Shown: piece by piece, positions 1-29,215 of the stretch
Layout of the letters: every line of letters begins with the position of its first letter
How positions within the stretch are numbered: the first letter of the stretch is position 1
From: a virus
Length of the DNA stretch: 29,215 nucleotides
Virus record (IMG/VR): IMGVR_UViG_3300032213_001083
Coordinates: 1 to 29,215 of that record
Reading direction: 5' to 3' (one strand)
Notes under the pieces: model-generated
The model's database searches: none
Seen by the model: the letters and a program-made list of their open reading frames with translations, nothing else
What the model was told of the DNA's origin: nothing
Translations under genes and position numbers: made by a program

Positions 1-121
1 AAAACAAGCCTCTCTTATTGCAGTTGATGAGATAATAAAAACATTTGATTGCACAACCCCACAAAGTATTGAATATTGGGAACAAGTAAAACACGAACTA
101 ACTAAACAACAAGAACAATGA
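1..121 (+). CDS. Small 'IAVDEI' family protein, 3' part (gene crosses the contig ends)
   Basis: This is the 3' portion of a gene that starts at 29084 and runs over the end of the linearised contig; base 1 is the third base of a codon and the stop is TGA 119-121. Joined across the 43-bp terminal repeat it encodes about 69 residues with the core ASLIAVDEIIKT and the tail EYWEQVKHELTKQQEQ. The protein at 368-562 has the same layout (IIAVDEIMK ... FWLQVKHE), so the two are paralogues. Proteins with IAVDEI and a W..VK.E tail are common in Bacteroidota phages and have no known function. The stop overlaps the next start as ATGA. Confidence 0.75.
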   Translation, partial: KQASLIAVDEIIKTFDCTTPQSIEYWEQVKHELTKQQEQ

Positions 122-207
122 AAGCAGTAGTTATATTTTTAGTAATAGTTTGGATAGTTTGGGTATTTTGTATTCATTTTATAAAAGATGAAGACCATAA
201 CCTTTAA
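118..207 (+). CDS. Small single-pass membrane protein (29 aa)
   Basis: The product starts MKAVVIFLVIVWIVWVFC, one hydrophobic helix, followed by a short charged tail (KDEDHNL). The ATG overlaps the stop of the preceding gene (ATGA) and lies behind the repeated AAACAACAAGAACA leader. There is no recognisable family. Small membrane peptides like this are frequent in phage early regions. The coupled start is the main support for it being real. Confidence 0.5.
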   Translation: MKAVVIFLVIVWIVWVFCIHFIKDEDHNL

Positions 208-218
208 ATTAGAATAAG

Positions 219-371
219 ATGAAGATAATACACCTAATTAATGATACATACCAAGTAGTAAATGAAGATGAAAATATATTTTACTTTCAAGGTAGCAAAG
301 AAGATTGTATGAGATATTACTTAAAGCAAGAACTAATTAAAAACGGAATAATTAAAAAACAATACCAATGA
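219..371 (+). CDS. Hypothetical small protein (50 aa)
   Basis: The reading frame begins MKIIHLINDTYQVVNEDENI and ends KNGIIKKQYQ. It is an acidic and lysine-rich soluble protein with no family I recognise. Its TGA overlaps the ATG of the next gene (ATGA at 368-371), the same coupling seen throughout this region, which supports translation. The start follows an A-rich stretch without a Shine-Dalgarno site. Confidence 0.55.
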   Translation: MKIIHLINDTYQVVNEDENIFYFQGSKEDCMRYYLKQELIKNGIIKKQYQ

Positions 372-562
372 CTCCAAAAGAAAAAGCAAGAGAAATATTT
401 GATAAATATTGGCTATTTTTTGTTAAGGATACTGACGCAATGGGAATACATAATCTTACAAAACAATGTGCAATTATTGCAGTTGATGAGATAATGAAAC
501 TTCTTCCAATATCAAATAGAGATTTTTGGCTACAAGTAAAACACGAAGTAAATAATATTTAA
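368..562 (+). CDS. Small 'IAVDEI' family protein, paralogue of the junction gene (64 aa)
   Basis: The protein starts MTPKEKAREIFDKYW, has the core QCAIIAVDEIMKLLP near residues 33-47 and ends FWLQVKHEVNNI. It is a clear paralogue of the gene that crosses the contig ends. The DNA shares runs of about 22 nt (475-496 with 16-37) and 16 nt (ACAAGTAAAACACGAA), suggesting recent duplication. The family is widespread in Bacteroidota phages and of unknown function. It is probably a small helical protein of the early region. Confidence 0.75.
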   Translation: MTPKEKAREIFDKYWLFFVKDTDAMGIHNLTKQCAIIAVDEIMKLLPISNRDFWLQVKHEVNNI

Positions 563-578
563 ACAACAAGAACAATGA
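560..578 (+). repeat. Start-coupling cassette, copy 2
   Basis: TAAACAACAAGAACAATGA is found identically at 103-121, 560-578, 813-831 and 29069-29087. In each case the ATG in the last four bases is the start of a small gene. In this copy the leading TAA is the stop of the upstream gene. It works as a portable leader/start element lacking a Shine-Dalgarno site, as expected for Bacteroidota. Confidence 0.8.
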
Positions 579-772
579 ACATAAAACAAAGTGAAATTTC
601 AGATGATTATCAAGTTGGTGATGTCTGCATATTTAGAAAAGTAGAAGAAGGACACCCAAGAGTATTTACAACGCATAAAGTTGATATGGATTATGGTGTT
701 GTTTATTACTACAAACTTGATGGTGTTGAAGAAAGCATCGGAACAAGTTACATAAACAAAATTAACATTTAA
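575..772 (+). CDS. Hypothetical protein (65 aa)
   Basis: The frame encodes an acidic, tyrosine-rich protein (MNIKQSEISDDYQVGDVCIF ... YYYKLDGVEESIGTSYINK). The pattern YQVGDVCIFRK resembles a small beta-barrel of the type seen in many phage accessory proteins, but I cannot assign a family. The ATG is at the end of a copy of the TAAACAACAAGAACAATGA cassette (560-578), which supports this start. Confidence 0.6.
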   Translation: MNIKQSEISDDYQVGDVCIFRKVEEGHPRVFTTHKVDMDYGVVYYYKLDGVEESIGTSYINKINI

Positions 773-804
773 ATCAAAATAATCATATTGTTGGAGTCAA
801 CAAA

Positions 805-831
805 ATGATAACTAAACAACAAGAACAATGA
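805..831 (+). CDS. Mini-ORF MITKQQEQ coupled to next gene
   Basis: Eight codons (MITKQQEQ) ending in TGA that overlaps the next ATG as ATGA. The same eight-codon ORF recurs exactly at 29061-29087. The last six codons also form the C-terminus of the junction-crossing gene at 103-121. Exact recurrence suggests a translated leader that delivers ribosomes to the next start, or a relic of gene duplication. It is not likely to encode a functional protein. Confidence 0.4.
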   Translation: MITKQQEQ

Positions 832-932
832 AAGAGAAAATATACGCAATCATCACTCTGATTTTCATGGCAATATCATTGACATTGGTTGGTACCGCCA
901 TCGCATCGCAGATATTTAAGGGAGCTTTCTAA
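828..932 (+). CDS. Small single-pass membrane protein (34 aa)
   Basis: The product starts MKEKIYAIITLIFMAISLTL and continues VGTAIASQIFKGAF, one hydrophobic helix from about residue 6 to 27. The ATG overlaps the stop of the MITKQQEQ mini-ORF. No family is recognised. The positive N-terminus and single helix suggest an inner-membrane peptide. Confidence 0.5.
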   Translation: MKEKIYAIITLIFMAISLTLVGTAIASQIFKGAF

Positions 933-955
933 ATAGTAACTTACCAAATAGTAAC
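931..955 (+). repeat. Direct repeat AAATAGTAAC x2 upstream of the ssDNA-binding gene
   Basis: AAATAGTAAC occurs at 931-940 and 946-955, 15 bp apart start to start, in the short gap before the gene at 971. It could be an operator or a local duplication. Nothing else in the gap explains it. Confidence 0.4.
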
Positions 956-970
956 ATAAACAAATCAAAT

Positions 971-1273
971 ATGGAATTAACAGTAAAAGGCATAATCAAG
1001 ATGATTGAGCCAATCAAACAAGTCAGTGACAAATTCTCAGTGAGAATGTTTGTCCTAACCGTAGCCAATGGAGAGTATCCTCAGGACATCTCATTCCAAT
1101 TAGCTCAAGACAAATGCAAGATGTTGGACCACTACACTCCAGGAATTGAAATCACAGTGAAATTCAATCTGAGAGGACGTGAATACAATGGGAAGTATTA
1201 CAATACTTTGGATGTGTGGAATATTAACTCAATGCCAGTAGTTGATGAGAGCTTTGACGATTCACCTTTCTGA
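971..1273 (+). CDS. ssDNA-binding OB-fold protein (DUF3127-like)
   Basis: The 100-residue product begins MELTVKGIIKMIEPIKQVS and contains FSVRMFVLTVANGEYPQDIS and VKFNLRGREYNGKYYNTLDV. These match the DUF3127 family, an OB-fold found in Bacteroidota and their phages and thought to bind single-stranded DNA. The C-terminus is VDESFDDSPF, which resembles the acidic tip ending in PF by which bacterial SSB recruits partner proteins. It probably coats ssDNA during replication and recombination together with the ERF protein, exonuclease and primase-helicase encoded at the other end of the window. The 3' end overlaps the next reading frame. Confidence 0.8.
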   Translation: MELTVKGIIKMIEPIKQVSDKFSVRMFVLTVANGEYPQDISFQLAQDKCKMLDHYTPGIEITVKFNLRGREYNGKYYNTLDVWNINSMPVVDESFDDSPF

Positions 1274-1454
1274 GGGAGAAACAATTCGTGACTTCATCGA
1301 TATGGAGGTGAGGTCACGCGTATCCAAGAGATACAAATTAGCTCATATTGCTGAGGATATGGGAATCACTTATCTTCAATTGTGGAGATTCTTGAAAGGA
1401 TATCCGGTGAATGAGGATTTTTACATCAAATTTTTCAAGTATTATGAGAGATAG
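1242..1454 (+). CDS. Small HTH DNA-binding protein
   Basis: Residues 31-53 (YKLAHIAEDMGITYLQLWRF and following) form a helix-turn-helix, the second helix being YLQLWRFLK. The stated start overlaps the ssDNA-binding gene by 32 bp; a shorter form could start at the ATG 1302, but the upstream residues read naturally as part of the protein. Such small HTH proteins are often regulators in phage early regions. It has no strong sign of being a lysogeny repressor. Confidence 0.55.
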   Translation: MMRALTIHLSEGETIRDFIDMEVRSRVSKRYKLAHIAEDMGITYLQLWRFLKGYPVNEDFYIKFFKYYER

Positions 1455-1638
1455 ATACTTCATTGCTTATGTTGGGACCAAGAATGAGGAGCCACATATG
1501 ATCATCAACCGATTTCAAGATGTGTTTGATGGAATGAATGTCAATTATTGCATCGTTCTGACAATGGAAGATGATGAGGTATATATCGATGAAGTGGATG
1601 CAGCTGCATTCGAGGAAGTCAAATGTCAAATGAATTGA
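1444..1638 (+). CDS. Hypothetical protein (64 aa)
   Basis: I place the start at ATG 1444 (MRDRYFIAYVGTKNEEPHMI), which overlaps the previous gene by 11 bp, rather than at 1411, because the protein then begins at a natural hydrophobic strand. The product is acidic with a C-terminal half rich in D/E (MEDDEVYIDEVDAAAFEEV). No family is recognised. Confidence 0.55.
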   Translation: MRDRYFIAYVGTKNEEPHMIINRFQDVFDGMNVNYCIVLTMEDDEVYIDEVDAAAFEEVKCQMN

Positions 1639-1639
1639 G

Positions 1640-1834
1640 ATGAAAAATCAACAAATAGATCCAATCCTAATGAAGCTCATGACCAAGTATTATGAGCGGT
1701 CCGAGATGGGAATCAAGAAATATGGTACAACATTGGAGAATAATTCGTTACCTTTGATGGAATGGTTGAATCATCTCCAGGAAGAGTTGATGGATGCCAC
1801 ACTTTACATTGAGAAATTAAAGCAAGAGATATGA
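1640..1834 (+). CDS. MazG-like phage protein (64 aa)
   Basis: The product contains YYERSEMGIKKYGTTLENN and MEWLNHLQEELMDATLYIEK. The helix with EWLNHLQEELMDA, acidic residues spaced E-E-D, resembles the metal-binding helices of all-alpha MazG-type NTP pyrophosphatases. Short phage proteins of this form are widespread and uncharacterised. The length is about that of one half of a MazG domain, so enzyme activity is uncertain. It might trim nucleotide pools or be a truncated relative. The stop overlaps the next ATG (ATGA 1831-1834). Confidence 0.55.
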   Translation: MKNQQIDPILMKLMTKYYERSEMGIKKYGTTLENNSLPLMEWLNHLQEELMDATLYIEKLKQEI

Positions 1835-2079
1835 GTTATTTAGCTTCACTAGCACTCAGTTGGTTCCTGGTATCATTCGAGCCACTGCAAATGATATGGG
1901 ATAACATCGCGGTGCGAATCCGACCGAATCACTTGTTCAACTACATCCATTCAGCTCTTGGTTGTTGGAAGTGCATGAGCTTGTGGTCCACATGGATCAT
2001 CACTGGTGACTTTATCCAAGCAACCATCGTTTCGTTTATTGCGTTTATAATTGAGGAATGTTTAGCGAAGCTGAAGTAA
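1831..2079 (+). CDS. Membrane protein with CxxC (82 aa)
   Basis: Hydrophobic segments lie at about residues 4-20 and 60-76. Between them is a conserved-looking GCWKCMSLW with C45 and C48, a pattern seen in small membrane proteins of Bacteroidota phages and of unknown role. The start is ATGA-coupled to the MazG-like gene, and the 3' end overlaps the next gene by 22 bp. Sorting to the inner membrane is inferred from the helices only. Confidence 0.6.
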   Translation: MSYLASLALSWFLVSFEPLQMIWDNIAVRIRPNHLFNYIHSALGCWKCMSLWSTWIITGDFIQATIVSFIAFIIEECLAKLK

Positions 2080-2261
2080 AATATATCAATGAGATTGTCA
2101 CGTCAAGTGATGCGTCTAAGTATGCCAAAATCACGTTGATATCACTGTACAAGATATACGATAAACACACTGGAGAGAAGACAACCGATTGCTTTTGTGC
2201 CAGGACAGTGAGGAAGATATATTATAAGCAATTCATCGAATGGTATGAAGCGAACACTTGA
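2058..2261 (+). CDS. Hypothetical protein (67 aa)
   Basis: The product starts MFSEAEVKYINEIVTSSDAS and holds DCFCARTVRKIYYKQFIEWY. It is helical and charged with a CxC in the middle. The layout (short helical protein with a Cys pair just before a sigma-like gene) recurs in Bacteroidota phages as I remember them, but no function is known. It overlaps both neighbours by 17-22 bp, consistent with tight coupling. Confidence 0.5.
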   Translation: MFSEAEVKYINEIVTSSDASKYAKITLISLYKIYDKHTGEKTTDCFCARTVRKIYYKQFIEWYEANT

Positions 2262-2784
2262 CCGATATATCTCAAGGCACTATGATGAGGTGAGGAGTTA
2301 CACTGAGTATTTCCTCACTAAATTCAAGGCCAAGATGAGTGCTGATGTAGTCATCAACAATAGCTATCTTTATGTGGCTGAGATAAGTGATGATACAAAG
2401 GATGAAAATAAGGTCAAGAGCTACTTATTGAATACGATTAAAAAGCAAATATTGTGGTCCACTTCAATCAGTCATATCGAGGAGAGAGTCAATGCCAATG
2501 AGCTTGATATTCCAAATGACTGCGATGATGATGAGGATTTGAATCACAAGATACAGCAAGAGAAGAAATATCACGACCACAAATCGTGCATTGAGATATA
2601 CAAGAGAGAGATGAAGGACAGAATCAAGGTCATAATCTTTCAAGCATATTATGAGAAGGGATACAACACCGCCAGGTCAATGGCCAAATACTTTGACATT
2701 CCGGTGACATCGGCTCATTATTACATTAGGGACATTAAACACGATCTAAATAGGATAAAAAATGAGAATCAAGGAGGAATATAA
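2245..2784 (+). CDS. Sigma-70/ECF-like RNA polymerase sigma factor
   Basis: The 179-residue protein has the build of a small ECF-type sigma factor. Residues about 15-75 look like region 2 (ADVVINNSYLYVAEI followed by KVKSYLLNTIKKQILW, matching the usual '.DVVQ.vyl...' and 'v.sYL....rn...' helices). An acidic linker follows at 87-100 (DIPNDCDDDEDL). Residues 125-175 resemble region 4 with a helix-turn-helix (NTARSMAKYFDIPVTSAHYY). It would direct host RNA polymerase to phage promoters. The only candidate phage-specific element I see is TTAATATAT before four late genes. The gene sits at the end of the early string, immediately before terminase, a sensible place for a late activator. A general HTH protein remains possible. 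Confidence 0.6.
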   Translation: MKRTLDRYISRHYDEVRSYTEYFLTKFKAKMSADVVINNSYLYVAEISDDTKDENKVKSYLLNTIKKQILWSTSISHIEERVNANELDIPNDCDDDEDLNHKIQQEKKYHDHKSCIEIYKREMKDRIKVIIFQAYYEKGYNTARSMAKYFDIPVTSAHYYIRDIKHDLNRIKNENQGGI

Positions 2785-3061
2785 AGGGAAAACTATTGTC
2801 AAACACGCAACAGTTAGAAACATAACCGTTGTTGTTGATAATATAGATGTATCAAAGTACAAATATTATGTGTCAATTGGCATGGGATATTTATTTGAGG
2901 ATGAATCAGAAACAACAACCGCACCTGAGCAATGCATCAAGTATGAAGGCATCGAGCAGGAAGTGGAACAAACAACAATAAGTGATGCCAAATCCAAGAC
3001 AAAACGAACAAAAAGAAGAGTATCTCCAAAGGTGCATGGCGGACTCGGAGAGTCAGAATAG
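2762..3061 (+). CDS. Hypothetical protein (99 aa)
   Basis: The N-terminal 55 residues form a probable beta-rich domain (GKTIVKHATVRNITVVVDNI ... YYVSIGMGYLF). The C-terminal 40 residues are charged and likely disordered, ending in KSKTKRTKRRVSPKV. It overlaps the sigma-like gene by 23 bp and the HAD gene by about 77 bp in another frame, an unusually long overlap. No family is recognised. It may be a small virion or packaging accessory because of its place before terminase. Confidence 0.5.
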   Translation: MRIKEEYKGKTIVKHATVRNITVVVDNIDVSKYKYYVSIGMGYLFEDESETTTAPEQCIKYEGIEQEVEQTTISDAKSKTKRTKRRVSPKVHGGLGESE

Positions 3062-3452
3062 TTTTCCCGATGAAGCTCAGCGATATGCTGTGTGCGAATC
3101 GAAATGGGAGGAATCCAAGATGACTGCATTGGAGAAATATAATCGAGCATTTGCGGAGCCAAAACGCATCTCATTTGATTATGATGAAACATTGACTCAA
3201 GCCAAGGAGATTGCAAGGAATTGGATTCGTAAAGGAGCTGAGGTATATATCATCTCGGCAAGACATGATAAAAAAGGCATGATGAAAACTGCTCAAGAAT
3301 TAGGGATACCAGCATCAAGAGTTTATGCTACTGGAAGCAATAAGAGCAAGATTGAGATAATTCAGAAATTGAAGATTGACAAACACTATGATAACAATCC
3401 GGATGTCATCAAGCAGATTGGTGTCCGAGGCGAATTATGGATAAATAAATAG
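2985..3452 (+). CDS. HAD-like phosphatase domain with N-terminal phage Cys motif
   Basis: I start at ATG 2985 (MPNPRQNEQKEEYLQRCMAD); a GTG lies just before it. Residues 1-45 carry CMAD..SQNSFPDEAQRYAVCESKW, a short motif with two Cys that I associate with phage head-maturation and portal-linked proteins in Bacteroidota. Residues 62-155 form a HAD-like domain: motif I SFDYDETLT with D65 and D67, motif II S91 (IISAR), a lysine at 120 or 122, and motif IV HYDNNPD (D136, D140). Such domains hydrolyse phosphate esters, for example nucleotides or polynucleotide ends. It lies directly before terminase. The substrate is unknown. Confidence 0.7.
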   Translation: MPNPRQNEQKEEYLQRCMADSESQNSFPDEAQRYAVCESKWEESKMTALEKYNRAFAEPKRISFDYDETLTQAKEIARNWIRKGAEVYIISARHDKKGMMKTAQELGIPASRVYATGSNKSKIEIIQKLKIDKHYDNNPDVIKQIGVRGELWINK

Positions 3453-3454
3453 AT

Positions 3455-3883
3455 ATGGGAAGACCACGCAACTTTGAAACACCGGAGGATTTATATGAGC
3501 TATTCGAGAAGTATCGGAAGCACGTTAAAGAGAATCCAAGATATCAATATTCATTGAGTAACAAAACTGGGAAAGCTGAGCCTATTCCATTGGAAGCTCC
3601 ATTGACTTTGAGTGGATTCAGAGTATTTTGCCACGATCACTCTTTGGTTGTGCAGGATTATTTTGCGAATAGTGGAGGGAATTATTCGGCATTCTCGACA
3701 ATCTGCTCACGTATAAGCGACGAAATTCGCAACGATCAAATTGCCGGAGGGATGGTTGGACAATACAATGCGTCCATCACTCAACGCTTAAATGGACTCA
3801 CCGAGAAGTCGGACATCACGACCAATGGAAAGGACATCAACGAAATCAAGGTGAACATCATCAAACCGGATGGAGATAAATAG
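3455..3883 (+). CDS. terS: Terminase small subunit
   Basis: The product begins MGRPRNFETPEDLYELFEKY and contains PLTLSGFRVFCHD and DQIAGGMVGQYNASITQRL followed by NGLTEKSDI. These are hallmarks of the small terminase family of Bacteroidota phages, in which an N-terminal helix-turn-helix region recognises the packaging site and a C-terminal part contacts the large subunit. At 142 residues it is of usual length. It overlaps the large subunit gene by 14 bp. Together they select and cut concatemeric DNA and drive it into proheads. Confidence 0.88.
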   Translation: MGRPRNFETPEDLYELFEKYRKHVKENPRYQYSLSNKTGKAEPIPLEAPLTLSGFRVFCHDHSLVVQDYFANSGGNYSAFSTICSRISDEIRNDQIAGGMVGQYNASITQRLNGLTEKSDITTNGKDINEIKVNIIKPDGDK

Positions 3884-5021
3884 CACCGTAATCTTTGAGA
3901 AGAACTACGAAGCTCTCCAGGATAAGGATGTACGTTTTATAATAAATGAGGGAGGAAGTAGGTCATCTAAGACATATTCCCTTTGTCAAATGATAATTGT
4001 CTATTCTCTCCAAAATAGGGGGAAGGTAACCTCTATTATCCGAAAAACTTTCCCGGCTCTCAGAGCAACAGTCATGAGGGATTTCCTTGAGATTATCAAA
4101 ATGATGGATCTATATGACATCAATGCTCACAATAAGAGTGAACACATCTACACATTCCCGAATGGAAGCATCGTGGAGTTCTTCTCAGTGGATGACGAAC
4201 AAAAGATACGAGGAAGGAAGAGGGACCTCGCATGGTGTAATGAGGCCAATGAACTATTCTATGATGACTTCACTCAGCTCAACATGAGGACTGAATGGAA
4301 GCTCATATTCGACTACAATCCAAGTGAATCAGCATCCTGGTTGTATGAGCTACCGAAGGAGGAGAGTATCCTCATCAAATCAACGTACCGTGACAATCCA
4401 TTCCTTCCGGATTCCATCCGTAGACAAATCGAGGACCTCAAGAGAACGGATGAGTCACTGTATCAAATTTATGCACTCGGAGAGAAGGCAATCAGTAAGA
4501 GCAACATATATTCCAATTGGACCTTCGTGAAGCATAGACCTGCTAGATTTGTGAACTATGTCTATGGCCTTGACTTCGGTTACAATCACCCCACTGCTCT
4601 CATGCGAGTGTATTGGTGCGAGGATGACATCTACATCGAGCCGGTGATATACGAGAGCTACCTCACCACCACCAACCTCATCGAGAAATGTGAGCAACTT
4701 GGAGTGGAGAAACACATCACGATCGTGGCCGATTACGCACGACCGGAGATAATCGCGGAGATGAACAATGCAGGGTATGATGTTCAGAACGCGAACAAGG
4801 TTGTGAAGAAAGGCATCGACAATATCAAGACCTTCGGAGTGTTCTGCGAGGATGAGTCCAGGATTAAGAAGGAATATGAGAATTATAAGTGGAAGAAGAT
4901 TGGTGACCAAATCACTGATGAGCCGGTGAAGCTATGGGATGATGCCATGGATGCGGTGCGATATGCCGGTACTTATATCCGAAAGGAATACTATACCGAT
5001 GACAGTTACTTCGCCTTCTAA
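3870..5021 (+). CDS. terL: Terminase large subunit (PBSX-like)
   Basis: This is the packaging ATPase and nuclease. The Walker A motif is GGSRSSKT at residues 28-35 (K34). The Walker B region is LAWCNEAN at 120-127 with catalytic E125. The C-terminal RNase-H-like nuclease has D235 (YGLDFGYNHP), D288 (VADYARPE) and the acidic cluster WDDAMDAVRYA at 356-366. The length (383 aa) is in the short range for this family, and the start overlaps the small subunit gene. The gene is intact. The next gene is preceded by a TTAATATAT element, so terminase probably belongs to the previous transcription unit. Confidence 0.93.
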   Translation: MEINSTVIFEKNYEALQDKDVRFIINEGGSRSSKTYSLCQMIIVYSLQNRGKVTSIIRKTFPALRATVMRDFLEIIKMMDLYDINAHNKSEHIYTFPNGSIVEFFSVDDEQKIRGRKRDLAWCNEANELFYDDFTQLNMRTEWKLIFDYNPSESASWLYELPKEESILIKSTYRDNPFLPDSIRRQIEDLKRTDESLYQIYALGEKAISKSNIYSNWTFVKHRPARFVNYVYGLDFGYNHPTALMRVYWCEDDIYIEPVIYESYLTTTNLIEKCEQLGVEKHITIVADYARPEIIAEMNNAGYDVQNANKVVKKGIDNIKTFGVFCEDESRIKKEYENYKWKKIGDQITDEPVKLWDDAMDAVRYAGTYIRKEYYTDDSYFAF

Positions 5022-5039
5022 ACAAAAGAGGTATTTTTG

Positions 5040-5048
5040 TTAATATAT
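5040..5048 (+). promoter_or_regulatory. Late start/promoter element TTAATATAT, site A
   Basis: The 9-mer TTAATATAT ends 2 nt before ATG 5051 and is preceded by a T-rich run (GTATTTTTG). Identical 9-mers precede ATGs at 13601, 15304 and 17901, with 2 or 4 nt between. All four are the first genes of presumed late units. I infer a phage-specific promoter giving nearly leaderless mRNA, or a translation-start element. Confidence 0.5.
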
Positions 5049-5050
5049 AT

Positions 5051-6679
5051 ATGGCATTTAGAACAAAGAAAATATCGCAGATGGATCCGAAAGGAGCCAA
5101 CCTTGCATCGACCGATTTATTGGAGATATCTGAATTGGTTAGTGGAAGCTATGTAACCAAGTCAATCACTGGAGCTGAAATCATTTCCAGTGCGACAACG
5201 GGATACGTCCCCTACGTTGGTGCAACACAAGACCTAGAACTAGGAGCAAACGAACTATACACGGGTAAACTTTGGCTATACGATTCAGTCAATGATAACT
5301 ATGGAAGCGTTCACTTTACCGATACTGATTTTCATATCGAGGATGCGGATGGACACAAGATGCTAGTTATCGAAGATGGGTTTATGCAAATCCACAAGAC
5401 CGATACAATCCAATCCAATCTATTTACAAGCGGATTAACTGCGACACGTAACCACTATTTACCCGATGCTAGTGGAACTATTGCCTTGACTTCGGACTTG
5501 TCTAGCTACGTTCCAACGACTCGCACAATCTCAACAACCGCTCCATTGAGTGGAGGAGGTGACCTTTCAGCAAATAGAACGCTTTCGATTCCAAAGGCAA
5601 CTAATTTAGTCGATGGATATTTATCCGCTACGGATTGGACAACGTTTAATGGAAAGCAACCTACACTAGTTAGCGGAACAAACATAAAGACGGTAAATGG
5701 AACTACGATTCTAGGAAGTGGTGACTTGACTATATCTACGGGAATCACAATCGGTACGACTGCAATCACTTCGGGTACTGTTGGACGTGTATTGTTTGAA
5801 GGTACGGGAAATGTAGTAAGTGAATCGGCTAATATCACGTGGGATAATACTAATAACATATTCAATGTTACGGGTTTAATTAAAGCTACTCAAAACAATA
5901 TTTATGCTACTCACGTAGGAGCAAATATTAAAGGATTATACATTGTAAATAATTCGGATTCGGTTGTAAGAGCGGGTTTACAGTATGACGGAAATACTGC
6001 TTTTGTTGAATTAGTAGGAAGATATAATAACGGACAGACATTTTTCCGTCAAGATGGAGGTAATGGAAATATTTCATTTTTAAGAAGTGGTAGCGAATAC
6101 GGGCGTATTTTTGGAGCAACGGGGAATTGGGGCATCAACACCACCACAGACGCAGGATACAAGCTAGACGTTAATGGTACTGCGAGGGTGAGTGGAGAGT
6201 TAAGAGCGGGTAGTTTACAATTATTAACTTCTGGAAGTCCAGGCACAACGGGTCAAGGAATAACTACAACGGCAAGAAAAATATCTTTTCAATCACAAGG
6301 TGAAATTAATGTTGATGGGGCAACCACCTACCAATTACTTGGGTATGCTGATAGTCCCGTCGCTATGACTCAAAATGCTAGTGGTAGAACAATTGGTTTT
6401 CTTCAAGTAAAAGGCGGTTTCTCATCTCCAAATTTTAATAACACACAAGCTAATTTATTATGGATAAATCCGACATATAATATGTCTGGTACAGCAAATA
6501 CGGGGCAAATTTTAAGAGGTATTTATTATAATCCTACTTTAACTGATTTAACGAATGCTACACACTACGCGTTTCATTCAACAAGTGGTAGACACCGATA
6601 TGAAAATTTACCTACTTCACCAACGGGACTTGCTTCGGGTGACTTATGGAACAACTTAGGAATTTTATCAATAGTATAA
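5051..6679 (+). CDS. Tail fibre / appendage protein
   Basis: The N-terminal ~45 residues (KKISQMDPKGANLASTDLLE) match the virion-anchoring start used by several Bacteroidota phage fibres. Residues about 155-215 hold the fibre-type repeat LSGGGDLSANRTLSIPKATN and LSATDWTTFNGKQPTL. Near residue 355-385 is a shaft-type segment (GNWGINTTTDAGYKLDVNGT). The C-terminus lacks an obvious chaperone/peptidase domain. It probably trimerises and carries host-recognition function. Codon use in about 5200-6900 (many ACG, GCG and GGA codons) looks different from neighbouring genes, consistent with exchange of the receptor-binding part. It begins a late unit. Confidence 0.75.
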   Translation: MAFRTKKISQMDPKGANLASTDLLEISELVSGSYVTKSITGAEIISSATTGYVPYVGATQDLELGANELYTGKLWLYDSVNDNYGSVHFTDTDFHIEDADGHKMLVIEDGFMQIHKTDTIQSNLFTSGLTATRNHYLPDASGTIALTSDLSSYVPTTRTISTTAPLSGGGDLSANRTLSIPKATNLVDGYLSATDWTTFNGKQPTLVSGTNIKTVNGTTILGSGDLTISTGITIGTTAITSGTVGRVLFEGTGNVVSESANITWDNTNNIFNVTGLIKATQNNIYATHVGANIKGLYIVNNSDSVVRAGLQYDGNTAFVELVGRYNNGQTFFRQDGGNGNISFLRSGSEYGRIFGATGNWGINTTTDAGYKLDVNGTARVSGELRAGSLQLLTSGSPGTTGQGITTTARKISFQSQGEINVDGATTYQLLGYADSPVAMTQNASGRTIGFLQVKGGFSSPNFNNTQANLLWINPTYNMSGTANTGQILRGIYYNPTLTDLTNATHYAFHSTSGRHRYENLPTSPTGLASGDLWNNLGILSIV

Positions 6680-6680
6680 T

Positions 6681-6947
6681 ATGGAAACACAAACAAACGG
6701 AGTAGCGATTCAACCAATCGTATATCCACTTAACGAAGGTACTGCGACATTTTTAACAGTACTAGTAGAAGCATTCTTAACCGATGCAACAACAGCGAGC
6801 ACTTATTACAGATTGCTTACCGATGATGGCAAAATCCTAACCGATGGACGCTACCAAATGACGGAAGAACAATTCGCAGAATGGGGGCGTGACAACTCGG
6901 TAGTTAACGAATACGTCGCGGAATATTTAGGAGTTACAATTCTATAA
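6681..6947 (+). CDS. Fibre-associated small protein (88 aa)
   Basis: The product starts METQTNGVAIQPIVYPLNEG and ends with a segment TDGRYQMTEEQFAEWGRDNS then VVNEYVAEYLGV. A 'DDGKil..G...mTeeQf..Wg.dn' core is common in small proteins next to tail fibres in Bacteroidota phages, with unknown function. The gene follows the fibre stop by 1 nt and is probably cotranslated. It may be a fibre assembly factor or minor virion protein. Confidence 0.65.
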   Translation: METQTNGVAIQPIVYPLNEGTATFLTVLVEAFLTDATTASTYYRLLTDDGKILTDGRYQMTEEQFAEWGRDNSVVNEYVAEYLGVTIL

Positions 6948-6958
6948 AAACACGGACT

Positions 6959-7084
6959 ATGTTAACACTATCAGAAGAACAAGTAAAGCAATTAGAAGCA
7001 ATCTTAAGTGAATTACCGATGAAGTTCGGAGTTCCTATTTTGAATATCTTAAACGCAGCTAGTAAACCAACCGAGCAAGAATGA
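6959..7084 (+). CDS. Small helical protein (41 aa)
   Basis: The frame encodes MLTLSEEQVKQLEAILSELP followed by MKFGVPILNILNAASKPTEQE. The stop overlaps the ATG of the next gene (ATGA 7081-7084). Short proteins of this type, with an amphipathic helix followed by GxPI, sit beside fibre genes in several Bacteroidota phages; no function is known. Confidence 0.6.
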   Translation: MLTLSEEQVKQLEAILSELPMKFGVPILNILNAASKPTEQE

Positions 7085-8550
7085 GTCAAACAACCATAGC
7101 ATCACCTCAGGCATTCAGTCCGGCATACAATCCTTTGAAGTTCATCGTTGATTCAACCAACAAGAACAACACTGGATTCAAATACATATTCCAAGTATTC
7201 GAGGCAGGAACTGCAAACAAAATTGCGGAGTATAAAGTGCTACCAACCTATGTTGATGGATATGGTGAGATTGATTTATCAAAGCTACTTCAGACGCAAG
7301 TATCATGGGACCTCAACACGCTGAGCACATCATGGTATAACGCACCGAATTCACGATATCTTTACGATGTCAAAGTTGGTGAGGAGAAATTGGCTGAATA
7401 CTTTTGGACTGCCAACCTAACAAACAACGCAGGGAACACGAGAGTTCATGCAACCAATACATTCGTGGTAGGTGACCAGGTAGTGATCACACAAGATGAT
7501 GGTGGTGTGGCGAATCCTCAGCTCGAAGGCCTTCACACCGTATTGAGTGCAACAGCATCGACATTCACTGTTGGCGTTCCATTCAGCTCCATCACTGATA
7601 TCACCATGGATGGCTTGGTACACTACGCTGATAACCGCAAATTGATTACGTTAAACGTTACTAACTTTGAAGATTACATCGTGTTCAATGGAGCATTCAG
7701 ATGGTTGGATTGGTCAGTGTACGATAACTCAGATTATAAACTAACCTTCGCAGATAGCTATTGGTTAACAAATCAACCTCAGCAATTCAGTTGCACATTA
7801 GGACAAGATTTATATCTTAACCTCCGCAGTGCTCAAGGGCATGATCGAATTGTATTCGTCAATAGCAATGGAGCTTCGTTTTACAAGGACATCAACAATA
7901 CCGATGTCATCTCTCAGGTTCCCGTTGGTCCGAATAACTATGGTATCTTGGTTGGTACCGGTGACCTTATCACCAATACAGTGGAATGGTACGATGTATA
8001 TTATCGCACTGCATTAGGCATTGATTCTAAAAAGTACCGAATCAACCTGGACCGAAGAACAACTATCTCTGAGTATCATATGCTATTTCTTGACCGATTA
8101 GGTTCATACTCATCATTCGCATTCCAATTGAAATCATATGAGAGAGGTGAAATCACTCGCGAGATATTCAACAAGGATGTCAAAGGATATGTGAGTGGAG
8201 CATCATGGAACTACCACACCGAAGATATGGGATTCATGCAGTCAAACATCAACGTGGTGAAGTCATTTGACCTCAATACCAATTGGATGGATGAGAGTGC
8301 AGGGCAATACTTCGAGGAGCTCTTGACATCACCTCAGACATTCGTGAAGATTGTGCAGTACAATACCACTGAGGATGGCCTTCCAATCATTGGAGAGGAT
8401 GGATGTCCAATTCACATCGCTGAGTCAACTGCATATCAACCATGCATCGTTCAGAATAACGCATATGAGGTATACCAACAACGCAACAAGAATCTAATCA
8501 AGCAAAGCATCACCATCAAATTATCAAATCAAGACAACATCAATGGTTAG
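7081..8550 (+). CDS. Large virion/tail-tip protein (489 aa)
   Basis: The protein begins MSQTTIASPQAFSPAYNPLK and is rich in aromatic and beta-forming residues throughout, as expected for a virion surface or baseplate component. The N-terminal segment (FSPAYNPLKFIVDSTNKNNT, then GFKYIFQVFEAGT) recurs in Bacteroidota phage and prophage tail regions. I recognise no enzymatic motif. It overlaps the 898-aa protein gene by 8 bp. Its place between the fibre and the tape measure suggests the distal tail. Confidence 0.6.
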   Translation: MSQTTIASPQAFSPAYNPLKFIVDSTNKNNTGFKYIFQVFEAGTANKIAEYKVLPTYVDGYGEIDLSKLLQTQVSWDLNTLSTSWYNAPNSRYLYDVKVGEEKLAEYFWTANLTNNAGNTRVHATNTFVVGDQVVITQDDGGVANPQLEGLHTVLSATASTFTVGVPFSSITDITMDGLVHYADNRKLITLNVTNFEDYIVFNGAFRWLDWSVYDNSDYKLTFADSYWLTNQPQQFSCTLGQDLYLNLRSAQGHDRIVFVNSNGASFYKDINNTDVISQVPVGPNNYGILVGTGDLITNTVEWYDVYYRTALGIDSKKYRINLDRRTTISEYHMLFLDRLGSYSSFAFQLKSYERGEITREIFNKDVKGYVSGASWNYHTEDMGFMQSNINVVKSFDLNTNWMDESAGQYFEELLTSPQTFVKIVQYNTTEDGLPIIGEDGCPIHIAESTAYQPCIVQNNAYEVYQQRNKNLIKQSITIKLSNQDNING

Positions 8551-11239
8551 AATTCAACTTTCAAATGGCTATCTTGATGTAAAGGAAGGTACTGCATTCC
8601 CTTTGAACTTTTCAATCGGTGATATCCGCGACCTTACAAAGCGTACCGGTACATTCTCCAAGACAATCACATTGGTTGGAAGCAAGAACAACCATAACCT
8701 CCTTGGACATCATTACGATGTAAATATCGAAGATGGTACATTCAACATCAACACGATCACTAGATGCACGGTACTTCAAAACGATGTGCCAATCATGGAG
8801 GATGCATTGCTTCAGTTGGTCAATGTTCGCAAATCTCAGATGACCGATGCATATGAGCAGATGGTTGAGTACGATGTCTTGGTGAAAGATACTCAATGCG
8901 AATTTTACACCGCGATCACCAACAAGGAATTGACCGATTTGGACTTCAGTGATTTGAATCACACATTCACTGCTGCGGATATCATCGCATCGTTTGACAA
9001 TACCATCACCGAAGGATTCAAATATGTATTCCCATATTCATCAACCGGGAGCAATCAGTACCAGGTGCGACAATTTAAACCTGCTATCTATGCCAAACAA
9101 TACTTTGACCGCATATTCTCAAACGCAGGATTCTCATACGAATGGGCCGGATTGAGTGCTTCCCATTTCGACAAATTACTCATCCCTTATAATGGGGATG
9201 CCAACACATTCGATACTGCTGATTATTTAGTTGAGGCAGAAATCACCACTCCATTCACTGTGACTTCATCAGTTCAGTCATATGGTAACTTTGATAATGC
9301 TACGGGATGGACTGAGGTAACTGACCTACAATCATCATTCAATCCAACAACCGGAGTATTCACTGTTCCATTTGATACCTCACTGAATTCAGGTCAAGGA
9401 TACACGATGATGTATGAGATGGACTATTCACTCTTCCTGGACAATAACTCGGGGATGAGTGTGGTGAATTCAAATGGACCATTCATCACTCGTCCAAGGA
9501 TGAGAGCTTCCATCGGCTCATATGAATCTCAGTTGGTTAACGTGGCACCATCAGTTACAGTACCATTCAACACAACCATCACAACAAGTGGAGTGACATT
9601 GGATTCGGGAGTACGCACTGGAGGAATGTTCGTGGCTCAAAACGCATCCAACAGTGGAGAGCTTAATACCGGAGATTCAGTTCAGATTGAGGTTGGGATA
9701 TACCAAACATATGGAGCATTCTTCGGAGCAGGTACAGTGCAACCGGTTGATGTAGTGTTAACCGTTAACTCACTGCGAATCCGAATCCTTCCAACTTCCA
9801 ATGTCCAAGTGATTGGTGGCACATTAGACATCAATGAATATGTGCCATTGAAAATCAAGCAATCGGATTACATCAAGTCAATCTTTCAGATGTACAACCT
9901 TTATGCTGAGGTAGACACTGACCAACCTAACAAGTTAACTCTTCGCCATCGTGATGAGTTTTATGATAATGGAGCTGAAAAGGATTGGACCTACAAATTG
10001 ATGAAGGATAAAGAGCAGAATCTCCTCTTCCTTCCGGATGTAACTAACAAGAAATTAAAGCTCACATATAAGGCCGATACCGATTCAGCCAATACGGTAT
10101 ATACTCAGATGACCGATGAGATATATGGTCAAATTGAGTACACCTTTGATAATGAATATGTGAAGGATACCGATACCAAGGAGCTCATCTTCTCACCAAC
10201 TCCGGTGATATTGAACAGCATCAACGCATATGTTCCAATCTTGGATGGTGAAGCTCCCAAGACAAACATCCGTATCCTTTACGATGGGGGAGTTCAAACT
10301 TGTGGATCGTGGGGATTGGTTGAATATGGCACAACCGGAGTATTCAACAACACGACATATCCAATGATTGGCCATTTCAATGATGCGGTCAATCCAACCT
10401 TTGACATCAACTTTGGTACTTGTGATTACTATTATTATTCACCTCAGACATTAACGTCAAACAATTTATACAACATATATTGGAGGAGAACAGTCAACCA
10501 AATCAATGTGGGAAAAATGCTCACTGCATATTTCAATTTGCAAGAAGGTGACATCCAAACATTGCTATTGAATGACAAGATTCGTATTGATAACTCATGG
10601 TGGAATATCAACCAAGTGGTGGACTACGATGCGAACACATCAGCACCGACCAAAGTTGAATTGATTTCAGTTGATTCGGACATCGAATTGGCACCATTCC
10701 AAGTGCGACCAGGTACACCAACCTCACCATTGACATCAGTTGATGCGGTTGAGTCAACGATGGTGACCAAATCAGTTCAGTCCAACGGGAATCTGAGCGG
10801 TGATGATGTCATTGTGAAGGGTACCGGCAACATTATTGGAACAGGCCTCAGAGGGATTGTAATTGGTGACAATAAGGTATTGAATCAAGATGGGATAATA
10901 ACTCCGCAAATAAACGGAATCACGTTCCAAACGAGAGGATATGTTGCATTGCTCAACCAATTAAGCACATCAGCACCAACAGTGATTGAATTCTCCAACA
11001 CAATTGGACAAATTACCTGGACTCGCACCGCTCAAGGTGAGTATCTTGGAACGCCATTGATTCCATTAAACACATTGACTACCTTTGTAACAATTGGAAA
11101 CACTGAACACGATTACCTTGCAACCGCATACATCAACACCGATGGCAATGTGGTGGTGAGAACAACCAAAACATCCAACCATCAACACACTGATGGAAGG
11201 CTTAACTATTCACCATTAGAAATTCGAACATATGAGTAA
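8543..11239 (+). CDS. Large baseplate/tail-tip protein (898 aa)
   Basis: This is the largest predicted protein. It starts MVRIQLSNGYLDVKEGTAFP and has GDIRDLTKRTGTFSKTITL, a pattern I have seen at the N-terminus of long tail proteins of Bacteroidota prophages. The central part is beta-rich without catalytic motifs. A segment near residues 750-800 (DDVIVKGTGNIIGTGLRGIV) looks like a short stacked-beta region. It probably forms the distal tail hub or side of the baseplate. It ends overlapping the tape-measure start by 8 bp. Confidence 0.6.
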   Translation: MVRIQLSNGYLDVKEGTAFPLNFSIGDIRDLTKRTGTFSKTITLVGSKNNHNLLGHHYDVNIEDGTFNINTITRCTVLQNDVPIMEDALLQLVNVRKSQMTDAYEQMVEYDVLVKDTQCEFYTAITNKELTDLDFSDLNHTFTAADIIASFDNTITEGFKYVFPYSSTGSNQYQVRQFKPAIYAKQYFDRIFSNAGFSYEWAGLSASHFDKLLIPYNGDANTFDTADYLVEAEITTPFTVTSSVQSYGNFDNATGWTEVTDLQSSFNPTTGVFTVPFDTSLNSGQGYTMMYEMDYSLFLDNNSGMSVVNSNGPFITRPRMRASIGSYESQLVNVAPSVTVPFNTTITTSGVTLDSGVRTGGMFVAQNASNSGELNTGDSVQIEVGIYQTYGAFFGAGTVQPVDVVLTVNSLRIRILPTSNVQVIGGTLDINEYVPLKIKQSDYIKSIFQMYNLYAEVDTDQPNKLTLRHRDEFYDNGAEKDWTYKLMKDKEQNLLFLPDVTNKKLKLTYKADTDSANTVYTQMTDEIYGQIEYTFDNEYVKDTDTKELIFSPTPVILNSINAYVPILDGEAPKTNIRILYDGGVQTCGSWGLVEYGTTGVFNNTTYPMIGHFNDAVNPTFDINFGTCDYYYYSPQTLTSNNLYNIYWRRTVNQINVGKMLTAYFNLQEGDIQTLLLNDKIRIDNSWWNINQVVDYDANTSAPTKVELISVDSDIELAPFQVRPGTPTSPLTSVDAVESTMVTKSVQSNGNLSGDDVIVKGTGNIIGTGLRGIVIGDNKVLNQDGIITPQINGITFQTRGYVALLNQLSTSAPTVIEFSNTIGQITWTRTAQGEYLGTPLIPLNTLTTFVTIGNTEHDYLATAYINTDGNVVVRTTKTSNHQHTDGRLNYSPLEIRTYE

Positions 11240-13139
11240 TGAGGTAGCAATTGATTTGACGTTGAATGGGGTAACATCCCTCAAGGCTCAGTTAAAACAA
11301 TTAAAGGCGGCAATTGCCGAAGCTAGTGATCCCGCTCAAATGGATGCACTCGCAAAAAAAGCGGGAGAGGTATCGGATAGGATTAAGGATGCTAATGATG
11401 CGGTGAATGTCTTTGCCTCAGGTTCCAAATTTGAGCAGATATCCTCATCATTTGGTGGTATCAAGGATTCCATCATGTCATTGGATTTTGAGGAAGCATC
11501 ACAAAAGGCTGCCACTTTCCAAAAGGTAATGGGTGGAATCGGAAAGGCTGATATCAGCGGAGCTATTAAAGGCCTTGCAAAGACAGTCACAACACTTGGT
11601 GCTACATTCGTAAAACTCGGTGCTCAGATATTACTCAATCCAATATTCTTAATCGCTGCGGTCATTGCTGCAATTGTGGTTGGAATTGGATTATTCTTAA
11701 AAAAGATTGGTGTGCTTGATGCAGCATTCAAGGCATTAATGGCTCCAATCAATATCCTCATCGATGCGTTCAAATGGTTGACCGATGAAATTGGATTGAC
11801 ATCATACGCAGCAGAGGAAAATGCTGAGCGTGTTACCAAGGCAAATGACAAAGCAATCGAGTCATCCAAGAAACGTGTTGCAGCAGTTGGTGACAATTAT
11901 GATATCGAGATTGCAAGAGCGAAGGCAGCAGGAAAAGATACCACTCAACTTGAATTAGACAAGTCAAAAGCAATTGAAAAAGAGGCGATATACCGCAGAC
12001 AAAAAGCTCAAGAGGAATATGCTGCATTGAATAAGGTTGCATCGGCTGATAACGCAGAGAAACGCAAGAAGCTCCGTGAGCAAATTCAAGCAGAGAACGA
12101 CATCATCAAGGCAGGAAGAAAAGACCGTGCATTGATTGCAATCGCTGATGATGCAGAACAAAAAGCGAAGGAAGATGCAGCGAAAGAAAAAGCGAAGGCA
12201 GATGCTGAGGCAAGAGCGAAGGCATACAAGGATGGAGTGAAAGCTATTCAGGCAGAGATTGCCACTGCCAACAAGCTCATCGTTGATTCAGGTAAAACTC
12301 AAACTCAAAAGGAGATTGATGATACCATTGCCAAATATGACAAGCTGATTGCTGAGGCAAAGAAATACAAGCAGGATGTGACCGCATTGGAAACTGCCAA
12401 GAATCTTGAGGTGAATAATATTCGCAAGGCAGATGGAGCAAATGAGGAAACAGTTCAAATTGAAAGTGCTACCAAAGCAGTTGAACGTATTCGTGCAACC
12501 AATGCTCAAAAACTTCAGATTCAAGGTGAGGCAAACATGGCCTCATTCCAAGACCTTCAAAAATACAATGAAGAGGTCAAGGCTGCGGATGAAGCACTTG
12601 CATCTGCCAAACTTGATGCAGTCAAAGGAACACTCGATGCCATTGGATCACTTGCAGGTGAGAATAAAAAGGTGGCGAATGCATTATTCTTGGTTGACAA
12701 AGCTCTTGCCATTGGTCAAGTGATTGTTAACACTCAAAAAGAGATATCCGCATACGCATCCAATCCAACCTGGTCCTTGTTACCTGATGGTGGAGCAGCA
12801 TTGAAAACAGCTGCGATTGCAGGTGCGAAGATTCGTGCAGCAACATCCATTGGTACAATCGTTGCAACATCCATTGGTAAATTCATGAATGGTAGTGGAG
12901 GCGGAACTGTTGGCGGAGGTGGTAACGTAGCACCACCGAGTGCATCAACACCATCTGCTCAATCATCAGTACCTTCATTTGTACCTGGTAACTTATTCGG
13001 TCAAGGCAATACTCAAAACAATCAAGGAGGAGGTCAAGATACCAACACAAATATCACAGTCACTGCGGTGGTATCCGAAACGGAAATAACTGCGACACAA
13101 AACAACATATTGAAAATCCAAAAATCAGCACAATTATGA
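11232..13139 (+). CDS. Tape measure protein
   Basis: The 635-residue product has the features of a tape measure: an N-terminal MSNEVAIDLTLNGVTSLKAQ with a long helical stretch, a hydrophobic segment at about 133-156 (NPIFLIAAVIAAIVVGIGLF), a long charged alanine/lysine coiled-coil region (about 195-460; repeated AKEKAKADAEARAKA), a second hydrophobic stretch (about 505-560) and a glycine-rich low-complexity tail. Tape measures set tail length at roughly 1.5 Å per residue, so a tail of about 90-100 nm is expected. The size is small for siphoviruses. It lies within the rightward tail operon. Confidence 0.85.
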   Translation: MSNEVAIDLTLNGVTSLKAQLKQLKAAIAEASDPAQMDALAKKAGEVSDRIKDANDAVNVFASGSKFEQISSSFGGIKDSIMSLDFEEASQKAATFQKVMGGIGKADISGAIKGLAKTVTTLGATFVKLGAQILLNPIFLIAAVIAAIVVGIGLFLKKIGVLDAAFKALMAPINILIDAFKWLTDEIGLTSYAAEENAERVTKANDKAIESSKKRVAAVGDNYDIEIARAKAAGKDTTQLELDKSKAIEKEAIYRRQKAQEEYAALNKVASADNAEKRKKLREQIQAENDIIKAGRKDRALIAIADDAEQKAKEDAAKEKAKADAEARAKAYKDGVKAIQAEIATANKLIVDSGKTQTQKEIDDTIAKYDKLIAEAKKYKQDVTALETAKNLEVNNIRKADGANEETVQIESATKAVERIRATNAQKLQIQGEANMASFQDLQKYNEEVKAADEALASAKLDAVKGTLDAIGSLAGENKKVANALFLVDKALAIGQVIVNTQKEISAYASNPTWSLLPDGGAALKTAAIAGAKIRAATSIGTIVATSIGKFMNGSGGGTVGGGGNVAPPSASTPSAQSSVPSFVPGNLFGQGNTQNNQGGGQDTNTNITVTAVVSETEITATQNNILKIQKSAQL

Positions 13140-13585
13140 TATCATACCAAGCATTGACCGATGAAATCATCGCATTCTACAACGCACATCTACAAGTTAA
13201 AAAGGTAGGCACTGATTTCAAAGAGCAGTTATTCAACTTCGCTACAAAGGATGAGAAGTATCCATTGGTATATATCGTTCCAGTGGATGTAGTTGCAAGT
13301 GATAACGTGAACTTATTCAACCTGGAGATATATTGCTTTGATATCATTCAAAAGGATCGTGCAAATATCACCACAATTCTCTCAGATACTCAGCAGATTC
13401 TCAATGACCTTTACTTGAATTACACATTCTCATTGACCGATACTGATTTTGATGTTGAAGGATTCCCAACATTCACACCGCTGAACAATGACCTCTTGGA
13501 TTATGCAGCGGGATGGTTGATGAACATCACATTTGTCTTACCTTCGTGGACAGATTGCCAAATTCCTGAACAAATTCCGAATTAA
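13136..13585 (+). CDS. Tail completion/terminator-like protein (149 aa)
   Basis: The protein starts MISYQALTDEIIAFYNAHLQ. It has a mixed alpha/beta layout and DIIQKDRANITTILSDTQQI in its middle. Size and place resemble tail-terminator or neck proteins. It is ATGA-coupled to the tape measure. Alternative: a minor tail protein. The family assignment is by context and not by a definite motif. Confidence 0.5.
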   Translation: MISYQALTDEIIAFYNAHLQVKKVGTDFKEQLFNFATKDEKYPLVYIVPVDVVASDNVNLFNLEIYCFDIIQKDRANITTILSDTQQILNDLYLNYTFSLTDTDFDVEGFPTFTPLNNDLLDYAAGWLMNITFVLPSWTDCQIPEQIPN

Positions 13586-13587
13586 TA

Positions 13588-13596
13588 TTAATATAT
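13588..13596 (+). promoter_or_regulatory. Late start/promoter element TTAATATAT, site B
   Basis: TTAATATAT ends 4 nt before ATG 13601, in the 15-bp gap after the previous stop. It shares the exact 9-mer with sites at 5040, 15293 and 17888. No terminator separates it from the upstream operon, so it would add transcription rather than start a fully separate unit. Confidence 0.45.
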
Positions 13597-13600
13597 AAGT

Positions 13601-14023
13601 ATGGCTTATAAAAATACCGGTGAATTCAATATACTTTATCCAACAAGGAGAAAGGTTGCCAATGTACTCAAGAACGTAATCAAGCAAGAGGCATTGATTG
13701 ATACCGGTACCTTGTATGATTCAGTGCGTATTAATGCCAAAGTAACTCTTGAGGGAAATCTTCGTATTCAAATTGTTGCAGCATATTACTTCGGATTCCT
13801 TAACAACGGTACAATCAGTATTGCTCCATTTGATTTGGTTCGAAAGTTCAATACTCAGCTTGAGCAACAAGGATTGATATCCGAAATGTATGGTCAATAT
13901 GTTAGCAAATTAGCTAAGACCTATCCAATCTTGGAACTTGGTGGATTGCTTCGTAAAAAAGTCAAAGTCATTTATGATTTCCAACCTCTATTTGGAGAGT
14001 TTTGGGATGCATTAGATTACTAG
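13601..14023 (+). CDS. Neck / tail-completion protein, HK97 gp10-like
   Basis: The product contains ALIDTGTLYDSVRINAKVTL, and then IQIVAAYYFGFLNNGTISI. The 'DTG.L..Sv..' followed by a beta strand and an aromatic 'Y..f.n.GT' is characteristic of gp10/neck-type proteins that join head and tail. The gene is the last rightward one before two leftward genes, and its stop TAG overlaps the stop of the leftward gene as CTAG (14020-14023). It starts with a TTAATATAT element. Confidence 0.6.
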   Translation: MAYKNTGEFNILYPTRRKVANVLKNVIKQEALIDTGTLYDSVRINAKVTLEGNLRIQIVAAYYFGFLNNGTISIAPFDLVRKFNTQLEQQGLISEMYGQYVSKLAKTYPILELGGLLRKKVKVIYDFQPLFGEFWDALDY

Positions 14024-14751
14024 ATTTCCAACTCTTTTCTCATTGCGAGGAAGTTGAATATCAATACCAATTTGGTATCGGTTATTGCATCGAACTTTGA
14101 GAGGTCACCATTACACATGGTCCATATCAATTGCTCCCACCCCCATTTGGATGATTTCTTTTCCTCTTCCTGCTCTTTGCGTTCCTCTTCATCGGTTGAT
14201 TCTTCCTCATCATCGAATGATTCACTCATCAGATTGGAATGGCTATCAAGAAAGTTTTGGCGAAACTGAAGATACTCAGGTATCAATCCGAATACCGAGG
14301 TGATGGGATGCTCATCGAATAGGTGAACACGATCACTTGATTTGAATTTGTATGGCTCGGTGATAACATTCCCCCATTCATCAGTTGATGTCTTTCGGTA
14401 AAGAATCGCACATATGTTGCGGAGGTTATTGATGTAGTCATCAGTGACGAATGCCTCCAGTGTGATAAACTCACCGAGAGTGATGTCAACAAATGGCTTG
14501 AGCTTCAATTCACCGAGTTGATGCTGATATCTTTTGGATGGTTCTGATGTCATCCATGCAAGTTGCTTGGTTATATCCTGGAGTTCATCAAGTTCTATAT
14601 CATCAAAGTCCTCAACCGGAAGGTCTGAGAGGATGGATAACACATCAATGTTATATTCAAATGTTCCATCCTCAATGTTTAAAGACCTTATCTCAATGAA
14701 TTGCTCAATCGTTACTTGGCTCCACTGCTTCGGGAGCTTCAGATTTTGCAT
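14020..14751 (-). CDS. Tail assembly chaperone-like protein, distal partner (T-like)
   Basis: The 243-residue protein starts MQNLKLPKQWSQVTIEQFIE and has TLGEFITLEAFV near residue 92. Its C-terminal part is a strongly acidic linker (SFDDEEESTDEEERKEQEEE) followed by a helical tail (KWGWEQLIWTMCNGDLSKFD). The phrase 'VTIEQFIEI' matches 'LTIEQFEKV' in the upstream gene. The reading frame overlaps that of the upstream gene by 47 bp and is offset by +1 (or -2), as in tail-chaperone G/GT pairs. It may be expressed alone from its ATG or by frameshift. Leftward orientation is odd for tail genes here. Confidence 0.5.
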   Translation of the reverse strand: MQNLKLPKQWSQVTIEQFIEIRSLNIEDGTFEYNIDVLSILSDLPVEDFDDIELDELQDITKQLAWMTSEPSKRYQHQLGELKLKPFVDITLGEFITLEAFVTDDYINNLRNICAILYRKTSTDEWGNVITEPYKFKSSDRVHLFDEHPITSVFGLIPEYLQFRQNFLDSHSNLMSESFDDEEESTDEEERKEQEEEKKSSKWGWEQLIWTMCNGDLSKFDAITDTKLVLIFNFLAMRKELEI

Positions 14752-15259
14752 GGGATGCGATTTTTTCGGTTACAAATACCAGATAAGGAACTGCGATTTC
14801 AGCTTTCAGTTGTTTGAATAGCTTTGATTTATACTTCAAATGTGCTTCAGCGTAGTGCTCAGTGGGTGAAAGGTCACTTCGTTTGAACATCAATGCCAAC
14901 AAATCACTTATCCAATTGTTGGATTTGCGACTAATCAACTTCTCAATCATCTTGGTATCCTTCACCGATAGCTTTAATTGTCCATGGTAGGTATATCCAT
15001 CCAATTCAATCGACTCAACTGCATCCTTTTTCTCGTATTTTGACGAGTTGAATTCCTTCACCTTCTCAATAAACTCGGAAAGTTCCACTTCATTCTCATC
15101 CCATTCGGATTCCTTCACACCAAAGTATTCAAAAATCTTGATATATCGGTCGATGTTATCAAGCTCTTGGTTATTGGTGATTTCAGTTACCTTTTCGAAT
15201 TGTTCAATGGTCAACTCATCCATTCGGTTGGGGATTTCCCGGTCAAAAATCTTTATCAT
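14705..15259 (-). CDS. Tail assembly chaperone-like protein, proximal partner (G-like)
   Basis: The 184-residue protein begins MIKIFDREIPNRMDELTIEQ and continues FEKVTEITNNQELDNIDRYI. It is helical and acidic, like small tail chaperones that hold tape-measure protein before tube assembly. The 3' end overlaps the next leftward gene by 47 bp. An A6 run on the minus strand (complement of 14761-14766) lies exactly where the second frame first opens after its upstream TAA (14772-14770). The gene begins leftward from a promoter TAAATTTG (complement of 15277-15284). Function is inferred from layout. Confidence 0.5.
   Translation of the reverse strand: MIKIFDREIPNRMDELTIEQFEKVTEITNNQELDNIDRYIKIFEYFGVKESEWDENEVELSEFIEKVKEFNSSKYEKKDAVESIELDGYTYHGQLKLSVKDTKMIEKLISRKSNNWISDLLALMFKRSDLSPTEHYAEAHLKYKSKLFKQLKAEIAVPYLVFVTEKIASHAKSEAPEAVEPSND
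14761..14766 (-). promoter_or_regulatory. Candidate programmed frameshift site (A6)
   Basis: Read leftwards the sequence is ACC GAA AAA ATC in the G-like frame. Slipping +1 or -2 on the six A's puts AAA under the tRNA-Lys in the next frame and continues into TCG CAT CCC ATG of the second gene. That frame is closed by TAA at 14772-14770 and open after it, so the A6 is the first place a slip could work. Confidence 0.4.
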
Positions 15260-15276
15260 GTGTATTGTTTTATGAA

Positions 15277-15284
15277 CAAATTTA
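15277..15284 (-). promoter_or_regulatory. Leftward promoter -7 box TAAATTTG
   Basis: The minus strand reads TAAATTTG, matching the Bacteroidota -7 consensus TAnnTTTG. It lies 18 nt from the ATG at 15259. A convincing -33 TTG at 17-20 bp is not seen, so it is probably moderate or regulated. It faces away from the rightward TTAATATAT element at 15293-15301. Confidence 0.45.
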
Positions 15285-15292
15285 CAATTTTT

Positions 15293-15301
15293 TTAATATA
15301 T
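15293..15301 (+). promoter_or_regulatory. Late start/promoter element TTAATATAT, site C
   Basis: TTAATATAT ends 2 nt before ATG 15304, after a T7 run. It is one of four identical sites. It sits 9 bp from the leftward -7 box, so the two divergent promoters could not be fully used at the same time. Confidence 0.5.
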
Positions 15302-15303
15302 AC

Positions 15304-16281
15304 ATGACCAAAGACCTGCCAATATACAAAATCACTATTGATCCCGAATATTCTGATGGAGAAGATTTGGGCATTGAGCAGATTGCATTTACTTCTCAAC
15401 CGGCAATCAAGGTGAAAGGAATGGCATTCGAACAAGTACAACGAATGGTATTTGCTGATGACTTAAAGTATCGAATCACCGCACCGGCAATGATACCGAT
15501 GGAGATATACCGCAAGGACAACGAGCAAGGTGAATACTATGTTCAATTTTCAGAGGAAACAATCGCGAAGATTCACGAGAAGTTCATGAGCGACCTTCGA
15601 AATCGTGACCTATTCAACCTGGAGCATGACACATCCAAAACAGTTCCGGCATATATCTTGGAAACATGGGTGGTTGACAATCCAAAACAAGATAAGGCCT
15701 TCAGTACATTCGGTATTGATGTGCCAAAAGGTACGTTAATGGTGACTGCTCAGATAACTGATAAAGAGTATTATGCTGAATTGGTTGCCAATGACCAAGT
15801 TGGATTCTCAATCGAGGGATTCTTGGGATTGAAATTAAGTAATCAATTAAACAAATATAACATGAACAAATTACCTGATGGGGAGCACTTAATCGATGGC
15901 AAAATCTACGTTGTTGTGGATGGCGAAATCGTTGAGATTAAGGATGCACCAATTGTCGAGGAGGCAATGGAAGAAGTTGCAATGGAAGAAGTTGCATTGG
16001 AAGAAACAGTTGTTGAGGAAGAAGCTCCAATTGTAGAAGATGCAGTGAACGAAGAAATGGCAATTGATCCTGCAATGGATTCAGAGGCTATCCTTGCAAT
16101 CGTTACACCGATTCTTGAGGAGAGAGAGAAAGCAATCATCGCATTGATCGCTGACCTTCGTAACCAAATGGAAGAGATGATGGTTACTGAAACGGAAGTT
16201 GAGGCAACTGACAACAAAACTAAAATGTCAATCCATGACAAATTTAGTGCAGTGAGTAAATTTTTAAACACAAATAACTAA
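15304..16281 (+). CDS. Prohead protease (XkdF-like, S78_2) fused to scaffold-like tail
   Basis: I start at ATG 15304 (MTKDLPIYKITIDPEYSDGE), just after the TTAATATAT element. Residues 1-180 resemble XkdF/Peptidase_S78_2 phage proteases: LFNLEHDTS with H108 and NDQVGFSIEGFLG with S169 as likely catalytic pair, preceded by ETWVVDNPKQDKAFSTFGID. Residues 190-325 are Glu/Ala-rich with predicted coiled coil (EEREKAIIALIADLRNQMEE), ending in a basic stretch. This layout fits a protease with a C-terminal scaffolding (delta-like) domain that directs procapsid assembly and is then degraded. No separate scaffold gene is seen before the capsid. Confidence 0.75.
   Translation: MTKDLPIYKITIDPEYSDGEDLGIEQIAFTSQPAIKVKGMAFEQVQRMVFADDLKYRITAPAMIPMEIYRKDNEQGEYYVQFSEETIAKIHEKFMSDLRNRDLFNLEHDTSKTVPAYILETWVVDNPKQDKAFSTFGIDVPKGTLMVTAQITDKEYYAELVANDQVGFSIEGFLGLKLSNQLNKYNMNKLPDGEHLIDGKIYVVVDGEIVEIKDAPIVEEAMEEVAMEEVALEETVVEEEAPIVEDAVNEEMAIDPAMDSEAILAIVTPILEEREKAIIALIADLRNQMEEMMVTETEVEATDNKTKMSIHDKFSAVSKFLNTNN
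15964..16008 (+). repeat. 15-bp tandem repeat inside protease-scaffold gene
   Basis: GCAATGGAAGAAGTT is present at 15964-15978 and 15979-15993, followed by a diverged unit GCATTGGAAGAAACA at 15994-16008. It encodes A-M-E-E-V repeats in the acidic linker between protease and scaffold parts. Such in-frame repeats can change copy number without breaking the protein. Confidence 0.7.
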
Positions 16282-16300
16282 CAATTAACAACAAAACAAA

Positions 16301-17233
16301 ATGAGCAGAAAATTAAAATTCGACTTGGACATTGACGCATCAGCGTTATTACAAGCAAACAGCGAGGCATTCTATTCTCGTGCGTATTTACAAGAGGAAA
16401 CGGTTGACAATTACCGTACTTTGCCAGGAATTAAATTTAAGACGAAAATTTCCAACGTCACATTCGGACAAGTGTTGCAGGCCGAGAACTGTGGGTGGAA
16501 TTCTTCAACTGACGAACTTGCTTCAGTAGAAGTTGACGTATGTGGATTGTCTGCAATGGCTGAGATTTGTCAATTCCAATTGGAGCAATCATTCGTATCA
16601 TTACAAATGACAAAAGGATCTAACGGTGATTTCACAGTAGCTTCATTCATGGATTACTATTGGGGAGAAATGGCGAAAACAATCGCTGAGAACGTTGAGA
16701 AATTACGTTGGTTAGGTAACACAAGCTCACAAGTTCCTGCACTTGCATTGTGTGATGGTTATGTGAAGTCATTACTTGCTGATGATGCAGTGATCGATAT
16801 CGCTTCTCCAGTTGCAATTACTCCATCAAATGTTCTTGCTAAATTGGCATTGGTATACGCTGCAATTCCTGCTGCGGTTATCGCTAACCAAGAGAACTTG
16901 AGAATCTATGTATCTTCACCGGTTGCTACTGCATATCGTGCTGCGGTTGCTGCTGCGAATACTCAAGCTAACTTGACTCAAGCATTGGATTTCTCTTATT
17001 TAGGTATCAAGATGGTATTGTGTCCAGGTATGGGTACAACATCAAAAATCGTTGCTACATTGAAAGATAACTTAATCTATGCATTCGATGCTGAAGGAGA
17101 TGGTAAAGCATTACGTGCTATCAATTTAGCTGATACAGTTGCTGAGCCGGTTATCCGTACTCGTGCAAACATGAAAGTTGGATTCACTCATGTGAATGGT
17201 AATGAGATTGTATTCTACAACTCTGCATCTTAA
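16301..17233 (+). CDS. Major capsid protein
   Basis: The 310-residue product (MSRKLKFDLDIDASALLQAN) follows the protease gene with an A-rich leader (AACAACAAAACAAAATG). Codons are biased to GCT/GTT/GCA and resemble a strongly expressed gene. The protein has the alternating alpha/beta structure of an HK97-type capsid, with an alanine-rich central helix (AAVIANQENLRIYVSSPVAT) and a C-terminal strand set (RTRANMKVGFTHVNGNEIVF). A hairpin terminator lies immediately downstream. The context is highly specific. I do not recognise a chain cleavage site. Confidence 0.85.
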   Translation: MSRKLKFDLDIDASALLQANSEAFYSRAYLQEETVDNYRTLPGIKFKTKISNVTFGQVLQAENCGWNSSTDELASVEVDVCGLSAMAEICQFQLEQSFVSLQMTKGSNGDFTVASFMDYYWGEMAKTIAENVEKLRWLGNTSSQVPALALCDGYVKSLLADDAVIDIASPVAITPSNVLAKLALVYAAIPAAVIANQENLRIYVSSPVATAYRAAVAAANTQANLTQALDFSYLGIKMVLCPGMGTTSKIVATLKDNLIYAFDAEGDGKALRAINLADTVAEPVIRTRANMKVGFTHVNGNEIVFYNSAS

Positions 17234-17244
17234 TTAATATTCCT

Positions 17245-17273
17245 GAGGGGATGAAATACTCCCCTCTATTTTT
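17245..17273 (+). terminator. Terminator after the capsid gene
   Basis: GAGGGGA (17245-17251) pairs with TCCCCTC (17260-17266), loop of 8, followed by TATTTTT. It would end or reduce transcripts after capsid. The next gene has its own A-rich leader. Confidence 0.7.
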
Positions 17274-17293
17274 AAATATTTAAAACAACAAAA

Positions 17294-17818
17294 ATGGCTT
17301 GTGAAAATTTAGAATCCATAGTTAAGTCGTGCGACAATAACAGTGGTGGGATTTTCAAGGTATATATCAACCAACAAGATAACATCGATAGCATCTCCTT
17401 TGCTACTGCTCCTAACACATGGACAATCGATGAAATCAACCTAATTGTAGGTGGTGATTTATACACTGAATTTGAAATCCGAAGAAATACCGGAAGTTAC
17501 ACCGAAGATGCAGCAATTGACCTTGTCAATGGTAGCTCATATGTAACTGCAACAATCACATTGATGTTCCACCGAAGAGATCAAGCGAAATCTCAAGCAA
17601 TCAAAGTGCTTGGTGCAGGACAACAATACTTGAATGCAATCATCCAAGATGCAAATGGTAAATATTGGTACTTCCCATATTTGCAATTGAGTGCAGTTGG
17701 TGAAGGCTCAGGAACTGCTCGTGCAGATGGTAGCAAATATTCAGTGACATTGATTGCTGAAAATGATTTCCTTGCATACGAAGTAACTGAAGCTGCGGTT
17801 GCTGATGTGATTGCATAA
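17294..17818 (+). CDS. Major tail tube protein
   Basis: The 174-residue product (MACENLESIVKSCDNNSGGI) has a beta-rich body and a pattern (GGIFKVYINQQDNIDSISF ... WTIDEINLIVGG) seen in small tail-tube proteins of Bacteroidota phages. It has an A-rich leader (AAACAACAAAAATG) like the capsid gene and terminators on both sides, indicating a separate strongly expressed unit. It lies between capsid and portal, away from the tape measure, which is unusual. Alternative: a minor capsid or decoration protein. Confidence 0.65.
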   Translation: MACENLESIVKSCDNNSGGIFKVYINQQDNIDSISFATAPNTWTIDEINLIVGGDLYTEFEIRRNTGSYTEDAAIDLVNGSSYVTATITLMFHRRDQAKSQAIKVLGAGQQYLNAIIQDANGKYWYFPYLQLSAVGEGSGTARADGSKYSVTLIAENDFLAYEVTEAAVADVIA

Positions 17819-17837
17819 TAAAATACAATTTAAAGAG

Positions 17838-17865
17838 AGCTCATCCATCCGGGTGGGCTTTTTTT
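17838..17865 (+). terminator. Terminator after the tail tube gene
   Basis: AGCTCATCC (17838-17846) pairs with GGGTGGGCT (17851-17859) through nine pairs including G-U, tetraloop ATCC, and a T7 tract. It stands 22 bp before TTAATATAT site D, so a new unit starts right after it. Confidence 0.85.
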
Positions 17866-17887
17866 ATAAACATTTTTGAAGGTTTTC

Positions 17888-17896
17888 TTAATATAT
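17888..17896 (+). promoter_or_regulatory. Late start/promoter element TTAATATAT, site D
   Basis: TTAATATAT ends 4 nt before ATG 17901 and lies directly downstream of a strong terminator. If this motif were not a promoter, the portal-lysis genes would lack an obvious one. This is the best placed of the four copies. Confidence 0.6.
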
Positions 17897-17900
17897 TAGT

Positions 17901-18242
17901 ATGATTTACATTGATAAAGGTGAGGTTAATTCAATTGTGCTGACTCTGACTGAGGTGAGCACCCTCTCGAATCCGTATTATTTGTTCGTTTTTGAGAATG
18001 AAATGGATACAACCGACACTCCCATCCTATTCACCACCGATGACATCTCCGATTGGAAGGAAAGATTCAATCTCTTCTTATTGGATGAGCCGGTTGATGT
18101 GATTTTGGTCAAGGGACAATACCGATACTCAGTGTATGAATCAACAATTCCACCAACATCTATCCAGGACACGACCGGAGTGGTCATCGAGGAGGGTAGA
18201 ATGGTTGTAAGTGGTGCAATAACAAACTCAATCTACGATTAA
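17901..18242 (+). CDS. Small virion protein, beta-sandwich-like (113 aa)
   Basis: The product starts MIYIDKGEVNSIVLTLTEVS and has NPYYLFVFENEMDTTDTPIL. The 'n.ivltlte.ttl.np.YLF.f.ne' pattern is frequent in proteins beside portal genes in Bacteroidota phages. It probably forms an immunoglobulin-like or beta-sandwich domain on the virion. Function is unknown. It leads the portal/connector/lysis operon. Confidence 0.6.
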   Translation: MIYIDKGEVNSIVLTLTEVSTLSNPYYLFVFENEMDTTDTPILFTTDDISDWKERFNLFLLDEPVDVILVKGQYRYSVYESTIPPTSIQDTTGVVIEEGRMVVSGAITNSIYD

Positions 18243-18244
18243 AC

Positions 18245-19564
18245 ATGGGATTATTTGACCGATTCAGAACAACAAAGCAGGAATCACCCGAAGTGGTAGA
18301 AGGATATCAATCCTTTTCAACACCATTTCTTAAAATTGGCTCAGGGAATTTATCTCTTCCATATGTTAATGGGAGGCATCAAACGAGTGGATGGATTCCA
18401 TTTGGTGATGCGAATTTATTTCCTTCGGTATTGAATCAATTGGTATATTCATCACCATTGCATGGAAGTATCGTGGATTACAAAACAAATGCAGTCATTG
18501 GTGGAGGAATTGAATTGAAAACAACCACAACGACACCTCAAGAGCTCCTTGAATTGTACACATTTGAGAAGAAATCTAGATTGAAAAAGACAGTTCGGAT
18601 TACAACCGAACAATTGATTGTACACAATCGTGTTTACTTTAAATTGTACTTTGATGATAAAATGAAACTCACAAGGATGGAGAATCAATCTCCGGATAAA
18701 GTGAGAAGAGGACGTGATCACAATGACTATTTCCTTTGTGATGATTGGTCCGCAAGAATTGACGTGAGAGAAATCAAAAGATATCATCCAACCTGCACCG
18801 ATAAATGCCAACTATTTGTATATGAGGTTGAGTGTTTAGGTCAAGAGTGGTATCCACTTCCAAAATACACCTCAGCACTTAATTTTGCATATCTTTCGGG
18901 AGAGCTTTCGTACTTCGCAAAATCCAATATTCAGAACAGTGTATTCCCTTCATTCGCAATGATGTTCCCAAAAAGACCGCAGTCGGAAGAGGAGAAAAAT
19001 GTCCTGAGAAATACGATGGACAAAATGAAAGGTGCTGCGAATGCCGGTAAAGCTGTCGCATTCTTTTCAAATGGTGCAGAGCAGATGCCTAAAATTGAGA
19101 GCATTCCAACCAATCAAAACGATAAACTATTCCAGGAAGCATCCGGATTGAATACTGAGCAGATTTGTTTTGCTCACACAATAGATCCGATACTGATGGG
19201 AGTTCGAACAACGGGCTCACTTGGCTCAGGTAGTGATATCAAACAAGCGTATGTGATATTTGAAAAAAATGTCGTAATGCCATTAAGAGAGCAGGTTGCT
19301 GATATCTTCAATGAGATACTTCGAATTGCAAAAATCAATGCAGATTTCACAATCAACAACTTCCAAATCATCAATGAAACAATCGTTGAGGTGGAAGGTG
19401 ATGCATCCAAAACTCAAGACGCATTGAATGCTATGAGTCCATTGGTTGCGACTAAGGTATTGGATACCATGACACCGAATGAAGTGAGAGCTCTCGCATC
19501 GTTACCTCCGATTGAAGGTGGAGATGTTATTGCAAGTAATCAACCACAAACACCTCAAGTATAA
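18245..19564 (+). CDS. Portal protein
   Basis: The 439-residue protein starts MGLFDRFRTTKQESPEVVEG. It has a portal-like wing and stem pattern: FPSVLNQLVYSSPLHGSIVD near 60-80, a long central helical stem, and TIDPILMGVRTTGSLGSGSD near 315 followed by IKQAYVIFEKNVVMPLREQV. These match the crown-proximal part of SPP1/PBSX-type portals. Twelve copies would form the DNA gate at the head vertex. Position after capsid and tail tube is unusual; portal usually follows terminase. Confidence 0.82.
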   Translation: MGLFDRFRTTKQESPEVVEGYQSFSTPFLKIGSGNLSLPYVNGRHQTSGWIPFGDANLFPSVLNQLVYSSPLHGSIVDYKTNAVIGGGIELKTTTTTPQELLELYTFEKKSRLKKTVRITTEQLIVHNRVYFKLYFDDKMKLTRMENQSPDKVRRGRDHNDYFLCDDWSARIDVREIKRYHPTCTDKCQLFVYEVECLGQEWYPLPKYTSALNFAYLSGELSYFAKSNIQNSVFPSFAMMFPKRPQSEEEKNVLRNTMDKMKGAANAGKAVAFFSNGAEQMPKIESIPTNQNDKLFQEASGLNTEQICFAHTIDPILMGVRTTGSLGSGSDIKQAYVIFEKNVVMPLREQVADIFNEILRIAKINADFTINNFQIINETIVEVEGDASKTQDALNAMSPLVATKVLDTMTPNEVRALASLPPIEGGDVIASNQPQTPQV

Positions 19565-20130
19565 TGTTGTATTTTATCACTGAAACCTACCTCAAAACGA
19601 ACACACCAATCACTGCCAATGTGGATGTGACTGATGTGACTCCATATATTGCGACTCAAGCACAATTGAGAGTGATGCCAATCCTTGGGACTGTCTTTTA
19701 TGACTATCTTTTGGAGGCATACAACGACCAAACATTGACACCGGAAGAGGAAGCTCTTGTTCTATTCATTCAGCCGGTTATTGCATGGCGTTCAGCAGAG
19801 GATGCAATCTTTGGATTGACGTATCAACTCAAGAATAAAGGACTTCAAACTCAATTCGGTGATAACTCATCAAGTGTATCTCGCAGTGAAGTTGCATTTG
19901 GGATGGAGCATTATGCACAAAAGGCATCATTCTTTGAAATGAGATTGATTCGCTACCTGGTAAAGAACAAAGCGGAATTTCCACTCTTCACATCTCATGA
20001 GAATCGCGATACGGATTTACGACCTCAGATTGATTGTCAAATGTGCGTGGGGAATTGCTTTATGAATGGGACTTGGACTTGTGGCTATCCAACTGATAAC
20101 GGTTATAACAATCAAATACTAGTTTTATGA
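19564..20130 (+). CDS. Head-tail connector protein
   Basis: The 188-residue protein starts MLYFITETYLKTNTPITANV and is mostly helical with YIATQAQLRVMPILGTVFYD and LFIQPVIAWRSAEDAIFGL. A small helical connector directly following portal is typical of the gp6/gp15 class. The C-terminus carries four Cys in CQMCVGNCFMNGTWTCG, which may bind a metal. Start ATG overlaps the portal stop (TAATG). Confidence 0.6.
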   Translation: MLYFITETYLKTNTPITANVDVTDVTPYIATQAQLRVMPILGTVFYDYLLEAYNDQTLTPEEEALVLFIQPVIAWRSAEDAIFGLTYQLKNKGLQTQFGDNSSSVSRSEVAFGMEHYAQKASFFEMRLIRYLVKNKAEFPLFTSHENRDTDLRPQIDCQMCVGNCFMNGTWTCGYPTDNGYNNQILVL

Positions 20131-20552
20131 GGCAGAATGTGTTGATGTTGATTGCATCTTTTTGGGCGATACTTTCACCGGTTATGCCGATGATATACTT
20201 GGCAATGTTGGCCATCTTTATTGATACCTGCTTCGGCATTTGGAGATCAGTAAAAAAAGGCGGTTGGAATGCGTTCCAATCTCGCAGATTATCCGATACA
20301 ATATCCAAGTCATTGCTTTATGGCGGTGCAATTATGTTCACCTTCCTCATCGAGAAGTACATTGCAGGGGATATCATCGCACAATTCATCTCGGTTGAGT
20401 TAATTATGACCAAAGTATTCGCATTCTTTTGTGTGATGGTTGAAATAAAGTCAATCAACGAATCATATGAGAGTGTGACCGGCAAGAATGTACTCGCAGC
20501 TCTTCGCAAATTTATTACCAGGACAAAAACGAACTTAGATGAATTTAAGTAA
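20127..20552 (+). CDS. Holin
   Basis: The 141-residue protein has three hydrophobic segments (about 5-34, 62-80 and 88-110) with DTCFGIWRSVKKGGWNAFQS between the first and second. The 'D...GiWrs.k.ggw.af.SrrlsdT..K..lY' pattern matches phage holin families 4-type found in Bacteroidota and Firmicutes phages. It would permeabilise the inner membrane to release the endolysin, whose gene begins 14 bp before its stop. Confidence 0.75.
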   Translation: MRQNVLMLIASFWAILSPVMPMIYLAMLAIFIDTCFGIWRSVKKGGWNAFQSRRLSDTISKSLLYGGAIMFTFLIEKYIAGDIIAQFISVELIMTKVFAFFCVMVEIKSINESYESVTGKNVLAALRKFITRTKTNLDEFK

Positions 20553-20976
20553 ACACGTTACACTCGCAGAATTCGAGGCATCCGGTACCGCAACCAACCA
20601 TTCAATCCTTAACAAGATGAATGAGTTTGAAATCGAGAGAGCGAAGTTGCTTTGTGAAAAGGTATTCGAGCCACTGAGAGCTCATATTGGAGAGCCAATT
20701 CGAATCAATAGCGGATATAGAAGCATCGCAACAAACAAAGCGTGTGGTGGCTCTAAAACGTCACAACATTGTTTAGGTGAGGCGATGGACCTACACATCG
20801 GAAGTAAAGGATTCCATTTCATCAAGGACAATCTTATCTTTGACCAATTGATTTGGGAATTTGGAACGGATAAAGAGCCAAGTTGGGTACACGTTTCATA
20901 CAGCAAAGCAAGAAATCGCAAACAAGTCCTCAAAGCAGTGAAGAAAAATGGGAAAACTCAGTACGTTAATTTTTAG
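20539..20976 (+). CDS. Endolysin, M15 peptidase family
   Basis: The 145-residue protein has the M15A D-Ala-D-Ala carboxypeptidase-like fold: INSGYRS (57-62), SKTSQHCLGEAMDL with H77 and D84 as zinc ligands, and WVHVSY with H118. There is no signal peptide or extra cell-wall domain, so release depends on the holin. Length is that of a lone catalytic domain. It cleaves peptide stems of peptidoglycan. It overlaps the spanin-like gene by 29 bp. Confidence 0.9.
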   Translation: MNLSKHVTLAEFEASGTATNHSILNKMNEFEIERAKLLCEKVFEPLRAHIGEPIRINSGYRSIATNKACGGSKTSQHCLGEAMDLHIGSKGFHFIKDNLIFDQLIWEFGTDKEPSWVHVSYSKARNRKQVLKAVKKNGKTQYVNF

Positions 20977-21364
20977 CATCCTCCTGGTATCTTGTTCGGC
21001 AGAGTATCATCTGCACAAAGCAATGAAAAAAGGATATAAATGTGAAGAGGTATCCGATACACTTCGCATCACATCGGTTGATTCATTTCCGGTAATCGTA
21101 AACAATGAAATTATGTGGGAGAAATTCATCACTCAAAAGGATACGGTTGTAATGTGGAAAACTCAGTACATTCCACGCACCCGTTGGGAGAAAAAAATCG
21201 AATATAAATTAAAGAGAGATACTATCCGCCAAATTCAAAAGGTGGAAGTTGCCAAATATAAAAGCGAGAAGAAATCGAAAGCAAATATTTGGTTGTTTGT
21301 CATAGGATTTGGACTCGGACTATTCACCAAATACCTTTTCAAATATGCTCAAAAAGCACTCTAA
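20948..21364 (+). CDS. Unimolecular spanin-like lipoprotein
   Basis: The 138-residue protein starts MGKLSTLIFSILLVSCSAEY, a signal peptide with lipobox L-V-S-C (C16). It ends with a transmembrane helix at about 113-131 (NIWLFVIGFGLGLFTKYL) and a short basic tail. In between is a charged, probably extended region (TRWEKKIEYKLKRDTIRQIQ). Lipoprotein at one end and a membrane helix at the other is the layout of u-spanins (as in T1 gp11), which bridge and fuse inner and outer membranes in Gram-negative hosts. Position right after holin and endolysin supports this. The family seems unannotated in Bacteroidota phages. Confidence 0.65.
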   Translation: MGKLSTLIFSILLVSCSAEYHLHKAMKKGYKCEEVSDTLRITSVDSFPVIVNNEIMWEKFITQKDTVVMWKTQYIPRTRWEKKIEYKLKRDTIRQIQKVEVAKYKSEKKSKANIWLFVIGFGLGLFTKYLFKYAQKAL

Positions 21365-22220
21365 AAACATTCACGAGCTTCACCTTGATGGAGCAACCGT
21401 TCAACTTGCAATGATGTCCGACCTTCACTGGGACAATCCAAAATGTGATTGGGATTTATTGAAACGTGATTTTGACTATTGCCTTGAGAATGATATTAAG
21501 GTAATGGTCAATGGTGATTTCTTTTGCTTGATGCAAGGGAAAGGTGATCGCAGAGGAAACAAGTCCGATATCCGGCCTGAACATAACAACGCAAAGTATT
21601 TGGATTCAATCGTTGAAACTGCGGTTGATTGGTTTTCACCATATGCTCACATCCTTACTGTCATCGGATACGGGAATCATGAAACCGCCATCATCAAGTA
21701 TCAAGAAACGGACATCCTTCAGAGATTTGTTGACCTACTTAATTATAAGAATGGGAGTAATGTAATGACCGGAGGATATGGTGGATGGATTATAATTCAT
21801 CAGAAATACACTGTGAGCTCTTCGACCACAACCAAGGTGAAATACTTCCATGGCTCAGGCGGTGGAGGAATTGTGACCAAGGGAGCAATCAACTTGACCA
21901 GGGCATTGGAAACATACGAGGATTTTGATATCTTCTCAATGGGACACATCCATGAGAATGCGTGTCGAAATGATGTGAGAGATACGGTGACTCATGTTCC
22001 CAAACATGGATATGTCAACCATCACAAAAATATTCACCTCATGCTTACCGGAACTTACAAAGAGGAGTACGGTGATGGATCCAAAGGATGGCATGTTGAG
22101 CGAGGAGCTCCCATTAAACCAACCGGAGGAAGGATACTGAAGATAAATGCAAAAGAAATCAAGAGAGAAGGCATAAGAAAAATGCATAAAAGTATCGACT
22201 CAATCAAATTTCCTTTGTAA
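21345..22220 (+). CDS. Metallophosphoesterase (calcineurin-like)
   Basis: I start at ATG 21345 (MLKKHSKNIHELHLDGATVQ), which overlaps the spanin-like gene by 20 bp. The 291-residue protein has all motifs of the family: SDLHWD (D26, H28), VNGDFF (D58), GYGNHET (N111, H112), H169 and GHIHE (H201, H203). The family cleaves phosphodiesters in nucleic acids, cyclic nucleotides or headgroups. It is the last gene before a strong terminator, in a lysis operon where it is unexpected. A role in host DNA/RNA degradation or defence evasion is possible; the substrate cannot be told. Confidence 0.85.
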   Translation: MLKKHSKNIHELHLDGATVQLAMMSDLHWDNPKCDWDLLKRDFDYCLENDIKVMVNGDFFCLMQGKGDRRGNKSDIRPEHNNAKYLDSIVETAVDWFSPYAHILTVIGYGNHETAIIKYQETDILQRFVDLLNYKNGSNVMTGGYGGWIIIHQKYTVSSSTTTKVKYFHGSGGGGIVTKGAINLTRALETYEDFDIFSMGHIHENACRNDVRDTVTHVPKHGYVNHHKNIHLMLTGTYKEEYGDGSKGWHVERGAPIKPTGGRILKINAKEIKREGIRKMHKSIDSIKFPL

Positions 22221-22251
22221 ATTAGCAACTCATTAGCGTGTGTAATTGGGG

Positions 22252-22279
22252 GTATCGGAAACGGTACCTCTTTTTTTTA
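22252..22279 (+). terminator. Terminator at end of late/lysis operon
   Basis: GGTATCG (22252-22258) pairs with CGGTACC (22263-22269) with one G-U and a GAAA tetraloop, then TCTTTTTTTT. It ends the rightward late transcription before the regulatory gap. Confidence 0.85.
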
Positions 22280-22331
22280 TGGGTATAACCTTACAAATCA
22301 CATCATTAATTCAAGGTATAGCCTGATATTG

Positions 22332-22360
22332 TGTCGCATATTTAGCAGATATTTGCGACA
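22332..22360 (+). promoter_or_regulatory. Dyad operator 1: TGTCGCA-N15-TGCGACA
   Basis: Perfect 7-bp inverted repeat with a 15-bp spacer, centre at 22346. It ends two bases before the -7 box TACCTTTG at 22363-22370. Geometry is that of a homodimer binding about two helical turns (half-sites 22 bp apart). Confidence 0.6.
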
Positions 22361-22362
22361 TT

Positions 22363-22370
22363 TACCTTTG
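22363..22370 (+). promoter_or_regulatory. Possible promoter -7 box TACCTTTG
   Basis: Match to TAnnTTTG between the two dyads. No TTG at the usual 17-20 bp upstream is seen, so the promoter may need an activator. It reads rightwards. Confidence 0.35.
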
Positions 22371-22384
22371 TTCTATTACAATAA

Positions 22385-22413
22385 TGTAACATATTTACAC
22401 TTGTTTTGTTACA
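22385..22413 (+). promoter_or_regulatory. Dyad operator 2: TGTAACA-N15-TGTTACA
   Basis: Perfect 7-bp inverted repeat with a 15-bp spacer, centre at 22399, 53 bp (about five helical turns) from dyad 1. Together the two give the pattern TGTnnCA-N15-TGnnACA. They would fall on the same DNA face. Confidence 0.6.
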
Positions 22414-22467
22414 AACATTTGACACTATTTCGATTTATTGGCAATTGTATATACGCATTAGCACCCC

Positions 22468-22518
22468 ATCGGGTATAAATAACATCAATTACCATACATG
22501 AATACCCTATCGGATATA
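22468..22518 (+). repeat. Direct repeat ATCGGRTATA x2
   Basis: ATCGGGTATA (22468-22477) and ATCGGATATA (22509-22518), each with CCC just before, 41 bp apart. Part of this also forms an inverted pair GGGTAT/ATACCC. Likely a further protein-binding site. Confidence 0.4.
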
Positions 22519-22566
22519 GCATTCACAATTAATTTTGTTCAAAACTGAAAAAAAAGTTTAAAAAGT

Positions 22567-22596
22567 TTTGCATTTATGAAACCTTTCATATCTTTG
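22567..22596 (+). promoter_or_regulatory. Strong host-type promoter TTTG-N18-TATCTTTG
   Basis: TTTG (22567-22570) is followed after 18 bp by TATCTTTG (22589-22596), a good match to the Bacteroidota promoter consensus. The start of transcription would be near 22603 and the first gene begins at 22623. It should drive the early/replication operon. Confidence 0.8.
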
Positions 22597-22622
22597 TGGA
22601 GTAAACAATTAAAAAAAACGCT

Positions 22623-22790
22623 ATGAAAAAACAAGAAATGATTGACGCAATTATCCAGGAACATAATGTTCTATGGAATGAGTACATGGAGATGCTTGAG
22701 GCATTTGGAATTAATGATGAGGGAACTCAGAGAGCAGGAACACGAGCTGCAACACTTGGACAATTAATCGATAAACTAGAAATAAGATGA
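22623..22790 (+). CDS. Small helical protein (55 aa)
   Basis: The product starts MKKQEMIDAIIQEHNVLWNE and ends RAATLGQLIDKLEIR. It resembles short helical proteins often first in early operons of Bacteroidota phages ('.LI..I..EHN.LW.EY.E....fGi.de'); function is unknown. It lies directly downstream of a strong promoter and is ATGA-coupled to the next gene. Confidence 0.7.
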   Translation: MKKQEMIDAIIQEHNVLWNEYMEMLEAFGINDEGTQRAGTRAATLGQLIDKLEIR

Positions 22791-22990
22791 AAACACTAAA
22801 CGAAAATCAAAAGGACATCCTTGGCACTGTTGTGGCATTGTCATTATTTTGGCTTGTAATCGGTTATTTGTCGATTAACCAAGCTGACTATTGCCAAACC
22901 AATAAAGTCCCGCAAAACGTAAAAAAACAAACCCAATCGCCAATATTGGAGAAGTATGGGGAATTAATAACTAAACACTCAGCGAAATGA
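22787..22990 (+). CDS. Single-pass membrane protein (67 aa)
   Basis: One hydrophobic segment at about residues 12-29 (LGTVVALSLFWLVIGYLS) is followed by a polar tail (NQADYCQTNKVPQNVKKQTQ). No family is recognised. The start and stop overlap both neighbours by ATGA. Confidence 0.6.
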   Translation: MKTLNENQKDILGTVVALSLFWLVIGYLSINQADYCQTNKVPQNVKKQTQSPILEKYGELITKHSAK

Positions 22991-23337
22991 ATTGGAAAAA
23001 AGAAGTAGAGAGAATTGATTTGGACTTCATGAATGTGGACAATTCCTCAATGGAGGCTCACTACAAAATTGGAGCAATATACTTTCGAATTGATATTGAA
23101 TGGTGGAAAAGCGATTATGATTTTGAAACCGCTCGATATGATATCGACATCGATGTCAAGGGTGGAGTGTGGTGGACCGATGAATTCCCCGATGATAAGG
23201 TAATGGAGTTTGATCCTGGATACAAGGAATGGATGCTCAGAATGATTGAGCACCTAATGGATGAAAGAGATTTCCTAAGTGAATATACTTGGGGGAATGA
23301 TAACGATGAAATTGATTGGGATGAGTATGGTATTTAA
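22987..23337 (+). CDS. Acidic hypothetical protein (116 aa)
   Basis: A strongly acidic protein (MNWKKEVERIDLDFMNVDNS ... GNDNDEIDWDEYGI) with many Trp/Tyr and Asp. Net charge is very negative and could mimic DNA, a feature of several anti-restriction proteins, but no homology supports that. A probable beta-sheet core lies in EAHYKIGAIYFRIDIEWWKS. ATGA-coupled start. Confidence 0.6.
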   Translation: MNWKKEVERIDLDFMNVDNSSMEAHYKIGAIYFRIDIEWWKSDYDFETARYDIDIDVKGGVWWTDEFPDDKVMEFDPGYKEWMLRMIEHLMDERDFLSEYTWGNDNDEIDWDEYGI

Positions 23338-23347
23338 ACTGCAAAGG

Positions 23348-23455
23348 ATGAAAAGGTTTTGGACAACCAAGTCATCACACGAACATATCAGAGGTACATT
23401 CAATGAGGAATTGTATAAGCGAATTTGTGAAATTAAATTTAATCAGACGTTATGA
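23348..23455 (+). CDS. Small hypothetical protein (35 aa)
   Basis: The product is MKRFWTTKSSHEHIRGTFNE followed by ELYKRICEIKFNQTL. No family is recognised. It is supported by ATGA overlap with the next gene and by position in a tightly packed operon. Confidence 0.4.
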   Translation: MKRFWTTKSSHEHIRGTFNEELYKRICEIKFNQTL

Positions 23456-23565
23456 GCTACAAAAGAAAAGAAAACCATGAAGCATCGATGCTTGGAATTT
23501 CATTAAGTTTTGGAATTGCAGCAGTATTAATCATAATAAAATTAGTGTCGCTATGTATAAGCTAA
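23452..23565 (+). CDS. Small membrane protein (37 aa)
   Basis: The product is MSYKRKENHEASMLGISLSF then GIAAVLIIIKLVSLCIS, with a hydrophobic helix at 13-36 and a basic N-terminus. No family is recognised. It overlaps the following gene by 13 bp. Confidence 0.45.
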   Translation: MSYKRKENHEASMLGISLSFGIAAVLIIIKLVSLCIS

Positions 23566-23696
23566 GTTACTGTTCAGGGAAGACAGTCATTCAGTCCTGG
23601 ACATTTCCATCCAAAGCATTGTGCTATTGGAAGAAATCTGAGCTATTGAATCAAGGATTGTGTACAGTTGGAAAATTTAAAGTTGAGCCGATATGA
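23553..23696 (+). CDS. Small hypothetical protein (47 aa)
   Basis: The product starts MYKLSYCSGKTVIQSWTFPS and includes ALCYWKKSELLNQGLCTVGK. Three Cys and a WT-P pattern resemble small phage proteins with a short beta hairpin followed by a helix. Function is unknown. Start overlaps the previous gene; stop is ATGA-coupled to the next. Confidence 0.5.
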   Translation: MYKLSYCSGKTVIQSWTFPSKALCYWKKSELLNQGLCTVGKFKVEPI

Positions 23697-23947
23697 AACC
23701 ATCAACCAAAATACTCGCCATCGTTGGAATACTTCCGGTGATTGGTGACTTCATCGAGGACATGAATGATGAGAAGATATTCACAAAGTCAATAAAACAA
23801 AAGGCGAATATGCTACTCGATGAGATTCGACGAAGTGATAAGAGATTACTCGATGATGCCGGAGAAGAGATATGGAATCAACAAATGGATATACAAATGG
23901 CCTTCAGACAATGGCTACAAAACGCAGAAGATGACAAAGAACGATAA
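23693..23947 (+). CDS. Hypothetical protein (84 aa)
   Basis: The product starts MKPSTKILAIVGILPVIGDF and then is helical and charged (EKIFTKSIKQKANMLLDEIR). The N-terminal hydrophobic stretch is too short to be a sure membrane helix. It precedes the DnaA-IV-like gene with a 17-bp overlap, so it might be part of the replication unit. No family is recognised. Confidence 0.55.
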   Translation: MKPSTKILAIVGILPVIGDFIEDMNDEKIFTKSIKQKANMLLDEIRRSDKRLLDDAGEEIWNQQMDIQMAFRQWLQNAEDDKER

Positions 23948-24335
23948 AATAAAAGCAATTAAATACATCATCCAACGAGATGCATTGGATGTAACGAGTC
24001 GACACCAGGTATTGACAATGAGAAGGAGATACCTAATGGCTGAATTGAGAGCATTGAATCTCCCATTCCATTCCATTGGTGAACTATTCAATCGAGGTCA
24101 TGCAACAGTGATGCATAACATCAAGCAACACAATTGGTCCGTTGAGAGTGGTGATTTATATTACATTACCGTAATTCAAGATGATATCGATGAGCTTCAG
24201 GGAAGTGCTAATGTAAAAAAATTACGATTTTTGAGAGATGATATCCTCAAATGTAGATCATACAATCAGCTCAAATCAATCAAAAGGAGAGTGTTGAGGA
24301 ATGAATATGAGGAGCTCTTGAGCGGTGATGCGTGA
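23931..24335 (+). CDS. DnaA domain IV-like DNA-binding protein (candidate replication initiator)
   Basis: I start at ATG 23931 (MTKNDKIKAIKYIIQRDALD), within the end of the preceding gene. Residues 20-68 match the DNA-binding domain IV of DnaA: DVTSRHQVLTMRRRYLMAEL, then ALNLPFHSIGELFNRGHATV and MHNIKQH. The segment R55-G-H-A-T-V-M-H aligns with the DnaA signature GRDHTTVLHA, and the first helix R..vl...RRrYLMAELR with the R.....a.yL..el region. There is no AAA+ domain. The C-terminal 60 residues are helical. It sits directly before an iteron-rich gap and the primase-helicase, so it may bind the origin. A regulator role is the alternative. Confidence 0.7.
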   Translation: MTKNDKIKAIKYIIQRDALDVTSRHQVLTMRRRYLMAELRALNLPFHSIGELFNRGHATVMHNIKQHNWSVESGDLYYITVIQDDIDELQGSANVKKLRFLRDDILKCRSYNQLKSIKRRVLRNEYEELLSGDA

Positions 24336-24490
24336 CGATATGACGATGCTCTTATATACCTACTCTATACAACAAGTCGTTTTTTAGGAATGGGCATCGA
24401 GTTTTTTTATCGTCACATCGTCACGCTTTTACTCAAAGTTAATACCAATATAGTTTATAGGCGTGACAATAACATTTGAATATCGTCACG
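24330..24490 (+). other. Candidate replication origin: six CGTGACGAT-type iterons
   Basis: Copies of GTGACGAT or its complement occur at 24332-24339, 24341-24347 (TGACGAT), 24409-24416, 24417-24424, 24463-24470 (GTGACAAT) and 24482-24489. The first two and the next two form an inverted pair (24330-24347 and 24409-24426) matching at 17 of 18 positions. The last two form a second inverted pair (CGTGACAATA / TATCGTCACG). The region is noncoding, AT-rich between the copies, and lies between the DnaA-IV-like gene and the primase-helicase. It looks like an initiator-binding array and possible origin, or the operator of the primase unit. Confidence 0.55.
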
Positions 24491-24548
24491 AATTGACATA
24501 TTTGAGTCAAATTATTAGGTCAATAAAACTTTTATATTGAATAATTGT

Positions 24549-24556
24549 TATATTTG
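24549..24556 (+). promoter_or_regulatory. Promoter -7 box TATATTTG upstream of primase
   Basis: Full match to TAnnTTTG. No clear -33 TTG at 17-20 bp is seen, so activation by a bound protein (possibly the DnaA-IV-like one) is plausible. Transcription would start near 24563. Confidence 0.5.
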
Positions 24557-24562
24557 TATGTC

Positions 24563-24656
24563 AAATGCAGGGACAAAAAGGAAATTATTAGAATCCTCTT
24601 GGATTAGTAGTGCTGCATTCACGAACATCCAAGAGGATTTTTCATTTTAAATGCAG
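24563..24656 (+). ncRNA. Hairpin leader / possible attenuator or small RNA
   Basis: A perfect 12-bp stem, AATCCTCTTGGA (24592-24603) with TCCAAGAGGATT (24628-24639), loop of 24 nt, is followed by TTTTTC. If transcription starts at about 24563 this gives an RNA of about 80 nt with a terminator-like 3' end. The loop CTGCATT (24613-24619) is complementary to AATGCAG both upstream (24564-24570) and downstream (24650-24656), allowing two mutually exclusive pseudoknots. The downstream copy is 4 nt before the likely TTG start of primase. It may be an attenuator of primase, a translational switch, or a stand-alone small RNA. Confidence 0.4.
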
Positions 24657-24660
24657 TAAA

Positions 24661-27063
24661 TTGAAAGTATCAGTTTTTAAGAATCTTTTTAGCTCAAAAG
24701 ATACACCGTATGAGCTCACAATTCATGACATATACCAACGCATCAAAGTTGGGAATCCTGAATTGATTTCCAAAATAACAAAAATTAGAAAACTCGAAAA
24801 GAGTGATCCGGAGCATGACCGATTGAAGTCATCATTGAATGCAATTATGTTCAATGGGATATTCTCGGAAAGAAACGACAATTCCTTGGTTGAACATTCC
24901 GGATTATGTGTATTGGATTTTGACCAATATCCAACGAAGGAGGCAATGGATGCAGAGAGAGCTCGATTGATTGATGATAAACACGTCATGATGGTATTCA
25001 CCTCTCCAGGTGGAAATGGATTGAAGGCGGTAATCAGTATTCCAAAATCAGACAAGCTAGAACACAAGAGAAGATTCACCGCATTTGGGAAATACTTCCA
25101 ATCGGACTATTTTGATGTGAAGAATTCAAATGTATCTCGTGTATGTTTTGAATCATACGATCCGAAAATATACTTCAATGAATTTTGTCAAGTATGGGAT
25201 GGAATTGAAACCGATGAGGGATACAATTACACTGAAAGGACTCCAACTTGCGTATTGAATGATGAGGATAAGATTATCTCATTGATTGAACGATTTGACC
25301 ATGGATGTAGATTCGAGGAAGGCAGTCGAAATCACTTTGTTTTCAAGTTGGCTTGTGTCATGTGTGAATATGGCATCGATAAGTCAACCACTGAACAATA
25401 CATATGGACAAAGTATTGTCAAGGAACGAGCTTCAATCATGGTGAGATGGTGACATCCATCAATTCAGCATACAAAAAGGCTACATTCTCAACAAAATAC
25501 TTTGAAGATAAGGATACCTTCCACAAGGTCAAACAAAAACTTAAGTCAGGAATCACTAAGGATGATATCAAGAAACAACTTGGTGTGGCTGACGACATTA
25601 TCGATGATATCAAGGAAGAGATTGCATCCGGTGATGATGTTTTTTGGATGGTGGACTCAAAAAAAGGAATTCAAATTGAGCCAATCAAATATAGTGAGTT
25701 CCTTGTGAAGAGTGGATTCAACAAATACTATCCGGAGAATGCTGAACGACCGACATTTGTGAGGGTAAAGGAGAACAAAGTACGATTGAGCTCAACTGAG
25801 CAAATCAAAGATTATGTTTTGAACTACCTTCTCGATAAGAATGAGGTCAACGTTTGGAACTATTGCTCACGATCACCATATCTCTTCAATGAGAATCACC
25901 TAAACATGATTGACTCGATTGATATCTTCATGCTCCAGGACACAAAGGATTCATCATTCATCCCATTCAAGAATGGAGTGGTGAAAGTATCCAAGAATGA
26001 TGTTAAGGTCATGAGTTATATCGATGTAGATGGATACATTTGGGAGAATCAAATCATTCAACGTGATTTCACACCAATCAAGGACTCAACAAATGACTTT
26101 GAGGATTTCGTGAAAAAGGTATCGGCCAATGATGATGTGAGAATCATGTCACTTGAAACAACCTTGGGATATCTGATTCATTCCTTCAAAGATAAGACCG
26201 ACCAAAAGGCAATCATCTTCAATGACCAAGAGATTGATGACAATCCAAATGGAGGAAGTGGAAAGTCATTGATGTTGGCAGCTCTCGGATACTTCCGAAG
26301 AGTAGTGAAGATTGATGGTAAGGCATTCAATCCTGGAAAGAGTGATTTCGTTTATCAGCGAGTTAACTTGGATTCTCAAATCTTAGCATTCGATGATGTG
26401 AAAAGGAACTTTGATTTTGAGCAACTGTTCTCAATCATATCGGAAGGGATAACAGTCAATCGAAAAAATAAGGATGAGATATTTATCCCATTCGAGAGGT
26501 CGCCAAAGATTGTAATCACAACCAACTATGTAATCAGTGGAGCAGGAAGCTCTCATGACCGGAGAAGGCATGAGCTTGAATTCTTTCAATACTTCCATTC
26601 AAGACGATCACCACTGGATGAGTATGGAAGATTGCTCTTCGATTCATGGAATGATGATGATTGGATTCGCTTTGACAATTACATGATAAAGAATCTTCAA
26701 TCTTTCCTATCCAATGGATTGACCAAATCAATCTCAATCAATGCCGATGCGAAGAGATTCATCCAATCGACATCGAAAGATTTCTATGATTGGACTGAGG
26801 AGGGGAATCTTGCACTCAATGTATTCCATTACAACAGTGGAGTGATGCAACAGTTCACATCCGAATTCAATGGATATAAAGAATTGGAATCAAGGAAGTT
26901 CCTCAAGTGGGTGGCAGAGTATGCCAATGTGAAAGGATATGTGATGAGTAAAGGCAGAAATCACAATGGCAGATATTTTGAATTAAGTATACCAGGTGTA
27001 AAGGTTGAGAAACCAAAGGGAGATATTTGGGATGAGTTAAACGATAAAGCAAAGGAGATATGA
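24661..27063 (+). CDS. Primase-helicase (VirE N-terminal + SF3-type helicase)
   Basis: The likely start is TTG 24661, giving (M)KVSVFKNLFSSKDTPYEL, the usual start of this family; the upstream GTG 24610 lies inside the hairpin. The product is about 800 residues. Residues 1-180 are a VirE/BT4734-like primase-type domain (LCVLDFDQYP, VFTSPGGNGLKAVI). Around 205-275 is a primase C-terminal-like helical domain. At 480-680 is a helicase of the SF3/D5 type: Walker A GGSGKS at 531-536, Walker B with D578-D579 (ILAFDDV), and an arginine-rich sensor region near 630 (SHDRRRHELEF). It would unwind and prime the origin. The host must supply the polymerase. Confidence 0.88.
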   Translation: MKVSVFKNLFSSKDTPYELTIHDIYQRIKVGNPELISKITKIRKLEKSDPEHDRLKSSLNAIMFNGIFSERNDNSLVEHSGLCVLDFDQYPTKEAMDAERARLIDDKHVMMVFTSPGGNGLKAVISIPKSDKLEHKRRFTAFGKYFQSDYFDVKNSNVSRVCFESYDPKIYFNEFCQVWDGIETDEGYNYTERTPTCVLNDEDKIISLIERFDHGCRFEEGSRNHFVFKLACVMCEYGIDKSTTEQYIWTKYCQGTSFNHGEMVTSINSAYKKATFSTKYFEDKDTFHKVKQKLKSGITKDDIKKQLGVADDIIDDIKEEIASGDDVFWMVDSKKGIQIEPIKYSEFLVKSGFNKYYPENAERPTFVRVKENKVRLSSTEQIKDYVLNYLLDKNEVNVWNYCSRSPYLFNENHLNMIDSIDIFMLQDTKDSSFIPFKNGVVKVSKNDVKVMSYIDVDGYIWENQIIQRDFTPIKDSTNDFEDFVKKVSANDDVRIMSLETTLGYLIHSFKDKTDQKAIIFNDQEIDDNPNGGSGKSLMLAALGYFRRVVKIDGKAFNPGKSDFVYQRVNLDSQILAFDDVKRNFDFEQLFSIISEGITVNRKNKDEIFIPFERSPKIVITTNYVISGAGSSHDRRRHELEFFQYFHSRRSPLDEYGRLLFDSWNDDDWIRFDNYMIKNLQSFLSNGLTKSISINADAKRFIQSTSKDFYDWTEEGNLALNVFHYNSGVMQQFTSEFNGYKELESRKFLKWVAEYANVKGYVMSKGRNHNGRYFELSIPGVKVEKPKGDIWDELNDKAKEI

Positions 27064-27239
27064 CAAAGGAATTGGCAAGAGATATTTTACACAATTATCT
27101 TGAGGAAAAATTTGAAAACAAATCAGAGCTTCCAATATGGGATGAAAGAATCACAACTACCTATGAAAATAATGTTTTAGCAACTTGGACATTCAGAGGA
27201 ATAATAAAATTTTTGTACAACTTAGAAGATAAACAATGA
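27060..27239 (+). CDS. Small hypothetical protein (59 aa)
   Basis: The product starts MTKELARDILHNYLEEKFEN and ends GIIKFLYNLEDKQ. It is helical and charged. No family is recognised. It is ATGA-coupled to the primase-helicase and to the next gene, which gives it a place in the replication operon. Confidence 0.55.
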   Translation: MTKELARDILHNYLEEKFENKSELPIWDERITTTYENNVLATWTFRGIIKFLYNLEDKQ

Positions 27240-27694
27240 CCAAAGCAAACAAAGAACGAATCAAGGACCTCGAAAGAGCTCTCACCAGGGCGAAGTATCC
27301 AAAGCTCCCATATGTGGATTCATTCCTCACCAATTGGCAGGATAACTCAGCGAATGCACTCACTAAATCAATCTGCGGATTCCTTGAGATGAGTGGATGT
27401 CAAGCAGAGCGAATCAATACGATGGGAGTGTATCGAAAGAAATACCGCACCGATGGAGTAGAGATGGGAGGACAATGGACCAAAGGAACGGGAACACCAG
27501 GCTCCGCAGATATCTCGGCAACCATTCGAGGTCGTTCAGTCAAGATTGAGGTGAAGTATGGGAAGGATAGGCAATCAGATGCACAAAAAGTATATCAAAA
27601 AATGATTGAAGATGCTGGAGGAGTGTACTATATCTCAAGAACTTTTGATGATTTCATTGAATTTTACGATGAATTTATTGCCAATATAAAATAG
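27236..27694 (+). CDS. PD-(D/E)xK nuclease (VRR-NUC-like)
   Basis: The 152-residue protein has GTGTPGSADISATIRGRSVK followed by IEVKYGKDRQSDAQKVYQK. This gives catalytic D92, E105 and K107 of the PD-(D/E)xK fold; the glutamine in RQSDAQ lies where VRR-NUC enzymes have a conserved Q. Small phage VRR-NUC proteins act as Holliday-junction or branched-DNA nucleases. The family fits a role in recombination-dependent replication with the ERF and exonuclease that follow. Residues 1-75 are a helical N-terminal extension. Confidence 0.82.
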   Translation: MTKANKERIKDLERALTRAKYPKLPYVDSFLTNWQDNSANALTKSICGFLEMSGCQAERINTMGVYRKKYRTDGVEMGGQWTKGTGTPGSADISATIRGRSVKIEVKYGKDRQSDAQKVYQKMIEDAGGVYYISRTFDDFIEFYDEFIANIK

Positions 27695-27707
27695 TTTATT
27701 ATCTTTA
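27678..27707 (+). promoter_or_regulatory. Promoter TTG-N19-TATCTTTA before ERF gene
   Basis: TTG (27678-27680) is followed after 19 bp by TATCTTTA (27700-27707), one mismatch to TAnnTTTG. Transcription would start at about 27714, 15 nt before ATG 27729. It lies across the end of the nuclease gene. Confidence 0.6.
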
Positions 27708-27728
27708 TTGAAAATTAACACGCTAATT

Positions 27729-28250
27729 ATGGAAAAGAACACAAAAACAGTCGCAACACTGTACCAAAAGTTGCATCTTGCTAAGCAGCAGATTGGAAAG
27801 GTAGCAAAGAATGCTACGAATCCACATTTCAAAAAGTCATATGCCGACATCAATGCACTGCTCACCGCAGTCGAGCCAATCTTATTGGAGAATGGATTGA
27901 TTTTGCTTCAGCCAATCATTGGGAATGATGTGGTAACGAGAATCATTGATATCGATTCAGGTGAAATGGTTGAATCATTCATGACTTTGCCGATTATTAC
28001 TGATCCACAAAAGGTACTCAGTGCAGTGACTTACTTCCGAAGAGGAACATTGCAATCACTTCTATCCCTTCAAGCAGTGGATGATGATGGAAAGGCAGCA
28101 TCGATTGCAGTCGCACCGGTTAAACCTGCTCTTGACAATGCGAGATTCGAATCAGCAGTGGCATCCATTCAAGCAGGAAAGTACACGAAAGAGCAATTGA
28201 TTGAGAAATGGTCATTGACTGAAGTACAACTTAAAGCTCTTGAATTATGA
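27729..28250 (+). CDS. ERF family ssDNA-annealing protein
   Basis: I start at ATG 27729 (MEKNTKTVATLYQKLHLAKQ), behind the promoter, because a longer form from 27708 would begin before the -7 box's transcript. Residues 22-100 match the ERF superfamily: NPHFKKSYADINALLTAVEP, NGLILLQP and VLSAVTYFRRGTLQSLLSL. These proteins anneal complementary single strands in recombination and repair. At about 173 residues it has a short C-terminal helical domain. It is ATGA-coupled to an exonuclease, forming a two-gene recombination unit. Confidence 0.85.
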   Translation: MEKNTKTVATLYQKLHLAKQQIGKVAKNATNPHFKKSYADINALLTAVEPILLENGLILLQPIIGNDVVTRIIDIDSGEMVESFMTLPIITDPQKVLSAVTYFRRGTLQSLLSLQAVDDDGKAASIAVAPVKPALDNARFESAVASIQAGKYTKEQLIEKWSLTEVQLKALEL

Positions 28251-28864
28251 AGTGGCATCCATCCTCCATCGGCAAATTGATGACTAATGGCCGAGGCAAG
28301 AATGAAATGGGAGCAACCGCGAAGAGTTACATCAAGCAAGTTGCTAAGGAAAACTTCTACGGTTATCGAAGTGAAATCAATTCCAAGTATATCCAAAAGG
28401 GATTGATGCAAGAGCAGGACTCAATTGACCTGCTCAATACTGTGAGATTCGAAGGATATATCAAGAACACTGTGCGAATGGTTGATGAGCTGATGACCGG
28501 TGAATGTGACATCATCACAAACGATTCAATCATCGACATCAAAACATCCTGGTCATTGGATACTTTTCCGGTAATGGCAGAGGATGGATACGATACAATC
28601 TATGAATGGCAATTGAGAGCTTACATGAGATTGTACGACCGACCTAAGGCAGAATTAATCTATTGCATGGTAACTACATCCAACGAGCTACTGAACGAGT
28701 GGGAGAACTTAGATATTCACCGAGTTGACCATATCGCACCGGAGAAGAGAATCACCGTACTTTCGTTTGATCGTGATGAGGCGAAGGAGCAGGAGATGGT
28801 TGAGAGATTGGAATTGTGTACTGAGTATTATAATGAGTATTATAAATTATTGGAAGCGAAATGA
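28247..28864 (+). CDS. YqaJ/RecB-like exonuclease partner of ERF
   Basis: The 205-residue protein begins MKWHPSSIGKLMTNGRGKNE, a signature seen in phage exonucleases of the PD-(D/E)xK class. Catalytic residues are probably D88 (GECDII), D97 and K99 (IIDIKTSW), with Q122 in YEWQLRAYM, a conserved motif of YqaJ/RecB-type nucleases. It would resect DNA ends to make ssDNA for ERF. It is directly coupled to the ERF gene and followed by a small gene with 4-bp overlap. Confidence 0.82.
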   Translation: MKWHPSSIGKLMTNGRGKNEMGATAKSYIKQVAKENFYGYRSEINSKYIQKGLMQEQDSIDLLNTVRFEGYIKNTVRMVDELMTGECDIITNDSIIDIKTSWSLDTFPVMAEDGYDTIYEWQLRAYMRLYDRPKAELIYCMVTTSNELLNEWENLDIHRVDHIAPEKRITVLSFDRDEAKEQEMVERLELCTEYYNEYYKLLEAK

Positions 28865-29028
28865 AAATAACAATCGAACAATACGAGCACACGGTGACAC
28901 ACGAAGTACCTCACAACGATGTTGACCTTGATGAAGCATTAAGAATGGTCGAAGGACTTTTGAGAGCAATTGGCTATGTATTCAGCGGAAACCTTCAAAT
29001 ATTAGATGAACAAATCAATCAAGAATAA
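28861..29028 (+). CDS. Small hypothetical protein (55 aa)
   Basis: The product starts MKITIEQYEHTVTHEVPHND and ends GNLQILDEQINQE. It resembles small proteins with 'y.hTv.hE.p.ddvdldEa...v.gLLra.Gy', common beside recombination genes in Bacteroidota phages. The function is unknown. It is ATGA-coupled to the exonuclease. Confidence 0.7.
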   Translation: MKITIEQYEHTVTHEVPHNDVDLDEALRMVEGLLRAIGYVFSGNLQILDEQINQE

Positions 29029-29060
29029 GTCCCAATTTTTACCACATAAATTAAATAGAA

Positions 29061-29087
29061 ATGATAACTAAACAACAAGAACAATGA
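29061..29087 (+). CDS. Mini-ORF MITKQQEQ, second copy
   Basis: Identical to the eight-codon ORF at 805-831, ending in TGA that overlaps the ATG of the next gene. See the finding on the coupling cassette. Confidence 0.4.
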   Translation: MITKQQEQ

Positions 29088-29215
29088 CAGCAGTAGAAAG
29101 AGCAGAAGATTTATATCAAATGTATTACGAATGTTTATGGTACAGCAGTAGAAAGAGCAGAATAAAAAACGCAAAACAAGCCTCTCTTATTGCAGTTGAT
29201 GAGATAATAAAAACA
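29084..29215 (+). CDS. Small 'IAVDEI' family protein, 5' part (continues at base 1)
   Basis: The gene starts MTAVERAEDLYQMYYECLWY, runs to the contig end, and continues in frame at base 1 up to TGA 119-121. It is the paralogue of the gene at 368-562. The 5' part contains a 21-bp direct repeat (29087-29107 and 29142-29162) that is read in two different frames. Together with the 43-bp terminal repeat this shows the window is a circular or circularly permuted genome. Confidence 0.75.
   Translation, partial: MTAVERAEDLYQMYYECLWYSSRKSRIKNAKQASLIAVDEIIKT
29087..29162 (+). repeat. 21-bp direct repeat within the junction gene
   Basis: ACAGCAGTAGAAAGAGCAGA plus one A occurs at 29087-29107 and 29142-29162, 55 bp apart. 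As 55 is not a multiple of 3, the copies encode TAVERAE and YSSRKSR. It may be a real slippage or an assembly effect near the contig end. Confidence 0.7.
29173..29215 (+). repeat. 43-bp terminal repeat identical to bases 1-43
   Basis: The last 43 bases of the window equal the first 43. Since one gene reads in frame across the join, this is the overlap of a circular assembly and not two separate copies. The unique genome is about 29,172 bp. Confidence 0.9.

Follow-up and report, generated by a model that had tools for sequence, protein, structure and literature searches.

Genomic Context of the Sigma-Like Gene

The window, meaning the whole stretch of viral DNA analysed here, comprises positions 1 to 29,215 of IMG/VR record IMGVR_UViG_3300032213_001083. 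Positions 2245-2784 (plus strand) hold an intact open reading frame (ORF) for a 179-aa protein that a first-pass annotation had described as a phage sigma-like factor and candidate late transcription switch. The translation is as described there and contains both of the peptides quoted. The ORF is conserved at full length in 461 related IMG/VR viral stretches and, given such conservation across hundreds of viral contigs, it is a real gene; its product has a predicted fold that matches sigma factors. Searches of 84,980 bacterial and archaeal genomes and, by tblastn, of GenBank phages yielded no relative of the protein.

The gene had been placed immediately before terminase, which is roughly correct: the gene for the terminase small subunit, at 3455, is separated from it by two short ORFs. 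The terminase small and large subunits (3455-5021, plus strand; large subunit at 3870-5021) were recognized by PHROG matches (E-values of 2.8e-15 and 6.7e-39, respectively) and are encoded downstream of an embedded predicted promoter described below.

Sequence Profiles and Predicted Fold

The profile comparison proposed in the first-pass annotation (Pfam sigma70_r2 and r4) yielded no match to the protein. Pfam, PHROG, and PDB-sequence profile searches were run with the single sequence and with the alignment, and none of them call it a sigma factor; the best sequence matches in a PDB hmmsearch were unrelated VPS4 chains (E 0.11). Sigma70_r2 (PF04542) matched neither the window nor any of 15 related contigs; its only match was in the Nonlabens phage P12024S, discussed below. 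Sigma70_r4_2 (PF08281) had no match in the window, and its four weak, sub-cut-off matches in the contigs of relatives were not placed in the sigma-like gene. Some family members match generic helix-turn-helix (HTH) models (Mga, E 1.6e-4, and DUF7437).

The region-2-like half and the region-4-like HTH proposed for this protein are thus not recovered by sequence profile, but they are recovered by predicted fold. An AF2 model built with 25 family members, of moderate confidence (mean pLDDT 73.6, pTM 0.38), has helices at residues 2-11, 13-26, 33-43, and 54-83, followed by a weak linker and helices at residues 97-122, 126-136, 143-150, and 154-177. The first four helices make up a predicted σ2-like half (residues 1-85, positions 2245-2499, plus strand), on which the covariation described below also bears, and the last four a predicted σ4-like half (residues 97-177, positions 2533-2775, plus strand) with the HTH at 143-150/154-177. 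In structural comparisons (VIA), residues 1-85 matched σ2 of RpoE (5uxx_C; Z 7.4, rmsd 2.9), residues 103-179 matched sigma-H (3mzy; Z 8.8, rmsd 2.0), and the σ4-like half matched region 4 of E. coli σE (2h27_D; Z 7.4, rmsd 2.8), Z values of 7-9 not being decisive alone for a helical protein. Foldseek matches in the PDB for two AF2 models are nearly all sigma factors, with both domains covered; the best is 9n9q_C (E 0.0089, prob 1.00), single E-values of this kind being weak. Matches in BFVD include a phage protein named 'sigma-70 region 2' (A0A6J7WFY6, E 7.5e-4). The overall rmsd is large because the relative placement of the two halves is uncertain. Both Foldseek and VIA recover a σ2 fold followed by a σ4 fold, in this order, in a model of moderate confidence, and we assign the protein as a sigma factor by predicted fold at that same moderate level.

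Predicted Late Promoter Element

The first-pass annotation had also mentioned a phage-specific 9-mer at late units. This 9-mer is indeed present as TTAATATAT at 5040, 13588, 15293, and 17888, each time shortly before a late gene. The four copies (about 0.25 expected) all lie at most 15 bases from a late start codon, and each forms the -10-like part of an element with two blocks, AACA-N14/15-TTAATATA, of which the window has four exact sites compared to 0.06 in shuffled sequence. All four are on the plus strand. AACA-N15-TTAATATA at 5021-5047 precedes a gene at 5051 (542 aa), and the same arrangement at 13569-13595 precedes a gene at 13601 (140 aa). The site at 15275-15300, with a spacer of 14 (AACA-N14-TTAATATA), precedes the gene at 15304, which is head maturation protease-like and is followed by a capsid-like gene at 16301 (PHROG). 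The last, again with N15 (17869-17895), precedes a gene at 17901 (113 aa), after which comes the portal gene at 18245 (PHROG). Two minus-strand genes at 14020-15259 (243 and 184 aa, possibly involved in tail assembly) oppose the late string; they diverge from the gene at 15304, and the 44-base gap between carries the 15275 promoter.

The two-block element occurs in 30 of 31 related contigs, with one to four copies each, and a reversed-pattern control gave a count near zero. The gene-start sites of these relatives precede the same four late genes, with spacers that have diverged in sequence and are constant in length. A position matrix trained solely on other clades ranked the four window sites 1-4; one of ten Markov sequences scored within the range of these sites, and the ranking and the shared positions therefore weigh more than single scores. 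The late genes are preceded by a predicted two-block promoter at fixed spacing, with 29-32 bases from AAC to the start codon in most cases (the start is further downstream in the relatives L140 and L147). The element is restricted to the starts of late units and is absent from genes inside them. When all viral contigs were scanned for the element followed by ATG, the matches listed were mostly single chance-like sites, and four short contigs carrying two or three sites were checked, all of which encode late proteins of this family. Most start codons follow the end of the -10 block by a few bases. The late mRNAs therefore probably have no leader or almost none, and the geometry of the promoter suggests that late RNA begins at or next to the AUG.

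Early Promoter and Host

A search for host-type promoters returned one plausible site, TTTGC-N17-TATCTTTG at 22567-22596 (plus strand), which precedes the gene at 22623 at the start of the early genes and is conserved in relatives. The consensus of host σABfr promoters is TTTG / TANNTTTG (PMC6847099). The -7 element TANNTTTG was not found at the late units, which carry TAATATA. The host-type promoter and the nearest known phages, which infect Nonlabens and Flavobacterium, suggest a Bacteroidota host.

Other features were recorded as well. The spacer of the early promoter (22567-22596) is conserved between clades (ATGAAAC[CT]TT) and could serve as an operator or activator site. Stretches of (TAAC)TAAACAACAAGAACAATGA occur before small early ORFs at 99-120, 560-578, 809-830, and 29065-29085, and so at both ends of the window. 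They may represent a repeated leader or a cassette join, and the ends may join, as in a circular or permuted genome. A 171-aa ORF at 23820-24335, with no PHROG match, contains LFNRGHATVMHNIKQH, similar on visual inspection to the DnaA domain IV motif.

A Copy of the Element Inside a Coding Sequence

A fifth, predicted late promoter, AACA-N15-ATAATATA (2819-2845, plus strand), lies inside ORF 2762-3061, in coding sequence upstream of the terminase genes, where it reads AACATAACCGTTGTTGTTG-ATAATATA. Over the first 61 codons of this ORF in 39 orthologues, 35 degenerate codons keep their amino acid, and just four of the 35 are without any synonymous change: N20 (AAC), N27 (AAT), I28 (ATA), and D29 (GAT). 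All four sit in the boxes or directly behind them. The embedded copy starts no identified gene, and there is no ATG behind the site in most of the clade with changed promoters described below. The same type of test ruled out a promoter-like match within the clade B sigma gene, because the AAC box of that match is not codon-conserved.

Covariation of the Protein and the -10 Block

Contig 3300020573_000030 encodes terminase proteins 95% identical to those of the window and a sigma-like protein with 54.5% identity. The segment after W71 is STSISHIE in the window and QNLDTNKQ in this contig (sigma WQNLDTNK), and all four of its orthologous late promoters read GCAATATA, with AACA and the spacing unchanged. 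Its late boxes have changed, and its early promoter has remained TTTGC-N17-TATCTTTG. In this sister clade, W[QK]N[LV]D takes the place of WSTSxS, and CAATATA that of TAATATA in the late promoters; further members agree at the first promoter. Counted by orthologue, which replaced a noisy regex tally, distinct typed non-coding late sites pair TAATAT with a WxTSxS sigma in 64 of 64 cases (two more TAATAT sites are untypable) and CAATAT with the other sigma type in 4 of 4.

The embedded site is split between the same sigma classes: 16 of 16 sequences have the codon GAT on one side, and 8 of 8 have GAC on the other. This change is synonymous, so selection on the protein does not explain the switch. 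Since the changed clade is monophyletic (100/100), there was one event on the protein side, matched by five or more changes in DNA; the change of the -10 box and that of the segment after W71 coincide in this one clade. The first-pass annotation had offered the link between protein and promoter as inference, and it is now strongly supported by comparison of sequences, in which the two-block late promoter changes together with the protein.

In clades C and D, AACA-N15-[AG]CAATATA-GGT-ATG overlaps the end of the sigma gene, yet the sigma is of the TS type; this promoter-like element may be a coding coincidence or a weak promoter. In members of this group (L334, L343, L053, and relatives), the last 50 bases of the sigma gene (KQN..LQYRYE) spell AACA-N15-[AG]CAATATAGGTATG right where the next small ORF starts, possibly a promoter overprinted on the sigma C-terminus.

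Proposed Late Switch and Alternative Explanations

We consider it very probable that a diverged ECF-like phage sigma factor drives late, probably near-leaderless, transcription in this phage. This prediction is supported by the fold, the position of the gene, the syntenic sigma gene of P12024S and, above all, the covarying two-block promoter. Early genes would start from the single host-type (σABfr) promoter at 22567, and the phage sigma, presumably made near the end of the early string, would bind the core of the host RNA polymerase. AACA would serve as a -35-like block read by the HTH, and TAATATA as a -10-like block recognized by the segment around W71 and following it. The resulting holoenzyme would start the terminase operon (2819) and the four structural units (5021, 13569, 15275, and 17869). 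The chances are about even for a more specific version, in which the choice between TAATATA and CAATATA at all late promoters of the genome, the embedded one included, is set by a few residues behind W71 and the late mRNAs are leaderless.

The protein could instead be an HTH activator, recruiting the host holoenzyme by binding to the AACA box, as the missing sigma profile match and the generic HTH matches of some members might suggest. We regard this as unlikely, because both halves match sigma factors in the order σ2-linker-σ4, the late -10 block TAATATA differs from the host TANNTTTG, and the block that covaries with a segment of the N-terminal half is the -10 block rather than AACA. A little less probable again is that a host ECF sigma or another phage protein recognizes the late promoters and that the covariation reflects shared ancestry only. 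In its favour, the changed clade is a single clade in which other genes differ too. Against it, the terminase genes of the changed contig remained 95% identical where the sigma-like protein fell to 54.5%, at least five separate sites changed alike while the host-type early promoter did not, and in an independent phage group, promoters of the same type go with a Pfam-positive sigma. Least probable, and hardly credible, is that TTAATATA is a translation-initiation signal unrelated to the sigma-like protein, Bacteroidota being devoid of Shine-Dalgarno sites: it adjoins start codons, and initiation in F. johnsoniae depends on bases just 5' of the AUG, for example A at -3 (PMC6847099), but there is a second block, AACA, at fixed spacing, late unit starts alone carry the element and genes within units do not, and no identified gene starts at the embedded copy (2819), whose boxes are codon-invariant all the same.

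Phage sigma factors as a kind are already known. What is new in the phage sigma proposed here is its invisibility to sequence profiles, the matched set of promoters, the embedded copy, and the probable leaderless starts. We found no paper in the literature on late promoters of small Bacteroidota phages, in which gene control is little described. Two naturally occurring sigma types, each with its own matching -10 box, make the sigma-promoter code directly testable; host-independent late expression and leaderless translation in Bacteroidota become testable as well, and orthogonal sigma-promoter pairs are on offer for Flavobacterium-type hosts. If the more specific version is true, Bacteroidota phages run a leaderless late programme in a host that makes mostly leadered mRNAs, and the embedded promoter costs a coding sequence part of its synonymous freedom.

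Comparison With Known Systems

Phage sigma-like proteins that redirect host RNA polymerase to middle or late promoters include SPO1 gp28 and gp33/gp34 and T4 gp55, the last of which acts together with gp33 and the sliding clamp. These systems differ from that of the window in their hosts and promoters, and we know of none among them that is paired with near-leaderless late mRNAs. The best whole-model fold match is the sigma factor of an RNA-guided transcription complex (PDB 9n9q chain C), although identity is 10-14% and that system is guided by RNA.

The architecture is also that of ECF (group IV) sigma factors such as E. coli σE and M. tuberculosis σH and σL, which have σ2 and σ4 joined by a short linker in about 180 aa. 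ECF sigma factors recognize an AAC motif in the -35 block, and AAC is likewise the core of the -35 block in the window promoters, where the -10 block follows some 20 bases later. Unlike ECF sigma factors, the window protein has no detectable sequence similarity to Pfam Sigma70_r2/r4, an AT-only -10 block, and no cellular relative that we could find.

A further parallel is phage P12024S of Nonlabens (Persicivirga), which was reached through its protease and portal and not through its sigma gene. Profile-profile comparison (hhalign) of the two sigma families was not significant (E 0.077), and their common origin is therefore unproven. P12024S gp33 scores above the Pfam Sigma70_r2 cut-off, unlike the window protein, and its promoters have a spacing three bases longer and a -10 block that begins CGTTAAT. 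Like the gene in the window, gp33 is located just before terminase, and the P12024S late element (AACAAA-N-GTTAAT) also stands directly 5' of the ATG. In full it reads AACAAA-N16-CGTTAAT and precedes the terminase-side gene and the structural units, the distance between AAC and ATG being mostly 31-32 bases; the same arrangement occurs in IMG/VR relatives of gp33.

Follow-up and report, generated by a model that had tools for sequence, protein, structure and literature searches.

A two-part element beside late gene starts in a phage lineage as a probable promoter, and a candidate phage-encoded sigma factor that may read it

A repeated element at the start of presumed late units

Why does the same A/T-rich 9-mer stand directly before the start codons of several presumed late units in this phage? 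The DNA analysed, called the window here, is a linear IMG/VR virus record of 29,215 bases and about 60% A+T. An exact search of the whole window placed TTAATATAT at 5040, 13588, 15293 and 17888, on the plus strand only and with no other copy, each followed by a start codon after 2 nt at site A (ATG 5051), 4 nt at B (13601), 2 nt at C (15304) and 4 nt at D (17901); the positions and the 2 or 4 nt are those that the earlier note had reported. Its claim that four such gene starts are beyond chance also held, as shuffled sequences carried 0.45 copies on average over both strands and never four (0/100 shuffles), and the combination of the 9-mer, 2-4 nt and an ATG, observed four times, had a mean of 0.05 and a maximum of 2 in 2000 shuffles. 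The strong terminator said to precede D is real: a predicted hairpin at about 17831-17866 on the plus strand (-20.5 kcal/mol, z -7.5) lies directly upstream of site D and is kept in many relatives. Rfam and tRNA scans of the whole window were empty.

When sites A-D were aligned, a RAACA box appeared upstream of an AATATA core, with a gap of 16 nt at C and 17 nt at the other three. The 9-mer most likely belongs to a late promoter with two boxes, of which it forms the downstream one. In the whole window RAACA-N16/17-AATATA has five exact sites, all of them on the plus strand (2000 shuffles gave 0.21 on average and at most 4); the fifth, site E, is not detected by the exact 9-mer. When the window was scanned with a matrix of promoter class I (see below), the five sites scored 19.6-27.5 bits and the next-best place 10.6, a gap that is partly built in because the matrix includes the window sites. 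Site E (2818-2845) consists of AAACA at 2818-2822, N17 and AATATA at 2840-2845, inside ORF 2762-3061 and ahead of terS-terL. At site A (5020-5047), AAACA (5020-5024) partly overlaps the terL stop and AATATA (5042-5047) precedes the ATG of a tail-fibre-like gene. Site B (13568-13595) reads GAACA-N17-AATATA. Site C (15274-15300) reads GAACA-N16-AATATA and precedes a prohead-protease-like gene, with the capsid gene further downstream; here the mechanical ORF begins at TTG 15265, yet conservation begins only at ATG 15304. Site D (17868-17895), AAACA-N17-AATATA, precedes a unit with portal, holin and endolysin genes.

Viral contigs were scanned with three proteins, TerL, the capsid and the sigma-like one described below, which gave 229 loci from relatives, some overlapping. 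The spacing between RAACA and AATATA in these loci peaks on the plus strand at 17 nt (417 occurrences, 172 unique sequences) and 16 nt (75 occurrences, 17 unique), with none on the minus strand. Besides its five sites in the window phage, the bipartite element is kept in about a hundred relatives, and sites A-D are retained at orthologous genes in dozens of them, with lineage-specific flanks shared across sites. The earlier note had made retention in related phages a test of its idea. The exact 9-mer fails this test, as on these alignments it is restricted to one lineage, whereas RAACA-N16/17-AATATA passes and is the conserved unit; the 9-mer was therefore dropped as the functional unit. A scan of genome contigs with TerL gave no match. 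The scan with the sigma alignment gave one: a pond MAG contig of phage-like appearance (L234, JAIXRY010000011.1), labelled 'bacterium', which is 29.6 kb long and resembles a relative of the window phage.

At site A, AAACA-N17-AATAT persists behind terL even in those relatives where an unrelated gene has taken the next place and its ATG stands 9 to about 19 nt from the element. Across relatives the distance to the ATG runs from 3 to about 19 nt, and RAACA-N17-AATATA is fixed. An element that stays fixed while the ATG moves and the gene is swapped favours a role in transcription over one in translation. At site E, which in classes I and II lies within coding sequence and lacks a start codon of its own, the Asn and Asn-Ile positions are constrained at the synonymous level (AAC 59/59, AAT 58/60, ATA 61/61), and other Asn and Ile codons of the same gene vary. 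In class III this element falls at the end of the sigma-like gene and abuts the next ATG (AAACA-N17-AATATAGGTATG); class IV, a single lineage, is without site E. We conclude from this sequence evidence that sites A-E are very probably promoters. As a separate observation, the slot behind promoter A (5051-6679 in the window) holds unrelated proteins in relatives (MGTNLIGEL.., MAIYNQSW..) with the promoter unchanged; it is probably a modular slot for a tail fibre or receptor-binding protein.

Promoter classes and the 179-aa ORF

The flanks of AATATA vary between lineages and largely agree among the sites within one lineage, being TTAATATAT in class I (the window), GCAATATAAG in class II, ATAATATAGG in class III and TTAATATTGTT in class IV. 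As far as the alignments indicate, promoter class is linked to a 179-aa ORF at 2245-2784 on the plus strand, upstream of terS-terL, and not to the terminase: the partial Mantel r is 0.69 for the ORF (0/2000 permutations) and -0.20 for terL given the ORF. Two groups separate the two genes cleanly: L027-L030 combine a terL at 95% with an ORF at 55% and class II promoters, and L048 and L050 a terL at about 85% with an ORF at 76-90% and class I promoters. Host-linked divergence could be another source of this covariation. In alignments between classes, the helix-turn-helix (HTH) of the ORF is well conserved and a loop at about 46-58 differs, a pattern that would fit the invariant RAACA and the variable AATATA flank. 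In the mosaic genomes the sigma-like gene and the promoter class travel as a pair, independently of the terminase, and this offers a natural experiment on the joint change of a regulator and its several dispersed targets.

Every terL locus that extends far enough upstream contains the ORF. It has no match in Pfam or PHROG, none among PDB sequences, and none by tblastn in cultured phages. Its AF2 model comprises seven helices, with sigma2-like helices in residues 2-84 and sigma4-like (HTH) helices in residues 99-177, the N-terminal half forming a three-to-four-helix unit. The full-length model is modest (pLDDT 72, pTM 0.43), and the N-terminal half modelled alone reaches pLDDT 84 and matches the sigma2 domains of SigR, SigC, CnrH and sigmaE with modest Z. 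In Foldseek searches of the PDB with the ORF model, the top matches were almost all sigma factors, mainly of the extracytoplasmic function (ECF) type, at modest scores and with no PDB match below E 0.001; phage sigma-70 and ECF sigma proteins were matched in BFVD. With VIA, each half matches its own sigma domain at Z values within the range that helical bundles can reach by chance. An hhalign comparison with ECF sigmas gave 154 collinear columns at a weak E of 0.06; 3/100 column shuffles reached this score, none with more than 87 columns. The predicted architecture is that of an ECF factor, namely sigma2 and sigma4 within about 170-190 aa and without regions 1 and 3, as read from a model with modest scores. 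RAACA-N16/17-AATATA likewise has the form of an ECF promoter, in which a -35 box with AAC is separated by about 16-17 nt from a -10 box; the classic CGT of the ECF -10 box is absent in the window and present in phage P12024S. There is a good probability that the 179-aa ORF is the sigma factor that reads late promoters A-E. If this is right, it identifies the likely regulator, a 179-aa sigma factor too divergent for family libraries, together with the five promoters that it serves.

The cultured Nonlabens phages P12024S and P12024L (NC_018271, NC_018272) have a gene order similar to that of the window phage. In P12024S, gp33, encoded just before terL, matches PF04542 (sigma-70 region 2) above the cutoff (E 1.4e-5). 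Seven AAACA-N15/16-CGTTA sites stand on the plus strand before annotated genes, and one on the minus strand (mean 0.48, maximum 3 in 500 shuffles); from the C of CGT to the A of ATG there are 12 nt in 6/7 sites and 11 nt in the seventh. As in the window, the late genes have an AAACA box, with CGTTAATATA two nt before the ATG. Unlike in the window, the downstream box is CGTTA, and the spacing is counted to CGT; the record annotates no promoters. In Flavobacterium psychrophilum, ECF promoters are marked by a CGT -10 box (PMC9723704), and if the P12024S CGT lies at about -12 to -10, the start would be at or beside the A of the ATG. Profile comparison of gp33 with the window ORF gave no useful alignment and no detectable similarity, and the likeness between the two phages may reflect shared descent or convergence. 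A collection scan for CCGTTAATATANNATG returned mostly chance hits among the matches listed. P12024S is a cultured phage in which the idea of a late sigma factor could be tested.

Start codons, host-type promoters and rival readings

In relatives, AATATA is separated from the ATG by 3 nt at most A and C sites, by 3-5 nt at B and mostly by 5-6 nt at D. This ATG is the true start, because from codon 2 to codon 12 the amino acids are conserved and the nucleotide changes synonymous, and at B and D there are in-frame stops just upstream. With an ATG only 3-6 nt behind AATATA, a transcript that carries it must begin within a few nucleotides of it. In phiEco32 and 7-11, as far as the cited account extends, transcription starts 6-9 bp beyond the promoter element (PMC8948821). 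Such a start would fit B and D and would miss the A of the ATG at A and C, where the position of the ATG makes it unlikely; a closer start or a different geometry would then apply. Read in this way, the sequences suggest that the late mRNAs are probably leaderless or nearly so. Leaderless mRNAs are a minor class in flavobacteria and make up 5.5% in F. psychrophilum (PMC9723704). The start-codon fusion makes leaderless translation testable in a phylum without Shine-Dalgarno sequences.

The early genes have promoters of another type. The one at 22566-22596 on the plus strand, TTTTGC-N17-TATCTTTG, is retained in relatives, with a leader some 26 nt long. The Bacteroidota sigmaA promoter carries TAnnTTTG at -12 to -5 (PMC9723704), and TTTTGC-N17-TATCTTTG is of this type; therefore early and late genes use different promoters. 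On the plus strand, TAnnTTTG is absent at sites B-E. A host-type TATTTTTG beside site A was considered as the true promoter and rejected, as classes II and III do not retain it. The GAACA box of site C extends as GAACAAAnnTA in 47/47 unique relatives, and its CAAAnnTA is TAnnTTTG on the minus strand, a host-type -7 box (TAAATTTG, 15277-15284) for the divergent genes at 15259-14020. Since this box overlaps the RAACA of promoter C, the two promoters should exclude each other, and the onset of late transcription at C could shut the minus-strand gene pair. The same overlap of late and host boxes, CAAATATA, occurs at two P12024S late sites (L255 5379 and 23929), near small minus-strand genes. The two minus-strand ORFs of the window (15259-14705 and 14751-14020) overlap, are apparently paralogous (LTIEQF/VTIEQF) and lie within the plus-strand late block; they are possibly tail-assembly chaperones. 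Elsewhere, small early ORFs have a repeated A-rich leader, TAAACAACAAGAACAATGAA, at 93-122, 343-372, 550-579 and 803-832, a possible translation leader, and the small early protein encoded at 23820-24335 matches the DnaA C-terminal HTH just under the Pfam cutoff (E 2.9e-7).

The earlier note had left two functions open for the 9-mer, a late promoter or a ribosome-recruiting element. Bipartite conservation, spacing, strand bias and covariation with the sigma-like ORF support the former well. The latter is not supported. An A/T-rich translation-initiation element would be in place in a phylum without Shine-Dalgarno sequences, where initiation depends on nearby A residues (PMC6847099), and TTAATATAT does adjoin ATGs. 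Such an element would hardly be linked rigidly to a RAACA box 16-17 nt upstream, stay in place when the ATG moves away in some relatives, sit without a start codon inside the gene at site E or have flanks that covary with a sigma-like protein, and a different A-rich leader, AAACAACAAGAACAATG, is used by other genes of this phage; we hold this reading to be very improbable. That the sites are chance repeats in a genome so rich in A+T, where another A/T 9-mer occurs five times, is practically negligible as an explanation, being refuted by orthologous conservation, the spacing peak, strand bias and synonymous constraint.

Two further readings accept the sites as promoters and differ on the protein involved. 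RinA/Ltr regulators are encoded in the same position as the ORF, right ahead of the terminase genes (PMC13123087), only the C-terminal HTH of the ORF is obvious by eye, and Pfam yields no sigma match; the phage protein would then be a DNA-binding late activator that aids a host sigma factor. We think this unlikely, since the downstream box differs from the host TAnnTTTG and changes along with the protein as if read by it, the N-terminal half alone models as sigma2 with good pLDDT, five dispersed promoters have sigma-type spacing, and P12024S has its Pfam sigma region 2 gene at the same place. If an alternative sigma factor of the host, ECF or other, read the sites, it would be unexplained why the sigma-like gene is constantly present and why, in mosaic genomes, promoter class follows this phage gene more closely than terL. 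Flavobacteria do have several ECF sigmas, one of whose motifs carries a CGT -10 box (PMC9723704), but we judge such a reader quite improbable.

We therefore favour, as the likely explanation of the whole, that A-E are late promoters read by a phage-encoded ECF-type sigma factor with the host core polymerase. The two-part element with its conservation, strand, spacing and position, its covariation with the ORF and the sigma-like fold prediction are results of the analysis; the sigma activity, the late timing and the exact 5' ends are what we infer. In this scheme, the host RNA polymerase and primary sigma factor would transcribe the early genes from TTTTGC-N17-TATCTTTG. The 179-aa factor would then join the host core polymerase, its sigma4-like part reading RAACA and its sigma2-like part opening the AATATA box. 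This would switch on the late units, terS-terL from E, the tail genes from A, the unit at B, protease and capsid genes from C, and portal to lysis genes from D, and the mRNAs would begin at or within a few nucleotides of the AUG. More tentatively, and with somewhat less than even confidence, we suggest that, in a large group of phages of Bacteroidota, sigma-specific late promoters have become fused to the start codons, with leaderless mRNAs for structural genes and with sigma factor and promoters diversifying together. If this were true, mutually distinct sigma/promoter classes would allow phages in the same cell to run their late programmes separately.

Relation to known late-transcription systems

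The late promoters of T4, TATAAATA, are A/T-rich elements read through a phage sigma-like protein, gp55, and have no -35 box. The window sites are not of this kind, as their sequence is different and they have an invariant RAACA box. They also differ from the RinA/Ltr systems of Gram-positive phages, which comprise activators of about 130 aa and a late promoter with upstream repeats; here the protein has 179 aa and two domains, one of them a sigma2-like half, and there are five dispersed bipartite promoters.

Phage-encoded late sigma factors are already known from phiEco32 and 7-11, and the window has the features of this type: a phage sigma-like gene, a motif shared by structural genes and host-type early promoters. 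The cited accounts of phiEco32 (gp36, tAATGTAtA middle/late promoters) describe, as here, a sigma-like phage protein and a short A/T-rich element before late and structural genes, with early genes left to the host sigma (PMC8948821, PMC4331800). According to these accounts, the phiEco32 promoters are a single element with the start 6-8 bp downstream, and gp36 is without region 4; the window phage, by contrast, belongs to a different host phylum, its element has an additional box 16-17 nt upstream, and the ATG follows 3-6 nt after the element. Closer still in form is 7-11, whose gp47 is a sigma with region 4 and whose late promoters (GTAAtg-16-aCTA) are bipartite with a 16-nt spacer; only early and late classes are described, as here (PMC8948821). 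The box sequences of 7-11 are different, and neither start-codon fusion nor lineage-wide covariation is among the features described in that account. Searches of an open-access paper collection turned up no description of such a late-transcription system for phages of Bacteroidota. Compared with phiEco32 and 7-11, what is new in the present case is the phylum, the promoter sequence, the start-codon fusion and the concerted diversification of sigma factor and promoters.

Follow-up and report, generated by a model that had tools for sequence, protein, structure and literature searches.

The two inverted repeats described here lie in a 340-bp gap between the terminator of the late operon and the early promoter of a viral genome, represented by one stretch of 29,215 bp from IMG/VR that was analysed at its full length (the window). 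Upstream of the gap the late/lysis block ends with a metallophosphoesterase gene, and downstream follow the early genes with the replication module (Table 1). One intrinsic terminator was found against 0.4 expected, and the early promoter is of the Bacteroidetes type, the flavobacterial -7 consensus being TAnnTTTG (PMC9723704). The listed start of the DnaA-like gene at 23820 is probably too early; its homologues begin with MTKxDKIKAIK, which places the start at 23931. We could not find a close relative of the window at the DNA level among deposited phages.

Table 1. Features of the window in and around the gap that contains the two dyads.
Feature	Position	Strand	Remarks
Metallophosphoesterase, end of late/lysis block	21309-22220		upstream of terminator
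Intrinsic terminator, end of late operon; stem GGGGGTATCG-GAAA-CGGTACCTCT, then T-run	22248-22278	+	position conserved in relatives
Module GGTATAACCT ... GGTATAGCCT, copies 33 bp apart (three turns)	22282-22324	.	replaced by other modules in relatives
Dyad 1, TGTCGCA-N15-TGCGACA (N15 = TATTTAGCAGATATT)	22332-22360	+	29-mer recurs in many relatives and in unrelated phages
32-nt module with TACCTTTG and degenerate half-site TATTACA (22375-22381)	22360-22391	+
Dyad 2, TGTAACA-N15-TGTTACA (N15 = TATTTACACTTGTTT)	22385-22413	+	CA/TG, CC/GG and AA/TG variants in same slot of relatives
Candidate degenerate half-site TTTGACA	22418-22424	-	proposed from sequence
Second palindrome pair CCCATCGGGTAT / ATACCCTATCGG	22465-22513	.	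within gap
Early promoter, Bacteroidetes type, TTTG-N18-TATCTTTG	22567-22596	+	conserved in relatives
First early ORF, 55 aa	22623-22790	+	no family match
DnaA-domain-IV-like protein, candidate binder	23931-24335	+	PF08299, E 2.9e-7, 30.8 bits against a cut-off of 31.5
BT4734-like primase/helicase, replication module	24610-27063	+

The first-pass annotation of this DNA had described both dyads as perfect and as having centres 53 bp apart, and we found them exactly so, the distance from start to start likewise being 53 bp. The pattern TGTNNCA-N15-TGNNACA has just two matches in the window, which are these two dyads, and the letters that they have in common extend past the claimed pattern (TGTnnCATATTTA...TTTGnnACA). 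The geometry by itself is weak evidence, since there are six perfect 7-15-7 dyads of any sequence in the window against about 2.7 expected; the probability of two such dyads inside this 403-bp gap is P = 0.0035. The strongest argument against chance, and the decisive one, is that the dyads recur in unrelated phages together with conserved flanking letters. Each is a copy of the same element of 29 bp, TGTnnCA-N15-TGnnACA.

Between the two copies stands TACCTTTG (22363-22370), as had been reported. The 32-nt module that contains it has a copy of 75% identity 33 bp away (22393-22424), and many relatives have TACCCTTR at the position of the box (TACCCTTATT or TACCCTTGTT). Because of this repetition and of the letters in the relatives, the box is, as far as the letters tell, more readily understood as belonging to a repeated module than as a promoter. 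Upstream of it, at the right distance for the Bacteroidetes sigma-A pattern (TAnnTTTG with TTTG about 18-19 bp upstream), there is TTTA and not the -33 TTTG; it may be a weak promoter, the canonical early promoter lying elsewhere. The candidate half-site TTTGACA follows the last half-site of dyad 2 by 11 bp and would therefore be on the same face of the DNA.

We compared the gap in related phages by fetching 80 loci via the metallophosphoesterase, in 54 of which the gap could be measured. In these the terminator and the promoter are kept, while the interior, between 23 and 493 bp in size, is a mosaic of short palindromic modules. The dyads of the window correspond to two module slots, and relatives carry one, both or neither; the offset of the first slot and the middle letters of the second vary. 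Several relatives have the promoter and no perfect dyad (L015-L017, L027, L028, L033, L045-L049, L062, L063), so the dyads are dispensable. The two dyads had been taken for a cooperative or looping operator of the early operon, and the first-pass annotation had itself named what would speak against this, namely dyads that are not conserved where the promoter is; this is the situation in the relatives, where the promoter stays, the dyads do not, and some gaps are only 23 bp long. What stands of the operator proposal is the arrangement on one face, a geometry of the cooperative type; a conserved operator of the early promoter is not supported. The whole array is naturally absent from the shortest gaps, of 23-24 bp (L045-L049, L062, L063, L073-L076).

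The claim that the two dyads occupy the same face was borne out generally, as half-sites are in helical register with a period of 10.7-10.9 bp. When the dyad itself was left out, the distances between half-sites (108 distinct type/distance pairs) gave R = 0.65 at 10.80 bp, against a maximum of 0.34 under a uniform null and at most 0.25 for four control motifs. With one array per cluster of <85% identity this value was 0.86, and for 39 arrays outside the window's family it was 0.62 at 10.76 bp. The gap lengths in the family (23, 88, 98, 109, 131, 152, 184, 205 ... 493) gave R = 0.76 at 10.68 bp (P < 1/2000), compared with 0.45 (P = 0.07) for a control length, the distance from promoter to DnaA in the same genomes. 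The register of the half-sites extends to the promoter (R = 0.61 at 10.65 bp, with a 99% null value of 0.41; R = 0.58 for representatives). Most spacings between dyads are whole turns (32/33, 44, 53/54/54.5, 97/98, 108/108.5, 129/130 and 141 bp), pairs in related arrays being 3, 5, 9, 10, 12 or 13 turns apart and those in the unrelated L124 four, and the off-turn spacings (67.5, 121.5, 209 and 294.5 bp) all occur in unrelated contexts; with spacings merged within 2 bp, however, only P = 0.04 is reached. The counts behind the phasing are not independent, modules being shared by descent. Half-sites and most dyads thus share one helical face and are in phase with one another as well as with the promoter, and modules are gained and lost in related phages almost exclusively by whole helical turns. 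Such whole-turn changes in gap length could arise from recombination between already phased repeats alone. Such register on one face implies a protein that oligomerises and recognises the DNA as a duplex, in the simplest case a regulator of the early operon.

The 29-bp element is common to unrelated phages. A pattern scan of viral contigs placed it in more than 100 stretches among the matches listed; clustering by flanks gave 25 contexts among these matches, a few of them being chance matches without pairing arms, and several intragenic hits to the loose pattern (clusters 4, 11, 17 and 22), whose arms fail to pair, were discarded as chance matches. In scans of whole records, unrelated phages of 46-114 kb were among the carriers, most of them with a single copy, and one or two copies per genome were usual. 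Other phages have multi-module arrays of a similar kind near groEL (L184) as well as between convergent genes (L089, L150). A lysis-cassette gene contains the element in the L083 group. With such positions, the element cannot in general serve to control an early promoter. Its asymmetric centre has a mixed orientation relative to genes, which is expected for a site acting at the DNA level. In L083, L118, L187 and L095 the element is in lysis-cassette coding sequence on the antisense strand and reads LSQ[MI][FY]AKYVT in two different proteins.

Outside these contigs the element is rare. We could not find it in 50,697 deposited phage records at the sensitivity of BLAST, and a BLAST search of deposited phages and plasmids returned nothing beyond partial matches at chance level. 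The CG variant occurs in three bacterial genomes of an 84,980-species collection, with one copy each, and 299 Flavobacterium genomes hold one true site, the four other matches being a single unpaired sequence. A host factor had been suggested as one possible regulator, and the near-absence of the element from host genomes disfavours a host regulon. The rare bacterial copies adjoin loci of the toxin-antitoxin type, the genes being named by eye: two dyads (L201, 1889-1916 and 2010-2038) are upstream of an AbiEi/AbiEii-like pair, and one (L200, 5215-5243) is behind a HipA-like gene. A search of the literature, both for the sequence and for the concept, brought up no account of the element, subscription papers being mostly outside its coverage.

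The other regulator that had been suggested, the HTH protein at 1242, finds no support as the general regulator, being present in only two of 19 carriers of the element (the window and G004). No universal partner gene was found among the 19; the most widely shared gene is that for the DnaA-like protein (9/19), whose predicted fold is nearest to the DnaA DNA-binding domains 3pvp and 1j1v. The gap might be the origin of phage replication, with the half-sites serving as boxes for this DnaA-domain-IV-like initiator, whose gene lies about 1.5 kb downstream. The gap adjoins the replication operon to which the gene belongs, loci with the gene often have a dyad 1.1-3.3 kb upstream, phased and repeated sites would suit an initiator, and the half-site T[TA]TGNNACA loosely resembles the DnaA box TTATNCACA. 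However, this resemblance covers only about 5/9 positions, and no canonical box (TTATNCACA or TTWTNCACA) was found in the gap. The DnaA-like gene is present in every one of the 47 family members that could be tested, 28 of which lack a perfect dyad; L027, L028 and L033 are without the dyad despite near-identical recognition motifs in the protein, and no DnaA-like gene was detected in the large carriers G009, G010, G012, G014, G019 and G021. There is also no GC-skew switch, the cumulative skew rising smoothly through 22-23 kb, which is a weak test with nearly all genes on one strand. We therefore consider an origin unlikely. The DnaA-like protein was rejected as the sole binder, as its gene does not track the dyads.

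A different alternative concerns the arms of the element. The variable letters match across the arms in 54 of 79 distinct elements, where 18.3 would be expected with independent halves and the shuffle maximum was 33, and the letters that pair are CG/CG, CA/TG, AA/TT and CC/GG. This covariation counts against a simple dimer site, which does not predict it; it may mean that a hairpin or pairing matters, or that template switching keeps the arms alike. One study (PMC8604942) reports that template switching homogenises the arms of inverted repeats and inverts their spacers, and the latter would also account for the mixed orientation of the centre. If base pairing itself were selected, the dyads would act as hairpins in a cruciform, in single-stranded DNA or in RNA, and dyad 1 does fold at -8.7 kcal/mol (z = -3.3); yet the fold of dyad 2 is weak (z about -1), helical phasing is a property of the duplex, the orientation to transcription is mixed, and template switching as described there would need no selection to give such arms, all of which makes hairpins improbable. 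Selfish or neutral palindromic modules, spreading among phages and accumulating in non-coding gaps with no phage function, would fit an element that is mosaic, dispensable and common to unrelated phages, often sits directly behind terminators or between convergent genes and shows no universal partner gene. Neutrality does not predict helical register in unrelated arrays or to the promoter, though, and perfect arms persist, copy number is unlike that of high-copy REP elements and no target-site duplication was seen by eye, so that we hold this to be rather unlikely. The one-face arrays, the independence of orientation and the same positions behind terminators and between convergent genes would also suit a general architectural site (for a nucleoid protein, or of the gyrase or partition type) that organises the phage genome where transcription is absent; this seems quite improbable, given that register with the early promoter is not required of such a site, that host genomes nearly lack the sites and that many relatives live without them. 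Three other candidates were tried and rejected: a structured RNA or terminator hairpin (mixed orientation, no Rfam match), the attP of a tyrosine integrase (PF00589 in 1 of 23 records from carriers or the family), and transposon ends or a MITE (no target duplication by eye, one to two copies per genome).

The reading that we favour, if tentatively, is that the dyads form two parts of a phased array made up of the half-site TGTnnCA and its inverse, putatively bound by an oligomerising protein and most likely tuning the early promoter. A dimeric protein of this kind would read the array as duplex DNA and contact adjacent sites along one helical face; in this phage the array would most likely tune the promoter downstream of it, by repression or activation, and module turnover would adjust the number and arrangement of sites with the register retained. 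A conserved host regulator is a less likely binder than a factor that is accessory or carried by the phage. The element belongs to widespread, rapidly shuffled short modules in viruses of aquatic bacteria and points to a putative clustering DNA-binding protein near the late/early switch. It is a defined bait for a putative DNA-binding protein common to phages of aquatic Bacteroidetes, and the 10.7-10.9 bp phasing, kept through heavy turnover, is a strong quantitative signature for finding that protein; presumed regulatory DNA here evolves by whole helical turns. A broader proposal, which we regard as somewhat unlikely, is that the phages infecting one group of aquatic Bacteroidetes, most of them uncultured, share a pool of interchangeable whole-turn modules, TGTnnCA dyads and companions, that one oligomerising protein of the host population or of accessory origin reads, modules being gained and lost to set the response while the register is kept. 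If true, this pool would be a previously undescribed interface of regulation or defence between phage and host.

Several known systems resemble the array in part. Cooperative phage operators (lambda OR/OL, TP901-1 CI-Mor, Stl-type) also have several dyad-symmetric sites near the promoter of a late/early boundary, but here the sites vary between close relatives in number, whole-turn spacing and middle letters, no dedicated neighbouring repressor was found, and these sites also turn up in unrelated phages and away from promoters. DnaA-box clusters and the iteron origins of phages or plasmids likewise combine repeated, phased 9-mers beside a replication operon with a DnaA-domain-IV-like gene in that operon; here, in contrast, the half-site is not TTATNCACA, is missing in relatives with the same initiator and has no skew switch with it. 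The PeaT promoter/terminator cassettes of T-even phages are mosaic, recombining and intergenic, and lie between a terminator and an early promoter. The gap of the window is mosaic in the same place, but its variable part is the phased dyad array and not a stem-loop and promoter themselves. REP/BIME extragenic palindromes are similar in length (20-40 bp) and in their position in non-coding gaps, often at gene 3' ends; they differ in occurring in hundreds of copies, as against one or two per phage genome here, where no adjacent RAYT was noticed and the sites are helically phased.

In the gap of L023 (offsets 147-187) two dyads are interleaved (TGTCACA..TGTCCAG..TGTGACA..CTGGACA), their half-sites following at intervals of about 11 bp, in an order that would also allow a pseudoknot in a single strand. 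In another phage group (L113, L116, L185) the dyad is nested in a longer inverted repeat, ATAGTAAAGTTTT ... AAACCTTACCAT. Between their dyads and the promoter, the gaps of L005, L015 and L031 have iteron-like direct repeats (ATACGCA/ATACGAA) spaced by about 11 bp.

Follow-up and report, generated by a model that had tools for sequence, protein, structure and literature searches.

A phage DnaA domain IV protein without AAA+ accompanies a putative iteron origin whose repeats go with the adjacent primase-helicase

The window, which is the whole 29,215-base IMG/VR virus record analysed here, encodes a 134-residue protein (DnaA-IV) that has the predicted fold of DnaA domain IV and retains key base-contact residues. 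Its gene, an iteron array that is a putative replication origin, and a primase-helicase gene follow one another in an order that is nearly constant across phage loci. Natural exchanges among these loci separate the iterons from DnaA-IV, and iteron type goes with the primase-helicase instead.

Results

DnaA-IV is a DnaA DNA-binding domain

The DnaA-IV frame runs from an ATG at 23931 to a TGA at 24335; there is a second in-frame ATG at 23820, and conservation across the family begins only at 23931. The Pfam profile Bac_DnaA_C (PF08299) matched residues 12-66 at its curated cut-off (E=1.8e-7; 31.5 bits, cut-off 31.5), reached 32.2 bits in a six-frame search, and scored up to 54 bits in DnaA-IV relatives. 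NCBIfam DnaA models aligned to the protein through their last domain only. The AlphaFold2 model (pLDDT 87) resembled DnaA domain IV most closely over residues 5-91, with 3pvp (Z 10.2), 1j1v (Z 10.1), and 8btg (Z 9.7) as best matches, which come from M. tuberculosis DnaA, E. coli DnaA, and a bacterial origin-opening complex, respectively; the 3pvp and 1j1v matches span 86 residues of the predicted fold. No AAA+ part is present in the 134 amino acids, which do not amount to a full-length DnaA with AAA+ domain III and N-terminal domain I. A preliminary description had read RRRYLMAELR (residues 31-40) and RGHATVMHNIKQH (residues 55-67) as signs of a phage DnaA domain IV lacking AAA+, and profile, predicted structure, and contact residues all bear this out.

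DnaA contacts bases through R399, P423, D433, H434, T435, and H439 (PMC7561715). Of these, R399 reads TTA from the minor groove, and TnCACA is read by the recognition helix (PMC7561715; PMC5742627). The DnaA-IV family profile placed window residues R24 and H57 at E. coli R399 and H434. Three of the six contacts are kept in the window protein (R24, H57, and H62, the last for H439) and three are altered (P423 to H47, D433 to G56, and T435 to A58). Among 62 non-redundant relatives, H434 is conserved in 100%, G426 in 95%, R407 in 94%, and R399 in 90%; position T436 holds T or S in 100% and position T435 holds A, S, or C in 97%, and the residues at D433 and P423 are variable. Because R399 and H434 are kept while T435, D433, and P423 differ, we conclude that the product is a true DnaA-DBD without AAA+ and that, judging from these residues, its specificity for the 3' half of the box is probably altered. 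Compared to DnaA domain IV (PF08299; 1j1v, 3pvp), the protein shares the fold, the helix-turn-helix, and R399, R407, G426, H434, T436, and H439, but it lacks domains I-III, has the three substitutions listed above, and carries an extra conserved C-terminal tail. Residues 101-130 of this tail, beyond the DnaA fold, contain the motif D-I-L-x-C-x-S-Y-x-x-L-x-x-I-K-x-R followed by Y, which is present in many relatives and absent from L099-L107, loci that have no origin between the DnaA-IV and primase genes. Contact of the tail with the primase-helicase is possible.

An iteron array and a primase-helicase adjoin the gene

Five copies of CGTGACGAT (≤ 1 mismatch) occur in 24328-24500, compared to 0.09 expected, a count reached in 0 of 3000 shuffles. 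The word is not enriched across the whole window (8 versus 5.1 expected) and thus forms a local array (Table 1). The inverted repeat I1 (24330-24347 and 24409-24426) consists of two 18-nt arms, each holding two iterons and separated by 61 nt, and further copies complete the array. This layout recurs in the L109 group, with 18-nt arms 62 nt apart and other iterons (CGCGACAAA and CGTTACAAAA). The iteron array that had been noticed near the DnaA-IV gene is therefore real, and the gene stands in a phage replication region, next to this array and a primase-helicase.

Table 1. Features of the replication region, in window coordinates
Feature	Position	Strand	Description
DnaA domain IV-only protein, 134 aa	23931..24335	+	DnaA-DBD fold, residues 5-91; extra conserved helical tail, 92-134
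Putative origin of replication (iteron array)	24328..24500	.	Origin function inferred
Iteron CGTGACGAT	24331..24339	+	Overlaps stop codon of DnaA-IV gene
Degenerate second iteron ATGACGAT	24340..24347	+	Forms left 18-nt arm with first iteron
Iteron TGTGACGAT	24409..24417	-	Iteron and inverted-repeat searches
Iteron CGTGACGAT	24417..24425	-	Iteron and inverted-repeat searches
Iteron variant CGTGACAAT	24462..24470	+	Iteron search
Iteron CGTGACGAT	24482..24490	-	Iteron search
Structured leader (leader 1)	24553..24656	+	Long hairpin 24590-24641, then T-rich stretch
Primase-helicase, 800 aa	24661..27063	+	BT4734-like_N, PriCT_1, Walker A GGSGK, predicted C-terminal winged helix; probable TTG start

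Besides its two Pfam domains, the primase-helicase shows similarity to a PrimPol model, and its Walker A sequence NPNGGSGK is conserved. Primase and helicase domains are fused in one protein, as in the self-loading primase-helicases of the SaPI/P4 type. The predicted structure (pLDDT 56) matched the SaPI5 primase-helicase best, and also a PrimPol and the D5-like E5 helicase; winged-helix-like order appears at 728-776, where block pLDDT is 70-82 in a model of only 56 overall. SaPI Rep and SCCmec Cch2 bind iterons via a C-terminal domain (PMC7581432), and by analogy we propose the primase-helicase as the iteron-reading initiator. Since relatives were found in phages that infect Flavobacterium, Polaribacter, Nonlabens, Cellulophaga, Maribacter, and Bacteroides, the host of the window phage is likely a member of the Bacteroidota; on plasmids, the primase had only three matches, all distant.

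Two kinds of structured leader were seen before the primase. The loop of leader 1 (CTGCATT, 24613-24619) is complementary to AATGCAG at both 24564-24570 and 24650-24656. Leader 1 also lies between iterons and primase in L006, L011, L044, L091, L105, L109, and L177, and its pairs of upstream segment and loop include AATGCAG/CTGCATT, GTTGCAG/CTGCAAC, AGGCAG/CTGCCT, and ATGGCGC/GCGCCAT. Because the complementarity holds with changed letters, a pseudoknot maintained by compensating changes is likely, and leader 1 could be an attenuator or riboswitch-like element; an Rfam search of the leader gave no match. In loci with leader 1 the primase apparently starts at TTG (24661 in the window), and type A loci (defined below) without leader 1 use ATG. 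Leader 2, which contains GGGGTTGTCGGAGGCATCCAC, precedes primases of both types (L010 at about 2325-2420, L155, L162, L166, and most class B loci); it has G-rich and C-rich stem ends and a T-run, and the loop sequence is the complement of a stretch lying directly upstream of where the primase starts (CACTGTT/AACAGTG; CTTGCTA/TAGCAAG).

The module is nearly constant

When loci were sought through the primase alone, 56 had usable upstream DNA, and 54 of them carried a DnaA-IV frame upstream, usually as the gene immediately preceding the origin. In the remaining two, L204 has another HTH protein and L211 has a helicase/HNH frame close to the start of its contig. This near-constant pairing argues for a role of DnaA-IV in replication initiation or its control. 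The DnaA-IV gene overlaps or abuts the primase in L099, L101, L103, and L107, and no iteron array could be seen upstream of the DnaA-IV gene in these loci; a primase of this type was not seen near DnaA-IV in L096 and L097, and DnaA-IV sits among other genes in L108 and L110. Upstream there were no conserved non-coding blocks, and the conserved stretches there proved to be small reading frames. Variable gene slots lie around the module: a frame that by eye resembles PAPS reductases follows DnaA-IV in L047 (5402-6250), a DNA methyltransferase-like frame, also assigned by eye, precedes it in L090 (4508-5590), and a 226-aa frame separates it from the primase in L206.

Iteron type goes with the primase-helicase

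Among 46 close relatives of the window locus, two origin types lie downstream of the same DnaA-IV gene: type A (CGTGACGAT) and type B, whose iterons differ from those of the window (GGTACACAT). The DnaA-IV proteins of L003 (type A) and L004 (type B) are 99% and 98% identical to the window protein, and the iterons of these loci are unrelated. Identity, averaged in turn within A, within B, and between the two types, was 0.83, 0.85, and 0.84 for DnaA-IV; 0.84, 0.87, 0.85 and 0.77, 0.78, 0.77 for upstream genes; 0.96, 0.96, 0.96 and 0.94, 0.97, 0.95 for downstream genes; and 0.95, 0.97, and 0.36 for the primase, which is the sole segregating gene among those tested. On the gene tree of DnaA-IV, iteron type switched about 13 times, and strong branches force at least 7 of these switches; shuffled types gave a mean of 14.7. 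The primase tree has a single change, so that the iterons are specific to the type of primase-helicase, as the pair analysis below also indicates. Within DnaA-IV, no residue from 1 to 130 tracks iteron type. Residues 132 and 134 do, because the exchanged cassette begins at the DnaA-IV stop codon; the first iteron lies across this stop, which places the cassette border at the gene end and alters the last residues. At its far side the cassette ends within the final primase codons, and these are common to types A and B.

The reciprocal arrangement also occurs. In L137 to L153 and L207, the primase is 75-77% identical to that of the window (93% in L139), DnaA-IV is only 24-38% identical, and the iterons are mostly the same as in the window (ATCGTCAC/CGTGACGA). 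We extended the comparison to pairs drawn from 87 non-redundant loci, which are not independent of one another. Iteron similarity was 0.00 in the 160 such pairs with DnaA-IV ≥70% and primase <50% identical, and 0.51 in the 162 such pairs with DnaA-IV <45% and primase ≥70% identical. Over the same non-independent pairs, the iteron had a partial correlation of 0.69 with the primase and of 0.16 with DnaA-IV.

This natural double dissociation contradicts iteron reading by DnaA-IV and shows that iteron type goes with the primase-helicase. Origin and primase are physically linked, and their co-variation may partly reflect hitch-hiking in a swapped block. The reciprocal case, in which the iteron is kept beside a very different DnaA-IV, lessens this concern and does not abolish it; even under block swap, one DnaA-IV protein serves two unrelated iteron sets. 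HNH homing endonucleases (NUMOD4 and HNH_3) were seen between iterons and primase in L006 (5748-6227), L007, L029, L030, L147 (4139-4501), and L148. Such endonucleases may drive the exchange of origin-primase cassettes.

Searches for a DnaA-IV binding site

DnaA boxes (TTWTNCACA) occurred in the phage loci at chance frequency (25 versus a median of 24 for permuted words), and an apparent depletion of boxes in phage DNA disappeared against the permuted words. Motifs common to type A and type B origins, such as CTCTTATATACC / CATATAC, were not above shuffles. In class B, the iteron GGTACACA looks like the 3' half of a DnaA box (TNCACA), but some B copies lack CACA.

Discussion

We infer that the array functions as an origin, that the primase-helicase binds its iterons, and that DnaA-IV has an accessory part. 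Taken as a whole, the reading in which the primase-helicase is the iteron-reading initiator and DnaA-IV an accessory DNA binder at another site seems to us reasonably probable. The module would be ordered as DnaA-IV gene, iteron origin of about 170-380 bp, and PrimPol/D5-type primase-helicase, and the last would read the iterons and load itself, as SaPI Rep does. DnaA-IV, which could not melt DNA itself because AAA+ is missing, would be a free-standing factor that binds a DnaA-box-like but altered site and either aids origin activation, by bending DNA or through an architectural effect, or regulates how the module is expressed. Several points speak against this reading: the searches for DnaA boxes and shared origin motifs gave no site for DnaA-IV, origin and primase are linked, some loci depart from the module order, the primase model is poor, and the compared pairs are not independent. 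More tentatively, and with some doubt on our side, this may be a widespread two-part phage system in which an AAA+-less DnaA-IV is the accessory initiator for a self-loading primase-helicase and cassettes of iterons and primase are swapped beneath it.

The preliminary description had suggested that DnaA-IV itself recognises CGTGACGAT and recruits the primase-helicase. The adjacency of gene, iterons, and primase, the overlap of the first iteron with the DnaA-IV stop codon, and the sequence-specific DNA binding of DnaA domain IV all fit this idea. However, the same protein occurs with unrelated iterons, the same iteron stays with its primase beside proteins only 24-38% identical, no residue in 1-130 is linked to iteron type, and the type changes far more often on the DnaA-IV tree than on the primase tree. 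The co-variation of iteron and protein that would mark DnaA-IV as an iteron-reading initiator (Rep) is thus missing, and we consider this explanation very improbable. DnaA-IV may nonetheless recruit the helicase.

Two other roles were considered, and we judge each of them unlikely. DnaA-IV might act in host take-over, occupying host DnaA boxes at oriC or, having no AAA+, blocking DnaA oligomers, and so halt host initiation and free host replication proteins. Retention of R399, H434, and H439 is consistent with this, as are the lack of any site of its own in our search of phage DNA and the far greater divergence of DnaA-IV than of the primase, which host-directed proteins may show; yet nearly all relatives have A, S, or C in place of T435 and differ among themselves at D433 and P423 (with E. 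coli DnaA as the reference), and the near-constant position beside the phage origin would be left unexplained. Alternatively, and with a similarly low probability, DnaA-IV could be a transcription regulator that binds promoter DNA, either that of its own early/replication operon or that of the primase. DnaA can double as a transcription factor, the iterons are close to the primase start, and the structured leader before the primase in many loci suggests that expression is regulated, but the search found no repeated operator-like motif, and the L109 group has a hairpin with a T-run between DnaA-IV and primase.

Standalone DnaA_C proteins of the same type as DnaA-IV are already annotated in phage early regions. 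They include gp24 of Olleya phage Harreka_1 (a small Bac_DnaA_C protein, 45 bits, annotated DnaA), a small protein of Pelagibacter phage HTVC035P and others annotated 'DNA replication initiation (DnaA)', and PHROG 27829, 'DnaA-like replication initiation protein'. Their identity to the window protein is low, and the records examined lack an adjoining type A/B iteron origin and primase; with E allowed up to 1, PHROG 27829 gave no match to the window protein, and it matched the relative L101 at E=0.02. A DnaA has also been reported for Polaribacter phages P12002L/S (PMC4615864). A tblastn search of annotated phages returned no close DnaA-IV relatives, and a search of bacterial genomes with DnaA-IV found only two chlamydial DnaA proteins. 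In open papers we found nothing on a constant module of DnaA-IV, iteron origin, and primase-helicase or on the iteron dissociation, both of which are new to our knowledge.

In SaPI Rep, SCCmec Cch2, and D5 replicons, of which SaPI5 is nearest in fold, iterons likewise go with the primase-helicase; however, the SaPI-type origin is downstream of the primase gene (PMC7581432), whereas the putative window origin is upstream and has a near-constant DnaA-IV partner. Many iteron plasmids also need host DnaA beside their iterons, and in RK2, P1, F, and pSC101 the iterons likewise share an origin with a DnaA-type DNA-binding part (PMC4980987), which makes these plasmids, by analogy, the nearest functional precedent for an accessory DnaA part. 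Unlike these plasmids, the phage would bring its own DnaA part without the ATPase, no DnaA box was recognised, and the proposed initiator is a primase-helicase rather than a winged-helix Rep.

The module thus presents a DnaA DNA-binding domain that is split from its ATPase and retained as the near-constant companion of a different kind of initiator, and it is a natural experiment on which protein iterons go with. If the accessory role of DnaA-IV is true, the module would reveal the contribution of domain IV by itself to an origin; host DnaA hardly allows such a test, since its domain III is essential.

Follow-up and report, generated by a model that had tools for sequence, protein, structure and literature searches.

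The locus analysed here raises two questions, namely what a cluster of short repeats in front of a phage primase-helicase gene is for, and which protein reads it. The window, i.e. the whole stretch of DNA that was analysed, is a viral record of 29,215 bases. Positions 1-43 were identical to positions 29173-29215, and because of these identical ends the record is most simply read as a complete circular assembly of 29,172 bp. Genes for a terminase, a portal and a tape-measure protein were present elsewhere in the genome, which therefore belongs to a tailed phage. On its 3' side the primase-helicase gene was followed by a resolvase/endonuclease-like gene, a gene for an Erf-like annealing protein and an exonuclease gene, in that order. 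A dispersed repeat (approximately AACTAAACAACAAGAACAATGA) was seen before small open reading frames near the genome ends (about 87-130, 550-578, 803-834 and 29059-29096), possibly as repeated translation or promoter leaders. Scanning of the genome collection with the primase alignment gave 140 pattern matches with no relative among them, and no prophage or host link was therefore obtained. A literature search found no paper on the replication origin of these phages.

The initial annotation had described six iterons in inverted pairs as a possible origin. The sites were found at the place given, but since the sixth copy has two mismatches, the set consists of three exact copies of CGTGACGAT, two near copies with one mismatch and one weak copy. 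The geometry was as described: the gap from the stop codon of the DnaA-IV-like gene to the TTG start of the primase at 24661 measured exactly 325 bp (24336-24660), the first copy overlapped the end of the DnaA-IV-like gene, the arms of the 18-bp inverted repeat (24330-24347 and 24409-24426, 61 bp apart) matched at 17 of 18 positions, and the further inverted pair was formed by iterons 5 (+) and 6 (-). The features of the locus are collected in Table 1.

Table 1. Position and strand of the features described at the iteron locus.
Feature	Position	Strand	Remarks
DnaA-domain-IV-like HTH protein	23820-24335	+	171 aa; linked neighbour, left-hand crossover arm
Exchanged cassette (iterons and primase-helicase)	24313-27021	+	From DNA comparison with type-B relatives
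Iteron 1	24331-24339	+	Exact CGTGACGAT; overlaps TGA (24333-24335) of the DnaA-IV-like ORF
Iteron 2	24339-24347	+	Degenerate TATGACGAT, 2 mismatches; left arm of the 18-bp inverted repeat together with iteron 1
Spacer	24348-24408		61 bp between opposed iteron pairs, T-runs; candidate melting region by analogy with PICI origins (PMC6092414)
Iteron 3	24409-24417	-	TGTGACGAT, 1 mismatch
Iteron 4	24417-24425	-	Exact CGTGACGAT
Iteron 5	24462-24470	+	CGTGACAAT, 1 mismatch; CGTGACGAT in L008 and L019
Iteron 6	24482-24490	-	Exact CGTGACGAT; abuts primase promoter in canonical relatives
TATATTTG	24549-24556	+	Fits TAnnTTTG; seen in sequence
Structured RNA leader	24559-24645	+	Within extra window segment 24559-24660, between iterons and primase
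Leader hairpin P1	24559-24562/24572-24575	+	5' hairpin; loop X AATGCAG 24564-24570
Leader hairpin P2	24590-24604/24627-24641	+	Terminator-like; holds X' CTGCATT 24613-24619
Leader T-run; third copy X''	24638-24642; 24650-24656	+	
Primase-helicase	24661-27063	+	800 aa, TTG start; proposed iteron-binding initiator
Predicted C-terminal winged-helix domain	26728-26988	+	Residues 690-776; proposed iteron reader (from the model)
Last primase codons (DIWDELNDKAKEI)	27022-27063	+	DNA almost identical between 37%-identical primase alleles; right-hand crossover arm

Among 1000 dinucleotide shuffles of the gap, none produced an 18-bp inverted repeat with 17 or more matches, and 13 produced any 9-mer in three exact copies. 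With one mismatch allowed, CGTGACGAT was counted 8 times in the whole window against 5.1 expected, which is not significant alone, and the observed family size was reached by 132 of 1000 gap shuffles. The one-mismatch count was dropped as proof of significance, which is carried instead by the inverted repeat and by conservation. The genome has six TGACGAT heptamers, five of them within the 160-bp iteron region. In eleven relatives, whose primases were 77-98% identical to that of the window, the iteron columns were 93% conserved (37 of 58 invariant) against 69% (41 of 166) in the rest of the gap. Because conservation, in the heptamer clustering and the iteron columns, settles what counts alone do not, the repeats are judged to be real, and they are very probably functional. 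A block outside the iterons, GCTTTTGCTSAAAGTCAATACC at about 24426-24447 between iterons 4 and 5, was almost invariant across clade A, and clade B has a CTGAAA block that resembles it.

The gene that the iterons follow was indicated by relatives fetched by means of the DnaA-like gene. These were of type A, with the primase of the window, or of type B, with a primase only 37% identical to it. At DnaA-like identities of 70% or more, CGTCAC iterons were found in 17/17 type-A loci and GGTACACA in 0/17, whereas unrelated GGTACACA iterons occupied the same gap in 17/17 type-B loci and CGTCAC was found in 0/17. No mixed case of primase and iteron occurred in this comparison, in which the iteron counts per locus are not independent of each other. 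At DnaA-like identities below 45%, CGTCAC was kept in 30 of 32 type-A loci and in none of 13 loci with other primases; the two type-A exceptions, L024 and L025, carried degenerate YGTCACG copies of the same motif. The pairing holds both ways, and iteron type thus tracks the primase, whichever DnaA-like protein is encoded beside it. De novo repeat searches in the upstream regions of 187 distinct primases revealed clade-specific repeats at the same place: ATCGTCACG in clade A, and CGTCACTT, CGCAACAC, GGTACACAT, GGGGCAGAT, GGGCACAT, AGGTACTT and AGTACACAT. In the clade to which MW202828 belongs, some members had a ATCGACAT repeat at this place. Several of the clade-specific iterons have a CACAT half in common, while the other half varies. 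Iteron sequence and primase-helicase thus covary as cognate pairs, both in the contingency counts and in the clade-specific repeats, and a one-to-one link of the iterons with the primase allele, independent of the DnaA-like protein, was shown.

Comparison of the DNA with type-B relatives located the borders of the exchanged block. Homology between the window and L083, L103, L111 and L119 ended at 24313, 22 bp before the DnaA-like stop codon, and was found again from 27022, some 13 codons short of the primase stop codon, with 98% identity. No DNA homology to type-B relatives was found over 24313-24539, and inside the primase gene it was patchy (64-67% identity); the flanks of the cassette were homologous, mostly with 78-98% DNA identity. 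At the protein level the flanking products (DnaA-like, resolvase-like, Erf and exonuclease) were mostly 75-97% identical to those of type-B loci, compared to 37% for the primase. L121 (type A) and L119 (type B) have DnaA-like genes with 98.5% DNA identity and an identical 47-bp primase 3' end, and differ in iterons and primases. The last primase codons may act as a crossover arm and at the same time encode a conserved C-terminal peptide. On the upstream-gene tree of 36 loci at least 12 changes between A and B were required, very similar to the mean of 12.2 for shuffled labels, i.e. no clustering was observed, and well-supported (starred) branches forced at least 7 changes. The downstream genes required 13 changes against a shuffled mean of 13.3, with 4 forced. 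IMG/VR contigs, it should be noted, can be chimeric. Iterons and primase were thus shown to form one cassette that is repeatedly exchanged between conserved flanks. The primase is the only constant gene of the exchanged block, HNH inserts being occasional, and because no other gene is always inside the block, the primase-helicase is the simplest candidate for the iteron reader. The locus had been described as a self-contained replicon of binding protein, binding sites and helicase-primase. The iteron cluster beside the helicase-primase, inherited and exchanged as a unit, supports that description, though not with the DnaA-IV-like protein as the binding protein.

The primase-helicase was found to consist of a BT4734-like PrimPol N-terminus (PF08800), PriCT_1, a D5/SaPI5-like helicase and a predicted C-terminal winged helix. 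The PrimPol and PriCT_1 domains were assigned by Pfam and the helicase by its fold. In PHROGs the protein belongs to the unnamed family phrog_28855, and in NCBIfam it gave a partial match to PrimPol_Db and nothing else. A PDB sequence search with the primase gave no hit at E-values up to 1, so fold comparison alone works for this protein. An AlphaFold2 model was built from 46 sequences (mean pLDDT 80.5). The best solved fold match for model residues 325-771 was the SaPI5 primase-helicase (7om0/7ola), with a Z-score of 17.4, 391 aligned residues and an rmsd of 6.6. This was followed by vaccinia D5 and mpox E5 (Z about 15-16), ASFV PrimPol and NrS-1 PrimPol, and the best whole-length Foldseek hit was ASFV PrimPol. 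As modelled, the protein joins a PrimPol to a D5-type helicase, with a predicted fold closest to SaPI5 Rep.

Modelling of the winged-helix domain alone gave a pLDDT of 83, and the pLDDT of the predicted winged-helix topology was about 90. Among the best structural matches of the predicted domain was the P4 origin-binding domain 1ka8, with a Z-score of 6.2 (rmsd 2.5, 70 aligned residues), tied with unrelated winged helices and within the range of common winged-helix resemblances. Foldseek with the C-terminal domain alone returned nothing below an E-value of 0.001, and P4 appeared only in structural re-alignment. In the B group, proteins with different iterons (L083 or L151 compared to L154 or L158) were 0.62-0.68 identical in the winged helix, and the same pairs were 0.78-0.84 identical in the PrimPol and 0.88-0.93 in the helicase; L083 and L151, which have the same iterons, were 0.82 identical in the winged helix. 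This drop is suggestive only, because the C-terminal domain is the fastest-changing part of the protein in general. All GGG-type proteins had KDY(S/P)DL...(W/Y)LT, in contrast to EYTD(Y/W)...(L/M)S at this place in the TAC-type proteins. The predicted winged helix is consistent with a role as iteron reader.

It is likely that the repeats are the iterons of the phage replication origin and that they are read by the adjacent primase-helicase, probably via its C-terminal winged helix. Copies of the primase-helicase would bind the opposed iteron pairs that flank the spacer, as well as the extra inverted pair downstream. The bound protein would then assemble helicase rings, melt the spacer and prime synthesis, like P4 alpha and SaPI/PICI Rep, and the iteron nearest to the promoter would also let the primase-helicase control its own gene. 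By analogy with these systems we infer origin activity at the iteron site, with binding, melting and autoregulation by the primase-helicase. The GC-skew plot, which had been proposed as a check, was monotonic without a sign change at 24.4 kb and was uninformative in that respect. The lack of a turn at the site counts against an origin, as does the only modest enrichment of A+T in the spacer (66% compared to 61% in the genome). The lack of a turn would also fit operators only, i.e. a primase-helicase that represses its own promoter while replication starts elsewhere. The position of iteron 6 against the primase promoter in canonical relatives also fits operators, and autoregulation explains the cassette link equally well. 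However, 5-7 conserved sites over 160 bp, with opposed pairs around a spacer, exceed the needs of a simple operator, and helicases of related fold bind origins and load themselves there (PMC7581432). An operator function only is considered unlikely.

That the DnaA-IV-like protein binds the iterons as initiator had been proposed. The adjoining gene does encode a DnaA domain-IV-like HTH, iteron 1 does overlap its stop codon, and a homologous gene is often found upstream of the primase in other clades. The only domain recognised in the protein is this HTH (Pfam 30.8 bits, slightly under the cut-off of 31.5), without an AAA+ part, and a search of phage records with it gave no match. DnaA boxes (TTATNCACA) with up to one mismatch were absent from the gap, the sole hit in 23.6-25.0 kb being at 23777, outside the gap. 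A Pfam scan of the DnaA-like protein and the primase gave no match to the RepA_N domain. As a binder the protein was rejected on the double dissociation across relatives, since iteron type follows its gene in neither direction: near-identical copies, including the pair with 98.5% DNA identity, face unrelated iterons, genes with up to 93% protein identity to that of the window flank two unrelated iteron sets, and divergent copies face the same set. The DnaA-like protein thus appears not to determine iteron specificity, and its role as initiator at these sites is very improbable. Least credible of all is a role outside replication, in which the repeats would be sites recognised by a mobile HNH endonuclease or used in recombination; NUMOD4-HNH genes are inserted beside the iterons in several relatives and the whole block recombines frequently, but the iterons are kept in relatives without an HNH gene, including the window (no HNH homologue found), the HNH gene adjoins both iteron types, and the crossovers were placed in the DnaA-like gene and at the 3' end of the primase, outside the iterons.

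The gap of the window is longer than that of canonical relatives. The latter have a gap of about 202 bp, with the primase ATG just 3' of a TAnnTTTG-type promoter box; in the window about 124 bp of additional sequence lies past the last iteron, ahead of the primase. Its TATATTTG is taken by us to be a TAnnTTTG -7 box of Bacteroidota promoters. A structured RNA leader is predicted downstream of this box, in which X' is the reverse complement of X over 7-9 nt (kissing loops). Among 17 leader sequences, base changes that preserve pairing were seen in all three helices (5' stem, X/X' and terminator stem); the helices were located in each sequence separately because P1 was misaligned by automatic MAFFT. 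A scan of 4.6 million bases gave 26 distinct hits, compared to 4 hits, not deduplicated, in a reversed control. About 23 of the 26 immediately preceded the primase, or preceded a small gene or an HNH gene that stands between hit and primase. The leader was also found in L009 (4596-4700), L105 (5629-5732) and L024 (4614-4725), and in L026, L041, L078, L171, L177, L180, L193 and L197. The window leader had a folding z-score of -3.4, and the scores of four relatives ranged from -2.3 to -3.4; an Rfam search with the leader gave no match above threshold. The leader is a candidate new cis-regulatory RNA that would attenuate transcription of the initiator gene.

Insertions of NUMOD4-HNH homing endonuclease genes exactly at the junction of leader and primase start were seen with either iteron type (L009/L121, L018, L105, L088, L024, L026, L078, L083, L111 and L092); the window has the leader and lacks the HNH gene. 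Another conserved leader, GGGGTTGTCGGAGGCATCCAC...CCTTTCCCCC followed by a T-run, was seen in L085 (about 5750-5830) and in most type-B and D48 loci (L107, L151, L154, L187). Its loop could pair with sequence 3' of the T-run, and a small hairpin, GGAGGCATCC, is swapped for GGTTAGCTGCC in some loci. Folding of the type-B leader of L085 was no better than that of shuffled sequences (z-score -0.32), and no structure is therefore claimed for it.

A likely origin reader could in this way be identified from sequence alone, through a natural swap experiment in dozens of environmental genomes. From eight or more iteron types, each paired with a primase-helicase allele, a recognition code of the winged helix could be derived, and why the phages keep exchanging origin types becomes a testable question, with a candidate new regulatory RNA at the same spot. 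One tentative explanation, which we regard as possible but rather doubtful, is that origin types are alleles which this phage population exchanges freely, that antagonists favour rare types and that the kissing-loop RNA attenuator sets the dose of the initiator. If so, cassettes of iterons and primase-helicase would move between nearly identical genomes by crossing over in conserved sequence, on the left at the 3' end of the DnaA-like gene and on the right in the 42-47 bp that end the primase gene. The antagonists would be homing endonucleases at the origin, satellites, competing phages or host defences.

Several known replication systems resemble this locus in part. As in bacterial oriC, a DnaA domain-IV-like HTH is involved, here encoded next door to the iterons, but DnaA boxes and an AAA+ DnaA are lacking and the iterons are independent of the DnaA-like gene. 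The origin of PLE, a phage satellite of Vibrio cholerae, covaries with the DNA-binding part of its initiator and is exchanged with it as a module (PMC8263062), as proposed here for iterons and reader. The PLE initiator is a RepA_N protein and not a primase-helicase, and exchange has been reported at least twice, compared to the at least 7 allele changes forced among 36 loci in the present study. SCCmec Cch2 likewise has a D5-type helicase, and its isolated C-terminal domain binds direct repeats beside the gene (PMC7581432), the putative origin having three iterons; its repeats are downstream of cch2, however, and the primase is a separate polymerase-like protein pair. In P4 alpha, a winged helix binds the origin repeats, after which unwinding and priming follow (PMC4234260). 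P4 alpha combines primase, helicase and this C-terminal origin-binding domain in one protein; here too primase and helicase are joined, with a predicted winged helix as the proposed origin-binding domain. The P4 primase is of the TOPRIM type, in contrast to the PrimPol/AEP-like N-terminus (PF08800) found here, and the P4 iterons differ in sequence from those of the window. The SaPI/PICI rep-ori systems share a fused AEP primase and D5-type helicase with the locus, as well as iterons that adjoin the gene and form two opposed sets, one on each side of a spacer (PMC6092414, PMC7581432). In PICI origins the two iteron sets flank an AT-rich region (PMC6092414), and SaPI Rep recognises its iterons by the C-terminal domain (PMC7581432). 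The sequence identity of the window primase-helicase to the solved proteins is only about 13%, and unlike SaPI/PICI the genome is that of a phage with its own terminase, portal and tail genes. Furthermore, SaPI/PICI origins are located directly 3' of rep, whereas the window and the relatives examined have their iterons 5' of the gene. The best reading of the locus by analogy is a system of the P4/SaPI/PICI kind, with the putative origin 5' of the gene and frequent matched exchange of origin and initiator.
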